DNA from: an uncultured Lachnospiraceae bacterium
Lineage (GTDB): Bacteria; Bacillota; Clostridia; Lachnospirales; Lachnospiraceae
DNA: 52,521 bases
NCBI GenBank assembly: GCA_944381575.1
Contig: CALWLS010000012.1
Location: forward strand, 1-52,521
Reading direction: 5' to 3'
Shown here: positions 1 through 52,521 of the stretch, in pieces
Position numbering within the stretch: position 1 is the first letter of the stretch
Layout: each line of letters begins with the position of its first letter
Position numbers and translations under genes: made by a program
The notes under the pieces: generated by a model
Seen by the model: only the letters and a program-made list of their open reading frames with translations
What the model was told of the DNA's origin: nothing
The model's database searches: none

Positions 1-93
1 CTCGAAAGCTATGCAAAACAGCGGGGCTACACCAACATTGTCCACTATACGGATGATGGATGGTCGGGCGGCAATTTAGTCAACGTAAGATAA
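1..93 (+). pseudogene. 3'-truncated serine site-specific recombinase fragment
   Basis: Frame 1 is open from the window edge to a TAA at 91-93 and encodes 30 residues. The stretch ESYAKQRGYTNIVHYTDDG followed by WSGGN is the typical end of the resolvase catalytic domain of large serine recombinases, where the family normally continues with an F-[DE]-R-P sequence. Here similarity stops right after GGN, and five unrelated residues lead to a stop. The 5' part lies outside the window. This is probably debris of an integrative element. The family call rests on a short stretch. Confidence 0.6.
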
Positions 94-183
94 CGTAACC
101 ACACCTGCCTATTTAGAATAATAATGGATATCACACGCTGACATTAAAACGTCCCTGAACTTACGGCATGCCCGCCATACCTA

Positions 184-224
184 AAAAACTCCATGGGCCT
201 TTAAAGGATCCCATGGAGTTTTGG
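184..224 (-). terminator. Rho-independent terminator of purF
   Basis: On the minus strand, just after the purF stop, a 13-bp stem (AAAACTCCATGGG pairing with CCCATGGAGTTTT) encloses a 12-base loop and runs into a T-rich tail. Confidence 0.85.
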
Positions 225-228
225 TTTA

Positions 229-1656
229 TTATTTCTTTACCCTGTCTGAGAGCTTGGTCTCAAAACGGGATTTGCTGGTATTTACAGGTATCGGCGTAGG
301 ATACTTTCCGTCAAAGCAGGCTGAGCAGTAATCATAGGAGCCTATAAGCTCATGAAGCTCATCCAGAGGAAGATATCCCAGCGTATCCGCGCCTATGATC
401 TTTGTCGTTTCCTCAAGAGTATGCTGACAGGCGATCAGGTTCTCCTTTGAATCTATATCAGTACCGTAGTAGCACGGGTTAAGGAACGGCGGCGAGGATA
501 TGCGCATATGCACCTCCTTTGCTCCGGCCTCCCGGATAAGATTTACTATCTGCTTACTCGTATTGCCACGGACTATGGAATCGTCAACGAGCACGACTCT
601 CTTGCCTTCTATTGTCTCCCTTATCGGATTGAGCTTGATACGGATCTTATCCACGCGGTCCTCCTGCTCAGGGGAAATGAAGGTGCGTCCTATATATTTA
701 TTCTTGATCAGGCCTATGCCGTACGGTATTCCTGAAGCGATGGAATAGCCGAGGGCCGCGTCGAGTCCGCTGTCAGGGACTCCTACCACCACGTCGGCCT
801 CCACAGGATGGGCCTTGGCAAGCAGCGCACCCGCACGCATCCTTGAGGAATGTACGCTGATTCCGTCTATTACCGAATCCGGCCTCGCAAAATAAATATA
901 CTCAAATATACATGCATGACGCGGCTTCTTGCCGCAGTGCTCAGTAAATGAGTGAACACCATCTGCGTCTATGACTATAATCTCTCCCGGCTCCACATCC
1001 CTGATGAACTTCGCTCCCGTAGCAGACAGACCGCAGCTCTCTGAAGAAACTATATATGTGCCGTCCTTTGTGATGCCGTAGCAGAGCGGCCTGAAACCGT
1101 AAGGATCCCTTGCAGCTAAAAGCTTTGTCGCCGACATCATTACAAGGGAATATGCCCCGTCAAGCTTGTACATGGCGTTGCTTACAGCCTCCTCTATGGA
1201 GTGTACTTTAAGGCGCTCCTGGGTGATGATGTAGGCTATGACCTCAGAGTCGCTCGTGGCATGGAATATGGCTCCCCCGAGCTCCAGCCCGCTCCTTAAT
1301 TCAAAAGCATTGCAGAGGTTGCCGTTATGGGCAAGGGCAAGCTGCCCCTTCATATGATTGACCTCTATAGGCTGGCAGTTGGAACGGTTGGTGCCTCCTG
1401 TGGTGCCGTAACGCACATGTCCTACTGCTATATTGCCGGGAGGCATCTTGGCGAGGGTATCCTTGGAAAACACCTCGTTTACAAGGCCGATATCCTTATA
1501 AGAATAAAAAACGCCGTCATCGTTAACGACGATGCCGCTACTCTCCTGACCGCGGTGCTGCAGTGCATACAGTCCATAATAAACTGTCCTGCCTATCGGA
1601 TATGCTGTCTTTGAATAAACGCCGAAAACGCCGCATTCTTCATGTAAACTGCTCAT
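229..1656 (-). CDS. purF: Amidophosphoribosyltransferase
   Basis: Glutamine PRPP amidotransferase, the first committed step of de novo purine synthesis (PRPP + glutamine to 5-phosphoribosylamine). It has 475 residues, normal for the Bacillus-type enzyme. Cys8 follows a short propeptide (MSSLHEE) and is the expected N-terminal glutaminase nucleophile after processing. The N-terminal Ntn-hydrolase domain contains LQHRGQESSG. The C-terminal phosphoribosyltransferase domain has the PRPP loop VVLVDDSIVRGNTSKQ near residue 355. Cysteines in HACIFEY, NPCYYG and YCSACF match the four ligands of the 4Fe-4S cluster of the Bacillus class. AGGAG lies 7 bases before the ATG. It stands alone, with its own terminator; no other pur genes are in view. 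Confidence 0.97.
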   Translation of the reverse strand: MSSLHEECGVFGVYSKTAYPIGRTVYYGLYALQHRGQESSGIVVNDDGVFYSYKDIGLVNEVFSKDTLAKMPPGNIAVGHVRYGTTGGTNRSNCQPIEVNHMKGQLALAHNGNLCNAFELRSGLELGGAIFHATSDSEVIAYIITQERLKVHSIEEAVSNAMYKLDGAYSLVMMSATKLLAARDPYGFRPLCYGITKDGTYIVSSESCGLSATGAKFIRDVEPGEIIVIDADGVHSFTEHCGKKPRHACIFEYIYFARPDSVIDGISVHSSRMRAGALLAKAHPVEADVVVGVPDSGLDAALGYSIASGIPYGIGLIKNKYIGRTFISPEQEDRVDKIRIKLNPIRETIEGKRVVLVDDSIVRGNTSKQIVNLIREAGAKEVHMRISSPPFLNPCYYGTDIDSKENLIACQHTLEETTKIIGADTLGYLPLDELHELIGSYDYCSACFDGKYPTPIPVNTSKSRFETKLSDRVKK

Positions 1657-1817
1657 AGACCGACTCCTTTAACGAATATGTGTCTATATATTTTATCACT
1701 GTTTGATACTTTTTGCCCCTATAAAATATAAATAGTTCAAATGTAATGGATATATATAATATACAGTAATATCAGCCATATAAAAAGCAACCAGTCACAG
1801 TATATTATCTAAAAAAA

Positions 1818-1846
1818 TTGACACTGAATATAAAATTGTCTAATAT
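1818..1846 (+). promoter_or_regulatory. Near-consensus sigma-A promoter of the candidate small RNA
   Basis: TTGACA at 1818-1823, a 17-base spacer, and TAATAT at 1841-1846. It points away from purF and no convincing open reading frame follows. Transcription would start near 1852. Confidence 0.75.
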
Positions 1847-1851
1847 AGAGA

Positions 1852-1992
1852 CGTTTATTTCATTTCCCGGTATATTCGGGCTTCATTACGCGAGTCCTAA
1901 GCGATCCTTTTGCCCTCGATCCTTATATATCGCGAAGCTTAGGTTTCCGGGAAGTTCCGTACCGCAGACGTATGCCCCGTCTGCGGTTTTTC
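1852..1992 (+). ncRNA. Candidate structured small RNA, family unknown
   Basis: About 140 bases lie between a near-perfect promoter and a strong terminator. Visible pairing: an outer stem TTCCCGG (1864-1870) with CCGGGAA (1947-1953); a 25-base asymmetric bulge on the 5' side; a second stem CCTAAGC (1896-1902) with GCTTAGG (1937-1943), extendable by CGAT with ATCG. The 3' end is the terminator hairpin. A long rod with an asymmetric bubble is loosely reminiscent of 6S RNA, but it is shorter than usual and I do not recognise conserved 6S bases. The 186-codon frame starting at 1818 begins inside the promoter, lacks a ribosome site and runs antisense into the serpin gene, so I do not believe it. 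Confidence 0.5.
1962..1992 (+). terminator. Terminator of the candidate small RNA
   Basis: CCGCAGACG (1962-1970) pairs with CGTCTGCGG (1978-1986), followed by TTTTTCTTT. The U-tract lies on the plus strand only. Confidence 0.85.
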
Positions 1993-2071
1993 TTTATCCC
2001 GGGCCATGCTCCCATGCCTCTTTTCTTTGTCCCGGGACGGACTCCCATGGCCTATTTTATTTGTCCTGTAG
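1986..2071. repeat. Degenerate ~33-bp tandem repeat, about 2.5 copies
   Basis: Two clear units (about 1986-2017 and 2018-2051) share CTTT-T-CCCGGG and CTCCCATG; a third, weaker unit follows up to the serpin stop. It lies between the small-RNA terminator and the end of the serpin gene. Function unknown. Confidence 0.5.
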
Positions 2072-2078
2072 GGGCTGC

Positions 2079-3455
2079 TTATGTCCCGGATGGATCCATG
2101 CAGGCCCCGATAAACAGCCACACGTCGTTACGGTAATCGTGGACTGCAAACAGGAAAGGCCTGTCAAGTATCATTTCGACCCTTTCCGGCTCCTCCATCA
2201 TCCAGGCGCTGCCCTCCGCCATTGCTATCAGGGTATAGGCGGCTCCCTCGACTCCATCCTCATCTATAGCGATATGCGCCTCCTGTATGGCCTGATCAAC
2301 ATACAGTGCATACTCCGACATATCGGCAAATTCGGCCAACATGCTGTCAAACATGCTCTCCATGCCCATAGCCTTTAACGCTTCAACAAGATCAAAGCTG
2401 CTGCCAAAGGAAAACTTAGGTATCTTCCACACTACCTCTCCGGTATTCCATTTTCCCTCGGTATCCGCAAATATTTCCTTAAGCCTTTCTCCGTCGGCGG
2501 TCAGCTCCCGTATATCCGTATCCTCATCCGGCAGCAGAAACAGCATCTCGCAGTTATTATTTGTGGAAATGCCGGAAAGCGTATACCCATCTCCCTTTAT
2601 AAACCCGGCCATGGTATCCGTCCTGTTCATAAAAGGCACTTCTATCTCAGACCCGTCTTCGAGTTTAAAAACATCCTCCTTTGTTAGATCCTCGTCAAAC
2701 TTATCCTGCCAGCCTCCGTAATAATATAAGGTATTTATAAGGGCAAGCACCGTATCTGATGGAAGCTCGATCTCCGGATTTAGTACACCTCCTGTATGAT
2801 CGGATATCCATTTTCCGATCTTTTCTCCAGTCTCCGGATCCTTAAAATCCACCTGATAGGAGGAAGCATAAAACTCATTGGCGCACGTTTCCTGATATTC
2901 CGGTTTTAATTCTATATCTCCGGATACCCAGAGAGAGTCGGCAAGGCTTAAGGAGCTGTCCGGCACCTCCATTTCATATTCCTTTGCAAGAAGCCTCTCC
3001 CTTTCTTCAGTATATGCATATCTGCGGTAGAGCTTTGCGCACTGATCGGCAAGCTCTGCCTTATCGTCTATCCCCAGGGCCTCCATGATCTCCGATTCCG
3101 TTTCTCCCGAAGCTCCCGTCCCAAGCATGGAAAGGGCATAGTAGAGGCTTAGGGGACTGAATACGGCATTTTCATCCTCCTTGGAAAGTACTGCTGACGA
3201 GCTTTCAAAGGCAAAGCCTGCAAGGCTCTCCCTGAACTCTTCACTTATGTCATTTTCACTGAGTAATTTATTCCATCCCTCATAATCATCGGCTGCGAGT
3301 CCGGGATCCTCCACGGCAGCCGCTTCCATGTCGTTTTCATTAAGATCTGCTGCGCCTTTGCTGTTACCATTTCCAATGAGATTTACATCAGCGCTGCAGC
3401 CTGAAAGTAACATTACCGCGCTTAAGAATGCAGGTATCAGTAAACGTCTGTTCAT
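2079..3455 (-). CDS. Serpin-family lipoprotein (serine/cysteine protease inhibitor)
   Basis: Serpin-fold protein, about 458 residues from the chosen start. The N-terminus MNRRLLIPAFLSAVMLLSGC is a lipoprotein signal with an LSGC lipobox, so it should be anchored outside the membrane. A 50-60 residue linker precedes the serpin body, which begins near VFSPLSLYYALSMLGTGA, a serpin signature. The loop hinge EDGVEGAAYT precedes the reactive centre loop, and DRPFLFAVHD is the C-terminal signature. Position P14 appears to be Val instead of the usual Thr or Ser. The start at 3455 is chosen because GGAGGA lies 8 bases upstream and the promoter leaves no room for an earlier one. Serpins in gut bacteria are thought to block host or competitor proteases; the target here is unknown. 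Confidence 0.9.
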   Translation of the reverse strand: MNRRLLIPAFLSAVMLLSGCSADVNLIGNGNSKGAADLNENDMEAAAVEDPGLAADDYEGWNKLLSENDISEEFRESLAGFAFESSSAVLSKEDENAVFSPLSLYYALSMLGTGASGETESEIMEALGIDDKAELADQCAKLYRRYAYTEERERLLAKEYEMEVPDSSLSLADSLWVSGDIELKPEYQETCANEFYASSYQVDFKDPETGEKIGKWISDHTGGVLNPEIELPSDTVLALINTLYYYGGWQDKFDEDLTKEDVFKLEDGSEIEVPFMNRTDTMAGFIKGDGYTLSGISTNNNCEMLFLLPDEDTDIRELTADGERLKEIFADTEGKWNTGEVVWKIPKFSFGSSFDLVEALKAMGMESMFDSMLAEFADMSEYALYVDQAIQEAHIAIDEDGVEGAAYTLIAMAEGSAWMMEEPERVEMILDRPFLFAVHDYRNDVWLFIGACMDPSGT

Positions 3456-3480
3456 TTCCACGTCCTCCTCTCCTGATACC

Positions 3481-3510
3481 ATTATAGCCCGGGCCGTTTC
3501 CCATGCTCAA
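3481..3510 (-). promoter_or_regulatory. Promoter of the serpin gene
   Basis: On the minus strand TTGAGC (3505-3510), an 18-base spacer and TATAAT (3481-3486). Transcription would start near 3474, about 20 bases before the ATG at 3455. Confidence 0.65.
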
Positions 3511-3718
3511 CGTACGTTTTCCTTACATAATCCTGAAACAGTATCACTATCATTTGCATGACCTGCCTTAATATATGTCCGTTGATAAAATAGCTAATTT
3601 TTCTGGTAAATATAAAAGTAACTTCCTGTTTCGGCCGGTTTTACCTTTGAGAACATGGAAACTTGTCAGACTGTTATAAAATCAACTCTTCAATTTTTCT
3701 GTCTGCAGTTATGTATGT

Positions 3719-3764
3719 CCTTATTTTAAGGGTAAAAACATATATTTTTACCCTTAAAATAAGG
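3719..3764. repeat. Perfect 20-bp inverted repeat with 6-base loop
   Basis: The left arm (3719-3738, beginning CCTTATTTTAAGGGTAAAAA) is exactly complementary to the right arm (3745-3764), with CATATA between. It lies 58 bases before the ATG at 3822. It lacks a T-run typical of terminators, so an operator or hairpin regulating the downstream gene seems more likely. Confidence 0.8.
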
Positions 3765-3821
3765 ACTTTCGTTCGCCGATATGATATTCTTGAAAAAGTT
3801 TATCCACTCCGCCTTTTTTAT

Positions 3822-4112
3822 ATGAAGGGTAATAAATACTGTACGCTGATAGATATAGACGATGTCAGGCGTATCGTCAGCATTAAAAACTTTACCGATG
3901 ATCCCTTTGACAGGGCCTTCGGCAATAATGAACATCCCGATTACAGCGATTATCAGGAATTTTTAGAATCCAGATGTTTTCCAAGATCAAGAGATAAAAT
4001 GAAGCTTATCCTCAAAGAACTTAATCTTCCATTTTATGACCCGTTCATGATAATACAAAAAACCGGCGGACGTATGGCGGATGATAATTTTCATATAGTT
4101 ATAGAACGCTGA
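3822..4112 (+). CDS. Small conserved-looking protein of unknown function
   Basis: From the ATG at 3822 the product is 96 residues, soluble, acidic in the middle and basic near the C-terminus. It contains LIDIDDVRRIVSIKNFTDD, AFGNNEHPDY, FLESRCFPRSRDKMK and ends KTGGRMADDNFHIVIER. The composition looks like a real folded protein and I have the impression of a family common in Firmicutes, but I cannot name a function. The frame is open upstream to 3663, and the residues just before the ATG (RRYDILEKVYPLRLFY) also look protein-like. Either the true start is further upstream (for example 3711, which would place the palindrome inside the gene) or the N-terminus is lost. No clear ribosome site precedes either ATG. 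Confidence 0.6.
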   Translation: MKGNKYCTLIDIDDVRRIVSIKNFTDDPFDRAFGNNEHPDYSDYQEFLESRCFPRSRDKMKLILKELNLPFYDPFMIIQKTGGRMADDNFHIVIER

Positions 4113-4213
4113 GTATGACCGATACAATTTTCAATTGTAATGGAACAAAAAGGAAGTTGAATTATCTTTTCAGACAATACTGAACATAGCGGAAAATCAA
4201 ACAATAAAATACT

Positions 4214-4257
4214 TTAAAAACACGCCGTGATCTGTCATAAGACTTTTCACGGCGTGT
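4214..4257 (-). terminator. Terminator of the rnf operon
   Basis: On the minus strand ACACGCCGTGA pairs with TCACGGCGTGT around a 16-base loop, followed by a run of five T. It lies about 40 bases past the rnfB stop. Confidence 0.88.
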
Positions 4258-4295
4258 AATATATTTATTTATTAAATTAATGAAAGGAGTTGATC

Positions 4296-5111
4296 TTAAG
4301 GCTCTACCGATATGCCGAACATCCTTATGATGCGGCGAGGGCACTTCTCGGCGCAGGCACCGCAGGCGATACACTTGTTGTAGTCTATCCTTGCAAGGTT
4401 GCCTTCCATAGTTATCGCACCCTGCTCGCAGGTCTTCACGCAGAGTGTGCAGCCTATGCAGCCTGCAGAGCAGACGTCCATAACCGGCTTACCCTTTTCA
4501 GGGTTTGAACACTGTACCCTGAATTTCTTGTGAGCAGGAACGAGCTCGATGATGTGCTTAGGGCAGGTCTTGATGCAGGCCTGGCAGGCCGTACACTTGG
4601 ACTCATCGACCTTTGCAACGCCGTCTATGACATGGATGGCGTCGAACTGGCAGGCCTTGACGCAGGCTCCGTGTCCAAGACATCCATAGAGGCATGCCTT
4701 GTCGCTTGCTCCAGGAACAGGCGCAAGAGCGTTACAGTCGTTAGGGCCTGTATAGAGATATCTCTTAGGGGCCTTCTCGCAGGTTCCGGCGCATCTTACG
4801 AATGCAACCATCTTTTCCTGTTCGCCGGCCTCAACGCCCATAATCTCGGCTATTTTATCCCATACCGGCTTCTGTCCTACAGGACATGCGGTTATAGGAG
4901 CGGTTCCTTCATTTATTGCCTTGGCGCATCCGTCACATCCAGGATATCCGCAGCCTCCGCAGTTATTGCCAGGAAGCACCTCGCGTATTGCGGCCTCTCT
5001 CTCATCGACCTCGACCTTAAATTTCTCTCCGAATATACCGAGTCCGAAACCGACTATGATACCTACTATACCTATAAGTGCCGCAGCAATGATTATCGCA
5101 GTAACATTCAT
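4296..5111 (-). CDS. rnfB: Rnf electron transport complex subunit B
   Basis: Iron-sulfur subunit of the Rnf complex, thought to take electrons from ferredoxin. 271 residues. One N-terminal membrane helix (residues 4-27) anchors it. A 4Fe-4S domain follows with CGGCGYPGCDGC near residues 52-63 and CPVG. Two ferredoxin-like pairs of C-x2-C-x2-C-x3-C motifs (CTACQACIKTCP, CIGCTLCVKTC, CIACGACAEKCP) fill the C-terminal half. It is the last gene of the operon, 14 bases after rnfA, with GGAGG before the ATG. Confidence 0.97.
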   Translation of the reverse strand: MNVTAIIIAAALIGIVGIIVGFGLGIFGEKFKVEVDEREAAIREVLPGNNCGGCGYPGCDGCAKAINEGTAPITACPVGQKPVWDKIAEIMGVEAGEQEKMVAFVRCAGTCEKAPKRYLYTGPNDCNALAPVPGASDKACLYGCLGHGACVKACQFDAIHVIDGVAKVDESKCTACQACIKTCPKHIIELVPAHKKFRVQCSNPEKGKPVMDVCSAGCIGCTLCVKTCEQGAITMEGNLARIDYNKCIACGACAEKCPRRIIRMFGISVEP

Positions 5112-5125
5112 TTACGCATCCTCCT

Positions 5126-5701
5126 TTACATAAGTCCGGCAAAGCCGAAGAATGCGATCGACATGAGTGACGCTGTTATGATAACGATAGGCACACCCTG
5201 AAAGCTTCTCGGTATGTTATTGCCCGCAATATGCTCACGGATACCTGCAAGGAGCACGATGGCAATAAGATATCCGAATGCAGTTGCAAATCCGTTTACT
5301 ACAGACTCTATGATGTTATAAGTATTCTGGGCGTTGGTAAGCGCAACACCTAAAACGGCACAGTTTGTCGTAATAAGCGGCAGATAGATACCAAGAGCCG
5401 AATAAAGCGACTCCATGCACTTATGCATGAACATCTCAACTATCTGGACGAGCGCTGCAATTACAAGTATGAAAACGATCGTTTCAAGATATACCATGTT
5501 GAGAGGTATAAGGATGTAGTTATCGATCACGCTCGCAACGAAGGATGCTATGGTGATGACGAATACGACAGCGCCTCCCATACCGGCAGCAGTCTTGATA
5601 TCGGTGGAAACACCGAGGAAAGAGCATATGCCAAGGAACTGGCTTAAAACGACGTTGCTTACGAGGCATGAGCTGACAGCTATAACAATTAATTCAACCA
5701 T
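5126..5701 (-). CDS. rnfA: Rnf electron transport complex subunit A
   Basis: Integral membrane subunit of Rnf with about six helices, 191 residues from MVELIVIAVSS. The start is set at the ATG at 5701 because AGGAGG lies 8 bases upstream; the frame opens earlier with a TTG that overlaps the rnfE stop. Conserved features include NVVLSQFLGICSFLGVS near the N-terminus and the topologically inverted paralogy with RnfE. Together they form the ion-translocating membrane core. Confidence 0.96.
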   Translation of the reverse strand: MVELIVIAVSSCLVSNVVLSQFLGICSFLGVSTDIKTAAGMGGAVVFVITIASFVASVIDNYILIPLNMVYLETIVFILVIAALVQIVEMFMHKCMESLYSALGIYLPLITTNCAVLGVALTNAQNTYNIIESVVNGFATAFGYLIAIVLLAGIREHIAGNNIPRSFQGVPIVIITASLMSIAFFGFAGLM

Positions 5702-5715
5702 CTTCAAACCTCCTG

Positions 5716-6393
5716 TCAATTATCTTTCTTAGGCTTCATAAAACCGCAGGTAAGGCAGTTTCCGTTGCAGCCTATCTCAGGGTTTCCGTCCCCGTTTGTA
5801 GCGCATGGCATCTTGAGCTTGTTCTGAAGTGCAGTAAGGGCTGCAAAAACGAAGAATGCTCCAGGCGCAAGGATAAATATTGAGCATGGCGTATAGAATG
5901 ACGGCATGATATGGAATCCGAATATCTCTCCGGCACCTATAAGCTCTCTTAACGCTCCTATGAGAACGAGCGCGATGGTAAATCCAAGTCCCATTCCAAG
6001 GCCGTCAAAGAAGGATACTATCGGGCCGTTCTTCATGGCGTAAGCCTCAGCACGTCCAAGTATGATACAGTTAACGACTATCAGCGGAATATATATACCA
6101 AGGGATGCATACAGATCAGGAGTAAATCCTTCCATAAGCATGTCGCAGACCGTAACCAGCGATGCAACTACGACTATCTCCGCAGGAAGTCTGAGTTTTT
6201 CAGGTATGATGTTCCTGAGCACTGCTATGAGCGCATTGGAAAGCATCAGAACGGCCGTTGTGGAAAGTCCCATGCCTGCGCCGTTCATGGCCGAAGTAGT
6301 TACCGCCAGCGTAGGGCAGGTACCGAGAACGAGGACGAATAACGGGTTCTCCTTCCAGATACCGTTATATATTCTCTCTGTATATTTGTTCAT
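5716..6393 (-). CDS. rnfE: Rnf electron transport complex subunit E
   Basis: Membrane subunit, 225 residues with about six helices. It begins MNKYTERIYNGIWKENPLFV, typical of RnfE, with NPLFVLVLGTCPTLAVTTSA in the first helix. The C-terminus ends with a short cysteine-containing tail (CNGNCLTCGFMKPKK), beyond the last helix. Whether the tail binds metal is unknown. AGGAGG precedes the ATG; the gene starts 14 bases after the rnfG stop. Confidence 0.96.
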   Translation of the reverse strand: MNKYTERIYNGIWKENPLFVLVLGTCPTLAVTTSAMNGAGMGLSTTAVLMLSNALIAVLRNIIPEKLRLPAEIVVVASLVTVCDMLMEGFTPDLYASLGIYIPLIVVNCIILGRAEAYAMKNGPIVSFFDGLGMGLGFTIALVLIGALRELIGAGEIFGFHIMPSFYTPCSIFILAPGAFFVFAALTALQNKLKMPCATNGDGNPEIGCNGNCLTCGFMKPKKDN

Positions 6394-6407
6394 ATTTCCT
6401 CCTTTCC

Positions 6408-7022
6408 TCAGCCTTCAGAAATATTGTTAAAGAATCTGATCGATGCGTTAAGGGCGTTGCCAACTGCAGTCGATGTATATGTAGCTCCGCTTAAGGCGTT
6501 GAACTGCTGTTCATTGGCAGTTCCGGTCTTGATCCTCTCAATGTCTCCGGAAGCATCCTTTCCTACGAACTGATCCTTGAATGCCGGCTCATTTGCCTTA
6601 AGTCCAAGTCCCGGTGTCTCCGATATGGAAAGGAATCCAAGTCCAAGGACCTTCTTGTCCTTTGAAATACCTACGGATATCTGCAGATCGCCTGCGTATC
6701 CGTCCGGTGATGTTGCGTTGATGACATAGCCCAGCACCTCTCCGGCGCCATTTTTAGCCTCAAGGCACTCATCGATGGTAACCGCTCCGTAGCCCCAGTT
6801 TACGGCGTCAAGGTTTGCCTCCTCGACTTTTCCGGCAAGTTCCTCAGTAGTTTCGAAGGTCACCGCATCAGGGAATACCTCCTGATAGGTCTTGTTGGCT
6901 GCTGCCTGCTGTGCAGCAGCGATAGGCTCCAGCGTGAGCTCATGGACTACGCCGAGCGCCAGTCCTGACAATAAGGTGATCAGGAAAAGTACTATGGCGT
7001 CTTTTACGATAGAGTTTTTCAT
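6408..7022 (-). CDS. rnfG: Rnf electron transport complex subunit G
   Basis: FMN-carrying subunit with one N-terminal membrane anchor (residues 8-28) and an extracytoplasmic FMN-binding domain, 204 residues. The flavinylation motif SGATYTSTAVG is near residue 175; the threonine in SGAT-x-T carries FMN in characterised RnfG and NqrC proteins. The start overlaps the rnfD stop by four bases (ATGA), indicating translational coupling. Confidence 0.96.
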   Translation of the reverse strand: MKNSIVKDAIVLFLITLLSGLALGVVHELTLEPIAAAQQAAANKTYQEVFPDAVTFETTEELAGKVEEANLDAVNWGYGAVTIDECLEAKNGAGEVLGYVINATSPDGYAGDLQISVGISKDKKVLGLGFLSISETPGLGLKANEPAFKDQFVGKDASGDIERIKTGTANEQQFNALSGATYTSTAVGNALNASIRFFNNISEG

Positions 7023-7966
7023 TTCTTCTTACCTCCCATACCAAACGCCTTAGGGATGGATATACGATCCAGGATCGGGACTAAGAGGTTTCCTAAGAGT
7101 ATCGAATAGGATGCACCCTCAGCCGTAGGGCTCCATGTCCTTATTATTCCCGTCATGATTCCGCAGAATATCGCGTAGAGTATCTGCCCCTGATGTGTGA
7201 CAGGACTCGTTACATAGTCGTTAGCCATGAAGCAGGCGGCGAATATGATAGCTCCGGACATAAGCTGGATAAGCATGTAGTAAGGATCGAATCCGCCGAC
7301 TATGAACATGAATATTGCAACGGTGCCGATATATACTATAGGTATACGAGGAGTGATTATGTTCCTCCATATCATATAAACGATACCGATAAGGAGACAT
7401 AACTTGGATACCTCACCGATGGTTCCCGGAACATTGCCTATGAACAGATCCCAGAGGTTGACCTCCTCACCGGCACGTATCATTGCAAGCGGCGTAGCGC
7501 TTGTCATGTTATCGAATGAACCGTATGAGAAATCATTCATAAGTCCCGAATAAGCTATGTGCAGGAAGCATCTTGCAGCGATAGCCGGGTTGATGAAGTT
7601 CTGTCCGAGGCCTCCGTAAAGCTGCTTTACGACTACTATTGCAAATACAGCGCCGACCATTGGCACCCACACAGGGATAGCCGGAGGCATGTTCATCGAC
7701 AGTATCATACCCGTTACTATGGCAGAGCAGTCACCGATGGTTATCGGCAGATGCATGAGCTTCTCATAGATATACTCTGCTGCCACCGCCGTAGCTACCG
7801 TACATATGGTTATTACCAGGGTATACGGTCCGAAATGGAATGCACCCCAGATAACGATAGGCAGCATCGCGATACAGACGTCAAGCATCTCTCTGCGTGT
7901 CGTGAGCGTGCTTCTGAAGTGAGGCGATGAGGACACATTAGGCAGTATTTTTTTGATCTCTTCCAC
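7019..7966 (-). CDS. rnfD: Rnf electron transport complex subunit D
   Basis: Polytopic membrane subunit, 315 residues, related to NqrB. It uses a GTG start with GGAGG upstream. The motif DNMTSATPLAMIRAGE near residues 152-167 matches the site where the threonine covalently holds FMN. It lies 14 bases after rnfC and overlaps rnfG. Confidence 0.96.
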   Translation of the reverse strand: MEEIKKILPNVSSSPHFRSTLTTRREMLDVCIAMLPIVIWGAFHFGPYTLVITICTVATAVAAEYIYEKLMHLPITIGDCSAIVTGMILSMNMPPAIPVWVPMVGAVFAIVVVKQLYGGLGQNFINPAIAARCFLHIAYSGLMNDFSYGSFDNMTSATPLAMIRAGEEVNLWDLFIGNVPGTIGEVSKLCLLIGIVYMIWRNIITPRIPIVYIGTVAIFMFIVGGFDPYYMLIQLMSGAIIFAACFMANDYVTSPVTHQGQILYAIFCGIMTGIIRTWSPTAEGASYSILLGNLLVPILDRISIPKAFGMGGKKK

Positions 7967-7980
7967 TGTGGTCTCCCTCC

Positions 7981-9360
7981 TTAGTCTTTCTTGTCAGCCG
8001 CTGCTTTTTCCGCGTCGGCTTTTGCCTTTTCGGCTGCCTGCTTTGCTCTGTTGATGGCCTGAACTTCCTTCTTTGCCTGCTTGAAGAGCTGTGTGAGCGG
8101 TCTCTTGGCAGGGCAGATATAAGAGCAGGTTCCGCACTCGATGCACTCCATACCGTTTAACTCTACGAACTTGTCAAGGTTGCCCTTCTCGACCTCCTTG
8201 GACATGATAGGCGGTATGAGGAATATAGGACAGGCGTCAACGCAGCGTCCGCATCTTACGCAGTGAGTTCCCACGCTCTCAGCCACCTCATCGTGTACGA
8301 AAGCACAGAGGGCTGAGGAGTTCTTGACTACAGGCACATTTGTATCAAACAGCGCCATACCCATCATAGGGCCTCCGCATATGATCTTGGCCGGAGTTGT
8401 GTGATATCCTCCGATGGCCTCGACTATACGTCCGTAAGGCACTCCAAGTCTGATCCTTACGTTGGATGGATCAGCTATGGCGTCTCCGGTGATGGTGATG
8501 TTTTTCTTCATGATAGGCGTGCTCTTGATAACAGCGTCATAGATAGCAGCAAGAGTTGCCACGTTGTCAACGACACAGCCTGCGTCAGCAGGGAGCATCT
8601 TGGAGTTGATCTTGCGTCCTGTAACAGCGTAGATGAGCTGACGCTCGCCTCCCTCAGGATACTTGGTACGCATTACGACTACGCTTATGTTCTTCTCTCC
8701 CTCAATAAGATGTCTGATCTTATCGATGGCTGTCTGCTTGTTGTTCTCTATCGCGATTATACCCTTCGCGTTAGGGAACAGGGAGAGAACGACCTTCATT
8801 CCGCCTACAACACGCTCCGGTTCTTCTACCATAAGTCTGTGGTCATTGGTAAGCATAGGCTCGCACTCTGAACCGTTGGCGATAACGTAATCGATATCGT
8901 CATCATTCTTAGGCGCAAGCTTGACATGCGTAGGGAAACCCGCACCTCCCATACCGATGATGCCGGCTTCCTTAATGATATTCCTTATGTCATTTTTCGT
9001 AAGGTCATCGAGGCTCCTCTCGGTGCCGATGCCCTCTACCTCCTTAAAGAGGCCGTCGCTTGTGATGACTATAGACTGTACGTAGCTTCCCATCGTCGTA
9101 AGACGAGGCTCTATAGCCTTGACTGTTCCCGAAACAGATGAGGTCACTACCGCCGAAATAAATCCTCCCGGCTCAGCTATCTTCTGTCCGGCCAGCACAT
9201 AGTCTCCAACCGCCACGATAGGCTTGGACGGAGCACCTATACCCTGGGACATCGGGAATATATAATCCCCGTCAAATTCAAGTTCCTTGATCGCGCAGTA
9301 CTCGCTCAGGTTCTTTCCCTCGTAGGTATGGACGCCGCCTCTAAATGTCGCAAGGCCCAT
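7981..9360 (-). CDS. rnfC: Rnf electron transport complex subunit C
   Basis: Peripheral subunit that reduces NAD+; 459 residues. The N-terminal barrel-sandwich segment is followed by the FMN/NADH-binding part containing IGMGGAGFPTHVKL near residue 135. Two 4Fe-4S motifs lie at CVRCGRCVDACP and CIECGTCSYICP (residues about 365-415). The last 35 residues are lysine- and alanine-rich, as in many RnfC proteins. It is the first gene of an rnfCDGEAB operon, the order found in clostridial and proteobacterial Rnf loci, and has an extended -10 promoter upstream. Confidence 0.97.
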   Translation of the reverse strand: MGLATFRGGVHTYEGKNLSEYCAIKELEFDGDYIFPMSQGIGAPSKPIVAVGDYVLAGQKIAEPGGFISAVVTSSVSGTVKAIEPRLTTMGSYVQSIVITSDGLFKEVEGIGTERSLDDLTKNDIRNIIKEAGIIGMGGAGFPTHVKLAPKNDDDIDYVIANGSECEPMLTNDHRLMVEEPERVVGGMKVVLSLFPNAKGIIAIENNKQTAIDKIRHLIEGEKNISVVVMRTKYPEGGERQLIYAVTGRKINSKMLPADAGCVVDNVATLAAIYDAVIKSTPIMKKNITITGDAIADPSNVRIRLGVPYGRIVEAIGGYHTTPAKIICGGPMMGMALFDTNVPVVKNSSALCAFVHDEVAESVGTHCVRCGRCVDACPIFLIPPIMSKEVEKGNLDKFVELNGMECIECGTCSYICPAKRPLTQLFKQAKKEVQAINRAKQAAEKAKADAEKAAADKKD

Positions 9361-9428
9361 AAATCAAGTTCCCCTTTCTTTATAAGAATTTAAAAAATCT
9401 TTTAACTTTTTCGTAAAAGTTCAATGTG

Positions 9429-9456
9429 ATTATAGCATTTACCGTGTTATTTTCAA
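9429..9456 (-). promoter_or_regulatory. Promoter of the rnf operon
   Basis: On the minus strand TTGAAA (9451-9456), a 16-base spacer and TGC-TATAAT (TATAAT at 9429-9434), a full extended -10 element. Confidence 0.72.
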
Positions 9457-9526
9457 GTTAAAGATGCTTGCATACAAATAATTTGTATGTCGTTTTAAAG
9501 GCCTGCAAAGATATTTCTAATTGGTC

Positions 9527-9555
9527 TTGTCAAAACTTACAAGTAATTATAGAAT
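9527..9555 (+). promoter_or_regulatory. Probable promoter of the DMT transporter gene
   Basis: TTGTCA (9527-9532), a 17-base spacer and TAGAAT (9550-9555). It implies a leader of about 100 bases before the ATG at 9661; I see no riboswitch in that leader. Confidence 0.45.
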
Positions 9556-9660
9556 TTGTTGTGAATTAACACGGCGTAAAGAGATACGGATAAAAATGAA
9601 CATATGAATACCTAAACATCCGATGCCGCATTAATATCCTTGCTTTATCAGGTGATCTCT

Positions 9661-10569
9661 ATGAATAAAAATACAAGAGGAAGCATCATATTACTTATAA
9701 CCGCCCTTATCTGGGGAACCACCTTCGTGGTACAGAGCTCAGCCATGGACGACATCGGCCCTCTGCTATTTTTAGTGACCAGGTTTTTCTTAGGCGGCCT
9801 CTCGCTGCTGCCCGTCATTTTTTTTATGCACAAAAAAAGGCTCCATGACGGCAGCCTTAATAATGAACAAATATCTTCCTTAAATAAATACTCCGTAAAA
9901 GCCGGATTTATATGCGGCCTTGCCCTTATGGCCGCCGCAGCCCTGCAGCAGTACGGGCTTATCACCACCTCTGCCGGAAAGGCAGGCTTCATAACGGCCA
10001 TATACATAGTCCTTGTGCCCATAGCAGGCTTTTTCATCGGAAAACGCATCCCTAAGGCCACATGGATAAGCGTCATTATAGCCATAGTCGGTTTTTATCT
10101 GTTAAGCATAAAGGAAGGATTTTCCATAGAAACGGGAGATTTCCTGTGTCTTTTGTGCGCCTTCGGCTTTACGGTCCAGATACTTTTAGTGGATCATTTC
10201 ATGGAAAATAAAGCCGATGCCCTGATACTTTCCTGTACGGAATTTTTTACGGTCTCCGCAGTGCTGTTTTTTCCGATGCTTGTCGTTGAGGGCTTTCATT
10301 TCAATCTCATCAGAAACGCAGCCTTCAGCATACTCTACTGCGGCATCATGGCAAGCGGCGTGGCCTACACCTTCCAGGTCATAGGCCAGCGTGATACGAG
10401 CCCTGCCGTGGCAACGCTCCTTATGAGCCTTGAATCCGTATTTGCCGCCCTCTCAGGCTGGCTCCTCCTCGGAGAAAAGCTGACATTAAGAGAGCTTGCA
10501 GGCTGCATCCTGGTATTTATCGGCGTCATAATCGCCCAGCTTGCGCAGCCTGCCTCCGATAAGGCTTAA
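9661..10569 (+). CDS. EamA/DMT-superfamily transporter
   Basis: Integral membrane protein of the drug/metabolite transporter superfamily, 302 residues from the ATG at 9661 (AGGTGATC just upstream; an earlier in-frame TTG is ignored). Ten predicted helices form two EamA repeats. The first contains GSIILLITALIWGTTFVVQS, the second GVAYTFQVIGQRDTSPAVAT and SLESVFAALSGWLLLGE, which is characteristic. The substrate cannot be read from sequence; relatives export amino acids, nucleotides or drugs. It converges on the aldolase gene with only 12 bases between. Confidence 0.92.
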   Translation: MNKNTRGSIILLITALIWGTTFVVQSSAMDDIGPLLFLVTRFFLGGLSLLPVIFFMHKKRLHDGSLNNEQISSLNKYSVKAGFICGLALMAAAALQQYGLITTSAGKAGFITAIYIVLVPIAGFFIGKRIPKATWISVIIAIVGFYLLSIKEGFSIETGDFLCLLCAFGFTVQILLVDHFMENKADALILSCTEFFTVSAVLFFPMLVVEGFHFNLIRNAAFSILYCGIMASGVAYTFQVIGQRDTSPAVATLLMSLESVFAALSGWLLLGEKLTLRELAGCILVFIGVIIAQLAQPASDKA

Positions 10570-10581
10570 GGGAACTGTTTA

Positions 10582-11229
10582 TCAGAATCCCGCCCTTATT
10601 CTTTCCGCAGCGTAGATGGCCTCTCTCGTGAGCTTTTCTATGCGGTCGAATTCGCCGTTATTGATAAAGCCCTCCTTGCACATCCATGAACCTCCGATGG
10701 CAGCTACCAGATCCGAGGTGAGGTAATCCCTCATATTGTCCCTGTTCACTCCGCCGGTAGGCATGAACTTAACTCCCTTAAGGGCTGCCGCGATGGCCTT
10801 TATCGTACCTATGCCTCCCATCTTTTCCGCAGGGAAGAACTTAACGATCTTAAGGCCTCTCTTCATTGCCTGGAATATCTCCGAAGCCGTGGCGCAGCCA
10901 GGATATATCGGTATATCCCTGGAAATGCAGTAATCCACTATCTCAGGATCGAATACCGGAGAAACAATAAATTTAGCTCCGGCAGATACAGCCTTATTAA
11001 CATTTTCAATGGTCAGCACTGTACCGGCTCCCACAAGGATGTCAGGGAAATTCTCAGAGATCTTCCTTATGGATTCCTCCGCCGCATCCGTCCTGAAGGT
11101 GACCTCAGCGCACTTTAATCCGGCCTTAAGCAGAGACTCGGCTAAAGGCACCGCATTCTCAGCATCGTCGATAACTATTACCGGGATCACTCCGAGGCTC
11201 GTTATCTCTTCATTCATCTTTTCAAACAT
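10582..11229 (-). CDS. eda: Bifunctional KHG/KDPG aldolase
   Basis: Class I aldolase that cleaves 2-keto-3-deoxy-6-phosphogluconate to pyruvate and glyceraldehyde 3-phosphate and/or 4-hydroxy-2-oxoglutarate. 215 residues, normal length. Catalytic Glu lies in CAEVTFRT and the Schiff-base Lys in KIVKFFPAE; the phosphate-binding glycine motif is MPTGGV. AAGGAG lies 7 bases before the ATG. It follows ligA on the same strand after 92 bases. No Entner-Doudoroff dehydratase or sugar kinase is nearby, so the physiological substrate is uncertain. Confidence 0.93.
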   Translation of the reverse strand: MFEKMNEEITSLGVIPVIVIDDAENAVPLAESLLKAGLKCAEVTFRTDAAEESIRKISENFPDILVGAGTVLTIENVNKAVSAGAKFIVSPVFDPEIVDYCISRDIPIYPGCATASEIFQAMKRGLKIVKFFPAEKMGGIGTIKAIAAALKGVKFMPTGGVNRDNMRDYLTSDLVAAIGGSWMCKEGFINNGEFDRIEKLTREAIYAAERIRAGF

Positions 11230-11321
11230 ATGATCGCTCCTTATTTATAAAACGCTGTTATTGCATATATGACATTTAACAGTCATTATGCCTCGTCACA
11301 TTTTCCTGTAATTAAAACTCA

Positions 11322-13343
11322 TCAGCCTCCGGATCTGATGTCCTCAGGCTTAAGCTCCTCCGGCAGCATGGCGATGAAATCCTCCTCGGTAATTACCGGG
11401 ATACCAAGCTCCGCCGCCTTTACGTTCTTGGATGACCTGCTGGTTATGTCATTATTGATCAGGTAAGAGGTCTTTGAGGAAACAGAGCCTGAAGCCTTTC
11501 CTCCGAGCTTTTCAATAACGGCTTCGACCGCCTTCCTGTTAGGGAAATGTCTTACGTCGCCGGTTATGACAAAGGTCATACCCTCAAATATCTGCTCAGT
11601 AACGCCCTCATCCTCGGCCTTCTTAAATGTAAGCACTTCGGCAAGATCCAATGCGCGCCTTATATTTTTATCATCCGCAAAATAGCTTATGAAATTATCC
11701 GCAAGCACCGGACCTATATCTCTTATCTCAAGAAGGCTGTCCCTGTCGGCCTTCATTATCCTGTCAAGATCGTTGCCAAAGGCCCTGCATACCGCCTTTG
11801 CTCCGGCAAGGCCTATGCCCGGGATCCCGAGGCCGTAGATAAATCTGTAAAGCTCAGTATCCGACGCCTTTTGGGCGGAGGATATCAGATTTGCCGCCGA
11901 TTTCTCGCCGAATCCATCCATGGCAGCTATCTCGCCCCTGTAACGCTCCAGCTTAAAAATATCCGCATACTCGTGGATAAATCCGTTATCTATCAGCTTT
12001 TCCAGAGTCATCTCCGAAAGCCCGTCCACGTTCAGCGCGTCCCGGCTCACCATCAGGGCGAAGGACTTGATCTTTTTAGCCGGGCAGTCAGGGTTTATGC
12101 AGTACAGCAGGGCTGCCGTATTATCCCTCCTTACCTCCGTCGGTCCTCCGCAGACCGGACACTTATCCGGTATGACGACATTTCCGCTGCGGGTAAGGTT
12201 ATCGTTGATCTGCGGTATGATCATGTTGGACTTATATACATTTATCGTATCCCCTATGCCAAGCTGGAGCTCCTCCACTATGCTCACGTTATGCACGCTT
12301 GCCCTGGTGACGGTGGTCCCCTCCAGCTCCACCGGATCAAACACGGCCACCGGATTGATGAGACCCGTCCTTGAGCCTGACCAGTCTATGCGCCTTAAGG
12401 TGGTCTCCGCCAGCTCATCCTGCCACTTAAAAGCTATGGAATTCCTCGGAAACTTGGCAGTCCTGCCAAGGGAAAGGCCGTAGGCCACATCCTCAAAGGC
12501 CAGCACCAGTCCGTCGGAAGGTATATCATATGTAGGAATACGGTCCTTGAAGCTCTGTATATCCTCCTTTATGGTGTCGCCGTCCGTAAACACATGCTCC
12601 ACCACCTCAAAGCCCTGGGCCGTAAGCCAGTCAAAGCCCGCTGAAAATGAATTGTGAAGATCAGGCACCTCCGGAGCCCTCTCAGTACCCTCTACCGATA
12701 CCAGTGTAAATACTATAAGCTTTACATGTCTTCCGGCGGTGACCGAAGGATCCAGCTGTCTTACGGAACCTGAACACAGGTTTCTCGGATTTTTATACCT
12801 TGCGGCAGTGTCCGCCACCTCCTCGTTGATCCTTTCAAAATCACTGTAGGAAATGACCGCCTCGCCGCGCACCACAAGCTTTCCCTTAAAGGGTATCTGC
12901 CCCGGAAGATTTTCAAAATATCTGGCGTTTGGAGTCACCACCTCGCCGACCTCGCCGTTTCCTCTTGTGACGGCTTTCTTAAGCACTCCGTCCTCATAGG
13001 TCACTACGCAGGTTATGCCGTCCAGCTTCCAGCTTAATACACACTTATGCCCGTTCATCCAGCTGATGAGCTCATCGGCAGACTTGGTCTTGTCCAGGGA
13101 AAGCATCGGGCTTTCATGGCGCTCCTTGGGAAGCTCTGAGATGATCTCATAGCCTACATTCTGGGACGGCGAATTGGAAAGCCTGAAGCCTGTCTCCTTC
13201 TCCAGCTCCAAAAGCTCGTCATAATATCTGTCGTAGTCGATATTGGGCATGATCTCCCTGCCCTCCTGATAATAGGTACGGCTCGCCAGATTGAGAAGGT
13301 CCGTAAGCTCCTTTATCCTTTTGATCTTTTCTTCATTATTCAT
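11322..13343 (-). CDS. ligA: NAD-dependent DNA ligase
   Basis: Seals nicks in DNA during replication and repair, using NAD+ as AMP donor. 673 residues, standard for LigA. The adenylation lysine is in LSWKLDGITC (K-x-D-G motif, near residue 109). Next come the OB-fold domain, a Cys4 zinc finger (CPVCGG and CINPDCP), helix-hairpin-helix repeats (MDGFGEKSAANL, IYGLGIPGIG) and a C-terminal BRCT domain (FEGMTFVITGDV to the end). The family usually has K-V-D-G; leucine here is a minor change. It starts 41 bases after the aminotransferase gene, so the two are probably co-transcribed. Confidence 0.97.
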   Translation of the reverse strand: MNNEEKIKRIKELTDLLNLASRTYYQEGREIMPNIDYDRYYDELLELEKETGFRLSNSPSQNVGYEIISELPKERHESPMLSLDKTKSADELISWMNGHKCVLSWKLDGITCVVTYEDGVLKKAVTRGNGEVGEVVTPNARYFENLPGQIPFKGKLVVRGEAVISYSDFERINEEVADTAARYKNPRNLCSGSVRQLDPSVTAGRHVKLIVFTLVSVEGTERAPEVPDLHNSFSAGFDWLTAQGFEVVEHVFTDGDTIKEDIQSFKDRIPTYDIPSDGLVLAFEDVAYGLSLGRTAKFPRNSIAFKWQDELAETTLRRIDWSGSRTGLINPVAVFDPVELEGTTVTRASVHNVSIVEELQLGIGDTINVYKSNMIIPQINDNLTRSGNVVIPDKCPVCGGPTEVRRDNTAALLYCINPDCPAKKIKSFALMVSRDALNVDGLSEMTLEKLIDNGFIHEYADIFKLERYRGEIAAMDGFGEKSAANLISSAQKASDTELYRFIYGLGIPGIGLAGAKAVCRAFGNDLDRIMKADRDSLLEIRDIGPVLADNFISYFADDKNIRRALDLAEVLTFKKAEDEGVTEQIFEGMTFVITGDVRHFPNRKAVEAVIEKLGGKASGSVSSKTSYLINNDITSRSSKNVKAAELGIPVITEEDFIAMLPEELKPEDIRSGG

Positions 13344-13384
13344 TATCTGCCCTCATCAGCTTGAATCTGCGCCCTGTCCGGCTG

Positions 13385-14698
13385 TCACTCCTCCTTGGCG
13401 GTCTCCTCGATGCCCTTATTTTCAAGAAGCTTATCCACAGTTGCCAGCTTTACGCAGGTGGTAAATACATTCATGGCCTCCCTGATCTCATCATTGCCCG
13501 GGAAGGACGGCGCTATACGTATGTTAGTGTCCTCCGGATCGATGCCGTAAGGGAAGGTGGCTCCCGCGTTTGTAAGTTGCACTCCCACCTTCTTGCAGAG
13601 AGACACTATGGCCTTTGCGCATCCCGGCATGGAATCAAAGGAAATGAAATATCCGCCGTAAGGCTTTGTCCAGGTGGCGATATCAAGAGCCCCAAGCTCC
13701 CTCTCAAGTATCTCCTCCACAGCCTCAAACTTCGGCCTGAGCAGTGCTGCGTGCTTCTTCATGTGCTCGTCTATTCCGTGTATATCCTTAAAGAACCTCA
13801 CATGCCTCAGCTGATTTACCTTATCATGGCCTATGGTCTGGAACTTCATGGTCTTCTTGATATCCTCAAGATTATTATGCGAAGCCGCGCACATGGCTAT
13901 GCCGGATCCCGGGAAGCTGATCTTGGAGGTCGAAGCAAACTTATATACCATATCAGGATTGCCCGCCCTCTTGCACTCCGCAAGTATCTCTATAAGATGA
14001 TCCTGATGGTGCTCATATAAATGATGCACCGTATATGCATTATCCCAGTATATACGGAAATCCGGAGCCGCCGGCTTAAGCCTTGCAAAACGCCTTACGG
14101 TCTCATCCGAATAGGAATTACCGGTTGGATTGGAATACTTAGGCACGCACCAGATACCCTTTATGGTCTCATCAGAAGCCACAAGCTTTTCCACCATATC
14201 CATGTCAGGACCCGTTTCAAGCATAGGCACATTGATCATTTCAAATCCGAAATGCTCCGTTATCATGAAATGACGGTCGTACCCCGGCACTACGCAGATC
14301 CACTTTACCTTCGGCAGCTTGCACCACGGCGTAGAACCCATGATGCCGTGGGTATAGCTCCTGGAAATGCAGTCGTACATTACATTTAAGGAAGAGTTTC
14401 CAAATATAATGAGATTATCCGGATTGACCTCCATTATGTCTGCCATAAGCTCCTTGGCCTCAGGTATGCCGTCCAGCACTCCGTAATTCCGGCAGTCGGA
14501 TCCGTCCTCACAGCTTAAATCAGAGTCTGAGCTCAGGACATCCATCATGCCCATGGAGAGATCCAGCTGCGCCGGTGAAGGCTTTCCTCTTGCCATGTTA
14601 AGGTTAAGTGCCATGTACTTATATTTCTTGTACTTTTCCTCAAGCACGGCATGCTCTTTTTCGAGCTCGTCCACAGTCATATCCGCATATCTTTTCAT
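13385..14698 (-). CDS. Class I PLP aminotransferase, aspartate aminotransferase Ic-like
   Basis: Fold type I PLP enzyme of 437 residues. It has the MARGKPSPAQLDLS start and NYGVLDGIPEAKELMADI stretch typical of the Ic aspartate aminotransferase group (Pfam Asp_aminotransf) described from Corynebacterium. The PLP lysine is in STSKISFPGSG and the cofactor aspartate in YWDNAYTVHH. It likely converts aspartate and 2-oxoglutarate to oxaloacetate and glutamate; related proteins can act as transcription-factor-free remnants of MocR-like enzymes, so substrate is an inference. Ribosome site GGAAGG precedes the ATG. It heads the aminotransferase-ligA(-eda) gene run. Confidence 0.9.
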   Translation of the reverse strand: MKRYADMTVDELEKEHAVLEEKYKKYKYMALNLNMARGKPSPAQLDLSMGMMDVLSSDSDLSCEDGSDCRNYGVLDGIPEAKELMADIMEVNPDNLIIFGNSSLNVMYDCISRSYTHGIMGSTPWCKLPKVKWICVVPGYDRHFMITEHFGFEMINVPMLETGPDMDMVEKLVASDETIKGIWCVPKYSNPTGNSYSDETVRRFARLKPAAPDFRIYWDNAYTVHHLYEHHQDHLIEILAECKRAGNPDMVYKFASTSKISFPGSGIAMCAASHNNLEDIKKTMKFQTIGHDKVNQLRHVRFFKDIHGIDEHMKKHAALLRPKFEAVEEILERELGALDIATWTKPYGGYFISFDSMPGCAKAIVSLCKKVGVQLTNAGATFPYGIDPEDTNIRIAPSFPGNDEIREAMNVFTTCVKLATVDKLLENKGIEETAKEE

Positions 14699-14798
14699 CC
14701 GCTTACCTTCCTTTTCTAAATAGTCTTATATCTTATCGGGCGTTTCCCGGCCTTGCCGCCTGGAAGCCCTCATATACGGCGTTTACAGATCAGATTTA

Positions 14799-14807
14799 AG
14801 TATATCA
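14799..14807 (-). promoter_or_regulatory. Extended -10 promoter for the aminotransferase gene
   Basis: On the minus strand TGA-TATACT, an extended -10 element, about 100 bases upstream of the ATG. No good -35 at the right spacing. Confidence 0.4.
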
Positions 14808-14932
14808 CACATGCATTTGACAATTCCATATTTTCTTGATTGAACCGGCTCAAGGCACATTACGCCGGTTAGCCGCGGTTATCAATAAAATCGTTCACCG
14901 GTTAAACAAATTAGCGATGTACTTTTATATAT

Positions 14933-14958
14933 ACAACTCAGAAAAAACATAGTATAAT
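14933..14958 (+). promoter_or_regulatory. Probable promoter of the NhaC-family gene
   Basis: TATAAT (14953-14958) with a weak -35 (TATACA) 17 bases upstream. The 110-base leader to the ATG at 15075 shows no known riboswitch core; I looked specifically for an S-box because of the methionine-related neighbour and did not see one. Confidence 0.45.
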
Positions 14959-15074
14959 ATGCACAAAAGAAGAGTTTTGCTGTAAAAATTTATATGCATT
15001 ATCACAATAAAAATGCATATATTTTAGTTAGTGGCTTTGTGCAGAAATGAACACTTTATCAAGGGGGAAAAGTT

Positions 15075-16499
15075 ATGAGTGAACCTAAGAAAAAAGCCAA
15101 CGGACTGGCGCTGCTGCCATTCGTCATATTTATAGTGATCTTCCTTGGCGCCGGACTTTACTATCAGGCGCAGGGAGTGGAAATGGCGTTCTACCAGTTC
15201 CCTTCGGTTGCGGCAATGTTCATAGCCGTACTGATAGCATTCCTGATGACCAAGGGATCCATCGACGAGCGTTTCGCTCTGTTCTCAAAGGGAGCTGCAA
15301 ACGTGGACGTCCTGACCATGCTTATGATCTTCCTGCTTGCCGGAGCATTCTCAACGGTAGCCGGAGAGATGGGCGGACGTGACGCCACCATAAACCTCGG
15401 ACTTTCAATAATACCGGTGCACTTCCTTGCCGCAGGCGTATTCATCATCTCGGCATTCATGGGAACCGCTACCGGTACATCAATGGGAACTATTTCAGCG
15501 ATCGTGCCTATCGCGGTCGGAGTTGCTGATAAGGGCGGCCTTAGCATCCCTCTTTTCCTCGGTGCCTGCGTCGGCGGAGCAATGTTCGGTGATAACCTTT
15601 CCATGATCTCCGATACGACCATCGCCGCTACAAGATCCCAGGGCTGCGAAATGAAGGATAAGTTCAGAGTCAACTTCCTCATCGCTCTTCCTGCAGCGAT
15701 TGTCACGATAGTACTCCTGCTTATATTTGGAAGACCTGAGACAGTTACGGATCTCGGAAACCTTGAGTACAGCATCATAAAGGTCATCCCTTATATCCTG
15801 GTACTCGTACTTGCCTTAAGCGGACTCAACGTTTTCCTCTGCCTGACCATAGGTATATTCTCAGCAGGAATCGTAGGACTGCTTACGGCTTCAATGACAC
15901 TTTCAACATTTGCACAGGCTATATATAACGGTTTCATCAGCATGAACGAGACATTCTTCCTGTCCCTCTTCTGCGGAGGTATGGCAGAGATGGTTACCCA
16001 TAACGGCGGTATCGAATGGCTCGTACAGACACTCGGCAAGATGATGAAGGGCAACAAGTCTTCCCAGATCGGTATTGCAGCCCTCGTTTCACTCGCTGAC
16101 TGCGCAGTGGCAAACAACACCATCGCCATCATCCTTTCCGGACCTATGGCAAAGAAGATGGCAAAGGCCCACAAAGTAGACCCAAGACGTACGGCTTCTC
16201 TGTTGGACGTATTCTCCTGCGTATTCCAGGGTATAATCCCTTACGGCGCACAGCTGCTTTCAGCATCCTCACTCACAGCTGCATACGGAGTTGCGATCTC
16301 TACCGTAGAGATCATACCTAACATATGGTACTGCTGGATACTCGCGGTAGTAGCCGTAGCTTCCATATTCATACCGTTTGCCGACGGCATCACAAGGAAG
16401 GATCCTTGGAACTATGAGTATGACTGCGCCGAGTCCGGAGTAGAAGCCAAGAAGGCAATGCTCAAGGCCGAAAGCGGACATCCTGAGACAGAACTTTGA
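15075..16499 (+). CDS. NhaC-family Na+/H+ antiporter-like transporter
   Basis: Integral membrane protein, 474 residues with about 11-12 helices. Features typical of NhaC are GTATGTSMGTISAIVPIAVG near residue 135, GGAMFGDNLSMISDTTIAAT near residue 175, and ADCAVANNTIAII near residue 340. NhaC members exchange Na+ and H+, sometimes coupled to organic acids or amino acids. The gene is followed by its own terminator and then methionine gamma-lyase in the same direction. A NhaC subgroup (MetT) has been proposed as methionine transporter from comparative genomics, so methionine uptake is a reasonable inference but not shown by the sequence. AAGGGGG precedes the ATG. Confidence 0.9.
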   Translation: MSEPKKKANGLALLPFVIFIVIFLGAGLYYQAQGVEMAFYQFPSVAAMFIAVLIAFLMTKGSIDERFALFSKGAANVDVLTMLMIFLLAGAFSTVAGEMGGRDATINLGLSIIPVHFLAAGVFIISAFMGTATGTSMGTISAIVPIAVGVADKGGLSIPLFLGACVGGAMFGDNLSMISDTTIAATRSQGCEMKDKFRVNFLIALPAAIVTIVLLLIFGRPETVTDLGNLEYSIIKVIPYILVLVLALSGLNVFLCLTIGIFSAGIVGLLTASMTLSTFAQAIYNGFISMNETFFLSLFCGGMAEMVTHNGGIEWLVQTLGKMMKGNKSSQIGIAALVSLADCAVANNTIAIILSGPMAKKMAKAHKVDPRRTASLLDVFSCVFQGIIPYGAQLLSASSLTAAYGVAISTVEIIPNIWYCWILAVVAVASIFIPFADGITRKDPWNYEYDCAESGVEAKKAMLKAESGHPETEL

Positions 16500-16565
16500 C
16501 CTTAGCCCCGGGCTGATCATAAAACAACATTTTTACAGCAATTAATATCAAAATATTTTATATCA

Positions 16566-16600
16566 AAAGGCCGGCAAATATTGTCGGCCTTTGTTTTTTG
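16566..16600 (+). terminator. Terminator after the NhaC-family gene
   Basis: AAAGGCCG (16566-16573) pairs with CGGCCTTT (16585-16592) around an 11-base loop, followed by GTTTTTTG. Confidence 0.85.
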
Positions 16601-16663
16601 TATTTTGTTATAAACAAAACTGTCAACTAACGACAGAAAACTGCAACTAACACTATTTTTTTA

Positions 16664-16673
16664 TCCGTGCTAA
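16664..16673 (+). promoter_or_regulatory. Possible extended -10 for methionine gamma-lyase
   Basis: TGC-TAATAT in front of ATAG, about 130 bases before the ATG. No clear -35 was found. Confidence 0.35.
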
Positions 16674-16806
16674 TATAATAGTAGAAAATGAATAAATGAT
16701 ATGCAAAATCATAAGATATTTTTATTCAATTTGCACTATTTTTAGGCCTGAAGCTTATCTCTTCTTTTAATTTAACATCTGTTGATTTAAGAAAGGACGG
16801 TACTTT

Positions 16807-18003
16807 ATGAATATCAATAAGAACATGGGCTTTGCAACAAGACAGATACACGCAGGTAAGGACAAGAATTCGGCCGGAGCTCTCTGTACTCCTATCTACC
16901 AGACCTCAACTTTCGAGTTCGATTCAGTTGAGCAGGGCGGCGCACGTTTCGCCGGACAGGAGGAAGGATATATATATTCAAGACTCGGAAACCCTACTGT
17001 AGCAAGAGTCGAGGCAATACTTGCAGAACTTGAGAACGGCGAGGCAGCTCTCTGCACTGCTTCCGGAATGGGCGCCATTACATCCGCCATCTGGAGCGCC
17101 GTTGAGGCAGGCGATGAGATCATAGCCAGCGATACTCTCTACGGCTGCACCTACGCACTTCTTTCCCACGGCATCACAAAGTTCGGCGTAAACGTCAACT
17201 TCATAGATATGGCTGACCTTGACGCCCTTAAGGCAGCTCTCAACGAAAAGACAAATGTCGTATATCTTGAGACTCCTTGCAACCCTACCCTTAAGGTAAT
17301 AGACATAGCTGAGGTATCAAGGATAGCTCACGAATATAACCCTGGCATCAGAGTTATAGTTGATAATACATTTGCAACTCCTTATCTCCAGCGTCCGCTC
17401 GATCTCGGAGCAGATACCGTAGTACACAGTGCCACAAAGTATCTTAACGGACACGGAGACGTTATCGCCGGCGTTATCGTAGGTAAGGCTGATTATATCG
17501 CAACCTGCCGCATGTTCGGTGTAAAAGATATGACCGGAGCAGTTATGAGCCCATTCAACGCATTCCTTATGCAGAGAGGCTTAAAGACTCTGGATATCCG
17601 TATGGATCGTCACTGCGCTAACGCAATGAAGGTCGCAAAATTCCTTCACGATCATCCGGCAGTAGAGAAGGTATATTATCCTGGACTTGAGGACTTCGAG
17701 GGATATGAGATCGCAAAGAAGCAGATGAGCAAGCCTGGCGCAATGATGTCCATAGAGCTTAAGGCTGACAGAGCAAGAGTTGCTGCAGCCCTCAACAAGT
17801 TAGAGCTCTGCACCATCGCCGTTTCTCTCGGCGACGCTGAGACTTTAGTAGAGCACCCTGCAAGCATGACTCACTCCACATACACAGCTGAGGAGCTCAA
17901 GGCTTCCGGAATCTCTGAGGGACTTGTACGTATCAGTATAGGACTTGAGGATCCTGAGGACGTTATCGCCGACTTCAAGAAGGTATTTGACGAGTTAGTC
18001 TGA
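16807..18003 (+). CDS. megL: Methionine gamma-lyase
   Basis: PLP enzyme of the Cys/Met metabolism family (fold type I), 398 residues. It is expected to split methionine into methanethiol, ammonia and 2-oxobutanoate. The gamma-lyase subgroup is supported by YGCTYALL (the active-site Cys next to the catalytic Tyr), and by GVKDMTGAVMSP with the Lys-Asp pair seen in methionine gamma-lyases; cystathionine enzymes lack these. The PLP lysine is in VHSATKYLNGHGD, and VSLGDAETLVEHPASMTHS is the C-terminal signature. AAAGGACGG precedes the ATG. Upstream lies the NhaC-like transporter. Confidence 0.92.
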   Translation: MNINKNMGFATRQIHAGKDKNSAGALCTPIYQTSTFEFDSVEQGGARFAGQEEGYIYSRLGNPTVARVEAILAELENGEAALCTASGMGAITSAIWSAVEAGDEIIASDTLYGCTYALLSHGITKFGVNVNFIDMADLDALKAALNEKTNVVYLETPCNPTLKVIDIAEVSRIAHEYNPGIRVIVDNTFATPYLQRPLDLGADTVVHSATKYLNGHGDVIAGVIVGKADYIATCRMFGVKDMTGAVMSPFNAFLMQRGLKTLDIRMDRHCANAMKVAKFLHDHPAVEKVYYPGLEDFEGYEIAKKQMSKPGAMMSIELKADRARVAAALNKLELCTIAVSLGDAETLVEHPASMTHSTYTAEELKASGISEGLVRISIGLEDPEDVIADFKKVFDELV

Positions 18004-18091
18004 TCGTAAATCCACATAAATAAGTTTGATCAGCAGCAGTTGACCAAAACCGGTCGTGTCTCCCCTAAATCATGATCGGGCATAAAAGGAA

Positions 18092-18136
18092 CCGCCCCGT
18101 TGGGATCATTAAACCAGCGGGGCGGACCTTTTTTAT
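18092..18136 (+). terminator. Terminator of methionine gamma-lyase
   Basis: CCGCCCCGTTGG pairs with CCAGCGGGGCGG (G-T pair included) and is followed by ACCTTTTTTATTT. Confidence 0.87.
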
Positions 18137-18277
18137 TTATAGCATCTGATCTATATCTGATTTTAAAGAGCATGATATGTAACAGAACGTGTTAGTGAAA
18201 ACCCGCTATAAGCTATAGTATATAAAAAATGTGAGAATGGCTTTTATCAAAAAGATAATTTACTGTAATATGAATTT

Positions 18278-18301
18278 ATATTATCCTATTTTGGATAATA
18301 T
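18278..18301. repeat. 9-bp inverted repeat upstream of the DUF1294 gene
   Basis: ATATTATCC and GGATAATAT separated by TATTTT. The rest of the 18137-18388 gap is AT-rich with no gene. It could be an operator; nothing else supports that. Confidence 0.4.
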
Positions 18302-18388
18302 CTCGGCAAATATAGAGCCAAAAAATTATTTTATAATAACACCGGGAATATTCATTTTTCCGTCTTAATTTCGAATAAAGGATCGAAC

Positions 18389-18679
18389 ATGGATTTTACT
18401 GTAGATTTTTCAAATATAAATATTACCCTCATCATTTATCTTATAGCGATCAATATCGTAACATTTGCCGCTTTCGGAATAGATAAGTGGAAGGCGATAA
18501 ATGGAAGATGGCGTATAAGCGAGGCAAGGCTCATGAGCTTAAGCGCTGCGGGCGGGAGCCTTGGAGGGATACTTGGCATGTACTTTTTCAGACATAAGAC
18601 AAAGCACATAAAATTCCTCGTTGGACTGCCGGTTCTGCTGATAGCCCATATATACATATTGAAATGTCTTGGTGCCTGA
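18389..18679 (+). CDS. DUF1294 small membrane protein
   Basis: 96 residues with three predicted membrane helices. The motif FGIDKWKAINGRWRISEARL followed by AAGGSLGGILGMYFFRHKT is diagnostic of the DUF1294 family. Its function is unknown. It stands alone between methionine gamma-lyase and the convergent ppk gene. Confidence 0.9.
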   Translation: MDFTVDFSNINITLIIYLIAINIVTFAAFGIDKWKAINGRWRISEARLMSLSAAGGSLGGILGMYFFRHKTKHIKFLVGLPVLLIAHIYILKCLGA

Positions 18680-18847
18680 AGGAAGAACGGAAAAGGTATA
18701 TTCTTAAATATATTTTTCTGTTTAAATATTGAATTATTTTTTCATATAAACACCGGGTATGAGAGCATCCTCATACCCGGCTTATCTACAGTCCGATTAC
18801 ATCAAATATATTTTTTCATATAAGAGGCATATATTTTTATCGGCCCG

Positions 18848-20974
18848 TCATTTCCTTTTCCTGAAGAGCCTTAATATCCTGTCGGCCACGGACACATTTT
18901 TTTCCTTTGTGGCAGCAAATTTTATATCGTTATCAATGAAATACTGCTGTACGTTTACCACCGGTCTTCCTACCTGCTCCTTTTTAGAATACAGGCCGTT
19001 AGGGTTTAAGCTCCTGGCGTTTACATTATCTGCAAGCAGCATGTCAAGGTAGAAGCTGATCCACTCCTTGTGCTCATCCGTCATGACAGGACATGCTATC
19101 TCCACACGGCGCTGCTGGTTCCTCGTCATTATATCCGCTGAGGAAATGTATATCTGCTTAATGGATCCTGTACCGAAGCAGTATATCCTCGAATGCTCAA
19201 GGAAACGTCCCACTATACTCGTAACATGTATATTTTCGGTCTTCCCAGGTATGCCCGGGATCAGGCAGCAGATACCCCTTACTATAAGGTCTATCTGTAC
19301 TCCCGCCTGCGAAGCTTCCGCTAACTTATCAATAAGATCCCTCTCAGTGATGGAGTTGGTCTTGATGATTATCCTTCCCTTATCTCCCTTTGTGATCTCA
19401 CTGTCTATGAGCCTCATAAGCCCGCGCTTCATGTCGTGGGGCGCAATGAGGAGCTTGGAATAGCTCTCATTTATATCTCCTATGAGCATGTTGGAGAAAA
19501 AGTCGGCAGCGTTGCTGCCCAGCTCCTTATCAGCGCTCATAAGTGAAAAATCCGTATACAGAGCGGCAGTTTTCTCGTTGTAATTTCCAGTTCCGATCTG
19601 AGTGATATAGGATATCTCGTTTTTATTTTTATAAGTTATAAGGCAGATCTTGGAGTGGCACTTATAATCCTCCTGCCCGTAGATAACGCGGCAGCCGGCC
19701 TCCTCCATCATCTTGGCCCATTCTATGTTGTTTTTCTCGTCAAAACGGGCTCTGAGCTCCACTAAGGCGGTGACAGTCTTGCCGTTTTCAGCGGCCTCTA
19801 TCAGATATTTTGCCACCTGGGAGTTCTTTGCGAGCCTGTACAGGGTGATGCTTATGGAAACGACATTTTTATCATTTGCAGCCTCTTTAAGGAGATCCAA
19901 GAACGGCTGCATGGAATGATATGGATAAAAAAGCAGTATGTCCCTCTGCCTTATCTGATCCTTCATCGGAATATCCTTTACGAGATATTCCGGCCATCTC
20001 GGCTTAAACTCCGGATACAGCAGATCCTTTCTATCAGCTCCAACGCTGTAAGCCCAGGTGATGACTGCCGGACTGCCCGAATAATATACCTGCTGCCCCT
20101 TAAGCCCGAGTTTTTTGGCAAGGCTCTTGCCCAGCTCCCTGGCGTTTCCTTCCACCTCAAGCCACACCGGCGCCAGCCTGTCCCTGGACTTTAAAAGCTT
20201 TGACATATAGTCGCGGTAAACGTCCCCGCTGCTTGGATCGTCGTTGTCCGTTTCATCATCGTTAAAGCTGATGTCCGCGTTTCTCGTGACGCATACCACA
20301 GCCTTCTCTTCCTGAAGGTATATCTTGAATATGTGGTCGAGGTTCCCAAGTATCAGCTCCTCCATCCTGATAAAGCGAACGTTATGTCCGTCATTGGAGA
20401 GGTACAACAGCTGCGGAAGGCTGTCCGGCACCTCGGTTATGCCTATCAGCCTTTTATCTCCTGATCTCAGCAGGGCTGCAGCGTAAAGACATTTATTTTT
20501 AAGGTGCGGGAAAGGATGTGACCTGTCTATGATCTGAGGACTTAAAAGAGGACGCACCTGATTATTAAAGTACGACTTGGCTGCCTCTTCCTCCCTGCCC
20601 TTAAGCTTGTTAAAAGACACTTCCGTTATGCCCTTTTCCTCAAGCTCCTTCATGATATGCTTATAGACCCTCTCCCTGCGGTGAAGCATCGGAGGGACAG
20701 CCTTATAGATGGCCTCAAGCTGCTCAGCCGGGGTCATCCCGCTCTTATTATCTATATTGTCCGGGGTCATTATGGACATGTCGAACAGACTGCCCACCCT
20801 GACCATAAAAAACTCATCAAGGTTGGTAGTAAATATCGACGCAAATCTGAGTCTCTCAAGGAGCGGGACCGTTTCCGTTTCAGCCTCCTCAAGCACCCTT
20901 AAGTCAAACTGCAGCCAGCTCAGCTCCCTGTTTTGCGTATAGCTTAAGTCGTACCTCGCATTATCTTTTTCCAC
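18848..20974 (-). CDS. ppk1: Polyphosphate kinase 1
   Basis: Makes inorganic polyphosphate from ATP, reversibly. 708 residues, the usual size, with N-terminal helical domain (NRELSWLQFDLRVLEEA), head domain and two phospholipase-D-like catalytic domains. The phosphorylated histidine is expected in YKCHSKICLITY near residue 440; RQRDILLFYPYHS and IGTGNYNEKTA are further family motifs. It uses a GTG start with GGAGGGG upstream, and its first 31 bases overlap the end of ppx, so the two are translationally coupled. Confidence 0.97.
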   Translation of the reverse strand: MEKDNARYDLSYTQNRELSWLQFDLRVLEEAETETVPLLERLRFASIFTTNLDEFFMVRVGSLFDMSIMTPDNIDNKSGMTPAEQLEAIYKAVPPMLHRRERVYKHIMKELEEKGITEVSFNKLKGREEEAAKSYFNNQVRPLLSPQIIDRSHPFPHLKNKCLYAAALLRSGDKRLIGITEVPDSLPQLLYLSNDGHNVRFIRMEELILGNLDHIFKIYLQEEKAVVCVTRNADISFNDDETDNDDPSSGDVYRDYMSKLLKSRDRLAPVWLEVEGNARELGKSLAKKLGLKGQQVYYSGSPAVITWAYSVGADRKDLLYPEFKPRWPEYLVKDIPMKDQIRQRDILLFYPYHSMQPFLDLLKEAANDKNVVSISITLYRLAKNSQVAKYLIEAAENGKTVTALVELRARFDEKNNIEWAKMMEEAGCRVIYGQEDYKCHSKICLITYKNKNEISYITQIGTGNYNEKTAALYTDFSLMSADKELGSNAADFFSNMLIGDINESYSKLLIAPHDMKRGLMRLIDSEITKGDKGRIIIKTNSITERDLIDKLAEASQAGVQIDLIVRGICCLIPGIPGKTENIHVTSIVGRFLEHSRIYCFGTGSIKQIYISSADIMTRNQQRRVEIACPVMTDEHKEWISFYLDMLLADNVNARSLNPNGLYSKKEQVGRPVVNVQQYFIDNDIKFAATKEKNVSVADRILRLFRKRK

Positions 20975-21846
20975 AAATACCCCTCCCTTATACCAAAATC
21001 ACTTATGTATAAGTTTTCTATCTTAAGTCTCTTTACAAGCTCGGATATGACAAGCGCCCCGGGAATAATGGTGTGGATGCGGTCAGGGCATTTCCTTAAT
21101 ACGGCATCCCTTACGAGCCTGTCCCTGTACATAAGGAATTTAACTATATCGTCAAATTCCTTTCTCGTTATGTGCCTCTGCATTATGTCCCTGTCATGCT
21201 GCATGTTTATGAGCGTCCTTAAGCTCCTGGCTGTGCCCCCTACTCCTATGAGCACAGGCGCGGCGTTTTTCGGAAGCTCCATGGTCGCCATTGTATCCGA
21301 TATAAATCTCCTGAGTTCTTCAAGCTCCCTGTTCTTTGGCCAGATCTTTTCAACATGCTCCCTGAAAAGGTTAAGGCTCCCCATATTGACGCTCCTCACA
21401 TAATACGGGAACTTATCTCCAAAGGCCACGACCTCCGTGCTTCCTCCTCCAAGGTCAAAGAGACAGCCGTCGTTTATCGGCGCGTCGTATATAGCCCCGG
21501 CAAAACTCAGCCTTGCTTCTTCATCTCCGGATAAAAGCTCTATATCTATCGAAGTGCTCCTCTTTACGTATGCTATGACCTCCTCGGAATTGGATATATT
21601 CCTCAGGGAAGCTGTTGCAAATGTATGCACGCTGTCCACAGTGACATACTCAAGGGAAGCCGTAAAACGGTTGAGCACCTCTACCATTTCCTCTATACCC
21701 TGCTTTGAAAGCTGTCCGCCGGTGATATAGTTGGCCAGTCCCGCCATTTCCTTTTTTGTCATAAGTATGGTGAATTTGCCGTCCGTCACCTTATATACGG
21801 ACATACGCATCGTATTTGAGCCTATGTCAATGACCGCACAGATCAT
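20944..21846 (-). CDS. ppx: Ppx/GppA-family exopolyphosphatase
   Basis: ASKHA-fold phosphatase acting on polyphosphate or pppGpp, 300 residues (the short form with only the two actin-like domains). Motifs: AVIDIGSNTMRMSVY at the N-terminus, LLSGDEEARLSFAGA, and the phosphate-binding LFDLGGGSTEVV near residue 138. It lies directly upstream of ppk1 and overlaps it, a common pairing that lets synthesis and breakdown be made together. GGGGAGGAAG precedes the ATG. Confidence 0.94.
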   Translation of the reverse strand: MICAVIDIGSNTMRMSVYKVTDGKFTILMTKKEMAGLANYITGGQLSKQGIEEMVEVLNRFTASLEYVTVDSVHTFATASLRNISNSEEVIAYVKRSTSIDIELLSGDEEARLSFAGAIYDAPINDGCLFDLGGGSTEVVAFGDKFPYYVRSVNMGSLNLFREHVEKIWPKNRELEELRRFISDTMATMELPKNAAPVLIGVGGTARSLRTLINMQHDRDIMQRHITRKEFDDIVKFLMYRDRLVRDAVLRKCPDRIHTIIPGALVISELVKRLKIENLYISDFGIREGYLWKKIMRGTT

Positions 21847-21872
21847 ATCTTCCTCCCCTTTGCCGCAATATT

Positions 21873-21917
21873 AAAAGCGGCATAATACAACATTATAATA
21901 TTATACCGCTTTTATAA
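21873..21917 (-). terminator. Terminator-like hairpin after the sugar cluster
   Basis: AAAAGCGG pairs with CCGCTTTT, with a long AT-rich interior that can also pair (TATAATATTATA region), lying between the methyltransferase stop and the ppx start. It is nearly symmetrical, so it may also hold the ppx promoter. Confidence 0.5.
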
Positions 21918-21958
21918 AAAAATAATCATATATATGTAAATAACCTGTAAATGCCTGC

Positions 21959-23275
21959 CTATCTCTCCGTCATATCGATAACGTCGCATATGGCAGGAAG
22001 CCTGTCTTTAAACATTTCCCTGATGGTGCCTTCGATCTCCCTTATGTAGCCGGGAGCCGCGATCATTATGACGTCCACCGGATCCCTTAGGTATCTTTCC
22101 GGAGGCACTATCGGTATGTGTGAAGCAGGAGCAAAAAGCCCCTGTTTTTTTTCCGATGAATCAATAATGTACCTGACGTTATCCTTAAGCGCCGTAGTGG
22201 AAGCTATCGTAAATCCCTGGTGCCCTGCTCCCCAAAGAGCAATGCTCCTTCCTGAAGCCTTGAGCCGAGACATATAGTCTGCTATCTCCCCGCACATACG
22301 GATGTAATCATCCTTAAGCACGGATCCGTCCCCCGCAGTATCTAAGGATCTGCCGTCTGATCTTCCTTCCGGCCTTTCATTTTCCTTTTTATCTGATTTA
22401 CTTTTACTGCCTTCAGGCAGCAAGGCTGTGTCCAGGTTTAAAGTCGGAGCATTTTCTTCCCCTGTCCCTGCGCTCTTTTTTACGAGGAATTCTATAGTAT
22501 CCCCTATGCCGACAAATCTGCTCTCAATGACCTCAAAGCCGCATTTTTCCACAAGATACTTAAGCGATCCCATATCGTAGTTGGCTATATGATCCCTGAT
22601 AAGCTCATAATAACGCCCGTTTTTGATTATGTATTCAAAGGCCGGAACGCTGATGAGGCCGAGACCTTCGTCCCTAAGATTATTATACATGCACTTAAGC
22701 ATGCTCACCGGATCCGGCTGATGTTCAAGGAAGTTAAAGGATAAAAAGCAGTCGAAGGGGCCTCCCTCAACCTTAAGCTCCCCTGAGTCCGGAAACAGCC
22801 TCATTATATGGCTTTCAGGAACTGTTCCGTCGGCACAGAGCTTTTCTTTTGCCTCAGCCACATTTCCCTCTCCGGCTTCCATGCCGTAGATATCCGCAGG
22901 AAACTCTTTAAGCACCTCAAGAAAATCGCCGTTGCCGCAGCCGCATTCGATAAACTTCGCTCCCTTAAGCCCGTAGTCCTCCATAAGATGCCTGTAATCC
23001 GAGCGCCTTAAATTCCTCATGGTCTCTGAAAGCCCCACGACCCTTATGGCATCCTTATAATAATCCACCGGCTCGCAGTCAAACTGATAAAGGCCGCATT
23101 CCGGGCATCTGCACAGCGGAAGCTCTATCCCTCTGTCAGATTTGAGCTTAGCTTTATCCGGCATGGCCTGAGCCCCTGCCGGCATATTTGGAAGCACGAA
23201 TAACGGCTTTGAAAGCTCAAAGCCGCATACGATGCATTTACTCTTTTTCTTTGGAGTCCTCATCTCTTTTTGCAT
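21959..23275 (-). CDS. C-methyltransferase-like SAM-dependent enzyme of sugar biosynthesis
   Basis: 438 residues with the three-part layout of deoxysugar C-methyltransferases. The N-terminal zinc-binding part has CIVCG and CRCPECGLYQF. The central class I SAM-binding domain has FIECGCGNGDFLEVL near residue 110. The C-terminal domain contains IALWGAGHQGFTIASTT near residue 355, the Methyltransf_14-type segment. Between the last two lies a hydrophilic stretch of about 60 residues rich in Ser, Lys, Asp and Glu, not usual for the family. The start overlaps the end of the GT2 gene by 38 bases; a second ATG 12 bases in is possible. Substrate unknown; an NDP-hexulose is an inference from family and neighbours. 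Confidence 0.82.
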   Translation of the reverse strand: MQKEMRTPKKKSKCIVCGFELSKPLFVLPNMPAGAQAMPDKAKLKSDRGIELPLCRCPECGLYQFDCEPVDYYKDAIRVVGLSETMRNLRRSDYRHLMEDYGLKGAKFIECGCGNGDFLEVLKEFPADIYGMEAGEGNVAEAKEKLCADGTVPESHIMRLFPDSGELKVEGGPFDCFLSFNFLEHQPDPVSMLKCMYNNLRDEGLGLISVPAFEYIIKNGRYYELIRDHIANYDMGSLKYLVEKCGFEVIESRFVGIGDTIEFLVKKSAGTGEENAPTLNLDTALLPEGSKSKSDKKENERPEGRSDGRSLDTAGDGSVLKDDYIRMCGEIADYMSRLKASGRSIALWGAGHQGFTIASTTALKDNVRYIIDSSEKKQGLFAPASHIPIVPPERYLRDPVDVIMIAAPGYIREIEGTIREMFKDRLPAICDVIDMTER

Positions 23276-24236
23276 TTACATCAGCTCCGTCATCGTCAAA
23301 ATTCAGCCTCTCCTCCTCTATGACGAGGGGCCTCTTCATCACCCTCTGGTTTATATTAAGGACATATTCTCCCAAAAGGCCTATGAAAAATATCTGCACG
23401 CTTCCCAAAAACAGCATTCCGATAAGTATAGGCACGGTACCTGCCGGGAAACGGTCCCACCATATCAGCTTCATGATGAGGTAGATTATGGCAACTATCA
23501 TGGACAGGGCGGCAAATATGCCTCCCGCAAATGTCGCCACCCTCAGGCCTATCTTGGTATAGGAGGTAAAGGACAGCATGGCCGCGTCATATAGGGTATA
23601 GAAATTATTTGAGGTCTTGCCCGCACGGCGCTTTGGCTGATCATAAGGTATCTCCTTACGCCTGAAGCCAAGCTCAGCCACTATGCCCCTTAAAAAAGGA
23701 GTCGGATCGTCCAGATCCCTAAGCACCTTGATAAAGGCCCTGTCATAAAGGCCGAAGCCAGTAAAATGCTCGATCTGCTCCACCTGGGAAAACTTCCTTA
23801 TCAGATCATAGTACAGACATCTGAAGGCGTATATTATCTTTCCGTCCGTACTGTGGGCCTTCACGCCTATAACGATCTTATAGCCTTCCTCCCAGCCTGA
23901 CACAAATTTTTCTATCATCTCCGGGGGATCCTGAAAATCCGCCGCCATAAGTATGGTGGCGTCCCCGTCCGTCTGCAGCATGCCGTAATATGGGCTGTTG
24001 AACTGTCCGAAATTTTTTGCGTTGAATATGGCCTTTATATGATGCCTGTCCTCACCGCACATGCGGCGGAGTATTTTCCTTGTATCGTCATGGGAATCAT
24101 TATCCATGAAAAGTATGTCGTAATCATACTTTTTAAGGATCTCAGATGTCTCAAATCTCTCCTTTACGGCTCTTGCGAGCGCCTCCACGTTATCCTGCTC
24201 GTTATAACATGGAACTACAATGCTGATCTTTTTCAT
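23238..24236 (-). CDS. GT2 glycosyltransferase, polyprenyl-phosphate type
   Basis: 332 residues. GT-A domain starting ISIVVPCYNEQDNVEALARA, with DILFMDNDSHDDT, and the metal site near LMAADFQDPPEM. Two membrane helices near the C-terminus (residues about 230-255 and 265-290) give the DPM1/GtrB/ArnC layout, in which a sugar is moved from a nucleotide carrier to undecaprenyl phosphate at the cytoplasmic face. The gene overlaps the preceding dehydrogenase by four bases (ATGA). It probably loads the sugar made by the other cluster genes onto the lipid carrier. Confidence 0.88.
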   Translation of the reverse strand: MKKISIVVPCYNEQDNVEALARAVKERFETSEILKKYDYDILFMDNDSHDDTRKILRRMCGEDRHHIKAIFNAKNFGQFNSPYYGMLQTDGDATILMAADFQDPPEMIEKFVSGWEEGYKIVIGVKAHSTDGKIIYAFRCLYYDLIRKFSQVEQIEHFTGFGLYDRAFIKVLRDLDDPTPFLRGIVAELGFRRKEIPYDQPKRRAGKTSNNFYTLYDAAMLSFTSYTKIGLRVATFAGGIFAALSMIVAIIYLIMKLIWWDRFPAGTVPILIGMLFLGSVQIFFIGLLGEYVLNINQRVMKRPLVIEEERLNFDDDGADVNAKRDEDSKEKE

Positions 24237-25426
24237 AGACCGGTCTCCACCATTATCTTGATAAGTCCGTCTGGCCTTTCATGCATCATTTTAAGCCCTT
24301 CAGGTATTTTGTCAAAACCCTTAAGATGATGTGTTACAAGTATGCCGGGGGCGCTTAGGGCGTCCTTTTTCTCAAGCTCCGCCGCCGTCTTAAGCATGCG
24401 TTCCGTCCATTTCCGCCCTCCCCTTGAGAGGCAGAACTTAAAGGATTTGCCGCTCATGCCCCTGCCAAGGGAAAATATCGGAAGCTCCACTGTGCCGCTT
24501 CCTTCCATATAGGAAACATTTACCGCACGTCCCCCGCCGTACTTTATAAGGTCCGAAGCCTGAATAAGGGCTTTGTTTCCGTCTCCGCATATGAGGGCCG
24601 CGTCTACCCCCTCGCCGCCGGTTATGGCAAACATCGTTTCCGTAGCCGGATTGCCCGTATAGTTTGCCCGCGGATCCTTATGCAGCGAGCTGTCCAAAGC
24701 CCAGATTCTGTAAAGGCGTTTTGCTTCATCATCTGCAAATATCAGCCGTCCGTCCTTATAGGATATGTAGGCGTCCACTCCAAACTGCCTTGCCGCCTCG
24801 ATGGATGCCGCATTTCTGTCAGAGCCGATCATGTAGATACGCCACGCACCCATCCTTGCCGCGCTCATGGCAGCCATCAGGCCCACGGCTCCGCTTCCTA
24901 TCACCAGTACGCTTATGCCCTCGGTGATCTCAGCCTCCTCTGCCGCCGTGGCTCCGGTGGCCATCATATCCACTGCCATAAGGGCTGACTCCATGGAAAG
25001 CCCCTCCGGTATATGAGCGAGATTTGCGTCCGCCATCGGAACTTTGAATCTCTCAGACCACATCCCGTCTATATTCCTTCCAAGCTTAGCCGCTGAAAAC
25101 GGCCTTCCGGCGTGTCCGTAAATATCTCCAGGCTCCGGCATCACCGCGGATACCGCCACCAGGTCTCCCTTTTTAAAATCCCTTACCCTGTCTCCTGCCT
25201 CCAGGACCTCGGCTATGCCCTCATGGCCAAGTATAAGATCCGGCCTCCTTGGGCCGTCACCTGCATACACGGTATGCGCATCGGATGAGCAGGGCGAAAC
25301 AAATATGGGCTTAAGCACGCAGGCGCACCTGTCCTCTTCCGCCGCCTCTCCGGAGATGCTTAAATTCACATCCTTAAGCTCTTTTTCCTCTATATATCCT
25401 TTTTTTGTATAAACAAACGCTCTCAT
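24233..25426 (-). CDS. Zinc-type MDR alcohol dehydrogenase-like protein
   Basis: 397-residue medium-chain dehydrogenase. The catalytic zinc region reads FVSPCSSDAHTVY and ILGHEGIAEVLEAGDRV, with Cys, His and Glu as expected. The nucleotide-binding Rossmann motif VLVIGSGAVGLMAAMSA is near residue 172. The structural-zinc four-cysteine lobe is absent. Oxidation or reduction of a sugar or polyol hydroxyl is likely from context; substrate is unknown. It starts 6 bases after the SDR gene and overlaps the GT2 gene. Confidence 0.85.
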   Translation of the reverse strand: MRAFVYTKKGYIEEKELKDVNLSISGEAAEEDRCACVLKPIFVSPCSSDAHTVYAGDGPRRPDLILGHEGIAEVLEAGDRVRDFKKGDLVAVSAVMPEPGDIYGHAGRPFSAAKLGRNIDGMWSERFKVPMADANLAHIPEGLSMESALMAVDMMATGATAAEEAEITEGISVLVIGSGAVGLMAAMSAARMGAWRIYMIGSDRNAASIEAARQFGVDAYISYKDGRLIFADDEAKRLYRIWALDSSLHKDPRANYTGNPATETMFAITGGEGVDAALICGDGNKALIQASDLIKYGGGRAVNVSYMEGSGTVELPIFSLGRGMSGKSFKFCLSRGGRKWTERMLKTAAELEKKDALSAPGILVTHHLKGFDKIPEGLKMMHERPDGLIKIMVETGL

Positions 25427-25432
25427 ATGGCC

Positions 25433-26329
25433 TTATGCCTTTTTGTTAAGCCTTGCGGCAATGGTCCTTCTCATTCCCTCTGCAAAGGATACCTTAGGCG
25501 TAAACCCGAGCTCCTTAAGCTTAGTTATATCAGGGCTTAGATCGGCTGCGCCTTCCGCGTTATCCTCCCTTGCCCCGAATATAAGCAGGCCGTCTGCATC
25601 GGCAGCCTTATTGCCTGATGAAAGTATGATATCCGCAGCCTCCCTGACATAGTCCCTAAGGGGCCTTATGTCTCCGCTTCCTATGTTATAGGTGCCGCCG
25701 GTAAACTTTGTACATAGGGTGTATACGGCCTCCACCGCGTCATCTATATACATATAGTCCCAGCTCTGCCCGCAGCTTCCAAGCTCTGTTTTTTCTCCCG
25801 CGGAAAGTTTATCTATAAGAGTATTTATAAGAGAGCCTTCATGGTCTCCCGGACCGTACACCGAAAACAGGCGCATGTGGATATACCTTACAGGTCTTGG
25901 GCAATCCTCCTCCCTGTTATAGGCGTTTATCCTTGTTGCCGCAAGCTTTGAAAACATCAGCTTGGCGTCTCCGTAGGCGCTTACCGGCTCGGTCTTAAGT
26001 TCCTCTTTCTTTAAGCCTCCGTCCTGAGCCCTTCCGTATTCAGCCTGGGAGCCCGCAAATATAAATTTCTTACAGTTAAGCTCTATGGCCTTTTCAAGTG
26101 CCGCCATGGACATACCGATATTGTAGCCCTGTACCTCATCGTCCGCCCTGTCCTTGGAGCCGACTCCGGCCCAGGCAAAATGCAGCCATATATCCGCCCT
26201 GTGGGGAAGCTCGTCCTCATCCTCCTCAAAGCTGTGCCTGAATTCGGTGACCTTATGGCCTTCCTCCTTAAGCTTCTTGACTACTGCGCTTCCTATAAAG
26301 CTGCTTGCTCCTGTAACTATAAATCTCAA
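25433..26329 (-). CDS. Extended SDR NAD-dependent epimerase/dehydratase or NDP-sugar reductase
   Basis: 298 residues with the Rossmann motif VTGASSFIGSAVVKKL at the N-terminus and the catalytic Tyr-x3-Lys in SAYGDAKLM. FSVYGPGDHEG and NIGSGDIRPLRDYV match nucleotide-sugar epimerases and 4-reductases. It starts with TTG behind GGATTAAGGA, only 3 bases after the TPP enzyme stop. The reaction (epimerisation, dehydration or 4-keto reduction) cannot be chosen from sequence alone. Confidence 0.85.
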   Translation of the reverse strand: MRFIVTGASSFIGSAVVKKLKEEGHKVTEFRHSFEEDEDELPHRADIWLHFAWAGVGSKDRADDEVQGYNIGMSMAALEKAIELNCKKFIFAGSQAEYGRAQDGGLKKEELKTEPVSAYGDAKLMFSKLAATRINAYNREEDCPRPVRYIHMRLFSVYGPGDHEGSLINTLIDKLSAGEKTELGSCGQSWDYMYIDDAVEAVYTLCTKFTGGTYNIGSGDIRPLRDYVREAADIILSSGNKAADADGLLIFGAREDNAEGAADLSPDITKLKELGFTPKVSFAEGMRRTIAARLNKKA

Positions 26330-26332
26330 TCC

Positions 26333-28549
26333 TTAATCCTCCTGCTCGATCACTCTCGGTATGAACATGTTTTCATCCATCTCCTCATCCGAAAGGAAAG
26401 GCTTCATATCCTCCAGCGGAGGAGAGCTTATGCTTCCATCAGGGTGCTTTTTTGCAGCATTTCCCGGCTCAAACGGCTGGTCCATGGATACAAACACTTC
26501 GGTAAATACCGGCCCGTTGAATTTAAGGGCCTCCTCCACCACCCTGTCTATATCTGAATTATGCTCTATGCGCCTGTACGCAATGCCAAAGGCTCCGGCT
26601 ATCCTCTCAAAATCAGGGAAGCTTAAGTCCCGGCTGTCCACTCCTATGCCGACCAGCGGCCTTCCGTTGAACAGATTGGTCTGGGTCTGCCTTATGCTGT
26701 GATATCCACCGTTATTTATCATGAATATCTTGATAGGCATACGGTGGCTCACTATGGTCTGAAGCTCCTGCAGGTTCATCATAATGGAGCCGTCCCCGGT
26801 AGGAAGTATTATATCGTGAGCGTAATACTGCGGATAATGCTCCCGTCTGCCGGCCCAGTACGGCGACCTCCTTGCGGTCTCCATCTCCCCTAAGGTATGA
26901 GCCTTATCGTCTATCTCTGTATCGTACTCTGATTCGCTGCCGTCATATTTTACCGGGTAAGTCCTCCCCGAAACATCATGGCAGGCTACGCAGGCTCCTA
27001 TGGCAGCCGGCAGATCATAGCCCATGGCCGCGACTCCGTCCTGGGATATAAACCTTGTACCATCCTTGATCTTATATACCTGAGCTCCGGCAACGCATGG
27101 GGAACCGTTTCCGACAACGGTTATCTGTCCCTCTTCGGCATGCTCGCTTAAGCGTCTCAAAAACTCATATACATTTGCCGGCTCATCATCCCCGTGACGG
27201 GCAAATTTTTCCTGATAAGGATGATATTTTTTCATCCAGTACTGACACTGCTCAATCCAGTTCCTGCCGTCCTTACCCACGCCTCCGGAAAACAGTGATC
27301 TTCCATCCGCATAGGTCTCATTCTTAAGCTCAGCAGCATTGTCGTAGATATGGCCGTGTCCCTCATATCCCAGCTCCGAAAGCCTGTCCGACAGAGCCTT
27401 AAGGAACTCATAGGCGTCGCAGTGCACCGGGATATCTATATGCACGGAAGGCTTTTTAAGCTCCTCCTCATCTATGTCGCAGACTATGGTAAAGGCCTCT
27501 CTTGCCCAGGTCTTGAAATTATATCCCACCTGTCTGATATTGAGCCTGGAACCCACTGAAAGTATAAGGTCCGCGTTCTGCACGGCAAAATTCCCCGGCC
27601 TGTCGCCCCTTCCTCCCGGCTGTCCTGCCTTAAGAGGATGCTCCTCCGGTATGACATCTATGCCGTTCCAGCCTACCACCACCGGTATACCGAGCTGGTC
27701 CGCGGTCTTCAGGAAAATGTTTTCGGCGCCGGCTATCCTTATGCCGTTTCCGGTATAAAAAACAGGCCTCTCAGCATTCCGTATACGCTCTATTATCTCG
27801 TCAATGAGCTTTGAGTCCTTATTTAAATGTCCAGGCTCCGACTGGTAACGCTGCTTTCTGAAGGAAATGTTTAAGAGCTCGTCATTTATATCCGCATTGG
27901 AATACTCATCCCTTAATATCTCATGGGCCCTTTCCTCATCCTCGTCTATACGGTCAAGCTCCTTTTCCTTTGACTTTATATACTCATCGGGATCAAAGCC
28001 CTTTAAGTCCATATCCTCTATATACATGCCCTGTATATCTACGGGTATGTCCAGCCAGCATGGCCCCGGGCGTCCGGTCTGTGCAAGCCACAGGCATTTT
28101 TCTATCTCATATCTTATGGAATAAGGGTCCAGGATCATCTTGGAGTATTTGGTCATGCAGTCCACTGAACGGGTTATGTCGAACTCCTGATCTCCCATGG
28201 ACCTTATGCCTACTCCGGACCACCTCGCCGTATTGTCATACCTGACCTGCCCTGAAATGACTATCATCGGTATGGAATCCAGCCACGCCCCAAGGACTCC
28301 GGTTATGGCGTTAGTACCGCCGGGCCCCGTAGTGACGCACAAAAGGGCCGGCTTATTATATACCCTCGCATAGCACTCCGCCGCTATGGCGCAGGCCTGC
28401 TCGTGATGCATGTACAGAGTCGAAAGCCCGGATTCATGTCCGAAGCCGTCATTTAAATGCATCGCTCCCCCGCCCGTTACCGAAAAACAGTGTGTAATGC
28501 CGTTTTGAACAAGCAGCTTTGCCGCATATGCGGCCAATTTTATCTTCAT
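26333..28549 (-). CDS. TPP-dependent acetolactate-synthase-like enzyme of a sugar cluster
   Basis: 738 residues; canonical acetolactate synthases have about 570. The activating Glu is in YMHHEQACAIAAECYAR near residue 50. The TPP motif GDGSIMMNLQELQTI ends with NN 28 residues later, as the fold requires. The C-terminal SSPPLEDMKPFLSDEEM is a tail I associate with homologues in surface polysaccharide loci, not with branched-chain amino acid genes. Extra length comes from hydrophilic inserts near residues 190-250, 400-460 and 560-600. In pathways such as yersiniose a TPP flavoenzyme (YerE) adds a two-carbon branch to a keto sugar. By analogy this protein may do so; no regulatory subunit gene is adjacent. 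GGAAAA precedes the ATG. Confidence 0.83.
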   Translation of the reverse strand: MKIKLAAYAAKLLVQNGITHCFSVTGGGAMHLNDGFGHESGLSTLYMHHEQACAIAAECYARVYNKPALLCVTTGPGGTNAITGVLGAWLDSIPMIVISGQVRYDNTARWSGVGIRSMGDQEFDITRSVDCMTKYSKMILDPYSIRYEIEKCLWLAQTGRPGPCWLDIPVDIQGMYIEDMDLKGFDPDEYIKSKEKELDRIDEDEERAHEILRDEYSNADINDELLNISFRKQRYQSEPGHLNKDSKLIDEIIERIRNAERPVFYTGNGIRIAGAENIFLKTADQLGIPVVVGWNGIDVIPEEHPLKAGQPGGRGDRPGNFAVQNADLILSVGSRLNIRQVGYNFKTWAREAFTIVCDIDEEELKKPSVHIDIPVHCDAYEFLKALSDRLSELGYEGHGHIYDNAAELKNETYADGRSLFSGGVGKDGRNWIEQCQYWMKKYHPYQEKFARHGDDEPANVYEFLRRLSEHAEEGQITVVGNGSPCVAGAQVYKIKDGTRFISQDGVAAMGYDLPAAIGACVACHDVSGRTYPVKYDGSESEYDTEIDDKAHTLGEMETARRSPYWAGRREHYPQYYAHDIILPTGDGSIMMNLQELQTIVSHRMPIKIFMINNGGYHSIRQTQTNLFNGRPLVGIGVDSRDLSFPDFERIAGAFGIAYRRIEHNSDIDRVVEEALKFNGPVFTEVFVSMDQPFEPGNAAKKHPDGSISSPPLEDMKPFLSDEEMDENMFIPRVIEQED

Positions 28550-28702
28550 ATTATATTTTCCTTTATTTATCCTTTATCAATAGCATCTGTAGATTGATCT
28601 GCTCTTATCTGTTTCAGCTGCTATGACATAGCTTAGAGCCGCCTTAAGGCAGTCCTTCCCGAAGCATGACTGCAGCATGACACTATCCATATAAGTATAA
28701 CA
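28550..28702 (-). promoter_or_regulatory. Leader region of the sugar cluster
   Basis: On the minus strand an extended -10 (TGT-TATACT, near 28695-28703) starts a leader of about 140 bases before the TPP gene. It can form small hairpins: GCTAT-GTC-ATAGC, and the palindrome GCCTTAAGGC flanked by GC-rich sequence. A long structured leader is compatible with antitermination of polysaccharide operons, but no JUMPstart/ops sequence is present. Confidence 0.35.
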
Positions 28703-28746
28703 TAAAAGCTCCGTTCACACAGCTTTAAAAGTATGTGAACGGAGCA
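28703..28746 (-). terminator. Terminator of the M14 carboxypeptidase gene
   Basis: On the minus strand GCTCCGTTCACA pairs with TGTGAACGGAGC, followed by TTTTA. Confidence 0.87.
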
Positions 28747-28794
28747 TTCAAACAGAGCGTCCGCACAGTAAACTGAGCATTGCCCCGCGGCTGA

Positions 28795-30030
28795 TCATTT
28801 ACCCTTTTCCTTAGCCCATTTCATGACATAAAAAGGCACATGGCGGTTCTGGTCCCAGATAGCCTCAAACTCAGAAAAGTCCACCGGAGCCTTGCCCTTA
28901 CCGACCTCCACAGTAACATTGGTCACCGGCTGTCTCCTGGTTCCGAGATAGGTCTTGAAGGAGCCTCCCTCTTCGCCGTTGTCTATCATGGTATAGCCTG
29001 AAAGCACCTTGATATTGTTGGCAAGATCGCGGCTGTGCTCCACAAGCTTGTTATCCGTGAAATTCCAGTAAAGAACGCTTCCTGTTGAATGATAATTTAC
29101 CGCCGCCTTGAAATGCGTCCTGTCCGCAAGGGCTGAAAGAGCCTTTGTTTCAGCCTCTGAACCCGGAGTGCCGTAATACGCCTCCGAGGAAGGCTTATCA
29201 GTTTTGATCTTTATCTTGGAAGTCAGGGCATTGAAATTATCATTTAAATTCACACCGTTGGCGTTGGCCTTCCAGTATTTTAAATATTCCTCAAACGGAA
29301 GCTCTGTCCTCTTTGCCTCAAGGTCATTATCGTAGGCTTCCCTTATCTTATCCTTAAGCTTTTCAGATCTGATGGCGTCTATGCCTGACTGGCTGATTGC
29401 CACCCCATCGGGGTTGACCATCGGCACAAAATGTATGCACACATCGTTAAGCCAGCTCTTTAAGCTCCTGCCGTCAAAGGCTCCCTTATCCGCTGACTGA
29501 AGTATATACTCCATCTGCTCCATTACGAGCATGGTGGTTATATACTCCCTCGCATGTATGGAAGCCGTGATCAGCACATGGGTGCCGGCGTTCTTATTGC
29601 CTATGACGGCCTCGTAAATATTGCGCCCGTCTGCGGTGACCCCCAGGCTGCTGTAATTAAAATATGTTGGATATTCAGCCTTAAGCTCTGCAAGGTCAGC
29701 CTTCATATCCTCATATCCGTATTTATCCTTTACCTCAACTATCGAGCCTGTGGATGAAACTGCCATGGAATCCACGCATCCCGCCGGAATAAATGTGCTT
29801 ATCGACATGCTGCCCTGAGCGGTGCCGCCTGTGGCCCTGTAATCCGCGGCGTCCGGGGATGTGGAATTAAACCCGGTATTATTACTGTTAAATCCCGTTA
29901 TTACTCCCGGCTGTATGATAGTCGCCGCCTCGGCATTTATATTAAAGCAGCCTGCCGCGGCCTGCCCTGCATTTACCATGATTGAGGCCGCAAGAGCTGC
30001 CACCAGTATCTTCTTCACATTTTTCCTCAT
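28795..30030 (-). CDS. Secreted M14 zinc carboxypeptidase
   Basis: 411 residues. The N-terminus MRKNVKKILVAALAASIMVN, followed by GQAAAG, is a Sec signal peptide. The zinc ligands are in ITASIHAREYITTM (His-x2-Glu) and the distal His in AVNYHSTGSVLYW. The catalytic Glu is in NVTVEVGKG, and MVNPDGV is the substrate-binding Asn region. A predicted linker of about 70 residues precedes the catalytic domain. M14 enzymes of this kind trim either peptide C-termini or peptidoglycan stem peptides (gamma-D-Glu-diaminopimelate type); the sequence does not settle which. It acts outside the membrane. Confidence 0.92.
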   Translation of the reverse strand: MRKNVKKILVAALAASIMVNAGQAAAGCFNINAEAATIIQPGVITGFNSNNTGFNSTSPDAADYRATGGTAQGSMSISTFIPAGCVDSMAVSSTGSIVEVKDKYGYEDMKADLAELKAEYPTYFNYSSLGVTADGRNIYEAVIGNKNAGTHVLITASIHAREYITTMLVMEQMEYILQSADKGAFDGRSLKSWLNDVCIHFVPMVNPDGVAISQSGIDAIRSEKLKDKIREAYDNDLEAKRTELPFEEYLKYWKANANGVNLNDNFNALTSKIKIKTDKPSSEAYYGTPGSEAETKALSALADRTHFKAAVNYHSTGSVLYWNFTDNKLVEHSRDLANNIKVLSGYTMIDNGEEGGSFKTYLGTRRQPVTNVTVEVGKGKAPVDFSEFEAIWDQNRHVPFYVMKWAKEKGK

Positions 30031-30423
30031 AATATTGTTTTATCTATCCCTATTATATATTTATTCGTTTCTGTATTTTTATTATATTTTCTAATTTTCC
30101 TTATGATTATATTTATCTTTTACAAAAAATTTTTATTTTATATATACCGTTAATCTGCAGCAAACGATCGCCATATGTATATGCATTGTGCCGGCGATGC
30201 CATATATAATTTTTCCATATTGGAAGATATGCATAATAATATACATAACTATCTGCATATTTATAATTATCACCTTGTGAGATAAAACTCAATTAAATGC
30301 AGTTTACGCTTTCCTTAAGACCTTTGGTGTCCTCTGTCTTCACCTCCCCTCCTTCCGGTCTGGCCTAAATGTGTTATAGCATTTCATCTTTTTAAGTTGT
30401 CTTTTAAATTTTATCCGCAAAAA
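30031..30423. other. AT-rich intergenic region, no gene seen
   Basis: Poly-A/T stretches, no supported gene on either strand. The 80-codon minus-strand frame at 30340-30582 lacks a ribosome site, is rich in Phe, Tyr and Ser, and covers the tandem repeat, so I leave it out. Confidence 0.5.
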
Positions 30424-30560
30424 TTCGCTCAGAATTACAGATATTTTTTGAAAATTTCGATAATAAGGTGAGGTTTGCTCAGGAAAATACAGATATTTTT
30501 CGAAATAATGAGAATAAAGGTGATAATTTTTTGAAAAAGATACAGATAAAAATCCGGAAC
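30424..30560. repeat. Degenerate ~51-bp tandem repeat, about 2.5 copies
   Basis: ACAGAT recurs at 30438, 30489 and 30542. The first two units share GCTCAG, TACAGATATTTTT, GAAA and AATAA-GGTGA in the same order. Function unknown. Confidence 0.5.
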
Positions 30561-30594
30561 TTAAAAATTTAGATAAGGTCAATTTCAGTTTTGT

Positions 30595-30631
30595 GAAAAA
30601 GACTGCTGAAAGCTCAGGCTCCAGCAGTCTT
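30595..30631 (-). terminator. Terminator of the ridA/racemase genes
   Basis: On the minus strand AAGACTGCTG pairs with CAGCAGTCTT, followed by TTTTCAC. Confidence 0.82.
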
Positions 30632-30674
30632 AATAATGATCAGATTTAATTATAAAATATGATCAGCCGTGTTA

Positions 30675-31052
30675 TCAGTCAACTACGGCGATGACCTCTA
30701 CCTCGCAGAGAAGATTCTTAGGAAGAGTCTTAACAGCAACGCATGAACGCGCAGGCTTCTCCGTGAAATACTTTCCGTAAATCTCGTTGAAAGCAGCGAA
30801 ATCACCCATATCTGCAAGGAAGCATGTTGTCTTTACTACCTTTGTAAAGTCTGTTCCAGCCTCGTCAAGGATAGCCTTTAAGTTAGCCATAACAGCCTCG
30901 GCCTGCTCCTCAATTGTAGTACCCATGATGGATCCGTCTGCAGGGCTTAATGCAACCTGTCCGGATGTGTAGAGCATTCCGTTAACTACCTTTGCCTGTG
31001 AATAAGGTCCGATCGCTGCCGGTGCCTTTGGTGTGCTGATTGTCTTGATCAT
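30675..31052 (-). CDS. ridA: RidA family enamine/imine deaminase
   Basis: 125 residues from the ATG at 31052, chosen because GGAGG lies just upstream; the frame is open 8 codons further. RidA trimers hydrolyse reactive 2-aminoacrylate and related imines released by PLP enzymes. Signatures: KAPAAIGPYSQAKVVNGMLY, TSGQVALSP and the substrate-binding Arg in KPARSCVAVKTLPK. It lies downstream of the alanine-racemase-like PLP gene on the same strand, 139 bases away, which fits a protective role. Confidence 0.93.
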   Translation of the reverse strand: MIKTISTPKAPAAIGPYSQAKVVNGMLYTSGQVALSPADGSIMGTTIEEQAEAVMANLKAILDEAGTDFTKVVKTTCFLADMGDFAAFNEIYGKYFTEKPARSCVAVKTLPKNLLCEVEVIAVVD

Positions 31053-31191
31053 TTTGACGTCCTCCAAATAAATCAATATTTGTTTAAAACAACTAAATTA
31101 CAGACATTTAAAACATTGCCTATCATGTAAAATATACGCTTTTTACAGGAGTTTTTCAAGGGGTCTGAGCCTGCTTTCAACAGCGCTTTCA

Positions 31192-32349
31192 TCAGTCGTC
31201 TATATACACTCTTTTTACCCTGTCAGTAAGGTAAAGCTCAAGTATTGAACAGTTTCCGTCAGAATACTTTGATACTTCCTTTCTGCCAAGGAAGGCGTCG
31301 CTGTACTTATCCCGTCCGTAGAGAGTCACTTCATCCCCTATCTGACAGTCTATGCCGGTAACGTCTATCATGATCTGGTCCATTCCAAAGTCCAGATAGT
31401 GAGCGTATTTTCCTTTTATAAGCAGCGGTCCTCCGTTCATGACCATCCGGCGGTATACTCCGTCGCACAGTCCTATGGAAATGCAGGCTACTTTTGTTTC
31501 CTTTTCCAGTACCTTGTCCGAATAGCCAAGGGTATCTCCCGGCTTAAGATCTACTATATTTGTTATGAAGGCCCTTAATGATAAGGACGGCTTATTTCCG
31601 TAGAAATAATCATATATATCATCCGCATATGCGATATAGCCCCAGCCTGCCCTTAAATGTGTGCAGATATCCTCCTTAGGAAATTCGATATTTGTGCTGC
31701 AGCCCGCCGAAATGTACTGAGGATCGTATCCCATGGCCTTAAACTTAAGCACGACCTCCTTAAATACATCGTACTGCTCCTGCATCTTCGCCTCGGATTC
31801 CTCAGTATAGTGGGTCATGATGCCGACTATCTCAAGGTTTCCCGCAGCCTCTATGGCCCTTATAAGCTCATCAAAATCCTCAGGCGTTACGCCAATTCGG
31901 TGAAGCCCGGAATCCACCTTGATCTGTACCGGGAACTTATCAGGCCCGGCTTTTCTGACCTCCGCACTCAATATCTCCACGGTCCTGATATTGTAAACCT
32001 CCATGAGGAGATTATATTTCACCACATAAGGTATCGCATGAAACGGTACTCCGGATAATATCATTATGGTCTGATCCTTATAGCCCGCATCACGGATCTT
32101 CTTACCCTCTATGACCTGGGCTACCGCCACGGTATCGCAGCCTCCCTTATCAAAAAGGGATGAAACCACTGGTACAAGTCCCTGGCCCCAGGCATTTCCC
32201 TTCGCCACTGGGATGATCTTCCTGTCACAGGCCGCCTGCATATTTTTGAGGTTCTGCCTTATAGCCCTCAGATCCACCTCCGCATAAGAATAATAGTATT
32301 CAAGTTCATTAGGGCTTATATCGCTGACGTCTGCATATGTGCCGTTCAT
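31192..32349 (-). CDS. Alanine-racemase-fold PLP amino acid racemase, divergent
   Basis: 385 residues of fold type III. The PLP lysine motif reads IIPVAKGNAWGQGL, compared with the usual V-K-A-[DN]-A-Y-G-H-G: the tyrosine is replaced by Trp and His by Gln. Other Alr landmarks are present: KVDSGLHRIGV, the Arg segment LRAGWGYIAY, the catalytic Tyr in DTLGYSDKVL, and DQIMIDVTG. C-terminal domain ends with a short tail. These changes suggest a substrate other than, or in addition to, alanine. GGAGG lies 8 bases before the ATG. Neighbours are DegV upstream and RidA downstream; no cell wall ligase is adjacent. Confidence 0.83.
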   Translation of the reverse strand: MNGTYADVSDISPNELEYYYSYAEVDLRAIRQNLKNMQAACDRKIIPVAKGNAWGQGLVPVVSSLFDKGGCDTVAVAQVIEGKKIRDAGYKDQTIMILSGVPFHAIPYVVKYNLLMEVYNIRTVEILSAEVRKAGPDKFPVQIKVDSGLHRIGVTPEDFDELIRAIEAAGNLEIVGIMTHYTEESEAKMQEQYDVFKEVVLKFKAMGYDPQYISAGCSTNIEFPKEDICTHLRAGWGYIAYADDIYDYFYGNKPSLSLRAFITNIVDLKPGDTLGYSDKVLEKETKVACISIGLCDGVYRRMVMNGGPLLIKGKYAHYLDFGMDQIMIDVTGIDCQIGDEVTLYGRDKYSDAFLGRKEVSKYSDGNCSILELYLTDRVKRVYIDD

Positions 32350-32400
32350 AATTGATCCTCCGGTATAGATGTAAGCTTTTATCCGCTAACCCTTATATGC

Positions 32401-32429
32401 AGAATAAGGCAGGATTTTGAAAATTTCAA
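32401..32429 (-). promoter_or_regulatory. Promoter of the racemase-like gene
   Basis: On the minus strand TTGAAA (32424-32429), a 17-base spacer and TATTCT (32401-32406). Confidence 0.6.
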
Positions 32430-32472
32430 CAAAAAATTCTCTTATCCTACCTTAATTTTTGTATATCTTTTG

Positions 32473-33429
32473 TCAGCCTTTCCTCTTTCCAAAATGGATG
32501 AGCGCTAAAAGATCAGGTCCCGTGTGGGCGCCTATGACCGGACTTAACTGCGTCACTCTCACTAAAGACTTCGGATCAGCTTCAAGCACGGCCTTTTTCA
32601 CCTCTGCGGCGTCAGCAATACGGTCAGCGCAGCAGATATACACGATATTCCTTATATCCTTAAGATAACCTTTATCCGGTATATCTGAAAGCATGCCGCA
32701 CATGTCTCCGTCAGTGATCACACTGTCATCGGCACTTTCCTTAAACAGCTCCACAAGATATTTCATTGCCAGCCTGCTGCCGCGTTTTTTGGAGATATTT
32801 TCCAGGCTTCCCTCACTGTTTACCTTAAGGATAGGCTTGATATTAAGAGCCGTTCCGACTATGGCCGTCGCGCCGGAGATCCTTCCTCCCCGCTTAAGAT
32901 ACATAAGGTCCTCGACCATGAACCAGTAATGGATATGCTTTGCAGCCTCCCTGAGCCATGCGGCATTTTCCTTAAATCCTGCCCCGTGCTCACGGTTGAT
33001 CCCTGCCGCCTCACACAGCATGCCCATGCCTCCGGTGGCCCCGAGACTGTCCACCACTTCAATTTGGACCTTATCCTCACCGTGTTTTTCCTTGAGCTCC
33101 TCCACCGCAAGCAGCGCGGACTCATAAGTCTTGCTTAACCCACTGGATAAACAGATATATATCACCGGCCTGCCCTTTTCCACATAGGGCTCAAAAAACT
33201 CGCCGTAACTGTGCGGAGTGATCTGGCTGGTCCTGGTGGGAACCTTATTCCTCAGCTGCTCATAATATTCATGCATCCTGTCCTGATCCCATGGCCTGTT
33301 TGCCATATGGGACTCCTCTCCAAGGATGAACTCCATCGGGATATAACCAATGTCATATTTTGAAGCAGCTTCGGCGTCTATATCAATGGACATGTCCGCC
33401 AGGATATCGTATGCTGTACTGTTTTCCAT
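32473..33429 (-). CDS. DegV family fatty-acid-binding protein
   Basis: About 318 residues. DegV/FakB proteins bind a fatty acid and present it to the kinase FakA. Family features: CLSSGLSKTYESALLA near residue 97, the EDLMYLKRGGRISG stretch near residue 170, and IKPILKVNSEGSL. The usual D-S-x-x-D start motif is replaced by DMSIDI, so it is a divergent member. GGAGG precedes two consecutive ATG codons; the second, at 33429, has the better spacing. The FakA kinase is not in the window. Confidence 0.88.
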   Translation of the reverse strand: MENSTAYDILADMSIDIDAEAASKYDIGYIPMEFILGEESHMANRPWDQDRMHEYYEQLRNKVPTRTSQITPHSYGEFFEPYVEKGRPVIYICLSSGLSKTYESALLAVEELKEKHGEDKVQIEVVDSLGATGGMGMLCEAAGINREHGAGFKENAAWLREAAKHIHYWFMVEDLMYLKRGGRISGATAIVGTALNIKPILKVNSEGSLENISKKRGSRLAMKYLVELFKESADDSVITDGDMCGMLSDIPDKGYLKDIRNIVYICCADRIADAAEVKKAVLEADPKSLVRVTQLSPVIGAHTGPDLLALIHFGKRKG

Positions 33430-33578
33430 CATCTTCCTCCGCTTTATTCATTTTCCGCTCTTTACATTGACTTTTCCACAGGTGTAGATTATCTTAAAAT
33501 TACGGCTTAATCAATCGCCAACATTCCCACATAAGTAGAATTTTCAACATTTCATATGTTATTGTGGAAATACTGCAA

Positions 33579-34142
33579 ATGGACAGACGCATAGAAAAGA
33601 CAAGACAGGCTATTAAAAACGCTTATTTTGAAATATTAAAAGAAAAAAAGAGCGGAAAGATCTCCATTACTGAGATCGCACGCCGGGCAAACATAGACAG
33701 AAAGACATTTTATCTGCACTATGAAAGCACCGATGAGATACTTAACGATATCTGTGAAAATGTCATAACTGAAACTCTCAAAGACATAAATGACAGAAAT
33801 GACAATGAAAGAACGGATATCTCCATCAATAAGCTGCTGGAGCTGCTTACGGAAAAGGCCGCTGAAAACCTCGACATGTTCAAGGTTCTATATTCCCGTG
33901 ACGAGGGCCGTTCCCTGTTCGATAAATTAAAAAACATACTGATCAACATAGTGACGGAGGAAACTAAGGACAGCTTCGGCCTTAATGAGACCGAATTCAG
34001 GATCTATCTTGAATTTTATCTCTCCGGGATCATCTCGGTATACAGCCTGTGGCTGGCGGATAAGCTTCCGATGACCATAGACGAGATAAGCGGGATAGTC
34101 ACAAAAGCGACCCTTAAGGGTGCGGAGGGCATATTGTCATGA
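33579..34142 (+). CDS. TetR family transcriptional regulator
   Basis: 187 residues from the ATG at 33579; an in-frame GTG at 33564 is an alternative. The N-terminal helix-turn-helix is canonical: GKISITEIARRANIDRKTFYLHYESTDEIL. The C-terminal ligand domain is of the clostridial TetR type without a recognisable ligand. Its stop overlaps the start of the ABC-F gene (ATGA), so the regulator and ABC-F are one transcript; it probably controls itself, ABC-F and perhaps the convergent MATE gene. Confidence 0.9.
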   Translation: MDRRIEKTRQAIKNAYFEILKEKKSGKISITEIARRANIDRKTFYLHYESTDEILNDICENVITETLKDINDRNDNERTDISINKLLELLTEKAAENLDMFKVLYSRDEGRSLFDKLKNILINIVTEETKDSFGLNETEFRIYLEFYLSGIISVYSLWLADKLPMTIDEISGIVTKATLKGAEGILS

Positions 34143-36061
34143 GCATACTTAATCTTGAGCATATAAACAGGAGCATAGGCGAAAGGACCATACTTTCTGA
34201 TGTAAACGCCAGTATGGACGCTTCGGACCGCATAGGCGTGGTAGGCATAAACGGCGCCGGAAAGTCAACGCTGCTTGCCATTGCAGCCGGAAGACTTGAA
34301 GCCGACAGCGGTAACGTAATAATGAAAAAGGACTTAAGGATATCCTATCTTTCTCAGGAAATGGAGCTGGATCCGGAAAAATCGATCCTTGATAATGTTA
34401 TAAATGAGGTGAGCGGAAAGGCGGACCACTGGGACAAAAAGGGCGAAGCCCGGTCCATGCTCATAAAGCTTGGAATACACGATCCTGAGAGCACAGTTTC
34501 CACGCTCTCCGGCGGACAGAAAAAGCGGGCTTTGCTTGCTGCAGCCCTGCTTACTCCCTGCGACCTGCTGATACTTGACGAGCCAACAAATCATCTGGAT
34601 CACGAAATGATCGACTGGCTTGAGGAATGGCTGAGGAACTTTCGCGGCACCCTGCTCATGGTCACCCATGACAGATATTTCTTAGACGAGGTCACAGATA
34701 AGATCTGGGAGCTGGATAAAAGCAGGCTTTATGCATATACCGCAAACTACAGCGGATATCTTATGAAAAAACAGGAGCGCCTTGATTTTGCCATGGCCGC
34801 CGAGCGCCGGCTCGCTGCATTATATAAACAGGACCTCAAATGGATGATGCGGGGAGCCAGAGCCCGTTCCACCAAGCAAAAGGCCCACATCCAGCGTTTT
34901 GAAGCCCTCCGTGACAGGGAGAAGCTCATAGAGGAACGCACGGTCTCCATATCGTCAGTGCCTTCAAGGCTGGGGCGGACGACCGTTGAACTTGAGGGCA
35001 TTTCCAAAAGCTATGACGGACGCCTGCTCTTTAAGGATTTTACTTATATTTTCCTTAAAAATGACCGCGTAGGCATCATAGGCCCCAACGGCTGCGGCAA
35101 ATCCACACTGCTCAAGATCATCCTCGGCCTGGAAAAGCCTGACTCCGGCGCCGTAACCGTCGGACAGACCGTAAGCTTCGGATATTTCAGTCAGGAAAAT
35201 GAATATCTTAATGAAAATGAAAGAGTCATAGACTGCGTCAGAAACGTGGCGGAATACATCCTTACAAATGAAGGCCGCATAACGGCCTCCGCCATGTGCG
35301 AAAGGTTCCTGTTTGACGGAAATATGCAGTATACACCGATCTCAAAGCTTTCCGGCGGAGAAAAAAGGCGTTTAAGCTTGCTTAAGGTCCTCATGGGTTC
35401 TCCAAACGTACTCATACTGGATGAGCCCACCAATGACCTGGATATAGTAACGCTGCAGGTGCTCGAGGATTATCTGGATACCTTCCCGGGGATCGTTATT
35501 ACCGTTTCCCACGACAGATACTTCCTGGACAGGGTAGTCAGCCGCATATTTGCCTTTAGTCCGGATGGACATCTAATGCAGAGCGAGGGCGGATACGAGG
35601 AATATCTATTGCATATGGAAGAACGAGGCCTGAGATCCTCAGGCATTTCCGGTAAAACCAGCGGAATTTTCAGCCAAACTGATGCTTCTGCTGCCGTTGC
35701 TGCGGTTACTTCTTCCGCTACGGTTACTTCTGCCGCTGCTGTCTCAAAAACCACAGATCCGGAAGCTTTGGCCGGCTCCACCTTAGTCAATACTGCACCA
35801 ACTGGCAAAGTGAAACCAAAGTCGCAGCCTAAAAAGCTTTCCTATAAGGAACAGCGCGAATACGACAGCCTCGAAGCAGAGATAGACCAGATGACGGAGC
35901 GGTCAAAGGAGCTCGAAGCTGAAATATTAAAGGCAGCCTCCGATTATGTAAGGCTCAGGGAGCTTACGGAAGAAAAAGAAAAGCTCGATACCTGCCTTGA
36001 TGATAAGATAGAGCGCTACATAGAGCTGCAGGAAAAGATCGAGGCATTTGACAGGGAATAA
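34139..36061 (+). CDS. ABC-F ATPase, Uup-like
   Basis: 640 residues, soluble, with two ABC domains: Walker A motifs GINGAGKST (near residue 40) and GPNGCGKST (near 318), signature LSGGQKKR and LSGGEKRR, Walker B LLILDEPTNHLD and VLILDEPTNDLD. The interdomain linker holds the basic ABC-F helices. After residue 500 comes an unusual Ala/Thr/Val/Ser-rich stretch of about 55 residues, then a C-terminal coiled coil from residue 565 on, as in Uup. ABC-F proteins act on the ribosome; some give antibiotic resistance. The TetR partner makes inducible resistance possible but not proven. Confidence 0.92.
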   Translation: MSILNLEHINRSIGERTILSDVNASMDASDRIGVVGINGAGKSTLLAIAAGRLEADSGNVIMKKDLRISYLSQEMELDPEKSILDNVINEVSGKADHWDKKGEARSMLIKLGIHDPESTVSTLSGGQKKRALLAAALLTPCDLLILDEPTNHLDHEMIDWLEEWLRNFRGTLLMVTHDRYFLDEVTDKIWELDKSRLYAYTANYSGYLMKKQERLDFAMAAERRLAALYKQDLKWMMRGARARSTKQKAHIQRFEALRDREKLIEERTVSISSVPSRLGRTTVELEGISKSYDGRLLFKDFTYIFLKNDRVGIIGPNGCGKSTLLKIILGLEKPDSGAVTVGQTVSFGYFSQENEYLNENERVIDCVRNVAEYILTNEGRITASAMCERFLFDGNMQYTPISKLSGGEKRRLSLLKVLMGSPNVLILDEPTNDLDIVTLQVLEDYLDTFPGIVITVSHDRYFLDRVVSRIFAFSPDGHLMQSEGGYEEYLLHMEERGLRSSGISGKTSGIFSQTDASAAVAAVTSSATVTSAAAVSKTTDPEALAGSTLVNTAPTGKVKPKSQPKKLSYKEQREYDSLEAEIDQMTERSKELEAEILKAASDYVRLRELTEEKEKLDTCLDDKIERYIELQEKIEAFDRE

Positions 36062-36072
36062 CAAGTAACAAC

Positions 36073-36100
36073 AAGGAGGAGTCTTGCACTTCCTCCTTAA
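36073..36100. terminator. Short convergent terminator-like hairpin
   Basis: AAGGAGGA pairs with TCCTCCTT around a 10-base loop between the ABC-F and MATE stops, overlapping the MATE stop codon. No T-run of note. Confidence 0.35.
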
Positions 36101-37548
36101 ATATTCACATATCCTGATCTCAGCTTACTGATACATTTAAGGCAGGCCGGCACAAGGAAAATATCTGCAAATATCCACGCAAGCGGAGCGGCATAGCACG
36201 CCGCGGTAAAGCCCATGACCGGTACCAGCACAAAGGCCACCGCGCTCCTGCCTATCATTTCCAGTATTCCGGCAATCATGGCAAACCCGCTGTATCCCAT
36301 GCCCTGCATCGCAAAACGGTAGACATTTACCATAGTAAGGAAAAATCCGAAGCAGGCGTCGACGATCAGAAAATATTTCGCCATGGAGATTATCACCGTC
36401 TCATTCCCGTCGACGAACAGTCCGCAGAGCAGATCTCCCAAAATCAGCATCAGCATAATGCCGGCAGCTGAATATATAAATCCTATGACAGTCGCCTTAA
36501 TAACGCCTTCCTTTACTCTTTCAGGCTTCATCGCCCCGGCATTCTGCCCGGCAAAAGTAGCCATGGTTCCTCCAAGAGCGTCATACGGCGTGCAGAAAAA
36601 CAGCCTTATCTTCGACCCCGCCGTTACCGCCGCAACCGCCATATATCCAAGGCCGTTAACCGCAGTCTGAAGTATAACGGAGCCAATGGCTGTTATCGTG
36701 TACTGAAGCCCCATAGGGACTCCCATAAGCATCAGCCGCCTGATGCATTTTCCGTCCACTGAAGCCTCAGAGCCCGAAAAATGTATAATGGCAAATTTCT
36801 TGTACATATAGACCGTGCATAAAACTCCCGAAACAAGCTGCGAAAATACCGTAGCGTAGGCGGCACCCTCCACGCCCATTCCGAAAACGGCTATGGTCAC
36901 AAGGTCAAGAACTATATTGACGGCAGACGAAAGCAGCAGAAAATAAACCGGCGTTTTCGAATCTCCTAAAGATCTTATTATACTTGAAGCAAGATTATAG
37001 AGTATCGTTGCCGGGATCCCGGCGAACACTATAAAAATGTAGTCATAGGCGAAGTCATATATATCCGGCTGGGTATCCATGATATGAAGTATCCGTCCTG
37101 TCAGTGCACACACCATGACCGTCAGCACCACCGCAAATGCAGCCGATATCCAGGCGGCATTTGCAATGTATTTCCTCATTTTCACATGATCTCCAGCCCC
37201 GAAGCACTGGGCGACAGGTATGCAAAATCCGGCACATATGCCTGTGCAGAAGCCTATGATCATAAAGCTTATGGCTCCGGTAGAGCCTACTCCCGCCAGT
37301 GCATGAACGCCAAGATATTTGCCGACGATAATGGTATCGACCATGCTGTAAAACTGCTGAAAAAGGTACCCCAGCAGCATGGGCAGGGCAAATCTCAGTA
37401 TGTGCCCTGTCACCGGGCCCTCCGTCATGTCAACCACGCCCGTTGCTGAATCAGACATGCCAATTTCCGTGACCTCAGCTGCACCCGATACGTTAGAAAC
37501 TTCTAAGATCCTTGATTTACTATATTTATTGTTTAAACCTTGCTTCAT
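36097..37548 (-). CDS. MATE family multidrug efflux transporter
   Basis: 483 residues with 12 predicted helices, beginning near residue 48 (GHILRFALPMLLGYLFQQFYSMVDT, shown here as family start motif). NPF-type MATE features include LGVHALAGVGSTGAISF, ASSIIRSLGDSKTP and GMGVEGAAYATVFSQ. Cation-coupled export of drugs or metabolites is the family role. The first 45 residues are hydrophilic and unusual; no good ribosome site precedes the first ATG, and the ATG at 37458 is an alternative start. It converges on the TetR/ABC-F pair. Confidence 0.9.
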   Translation of the reverse strand: MKQGLNNKYSKSRILEVSNVSGAAEVTEIGMSDSATGVVDMTEGPVTGHILRFALPMLLGYLFQQFYSMVDTIIVGKYLGVHALAGVGSTGAISFMIIGFCTGICAGFCIPVAQCFGAGDHVKMRKYIANAAWISAAFAVVLTVMVCALTGRILHIMDTQPDIYDFAYDYIFIVFAGIPATILYNLASSIIRSLGDSKTPVYFLLLSSAVNIVLDLVTIAVFGMGVEGAAYATVFSQLVSGVLCTVYMYKKFAIIHFSGSEASVDGKCIRRLMLMGVPMGLQYTITAIGSVILQTAVNGLGYMAVAAVTAGSKIRLFFCTPYDALGGTMATFAGQNAGAMKPERVKEGVIKATVIGFIYSAAGIMLMLILGDLLCGLFVDGNETVIISMAKYFLIVDACFGFFLTMVNVYRFAMQGMGYSGFAMIAGILEMIGRSAVAFVLVPVMGFTAACYAAPLAWIFADIFLVPACLKCISKLRSGYVNI

Positions 37549-37795
37549 TGCGATAAATACCGGTGAGATCTTTCTCCAAAAACAGATCTGAAACAGCTTT
37601 ATTTATGCTGTATACTGTTAAATAACTTAATCAGACGCCAGCTCTCTTTAATCTGACGCCCACCGAGTATTTATATAGCAATAATTTATAAAATACAATA
37701 CGGATAAATGTAAAAGTCTGTCATATTTAGCGATTTATTTCACCTTGTTTCGATGCTTCATGATTTTTATCCGTATTCTTCACTGTTAGACTCAT

Positions 37796-37835
37796 CTTTT
37801 TTAGCAGCATCTAATTTTCTATCCGTTCAAAACCT
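37796..37835 (+). repeat. 40-bp direct repeat, copy 1
   Basis: Begins CTTTTTTAGCAGCATCT and ends CTATCCGTTCAAAACCT. A copy with three differences lies at 39526-39566, on the other side of the AlbA-type gene. Confidence 0.75.
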
Positions 37836-38052
37836 TCAGCCGGAACATCTAAAATTTACTAAACCGAAAAAAAGATGAATAATACCGATCCATAGCACCT
37901 TTAACAGTATAGCCTGACCTATGGAAAAGGTAAAGATTGGCTATGACTATATAATACGAGGTGAGTAATCAATTTATACCGCCAAATACCCGGCAATAAT
38001 AAATTTACCAATTTCATTCAGTTAAAGTATGACATTATTTTATGTTTATTCA
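37836..38052. other. AT-rich gap, no gene seen
   Basis: Apart from the direct repeat, the 37549-38052 gap holds no supported gene; a TATAAT at about 37949 lacks a matching -35. Confidence 0.4.
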
Positions 38053-39390
38053 TTATTGTAAATAATACCTTTTTCCGGTTCCTCTGCCTTTGCAGTTTAT
38101 CAATCCCATATCTATCATCTGCCTTGCAATCATATATGCTCTGGTGCGCTTGACATTAAGGATATCCTGTATATCCTCATCTCCCATCTCCCCATAATCT
38201 GAAAGATAGTCCAAAATAAGCCTCATCTGATGCGTTATCTTCATGGCTGATTTATCGATTGTCTTTCTTTTGGCTTCCTCAAGCTCATTCTGACCTACCG
38301 TATGTTTATTTGAAACATTCATATTTGGTATAATTAGTTTAAAAACATTAGGTGTAACTATTATCTCCGGTTTTCTCTCATAGTTTTCATAAAGCTTTAA
38401 AATTCGCCTTATTCCGGTTCCATATGATTCTATCAATTTTAATCTATGGAATATTTCTGCCAGATCACGGTTTCTCGGCTGAGAAACACCGTTGCATATA
38501 TCATCTACGGACAGCCCTGAAAGCAAGCCTCCCAATGATATAAACTCCATGCAATAATCATTTATATTTATTATAATACTGCCGCTAAAGCTGTAATCTC
38601 TGTGTACTATCGCATTAAGCAACGCTTCTCGTATTGCCTCATCAGGATAATCTTTTGATTCGATACGTTCCAAGCCGTTAAATACTGCGGAAGTCCTGTT
38701 ATTAATAAGCAAATATGAATATGCGTCATTTAACTGTCTGAAAATTGAGCCTTTAAATTCTTTGGCGTCCTTGAAAACTGTCATTGTTTCATCTGCAAAC
38801 ACTGCAGCCTTTATTGAGTGCTGGCATTGGTCAGATAACAGAAAAGCAAGATTTGTATACTGCCCATCATGCAGATTGATCAGGCCAAGCTTCGCAAATT
38901 TTTCTTTGCTGAATTCCACATTATAGTTAGAAAACGTTTTTTCGGCTTCCTCAAATGTCAACTCCTGATCCAGAGACCTCATGTTTTCAAATGTGTTGCC
39001 GTCCGAATTTTTTATCATCTGTCTAATCATGTCCATTGACGCAGGAACGCTCGACGCACCCTGTCTAACATAAACTCCACTTGGTTTTATTCCTTTGGAC
39101 TTAAGATAATATGGTTTATAACTGCCTTCGCTGACCTCTATTTTAATAATCTTATTTTTTTGTAACATATAACGGATAAACATAGTCACATCCGGCTGGA
39201 TAGCATCCCTTATTCCATTTGTAATTCGTGTGTATATGTCATCGGGATCATCCAGTCCGATTCCATTCCCTTTGTCATCGACCCCAATAAAAATATTTCC
39301 ACCGTCCGTATTTGCAAACGCTATTACCTCTTTGTATATTTCGTCTGTAAACTGGGATTTAAACTCAGTATTTTCATTTTCTAAAAACAT
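38053..39390 (-). CDS. AlbA/Schlafen-type ATP-binding regulator-like protein
   Basis: 445 residues. The N-terminus MFLENENTEFKSQFTDEIYK with AFANTDGGNIFIGVDDKGN is the Schlafen-like AlbA_2 domain. The middle has YPDEAIREALLNAIVHRDYS and GTGIRRILKLYE, typical of the ATPase-like HATPase_c_4 domain. The C-terminal 80 residues look like a winged helix (DEDIQDILNVKRTRAYMIAR). Such proteins are often annotated as putative transcriptional regulators or RecG-like; some sit in defence or mobile contexts. It is monocistronic, with AGGAG before the ATG, and is flanked by direct repeats and an upstream cluster of GTGAAT motifs. Confidence 0.87.
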   Translation of the reverse strand: MFLENENTEFKSQFTDEIYKEVIAFANTDGGNIFIGVDDKGNGIGLDDPDDIYTRITNGIRDAIQPDVTMFIRYMLQKNKIIKIEVSEGSYKPYYLKSKGIKPSGVYVRQGASSVPASMDMIRQMIKNSDGNTFENMRSLDQELTFEEAEKTFSNYNVEFSKEKFAKLGLINLHDGQYTNLAFLLSDQCQHSIKAAVFADETMTVFKDAKEFKGSIFRQLNDAYSYLLINNRTSAVFNGLERIESKDYPDEAIREALLNAIVHRDYSFSGSIIININDYCMEFISLGGLLSGLSVDDICNGVSQPRNRDLAEIFHRLKLIESYGTGIRRILKLYENYERKPEIIVTPNVFKLIIPNMNVSNKHTVGQNELEEAKRKTIDKSAMKITHQMRLILDYLSDYGEMGDEDIQDILNVKRTRAYMIARQMIDMGLINCKGRGTGKRYYLQ

Positions 39391-39424
39391 AATTTTCTCC
39401 TATGCTGCACCTTTATTTATCAAT

Positions 39425-39515
39425 AATATTCACTTTTATTTTGAATTATATAACAAACATTCACTTTATTCACTCTGAAAAGTGAATATTCACTATAATA
39501 TTGTGAATGTTCTTA
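39425..39515 (-). promoter_or_regulatory. Promoter with clustered GTGAAT/ATTCAC boxes
   Basis: At least six GTGAAT or ATTCAC hexamers, including the perfect 14-bp palindrome AGTGAATATTCACT at 39481-39494, surround a TATAAT read on the minus strand toward the AlbA-type gene. This looks like a multi-site operator, probably for autoregulation. Confidence 0.55.
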
Positions 39516-39525
39516 TGAAGATCCA

Positions 39526-39566
39526 CTTTTTTTAGCAGCATCTGATTCTCTATCCGTTCAAAACCT
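39526..39566 (+). repeat. 40-bp direct repeat, copy 2
   Basis: Matches 37796-37835 with one extra T and two substitutions. Spacing between copies is 1.73 kb and encloses the AlbA-type gene and its promoter. Confidence 0.75.
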
Positions 39567-39649
39567 GTATGAGAAGAAACCAATAAATTTTCAAAAACTG
39601 AGAGAAAGGGAGAAAAATAAAACGAACAACATTTCTTCAAATAAACTAA

Positions 39650-39696
39650 GCGCCCCTGTCTTACAGCCGTTTCTGCAGGCTGTGAGGCAGGGACGC
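39650..39696 (-). terminator. Strong hairpin after the dehydratase-ridA operon
   Basis: GCG-CCCTG-CT-ACAGCC arms of about 19 bases with three mismatches around TGCAGAAAC; tail on the minus strand is only moderately T-rich (TTAGTTTATTT). Confidence 0.6.
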
Positions 39697-39765
39697 CACA
39701 CTAATCTAATATTAATTATCAATATACTCAGTGATACAAAATCTATCGTTTGTCTCTAATACAGC

Positions 39766-40161
39766 TTACTCTATATAAGCCGTTGCAAGTATCTCGAAGT
39801 TGGCCTTTGTGCCGATAAAACCGGTGACAACAGCCGCGATCCTTGCAGGAAGGCAGCCCTCCTTGAAATAGGATCTGTATACCTCGTTAAACTCAGGCAT
39901 AATTGAGGCATCCTTAACGTATAACTGAACCTGCACAAGATCGTCGATGGTTCCGCCAGCTTCCTCACAGATGGCCTTCAGGTTCTCCATGACCTGTGTA
40001 GTCTCTGCCTTAATGTCAGTTCCGCCGCCTGCAAGCTCCCATGAGCCAGGCTTCTCTCCGCATATTCCGGCAATAAATAAAAGATTTCCTACCTTTATGG
40101 CCTGTGAATAAGGGCCTGTTGCAGGACAAGGCGCTCCCTGAGCGCGAATGATCTCTTTCAT
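39766..40161 (-). CDS. RidA family enamine/imine deaminase (second copy)
   Basis: 131 residues from the ATG at 40161, which has GGAGG 8 bases upstream; the frame opens 10 codons earlier. Motifs: CPATGPYSQAIKVGNLLFIAG near the start and GCLPARIAAVV with the conserved Arg. It differs clearly from the RidA at 30675-31052. It follows the serine/threonine dehydratase in the same operon, 65 bases away, and would hydrolyse the imine that this enzyme releases. Confidence 0.93.
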   Translation of the reverse strand: MKEIIRAQGAPCPATGPYSQAIKVGNLLFIAGICGEKPGSWELAGGGTDIKAETTQVMENLKAICEEAGGTIDDLVQVQLYVKDASIMPEFNEVYRSYFKEGCLPARIAAVVTGFIGTKANFEILATAYIE

Positions 40162-40225
40162 GGTTATATTCCTCCTTTTCCAATGAGACATTTTATTAGT
40201 ATTTATTATACAGTATATTCCACCT

Positions 40226-41209
40226 TTATACTGTATATTCTCCCTTATAGATACGGCCTAACTGGTCAATGTCCCAGTTTCCTGCAGTAAGCACGAATAC
40301 TACTTTGTCCGTAGGCCTGCACTTATAATCCCCGTTCATGACGGCGGCTATACCGACACAGGATGAAGGCTCGGCCACAAGTTTGGCGCTTTCTGCAACA
40401 AGTCTTGTTCCGGTTATGATATCCTCCTCCCTTGCACCCGCAAATGCATCCACGTATTTAAGTACTATAGGAAATGTCACAGTTCCAGGCCTTGAGCAGT
40501 TAAGACCATCAGCCACAGAATCCGTAGTAGGCTTTACTACCACATCCTTAGCATTAAAGCTCCTCGTATAGCCGTCATTTACTGCCGCCTGCACTCCCAC
40601 GACCTCTGCCTTATCACTCAGATTTTTGACGGCAGTGGCAACTCCCGAAAGGAGCCCTGCTCCTCCGCAGGGAACAAATACCTTATCCACATCCGGCAGA
40701 TCCTCTATTATCTCAAGACCTACGGTTCCGGCTCCGGCGATCAGATCCAGATCATCCGAAGGGTCTATATTTACATAACCGTATTTTGCAATGCCCTCAT
40801 CGACCATCTCCACCCTGCGGTTGCCCTTCCTTGGTCCAAACCATATCTCTCCGCCAAAGGCCCTTACTCCGTCTATCTTGCATTTAGGAGCGTCGTCAGG
40901 CATTACCATCACGGTCTTTATGCCCAGCTGCTTTCCTATGCAGGCACAGGCCTTGGCGTGGTTGCCGGCGGAAATGCATATGATACCGCGGGCACGCTCT
41001 TCATCGGTGAGCAGCAGTGCCCGGTTGGCGGCTCCCCTTATCTTAAATGAACCGGAATTCTGCAGCATTTCCGGCTTAAGATAAACCTCACAGCCAAGCA
41101 CCGCATCCAGCTCCTCACACCTTAAAAGAGGCGTCCTGACAACATACGGCCTTATCCTCTCTGCCGCCGCTTTGATCTCATCAAGTGTAACATAAATACG
41201 ATCAGCCAT
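40226..41209 (-). CDS. Serine/threonine dehydratase (threonine ammonia-lyase), catabolic type
   Basis: PLP fold type II enzyme, 327 residues from the ATG at 41209 (GGAG 7 bases upstream). It deaminates threonine to 2-oxobutanoate or serine to pyruvate. The PLP lysine is in NSGSFKIRGAANRA, the phosphate-binding glycine loop is VPCGGAGLLSG, and the C-terminal LTAGNWD region is near the cofactor. No ACT domain, so no isoleucine feedback, in line with a catabolic enzyme. The operon partner is RidA and a LysR gene is divergent. Confidence 0.92.
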   Translation of the reverse strand: MADRIYVTLDEIKAAAERIRPYVVRTPLLRCEELDAVLGCEVYLKPEMLQNSGSFKIRGAANRALLLTDEERARGIICISAGNHAKACACIGKQLGIKTVMVMPDDAPKCKIDGVRAFGGEIWFGPRKGNRRVEMVDEGIAKYGYVNIDPSDDLDLIAGAGTVGLEIIEDLPDVDKVFVPCGGAGLLSGVATAVKNLSDKAEVVGVQAAVNDGYTRSFNAKDVVVKPTTDSVADGLNCSRPGTVTFPIVLKYVDAFAGAREEDIITGTRLVAESAKLVAEPSSCVGIAAVMNGDYKCRPTDKVVFVLTAGNWDIDQLGRIYKGEYTV

Positions 41210-41404
41210 TTTCAATCTCCATTAAAATGTGTAAAATAAAATGAACAGTTACTGTTTTTTCTTATATAAATATAACCTGTCCAAGGCATTTTCAGAAGCA
41301 AGGTTATGTTTATGCCTGTTGAAAGAATTTATTTAGGCCATGGGTTTGAATATGATCATCCGGACTTCAGGCCAGAAAGATTATTCTGATTTGGGAGGGA
41401 CTCC

Positions 41405-42271
41405 ATGGATATCAAAAAATACGAGGCATTTTTAGTTTCCGCAGAATCCGGAAGCTTCAGCGCCGCGGCGGATAAGCTCGGCTACACGCCTGCCGGCATA
41501 GGACAGATGGTGGATTCAGTCGAGGAGAGCCTTGGAGTGAGCCTGTTAAACAGACAGTATTCCGGAGTAGCTCTCACGGAATGTGGAAAGGAGCTGATAG
41601 AGCAGATCCGCAGGCTTGTGGAGGATGAAAAAACTCTCCGGCAGACCGCCGCAGGAATGAACCGGGTAGTAAGCGGCAGCGTATCCGTCGGCGCCTACCC
41701 TTATCTTGCCTCAAGCTGGATACCACATATACTTAAGGAATTCTCCCTGGTCTATCCCAATATCAACATTGTCGTTCAGGAAGGAAGCTACTTACAGCTT
41801 GATGAATGGATGACACTTAACCGCATCGATTTTGCCCTTACGGGCTATGATACTGATCCGAAATATTCCTGGATAAAGCTCGGCGTAAGCCCTCTCATGC
41901 TGGTGGTCCCTGAGGAGCACGCATTTTCAGGAAGGGAATCGGTCAGGCTTGAAGAAATATTTACGGAAACATTTATAATGTCCGGACAGGGTAAGAACCA
42001 TGATGTGGAAAGAGCCCTCGGCCCTTCCTACGGACGTCTCAACATAGCGTACTCCACCTCTGAGGACCGCAGTGCCATGGCGATGGTGGAAAGCGGACTT
42101 GGCATAAGCATAATGAATAAAATGTCCATAGACGATCTGAACCGCAGGGTAAAGTGCATAAACTTTGAGGAAGATCTTAACACGGAGCTTGGCATACTCG
42201 TTCCAAAAACCAAGACCTGCCCCATCACCTGGCGGCTCATCCGGTTCATCAACGGACTATTTAGCGAATAA
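41405..42271 (+). CDS. LysR family transcriptional regulator
   Basis: 288 residues. The N-terminal winged helix-turn-helix reads KYEAFLVSAESGSFSAAADK and LGYTPAGIGQMVDSVEESLG; the C-terminal part is a periplasmic-binding-protein-like effector domain (SVGAYPYLASSWIP onward). GGAGGG lies 5 bases before the ATG. It is divergent from the dehydratase-ridA operon, the usual layout for control of a neighbour, with 195 bases between. It also lies upstream of oleate hydratase in the same direction. Confidence 0.92.
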   Translation: MDIKKYEAFLVSAESGSFSAAADKLGYTPAGIGQMVDSVEESLGVSLLNRQYSGVALTECGKELIEQIRRLVEDEKTLRQTAAGMNRVVSGSVSVGAYPYLASSWIPHILKEFSLVYPNINIVVQEGSYLQLDEWMTLNRIDFALTGYDTDPKYSWIKLGVSPLMLVVPEEHAFSGRESVRLEEIFTETFIMSGQGKNHDVERALGPSYGRLNIAYSTSEDRSAMAMVESGLGISIMNKMSIDDLNRRVKCINFEEDLNTELGILVPKTKTCPITWRLIRFINGLFSE

Positions 42272-42320
42272 CCGACCAATTTGGTTGTATAAACAACAGC
42301 TTTTACCTCCTGTAAGTAGT

Positions 42321-42365
42321 ATCATGAAACCACTGGACGGATAAATGATCAGTCCAGCTCATGAT
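42321..42365 (+). promoter_or_regulatory. Nested hairpin in front of oleate hydratase
   Basis: ATCATGA (42321-42327) pairs with TCATGAT (42359-42365), and inside it CTGGAC (42333-42338) pairs with GTCCAG (42352-42357). It ends 8 bases before the AAGGAGG ribosome site. It has no T-run, so it is more likely a regulatory structure or operator than a terminator. Confidence 0.45.
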
Positions 42366-42384
42366 CTTATAAGGAGGTTCTTTT

Positions 42385-44163
42385 ATGTACTATTCAAACG
42401 GTAATTACGAAGCATTTGCACACCCGAGGAAGCCTGCCGGCGCAGACTTAAAATCAGCATGGCTTACGGGCTCGGGCCTTGCAAGCCTTGCCGCAGCAGC
42501 CTTTCTTATAAGAGATGGACAGATATCAGGAGAACGCATACACATACTTGAGGAATCGGATCTTCCCGGTGGAGCCTGCGACGGAGCCAAAGTCCCTGAC
42601 CTCGGATTTGTCATAAGGGGCGGCCGGGAAATGGAGGATCACTATGAGTGTCTCTGGGATCTGTTTCGATCCATTCCATCGCTGGAAATCGAAGGCGCAA
42701 GCGTCTTAGATGAGTTTTACTGGCTCAATAAGGACGACCCTAACTATTCCATGAACCGCGCAACCATAAAATGCGGCGAAAGCTTAAATACACGAAACAC
42801 CTTTGCCATCAGCGACGAGGGAGCCCTGGAGCTCATGCAGCTCTTCCTCACTCCCGACAGGAAGCTGTACAACAAAACAATAGATGATGTATTTGACGAT
42901 GAGGTTTATGACTCAAACTTCTGGCTGTACTGGCAGACAATGTTTGCCTTTGAGAAATGGCACTCCGCCCTGGAAATGAAGCTGTACCTCCAAAGATTTA
43001 TCCATCATATAGGCGGACTGCCGGATCTCTCGGCGCTCAAATTCACCAAATACAACCAGTACGAGTCTCTTATTCTGCCTCTTGTAAGCTATCTTAAAGC
43101 TAACGGGGTAAAATTCGAGTACGGCGTACGCGTGGAAAATGTACTCTTCAAATATACAGGCACCAAAAGATTCGCCCACAAGCTTGTCCTCGACAGGCAC
43201 GGCTTAAAGTCTGTTCAGGAGCTCAATGAAAATGATCTGGTATTTGTCACAAACGGCTCCTGCACGGACAGCTCGGCTCTCGGCGATAACGACCACGCTC
43301 CGGAGGTGAAAGTCCATTCCGGTGAAGGTCCAAGCTGGCAGCTCTGGAAGAATATAGCCGTACAGGACAGGGATCTCGGCCGTCCGGAGAAATTCTGCGG
43401 AGATATCAATGCGACCCGTTGGGAATCCGCAACGGTAACACTCCTTGATGATAAGATCGTCCCTTATATTAAAAAAATATGCGGACGTGACCCTTATGCC
43501 GGAAAGGTAGTTACCGGAGGAATCGTATCCGTGAAGGACTCAAACTGGCTGTTAAGCTGGACCTTCAACCGTCAGCCGCATTTTAAGGCGCAGCCTGAAG
43601 GACAGCTTGTGGGCTGGATCTATGGCCTATATGTAAATGAACCGGGAAATTACGTCAAAAAGCCAATGGCAGAATGCACCGGCCGTGAGATATGCATGGA
43701 ATGGCTATATCACCTCGGAGTACCAACGGATGAGATAGAAAAGCTTGCATCTGAAAGCGCCAGCACTATACCGTGCATGATGCCTTATGTAACTGCATTC
43801 TTCATGCCGCGTGAGGCTGGAGACCGTCCGGATGTAGTGCCGCAGGGATGCGTAAACTTTGCATTCCTCGGACAGTTTGCCGAAACAGTCCGTGACACCA
43901 TATTTACTACGGAGTATTCAGTCCGCACCGCCATGGAAGCAGTATATAAACTCCTCGACATAGAACGCGGAGTACCTGAGGTATACGGCTCGGTATATGA
44001 TATCCGCAGGCTGCTTAACGCATCATCAAAGCTGCTGGACGGAAAAAAGCTTACAGAAATGAAGCTTCCAATAGTTTACAAGTTAGCTCTTCACGCTTCC
44101 CTTGATAAATTTAAGGGAACGGTAATCGAAGACCTGCTTAAAGACTATCATCTTATAGATTAA
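42385..44163 (+). CDS. ohyA: Oleate hydratase (MCRA family)
   Basis: FAD-dependent hydratase of unsaturated fatty acids, converting oleate to 10-hydroxystearate; once called myosin-cross-reactive antigen. 592 residues, the typical size. The dinucleotide-binding region is WLTGSGLASLAAAAFLIRDG, then LEESDLPGGACDGAK. RGGREMEDHYECLWDLF, LMQLFLTPDRKL and CSMNRATIK-like stretches match the family (here NYSMNRATIKCG). AAGGAGG precedes the ATG. It is monocistronic with a terminator downstream. Role: detoxifying unsaturated fatty acids. Confidence 0.95.
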   Translation: MYYSNGNYEAFAHPRKPAGADLKSAWLTGSGLASLAAAAFLIRDGQISGERIHILEESDLPGGACDGAKVPDLGFVIRGGREMEDHYECLWDLFRSIPSLEIEGASVLDEFYWLNKDDPNYSMNRATIKCGESLNTRNTFAISDEGALELMQLFLTPDRKLYNKTIDDVFDDEVYDSNFWLYWQTMFAFEKWHSALEMKLYLQRFIHHIGGLPDLSALKFTKYNQYESLILPLVSYLKANGVKFEYGVRVENVLFKYTGTKRFAHKLVLDRHGLKSVQELNENDLVFVTNGSCTDSSALGDNDHAPEVKVHSGEGPSWQLWKNIAVQDRDLGRPEKFCGDINATRWESATVTLLDDKIVPYIKKICGRDPYAGKVVTGGIVSVKDSNWLLSWTFNRQPHFKAQPEGQLVGWIYGLYVNEPGNYVKKPMAECTGREICMEWLYHLGVPTDEIEKLASESASTIPCMMPYVTAFFMPREAGDRPDVVPQGCVNFAFLGQFAETVRDTIFTTEYSVRTAMEAVYKLLDIERGVPEVYGSVYDIRRLLNASSKLLDGKKLTEMKLPIVYKLALHASLDKFKGTVIEDLLKDYHLID

Positions 44164-44228
44164 AACCAAATAGTGTTTCCGGCGCCTAAAGCGTAACCCC
44201 CCCCCACGCAAAAGGCGCCTGAACATAT

Positions 44229-44274
44229 AAAAGGAAGAAAAGCCGTACATACGCGCGGGATTTCTTCCTTTTTA
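44229..44274. terminator. Bidirectional terminator between oleate hydratase and AEC transporter
   Basis: AAAAGGAAGAAA (44229-44240) pairs with TTTCTTCCTTTT (44261-44272). T-runs follow on both strands. Before it lies a GGCGCC-flanked hairpin with a run of nine C (44202-44210). Confidence 0.8.
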
Positions 44275-44312
44275 TAATTCTTATCCATATGATGATTTTA
44301 AAATACCAGTGC

Positions 44313-45260
44313 TCAGCCGCCCACAATCAGCATCAGAACAGGTATGCTTATAAAACTGCATAGAGTCGACAGCACCGCCCCGGTGGCCGCGTATTTGTCA
44401 TCGGCTCCAAAGGCACCTGCAAGCACCGGTACCTGGCTTGCCACCGGGAGCGCGCTTTCCGTCACAAAAACATTTAAAGGAAGCCCCTGCATCCCGAAAA
44501 GCGTGCAGACAGCCATGCATATGAAGGGCGCTATCCCAAGCCTCATCACAAGCATCGTCGGAAGCCCTCTCATAAGACGTAGGTTTTTAAAGCCCAGCTC
44601 GTATAGAACATATCCGCAGTAAATAAGAGCCATAGGCGACACCGTCTGATTGATGTAGCCTATAAATGTCATCAGCGTTTCCGGAAGCTTAAGGTCCAGC
44701 ACCAGCAGTATGATACTGAATATGATCGAAAGTATCGGCGGCTTAAGCAAAAGGCTTTTTAAAAATGCCTTTATGGAAAAATGCCCTTCTGCAGGCCTTC
44801 CGGAGTATTCTATAAACTGTATCCCGGCCGACTGCATAAAGGTCGTATTCCCAAGATAATATATCATAATAAAGGGGATACTGGCCTCGCCGAAAAGCTG
44901 GGTGGATACCGGAACTCCGATAAACAAAGCATTGGAAAGCCCCGCCATGGCCACAAATACCCCAAATCTCTCCCTTGGAAGCCTGAGCATTTTCGCAAGA
45001 ATATATGATATCAGTATGGTCGCCGCAATACCAGCGAACCCCGCTATGACCATAACTCCTGCCTCCTTAAGGCCGTCATGGTCGAGATTCCCCAGCAGAC
45101 CGGTTATGCAGCTGCAGGGCACCGCTATATTTAATATGTATTTACTTAAGAACTGTTTTTCGGACAGCCCCATCCAGCCTATCCTGCCCATGAAATACCC
45201 TACCGACATGAGCAGCATCAGCACAAAAGAGGCCGATAACGCATTTAAAAAACCTGCCAT
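44313..45260 (-). CDS. AEC family transporter
   Basis: Auxin-efflux-carrier superfamily permease, 315 residues with about ten helices. VGYFMGRIGWMG and NIAVPCSCITGLLGNL near the N-terminus and NALFIGVPVSTQLFGEA near residue 110 are family features. Bacterial members carry malate, malonate or other small acids, or have unknown substrates. It converges on ohyA and shares a terminator. Confidence 0.87.
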   Translation of the reverse strand: MAGFLNALSASFVLMLLMSVGYFMGRIGWMGLSEKQFLSKYILNIAVPCSCITGLLGNLDHDGLKEAGVMVIAGFAGIAATILISYILAKMLRLPRERFGVFVAMAGLSNALFIGVPVSTQLFGEASIPFIMIYYLGNTTFMQSAGIQFIEYSGRPAEGHFSIKAFLKSLLLKPPILSIIFSIILLVLDLKLPETLMTFIGYINQTVSPMALIYCGYVLYELGFKNLRLMRGLPTMLVMRLGIAPFICMAVCTLFGMQGLPLNVFVTESALPVASQVPVLAGAFGADDKYAATGAVLSTLCSFISIPVLMLIVGG

Positions 45261-45454
45261 ATATCTCCTGTTTATGTCAAAATCACAGTACTGCGCCGTA
45301 ACTTCATTTATACAAAGCTTATCTGATATAATAATTCATCGTCTGCTTTTATTAAATCATCGCAGGCATGAATTTTTGGAATATTCACCGCCTGCTTATC
45401 TGAAGCAGACCAACACCACGCATATGATTAATAACGGATAAAAGCACCATGCTG

Positions 45455-45463
45455 TGATATAAT
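45455..45463 (+). promoter_or_regulatory. Extended -10 promoter of the small GNAT gene
   Basis: TGA-TATAAT, 37 bases before the ATG at 45500. Confidence 0.5.
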
Positions 45464-45499
45464 AAACTATATTTTATTTTTACGCTACCGGAGAATGTT

Positions 45500-45772
45500 A
45501 TGGAATTTAAGAAAAGTGACAACAGGATATGGCTCGAGGACGAGAACGGAAAAGAGATCGCCTATGTTTCATTTAAATACATCGATAAGGATACCATTGA
45601 TATCCAGCACACTGTCGTAGACCCGGTGCTTCAGGGACAGGGCATCGCAGGAAAGCTCATCCGTGAGCTTACAAATGATCTTCATGCTAAGAATCTCAAG
45701 GCCATCCCGACCTGCTCCTACGCCATCAAGTGGTTCGACGAGCACCCGGAGGAGCAGGAGGTGCTGGCATAG
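45500..45772 (+). CDS. Small GNAT-family N-acetyltransferase (YjdJ/NATD1 type)
   Basis: 90 residues. The motif VVDPVLQGQGIAGKLIRELTND holds the acetyl-CoA loop (Q-G-x-G-[IL]-[AG]). The C-terminal PTCSYAIKWFDEHPE is diagnostic of this short subgroup. Substrate unknown. CCGGAG lies before the ATG. Confidence 0.9.
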   Translation: MEFKKSDNRIWLEDENGKEIAYVSFKYIDKDTIDIQHTVVDPVLQGQGIAGKLIRELTNDLHAKNLKAIPTCSYAIKWFDEHPEEQEVLA

Positions 45773-45860
45773 AATTATTTATATACTGGCATCATAAATA
45801 ATCAGAATAACATTTTATTCCTATTTCTTGTAATTTGATTATCTTCCTGGCAATCCAGAT

Positions 45861-46685
45861 TTACAATTCATATTCGACATCAATATCTATGTCTGTATTT
45901 TTTTCTTTCAAAAAGTCTTTTGCAGCATTGAAATACTTTTCCTGTTCCTCTTTAAATAACTCCTCAAGGGCATCATAATTCTTTTCGATCTGTGCCTTAT
46001 GCAATGCTGAAATATATTTAAGCTTATTTTCGTTCCTGATAATGAACGGCATTATATTATTTTTCAAACATTCCTTAAATAATATCGCTCTGCCTGTCCT
46101 TCCGTTTCCATCCTGAAACGGATGTATACTCTCATAGATCACATGAAAACGGCATAGATTAATAAGCCTGACTTCATGCAGATCATTATAGACATTTAAC
46201 AATGCTGCCATGCGTGCATGTACTTCCTCAGGAGATGCCGTAGTTATATCAGATACTATATTCTTCCTGTTTTTATATTCTCCCACAGGATATCCATTTG
46301 CCATATCCTCAAAAACTCCGGCCTTTAGATGTCTGTGATATAGCTTTATCAGAGCTTCAGTCAGAGCTTCGCTCCTTGTATTAAGAATCGTATTAAACAT
46401 AGAAAAATGTCCTGTCATTTCCTCTACATCTTTTGCCCTTATGGCCTCTGTATCCGGCTCAATGGTCCCGGTCTCAAACAGTGATGCCGTCTGTCTTTCC
46501 GTAAGCGTGCTGCCCTCGATCCTGTTGGAATTATAAGCAAAAGCTCTCTGAGTATATCCATATATGCCGCTCCTGTCACGCTTTTTCCGTTCTATGTCAA
46601 AACGTGAAGTCAGATCTACGATAAACTTACGTATATCAGAATCTGTAAGCTCTATTAAATTTTTCTCGTAAATGTTTTCTGACAT
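45861..46685 (-). CDS. Fic family protein with built-in inhibitory helix
   Basis: 274 residues. The Fic core motif HPFQDGNGRTGRAI near residue 190 is intact, with the catalytic His and the two Arg for AMP transfer. Near residue 55 the sequence SNRIEGSTLT fits the inhibitory S/T-x3-E-G/N motif of class II Fic proteins, so activity is probably self-inhibited. Such enzymes AMPylate (or modify in other ways) Ser/Thr/Tyr of a target protein. It stands alone next to the decayed CRISPR tail; no separate antitoxin is adjacent. Confidence 0.92.
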   Translation of the reverse strand: MSENIYEKNLIELTDSDIRKFIVDLTSRFDIERKKRDRSGIYGYTQRAFAYNSNRIEGSTLTERQTASLFETGTIEPDTEAIRAKDVEEMTGHFSMFNTILNTRSEALTEALIKLYHRHLKAGVFEDMANGYPVGEYKNRKNIVSDITTASPEEVHARMAALLNVYNDLHEVRLINLCRFHVIYESIHPFQDGNGRTGRAILFKECLKNNIMPFIIRNENKLKYISALHKAQIEKNYDALEELFKEEQEKYFNAAKDFLKEKNTDIDIDVEYEL

Positions 46686-46752
46686 AAATCAAAACTATAT
46701 ATCTGTCGTTATTAGAATGTGTTTATTTTATATTTCTGCAGAAGGCCATTTG

Positions 46753-46782
46753 AATTTTATCCACGCGCTCCACTAGGAGCAC
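46753..46782 (-). repeat. Decayed CRISPR repeat
   Basis: AATTTTATCCACGCGCTCC and GGAGCAC around ACTA keep the TTTATCCACG box and a hairpin (GCTCC/GGAGC). The next relic starts 37 bases later, a normal spacer distance. Confidence 0.5.
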
Positions 46783-46819
46783 AATGATTCTGCAATTGGC
46801 TCAATGGAATGGATTTTGA

Positions 46820-46858
46820 CTTTCTATCCACACTCCCGTTACCCATGCAGGGAGTGAC
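46820..46858 (-). repeat. Decayed CRISPR repeat with six-base insertion
   Basis: TTTCTATCCACACTCCC, then GTTACC extra, then CATGCAGGGAGTGAC. The hairpin is preserved by a paired change (CACTCCC/GGGAGTG). Confidence 0.6.
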
Positions 46859-46981
46859 ATAAGGTGTTCACTATTACTCGTAATCTGAGTTGAACTGCTT
46901 AAAAGCTAAGATATTCCAGTATATGTTTCCATAAAAATATGTTATTCTATTCAATTGGAGCGGTAATGCCGCCCCTATTGT

Positions 46982-47137
46982 TTAATTGTCCTCAATGCCT
47001 TTCTGCGTCCGCCCAATCATTTTGCGAATAAGTTCGAGGGCTTTTTCTTTGTTGTCACTTTCAATAGCCTTCTCTATCTCTTTCTGATTTTCGATTGATT
47101 CCCTCAGAAAACTTTTAAATATTAGCGTATCGTTCAT
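46982..47137 (-). CDS. Small helical protein of unknown function
   Basis: 51 residues from the ATG at 47137, which follows AAGGGAG. The sequence MNDTLIFKSFLRESIENQKE continues as a charged amphipathic helix rich in Lys and Glu, ending RTQKGIEDN. No family recognised. Its upstream sequence carries the ACATTAGTATATTAT motif, nearly identical to that before the ribbon-helix-helix gene (see 47413-47441), so both may be controlled together. Confidence 0.6.
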   Translation of the reverse strand: MNDTLIFKSFLRESIENQKEIEKAIESDNKEKALELIRKMIGRTQKGIEDN

Positions 47138-47212
47138 GTTTTCTCCCTTCCGTGTTATTGCCATTTGGCGCATCCTCATGGCAATAATATACTAATGTTG
47201 TTATACGAATAG

Positions 47213-47389
47213 TTAGTCTATATTTTCCTCAATAAGATTCCTGACAAATTCGTTGACAGATTTTCCTTGAGCCTCCGCTGTAGCCTTTATTTTATCTTTC
47301 ATTCCTTTTTTTATATAGATATTCAGCCTATCATATGCTGTTTCGTTGTATTTCCTACTTGCTCTTTTCTGCGCTTCTGAATATGCCAT
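47213..47389 (-). CDS. Ribbon-helix-helix (Arc-like) DNA-binding protein
   Basis: 58 residues. It begins MAYSEAQKRASRKYNETAYD, then LNIYIKKGMKDKIKATAEAQ and GKSVNEFVRNLIEE, the beta-strand, helix, helix plan of Arc/MetJ repressors often found beside toxins and on integrative elements. GGAGG lies 7 bases before the ATG. It probably binds the ACGTTAG-type operators in its own promoter and in the neighbouring ones. Confidence 0.85.
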   Translation of the reverse strand: MAYSEAQKRASRKYNETAYDRLNIYIKKGMKDKIKATAEAQGKSVNEFVRNLIEENID

Positions 47390-47412
47390 GTTTCTTACCT
47401 CCGTTTTAGCTT

Positions 47413-47441
47413 ATAATATACTAACGTTATGTTCATGTCAA
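47413..47441 (-). promoter_or_regulatory. Promoter and operator of the ribbon-helix-helix gene
   Basis: On the minus strand TTGACA (47436-47441), a 17-base spacer containing AACGTTAG, and TATTAT (47413-47418). The operator-like sequence fills the spacer. Confidence 0.7.
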
Positions 47442-47462
47442 TCAATCTTCTTTGACTTCCTA

Positions 47463-47491
47463 TTGGCATTTTATGCTAACGTTAGTATGAT
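47463..47491 (+). promoter_or_regulatory. Divergent promoter with the palindromic operator CTAACGTTAG
   Basis: TTGGCA (47463-47468), a 17-base spacer with the perfect palindrome CTAACGTTAG (47476-47485), and TATGAT (47486-47491). Confidence 0.55.
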
Positions 47492-47522
47492 GATAACATA
47501 AGATAATAAAAGGAAAGACAAG

Positions 47523-47594
47523 GTGAAACTAACAGAGAAAAATTCTACAGCGTTAAACGAATATAACGAAGCTAAAAAATATAGGATATCATAA
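47523..47594 (+). pseudogene. Short GTG-started frame, probable gene remnant
   Basis: GTG after AAAGGAAAG opens a 23-residue frame (MKLTEKNSTALNEYNEAKKY and three more) that stops at 47594. Protein-like pieces in other frames follow up to about 47790, so this is probably the start of a decayed gene whose promoter and operator survive. Confidence 0.35.
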
Positions 47595-47789
47595 ACTGAT
47601 TCATCATCACAAATTATGAGATCAAGCAAGCTAAATTTGAATCATAGGACAAGTTAGAAACAGCAGCATAAATCAAGAGCCACCCGACAGGCTTAAATAC
47701 CGGAATAATGCAAGAATATACAAGAGAACTCTTAATGAGCCGGACGACAATCACATGATAATATACCAAGACAAAGGTTATAAACACAT

Positions 47790-47822
47790 ATTTTTATCCA
47801 CGCTCTCCATGCGGGGAGCGAC
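47790..47822 (-). repeat. Orphan CRISPR repeat
   Basis: A 33-base match to the array repeat with two substitutions (ATTTTTATCC start; GGGGAGCGAC end). No partner repeat is seen at spacer distance on either side. Confidence 0.8.
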
Positions 47823-47883
47823 TATATTCTATAGGAATATTCAAAATTTTAATAACTAAGAAATATCGTGCAAATAGAGAAAT

Positions 47884-48081
47884 TCATAATTCTCTCTTAT
47901 CTATTTGCAGAGATGCATCGCGTTCTATTTTTTCCACTATCAGCGTTTCCAACCACGGTGCCGGTTTTCTGGATCCCTGCTCCCAGTTTTCTATTGTCCG
48001 CTTAGGTATACTAAGCCACGCAGAGAGCTCAGCCTGAGTGAGACCAGCAGCTTCCCGAGCATTTTTTATCTTACTTTCCAT
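47884..48081 (-). CDS. XRE-type helix-turn-helix protein
   Basis: 65 residues: a single Cro/C1 helix-turn-helix domain, with AREAAGLTQAELSAWLSIPK and RTIENWEQGSRKPAPW. GGAGG lies 7 bases before the ATG. No effector domain. It lies between the orphan CRISPR repeat and the type I toxin locus and could regulate either; no partner toxin in the same operon. Confidence 0.88.
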   Translation of the reverse strand: MESKIKNAREAAGLTQAELSAWLSIPKRTIENWEQGSRKPAPWLETLIVEKIERDASLQIDKREL

Positions 48082-48152
48082 TTAAAGACCTCCATAATTC
48101 AAGTTTAACCTCAATGAGCCCATTTATAGATACACACAAATTTCATATTTTC

Positions 48153-48181
48153 TTGAGCATTTTTAGATGATAGCTTATAAT
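48153..48181 (+). promoter_or_regulatory. Promoter of the small toxin mRNA
   Basis: TTGAGC (48153-48158), a 17-base spacer and TATAAT (48176-48181). Transcription would start near 48188. Confidence 0.75.
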
Positions 48182-48215
48182 AGCTCAAGGTGTCACACGA
48201 AACGGTGGCGGTTAG

Positions 48216-48232
48216 CCCTCGCTCAGCGAGGG
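48216..48232 (+). promoter_or_regulatory. Hairpin in the toxin mRNA leader
   Basis: CCCTCGC pairs with GCGAGGG around TCA, 17 bases before the AAAGGAGG ribosome site. It may control ribosome loading. Confidence 0.5.
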
Positions 48233-48258
48233 AGTGTCCTCGCAGAAAGGAGGATGCT

Positions 48259-48327
48259 ATGACTGACTATGAAATACTTATGGTTGTTCTCACAATCATT
48301 GCGATATTTTTTAGTACAAAAAAGTAA
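48259..48327 (+). CDS. Small hydrophobic type I toxin-like peptide (holin-like toxin family)
   Basis: 22 residues: MTDYEILMVVLTIIAIFFST then KK. One hydrophobic helix with a short acidic start and a lysine end, as in Fst/TxpA/holin-like toxin peptides, which insert in the cell membrane. A very strong AAAGGAGG lies 6 bases before the ATG. It has its own promoter, leader hairpin and terminator, and an opposing promoter makes a candidate antisense RNA that ends in the same terminator. Too short for homology to be sure; the gene layout is the main support. Confidence 0.72.
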   Translation: MTDYEILMVVLTIIAIFFSTKK

Positions 48328-48403
48328 CCGCCCTCAGCCATGGTAAACGGTTACTTTTTGTAACATTTATTTAGGTTAACCGTCATCGGTGACACCTTTT
48401 CTT
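48316..48403 (-). ncRNA. Candidate antisense RNA antitoxin
   Basis: On the minus strand TTGCAA (48433-48438), a 17-base spacer and TATAAT (48410-48415) predict a start near 48403. The RNA of about 90 bases would end at the bidirectional terminator and overlap the 3' end of the toxin mRNA. Its 5' end holds GGTGTCACC and GGTTAACC, both self-complementary; the toxin mRNA begins with a close copy (AAGGTGTCAC, 48187-48196). Confidence 0.6.
48319..48359. terminator. Bidirectional terminator of the toxin-antitoxin pair
   Basis: AAAAAGTAACCG pairs with CGGTTACTTTTT; T-runs lie at both ends. It overlaps the last codons of the peptide. Confidence 0.85.
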
Positions 48404-48620
48404 GTCTTTATTATAGGCTGTATGTATATGTTTTGCAAGAGATTAATAATCAACTCATATATCATATATCACAACATTTTCAGCTTTATATTACTGCACC
48501 CTTTTCCACCACATTGTACTAAGTATTTTCATAAATAATATACTGGACCTCGTTTTCATACATCACGATTTCAACATTCCTAACGTCTTTTTTCATTATG
48601 CGCTTTCTAACATATCAACT

Positions 48621-48861
48621 ATTTCTTTATTCCTACCTGCGCTCTCATATGGGAAGCAATAGTATCCGTGCAGCATGGACGCGCTGTTTCCAATATTTCT
48701 ATTCACGATCTCCATGCGGAGAGCGACTCAATGTAGCAATTCAGCCAGTGGACGCAATAGAAATTTCTATCCACGCTCCCCATGTGGGGAGCGACAGTAG
48801 ATGCCCTCACCAAAATTCAGTCGCAGATATTTCTATCCACGCTCCCCGTGTGGGGAGCGAC
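48621..48861 (-). CRISPR. Leader-distal, variant end of the CRISPR array
   Basis: Three 33-bp repeats at 48695-48727, 48763-48795 and 48829-48861, with spacers of 35 and 33 bases. The first has two changes; the other two have CTCCCC/GGGGAG in the hairpin instead of CTCTCC/GGAGAG. A fourth, badly decayed repeat lies at about 48621-48659, again 35 bases away. Decay toward the left fits the trailer end of an array read on the minus strand. Confidence 0.88.
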
Positions 48862-50329
48862 GTGGATCCGGATTATACGGTGGAGGATATCCTGGAGGAA
48901 ATCACTGCGGACGGTGCCACGGCGTACATGAATGACCAAGATTTTGCTGATCGCGTGGCCAAAGAGGACAGGAGCCTTGCTAAGAAGATAGCTGACTTCT
49001 TCAAAGGCATTGCCGATACATTAAGGAAGCTCATAAATGAAAAAGGCATCAGGAATGTCAGCCGCGTGATGCGTGAAAATGAGGCCCAGTACCGCATAGC
49101 CGCCAATACCTGGTATAATGCGCTGGAAAAGGCAGCAGCAAGATATAATGAAGGGTATACAGTCAATGCTCCGGAAATGGACTGGGAGAGATACGCATTA
49201 AGGCTCAATGAAGAAGAGATAACAAAGGATTATATAGAGCATAATTATGAGATCGTAACAAACATGCCGCCTGTGGCTAAACTTACCGGACGGGAATTTG
49301 ACATAACGGAAGGTAAAGGTTCTGATGCTGTTATTAGATATTTTGATAGTTTAGGAAACAGCGTTGAAAATCCGGATGCCGGGATAATAGATCTCACTAA
49401 AAGGTTTGTCAAAGACGTGTTAGGCCATAAACCTAACAGGCGCAAGTTTATAATGATGGCAGCCGTACCTGATATTATTTCTGAAGGCAGGATAATAGAC
49501 TATAGAAAAGATTATGATGAGCAGAATTCAGACCGCATAACAATAGCGGCACCAATTACGATAAGTAAAAATAGTGGTTTTGGCGGTGATTATTATGGAG
49601 TTGTGTCGATAAAGGTCACACCTAAAAATAACAGGGCATACATATTGAATTATGCATATACAAAAAGAGAGGATGATCCTGTCATTAGACAGACCAGGGT
49701 AGGAATCATAGATTCCCAGAGACCTGGAACAGGATATCCTCTTGATATAGGTAGTATACTCGAAAAATTACAGAATTACAATGCACGACAGGATGGAAAT
49801 GAAGATGCAAGACTGGAAATTGAAGGGAAGACCGAAGATCTCCGTTTCCAGTTAAACGTGGATGAAGATCCTGAGCCGGGTTACAGGGACGATATCATTA
49901 TCAGCTCAAACAGGGATATCAAGGATGCTGCAGATACGCTTGGTACGCTGCTCAGTGCCATAGACTACATGCCCTTGGGCCAGGCTATAGAGCGCACCGC
50001 TAAAAGACTTAAGAAATATACGGCTACTGATACTTCCATAGAGGATATATCTTCAGGCCTTAAGTCAATGTTTAACTACATAGCTTATAACAATAATATT
50101 AACGGTGAGGAGATAAGCAGCATAGCGGCCGACTATGCCGGAGAGCTTATAACTAACAGTACAAAGACGGCGTACGATCCTGTAGCTGAGGCGGAGTACA
50201 GAAGATACGGGGACGCTATAAAAAGAAAGCTATACGTTCCATCTGCCGGCAGGTTTTGAGGGAGAGCTGGAAGCACTCGGAGATGTGGCGCGTTTAAGAC
50301 GTGAGTTTTTCAACACACTGAACATTACA
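48862..50329 (+). pseudogene. Phage-type large polyvalent protein gene fragment inside the CRISPR array
   Basis: 1,468 bases that start directly after one CRISPR repeat and end directly before the next. From 48862 a frame of 465 codons runs to a stop at 50259 (the frame is also open upstream through the repeats, by chance). The product has AYMNDQDFADRVAKEDRSLA and KKIADFFKGIADTLRKLI near its start, then KFIMMAAVPDIISEGRIIDY and YYGVVSIKVTPKNNRAYILN, resembling the LPD3-type domain of large phage and conjugative-element proteins. After the stop, the +1 frame continues with FEGELEALGDVARLRREFFN, which fits the same protein, so a one-base frameshift lies near 50255. Both gene ends are missing. 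Domain name is from memory. Confidence 0.75.
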
Positions 50330-52521
50330 ATTTCTATCCACGCTCTCCATGCGGAGAGCGACAGAGTCGGAAGCTTCGGAAAGATAAATCCAATTTTATT
50401 TCTATCCACGCTCTCCATGCGGAGAGCGACAGCAAGCTTTACAGCTTATTGTATTGGGAGCTTAACATTTCTATCCACGCTCTCCATGCGGAGAGCGACC
50501 AAGTATCTTTCCGTCATGAACCATACCAAGACATTTCTATCCACGCTCTCCATGCGGAGAGCGACGATGCACTGGTTTAAGGTCAGGTGGATAGACCGAG
50601 CCATTTCTATCCACGCTCTCCATGCGGAGAGCGACAAAATAACAGCCCTACGATATTGTTAACGTCAACATTTCTATCCACGCTCTCCATGCGGAGAGCG
50701 ACTCGGCTTCCGGATTATCAGGAGGGGGAGGAGCATTAGACCAATTTCTATCCACGCTCTCCATGCGGAGAGCGACTTCGGATTCATTCCGCCCTCGATG
50801 GCGCGGGTTGCATTTCTATCCACGCTCTCCATGCGGAGAGCGACGAGTCGCAGCTTTCCCAAATTTTACAGGAAAAGCGAATTTCTATCCACGCTCTCCA
50901 TGCGGAGAGCGACAAAGACAGAAAAAGAGAGTGACAGCGTTAAGACTATTTCTATCCACGCTCTCCATGCGGAGAGCGACGAGAACGGGAGTATATTGAT
51001 GAGTAGACGAACAAGAATTTCTATCCACGCTCTCCATGCGGAGAGCGACTACGGAACAGACTATGTGTTCAATTTCAGCAATATATTTCTATCCACGCTC
51101 TCCATGCGGAGAGCGACCTTTTGCGCCACAAGCTTGCCGTTGACACCATTAATATTTCTATCCACGCTCTCCATGCGGAGAGCGACTATCAAGTTCTTCG
51201 CCATCGCATTCAAAGTGGACTATTTCTATCCACGCTCTCCATGCGGAGAGCGACCAAGGCCTGTATGATTAATTCTTACGCTGTTTTGGAATTTCTATCC
51301 ACGCTCTCCATGCGGAGAGCGACAGTTTAGCCTTATGAACATTTACCGTGTTCTTATCATTTCTATCCACGCTCTCCATGCGGAGAGCGACGAGAAGCTG
51401 CCCCGAAATGTGATAGTATAGATGTATTTCTATCCACGCTCTCCATGCGGAGAGCGACATATCCTGTATATCGTAACAGGAGAAGAAGGCTACATTTCTA
51501 TCCACGCTCTCCATGCGGAGAGCGACCGTGGTTCCATGCTGTCGCCCTTGATCTGCAATCCATTTCTATCCACGCTCTCCATGCGGAGAGCGACGCTCTA
51601 CGCGTTATGCGACGCAAGCATTGGGGTCACATTTCTATCCACGCTCTCCGTGCGGAGCGCGACCCTGTGATATCATGAGATATTGTAGTATTTTCTGTAA
51701 TTTCTATCCACGCTCTCCATGCGGAGAGCGACTCAATTCCGGTGGGAAATGAAAGAGTAATTTAAAATTTCTATCCACGCTCTCCATGCGGAGAGCGACA
51801 GCGCTTACGTTTGCAGAGGCTGAGGATGCCATTATTTCTATCCACGCTCTCCATGCGGAGAGCGACGATTAAGGATCTGGAGAAAGAAGACGAAGAAGTA
51901 GTATTTCTATCCACGCTCTCCATGCGGAGAGCGACAAGCCACAAGCTCATCGGCAGTGCCGGCAACGGTATTTCTATCCACGCTCTCCATGCGGAGAGCG
52001 ACGGACGACAACCTAACACTATCAGAGGCCACTAAAGATTTCTATCCACGCTCTCCATGCGGAGAGCGACCAAGCCACGAATAGATTAAAGCTCAAACAC
52101 AAAAATTTCTATCCACGCTCTCCATGCGGAGAGCGACTTGACGATGTCTACAATGTATTAAATCCTGCACTGATATTTCTATCCACGCTCTCCATGCGGA
52201 GAGCGACAATACAGTAGAATTTGTTAAGACATTATGCAAAGATTTCTATCCACGCTCTCCATGCGGAGAGCGACCAGTCATATCGAATATTACAGTATCA
52301 TCACCTATAATTTCTATCCACGCTCTCCATGCGGAGAGCGACGGATGAGAGATCTTCTGAGTGGACTTGTGGAGGATGTATTTCTATCCACGCTCTCCAT
52401 GCGGAGAGCGACCTATCACACGGTCACCTCCTCGCTCACATTACCATTTCTATCCACGCTCTCCATGCGGAGAGCGACGATGCACTGGTTTAAGGTCAGG
52501 TGGATAGACCGAGCCATTTCT
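50330..52521 (-). CRISPR. CRISPR array, type I-C-like repeats, main block
   Basis: 32 complete 33-bp repeats (first 50330-50362, last 52446-52478) and six bases of another at the edge; 32 spacers of 33-41 bases, most 34-36. On the minus strand the repeat reads GTCGCTCTCCGCATGG, AGAGCGTGGATAGAAAT, with a hairpin CGCTCTCC/GGAGAGCG, close to known type I-C repeats of Firmicutes (GTCGC start, GAAAT end). That orientation puts the leader and probably the cas genes beyond the right edge. One repeat (51631-51663) has two substitutions. Spacers 50566-50602 and 52479-52515 are identical. No cas gene is in the window. Confidence 0.97.

Follow-up and report, generated by a model that had tools for sequence, protein, structure and literature searches.

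The type I-C CRISPR array of an uncultured Lachnospiraceae bacterium holds, between two of its repeats, a 1,468-bp interval (gap 3) which by its sequence is an internal piece of a phage gene, and two further oversized intervals (gaps 1 and 2) lie in the same array. We consider it probable that gap 3 is phage DNA captured via recombination of stored spacers with phage protospacers, and that gaps 1 and 2, which bear its signature, arose likewise. The signature, a spacer-length end that keeps its PAM at the point where phage DNA joins the array, is found at the left ends of all three gaps; phage origin was seen for gap 3 and for parts, not the whole, of gaps 1 and 2.

Three oversized intervals in a type I-C array

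The window, i.e. the whole stretch of 52,521 nt analysed here, is contig C12 of an 18-contig, 2.0-Mb draft genome. The array (about 50 repeats, repeat unit 33 nt) lies at the right end of the window and resumes on contig C2 (C2:56-1002) toward the leader. Beside the leader end C2 carries cas3-cas5-cas8c-cas7-cas4-cas1-cas2 on the minus strand. With the effectors cas5 (Cas5d), csd1/cas8c and cas7 together with cas3 and cas1-cas2-cas4, all seven on C2 next to the array, the array is type I-C and its crRNAs are read from the minus strand, in agreement with the sequence-only reading, which had assigned this type without any cas genes. Since the leader side is on C2, the left part of the array in the window is its old, leader-distal end. 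Ordinary intervals (n=46) measure 33-41 nt, with 45 of the 46 in the range of 33-37 nt, and 43 of the 46 ordinary spacers are unique. Near the leader end a three-spacer block is tandemly duplicated (C2:257-429 and C2:463-635). Neither RNA families (at gathering score) nor tRNAs were found in a scan of the window.

The relics and repeats that bound gaps 1 and 2 were exposed by a degenerate-repeat scan of the window, which in base shuffles (8 x 48.6 kb) gave zero matches at ≤10 mismatches. The features of the region are as follows, L and R denoting putative former spacers at the left and right ends of the gaps:

46753..46785, minus strand: most degraded repeat relic, 10 mismatches (repeat scan)
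46821..46858, minus strand: degenerate repeat left of gap 1, about 5 nt longer than the others (repeat scan)
46859..47789, no strand: gap 1, a 931-bp interval bounded by repeats and in part of phage type (repeat scan, PHROGs, comparison with viral contigs)
46859..46891, minus strand: putative former spacer L1, 33 nt, with GAA directly after it (46892-46894) (PAM offset test)
47216..47389, minus strand: RHH/Arc-like gene in gap 1, 58 aa without the stop codon (phrog_13890, E 4.3e-17)
47790..47822, minus strand: repeat between gaps 1 and 2, 2 mismatches (repeat scan)
47823..48694, no strand: gap 2, an 872-bp interval bounded by repeats and in part of phage type (repeat scan, PHROGs, alignment to gap 3)
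47823..47859, minus strand: putative former spacer L2, 37 nt, with GAA directly after it (47860-47862) (PAM offset test)
47887..48081, minus strand: small HTH gene in gap 2, 65 aa without the stop codon (phrog_2104, E 1.1e-10; HTH_3)
48487..48616, minus strand: decayed counterpart of 49015-49145 in gap 3 (same region of the polyvalent gene), opposite strand (protein E 3.1e-5; local search E 1.2e-8)
48695..48828, minus strand: two repeats and two ordinary spacers (48728-48762, 48796-48828), from gap 2 to the left repeat of gap 3 (repeat scan)
48829..48861, minus strand: repeat left of gap 3, variant CTCCCCGTGTGGGGAG (repeat scan, comparison with right repeat)
48862..50329, plus strand: gap 3, 1,468 bp flanked by two repeats and by sequence internal to a phage large polyvalent (LPD3) gene (repeat positions, Pfam, PHROGs, phage homologue; single genome copy)
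48862..48897, minus strand (crRNA strand): putative former spacer L3, 36 nt (abuts repeat exactly; PAM next to it)
48898..48900, minus strand: GAA, i.e. TTC on the crRNA strand, type I-C PAM adjoining L3 (sequence; TTC is used as the type I-C PAM in the excerpted text of PMC10810201)
50294..50329, minus strand: putative right-end spacer R3, length assumed to be 36 nt (abuts repeat exactly)
50330..50362, minus strand: repeat right of gap 3, main-array form (repeat scan)
50330..52521, minus strand: regular stretch of the type I-C array with 32 repeats, up to the contig end (repeat listing)

A 35-nt spacer (46786-46820) separates the relic at 46753-46785 from the next repeat, and gap 2 is bounded on the right by a repeat at 48695 with 2 mismatches. 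Gap 3 fills 48862-50329 to the base between the repeats at 48829-48861 and 50330-50362, so that the earlier claim of a phage-type coding segment bounded base-exactly by repeats holds. No repeat within 13 mismatches was detected inside gap 3 by the degenerate-repeat scan. The left flanking repeat is of full length (33 nt) and is a variant with 4 mismatches to the right one; given these differences the repeats left of gap 3 may, judged by sequence, come from an older or foreign array.

Phage-type genes within the gaps

The protein encoded in gap 3 matches Pfam LPD3 (E 1.9e-7, 31.7 bits against a cut-off of 27) and phrog_22978 of PHROGs (E 2.6e-13), a family whose profile spans 3,513 positions, and both its start and its end are internal to the gene. 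The first 465 codons are open in one frame; near 50.25 kb the frame changes, and a 25-residue piece in another frame, which aligns by eye with the continuing homologues and has no Pfam or PHROGs match, reaches the last base at 50329. A 2,666-aa protein of the viral contig L059 matches insert residues 9-454 with its residues 935-1359 in colinear order (27.8% identity) and extends past both insert ends, by about 930 residues before and 1,300 after. The prediction that the phage gene continues beyond both ends elsewhere was thereby borne out at the protein level, and the domain above the Pfam cut-off together with the colinear phage homologue places the insert in LPD3. In two other homologues the two halves lie about 650-700 residues apart; because of the colinear layout in L059 the architecture of the insert can be natural and need not result from an internal deletion. 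Within the genus, a Candidatus Avilachnospira avicola contig with phage-like genes (L066) shows 49% identity over 87 residues. Another genus member carries a decayed piece of the gap 3 polyvalent gene (L058:5297-5452, G313:C58; E 1.1e-4). A 33-nt direct repeat with copies at 5156 and 6518, one of them close to this piece, resembles a tRNA 3' end, and by sequence the copies are possible att sites.

The sequence-only reading had proposed to search phages for the insert and its ends. A contiguous homologue exists at the protein level for the residues aligned to L059, while no nucleotide-level relative was found. Searching phages by tblastn gave 3 records, each under 30% identity, and plasmids gave none. 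Against the viral contigs the protein search returned none, one of two alignments returned 7 distant relatives and the other none, and an exact 22-mer from each end of gap 3 had no match there, so far as found the homology being at the protein level only. Matches to the insert were seen in 3 of 299 family genomes and in 3 of 25 genus genomes, the own genome included in both counts, and at 1 locus in a collection of genome contigs. With the insert DNA as query, 10 of the 299 family genomes gave a match; one is the own genome, and the matches in the other nine are short, 23-42 bases. Insert positions 3-42, over spacer L, account for five of the short matches. We rejected these five as protospacers: in four of them the DNA codes for another protein that has a similar DILEEI-type string, and we read them as a common coding string; the proteins with this string are weak tblastn matches (E 0.03 to 1.5).

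The Arc-like gene of gap 1 is 66% identical to genes of two viral contigs (L067, L068); for one of the two, 214 aligned nucleotide columns show 68.7% identity. In gap 2 the fragment at 48487-48616 aligns to 49015-49145 of gap 3 with a nucleotide score of 63 (maximum 31 in 50 shuffles), 93 of 132 columns being identical and 3 containing gaps. Gaps 2 and 3 thus hold related phage gene pieces in opposite orientation, the piece in gap 2 being the more decayed one. Between gap 1 and gap 3 no nucleotide likeness above shuffles was detected, and gaps 1 and 2 have no nucleotide-level relative in the phage collection. Gap 2 also contains a frame for a 22-aa hydrophobic peptide (48259-48324) without Pfam or PHROGs match, which we take to resemble small holin-like type I toxin peptides.

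As the sequence-only reading had pointed out, an assembler could have produced such an interval by entering a co-sampled phage via a shared 36-nt spacer word and returning via another. The assembly is a draft whose contigs are broken inside the array, and CRISPR arrays are hard to assemble. It is also imperfect at this very place, as C2 starts with 55 foreign-looking bases in mid-array (C2:1-55, L023), presumably untrimmed Illumina adapter by their look, which are followed by the same spacer as at the end of contig C12. An exact 77-nt duplicate of repeat plus spacer (50532-50608 and, at the contig end, 52445-52521) suggests that its spacer occurs at least twice in the array, and the assembly was probably made with k=77, with a graph break at the contig end; a word of this size is longer than the 36-nt one shared on the artefact path. 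The insert is present in one copy in the genome assembly. Searches with its phage family profile and with the full phage homologue gave no other match on any contig of the 2.0 Mb, from which phage contigs could have been omitted. Finally, the two sister gaps share this form, and the decayed fragment in one of them is nothing that an assembler path would make. The single copy, the probable k and the sister gaps disfavour the assembler path, and we regard it as unlikely for gap 3.

GAA at the left ends

The first 36 bases of gap 3 are followed by GAA at 48898-48900, just as the sequence-only reading had stated, and this is the sole GAA within the first 60 bases. We asked of each gap whether GAA occurs at an offset of 33-37 nt from its left end, and found it after 33, 37 and 36 nt in gaps 1, 2 and 3, respectively. 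The impression that the left end looks like a spacer with the PAM attached therefore extends to two gaps that were absent from the sequence-only reading. The within-gap chance of a GAA at this offset is 0.080 for gap 1, 0.036 for gap 2 and 0.124 for gap 3, giving a product of 3.6e-4 for three gaps and of 0.0029 for gaps 1 and 2, which were not used to frame the idea; the window-wide GAA rate cubed is 4.4e-4. Among the 64 trinucleotides only GAA is present at offset 33-37 in all three gaps. The PAM of gap 3 alone is a weak argument (P about 0.12) and becomes strong only with gaps 1 and 2. As the left repeat of gap 1 is degraded, its distance of 33 nt assumes that the repeat ends at AGTGAC: a boundary 3 bases further left gives 36, one base further right gives 32.

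Two other accounts of the gaps bear on these ends. Were the gaps oversized prespacers inserted by Cas1-Cas2 itself, boundaries exact to the base on both sides, as they are here, would be expected, as for integrase products. The PAM-side end of such giant spacers, however, would be trimmed at the right, which leaves no reason for a GAA 33-37 nt from the left in three of three gaps. Furthermore all three gaps sit at the old leader-distal end, whereas every one of the 46 ordinary intervals stays within 33-41 nt, and the repeats flanking gap 3 differ at 4 positions; we consider this origin quite unlikely. Unrelated decay, in which mobile-element or prophage insertions broke up the old array end, would fit a degraded region with small regulatory genes and a decayed gene fragment. 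Against it, all three gaps start exactly at a repeat end and have PAM-spaced left ends, gap 3 comes from the interior of a single phage gene and meets a repeat end exactly at either junction, and the few gap proteins scanned include neither a transposase nor an integrase. We hold such decay to be highly improbable.

Three ordinary spacers match the own genome elsewhere, with targets on contigs C4 and C5. The spacer 48796-48828, just left of gap 3, matches C4:172373-172405 (L107:9374) with 3 mismatches (positions 12, 18 and 21, counted from the PAM), and its target is flanked by GAA on that side; this self-targeting spacer seems to be tolerated. Spacers C2:869-903 and 51733-51766 of the window match C4 (188.4 kb) and C5 (133.9 kb) with 3 and 5 mismatches, some of them close to the PAM, next to ATA and GTA instead of GAA. 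The target region on C4, with tape measure, tail, terminase and primase genes, is a prophage; the spacer target on C5 lies within an endolysin-like gene. GAA on the PAM side is thus found for one of three self-matching ordinary spacers as compared to three of three gap left ends. The ATA and GTA exceptions with mismatches near the PAM might be what a surviving prophage shows, as in escape; they are no proof of the PAM. Compared ungapped with all three gaps, none of the 46 ordinary spacers has fewer than 11 mismatches, i.e. there is no obvious self-targeting of the captured DNA.

Probable exchange between stored spacers and their targets

Capture through recombination of spacers with phage protospacers would have started, written on the crRNA (minus) strand, from an array repeat-R-repeat-L-repeat. 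Crossovers at L and R, either simultaneous or successive (integration, then excision), would exchange the R-repeat-L stretch for the contiguous phage stretch R....PAM-L. The product would be repeat-R-[phage]-PAM-L-repeat, with one repeat lost and 0.9-1.5 kb of phage DNA gained; it would necessarily retain the PAM of L inside, at the leader-distal end, and lose that of R. The predicted position of L's PAM at the left ends agrees with the GAA in all three gaps. Counting against capture are the failure to find a phage with nucleotide identity to the gap 3 ends, the ATA and GTA at two of the three self-matched targets, the degraded left boundary of gap 1, the 4 differences between the repeats flanking gap 3, the limitation of phage origin to parts of gaps 1 and 2, and the two relatives whose listed repeats have no such gaps. 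We infer that the left and right gap ends were once spacers, and on the same footing we suggest the order of crossovers and a selective filter. In type I systems Cas3 moves upstream of the PAM, and spacers gained by priming tend to share one strand; R would have the strand of L and be situated to its PAM side, and L may have primed the acquisition of R. Such a product would survive, as L would have no upstream repeat for crRNA formation and R, adjoining a repeat, would have no PAM. A whole integrated phage, on the other hand, would present PAM-bearing targets to active spacers and would be cut by the host's own crRNAs. Taken as a whole the interpretation given by the sequence-only reading is partly supported, its second spacer at the right end keeping the rank of a putative one.

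The same final sequence, including the PAM of L, would arise by half-integration, in which Cas1-Cas2 would attach a long phage fragment by its R end to the repeat that was leader-proximal at the time, and recombination with the resident L would resolve the opposite end; one pre-existing spacer would then suffice. No sequence feature here separates this route from double recombination. We know of no example of half-integration and think it very unlikely.

More tentatively, and as something possible rather than probable, the old array end may be a recurrent landing site for phage DNA, where primed same-strand spacer pairs would serve as crossovers and self-targeting would select the segment between the spacers, with L silenced and R disarmed. 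If this were true, arrays would store phage segments of kilobase length, and spacers would be retired by the very targets they match; beyond its 35-nt memories an array would trade sequence with its targets and retain such segments. The geometry predicted by double recombination, i.e. a PAM retained at the leader-distal and lost at the leader-proximal end with one repeat missing, is testable in those published arrays that contain oversized intervals, although we expect that array finders may split or discard such intervals. The model would also offer a natural test of self-targeting shaping recombination products and of the retirement of old spacers.

Recombination between spacers and phages is already known; new is this geometry, recurring three times in one I-C array. 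In staphylococci chromosomal CRISPR spacers are reported to recombine with phage targets (Varble et al. 2019, Nat Microbiol 4:956, as cited in the excerpted part of PMC8616872), and there too spacer-target recombination joins phage and array DNA. According to the same excerpt the outcome in staphylococci is that phage particles transfer the CRISPR locus together with neighbouring regions, whereas in the present type I-C array the phage segment was apparently kept stably in the chromosome in place of a repeat, and this apparently three times. Passages of PMC8616872 also envisage viral integration through solitary repeat units, which is similar in that viral DNA enters the host array by homologous recombination. 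That proposal, as worded there, uses repeats on the virus, while in the present case a spacer would be shared and no repeat within 13 mismatches lies inside gap 3. Array rearrangement via recombination between repeats, as described in an excerpt of PMC8047081, likewise changes the array with loss of a repeat; in that description it exchanges array DNA only and gains no phage segment, unlike the present gaps. Among the titles and abstract openings listed for open-licence PMC literature we found no description of phage segments captured between two spacers.

When the whole array was used as query, two metagenomic phage records matched in many places. We discarded these matches as spacer targets, as they look like repeats of other arrays and no spacer match was seen. 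Comparison of the spacers with the 24 other genus genomes yielded one 25-base match near chance (G319, E 0.02), and the array repeat was not found in these genomes at ≤3 mismatches. The genus relative G117 was considered as a carrier of the empty site and was dismissed: it has pieces of the Fic gene located left of the array, but no repeat match, and the surroundings hardly align. Among 397 family genomes (own included) two others contain a similar repeat, with 9 matching repeats each at ≤2 mismatches; these are evenly spaced without such gaps among the repeats listed, and more degraded repeats would escape. Compared with the main array, the two repeats left of gap 3 (48763-48861) show a compensated stem change (CCCC/GGGG), hinting by its sequence at an older or different array lineage.
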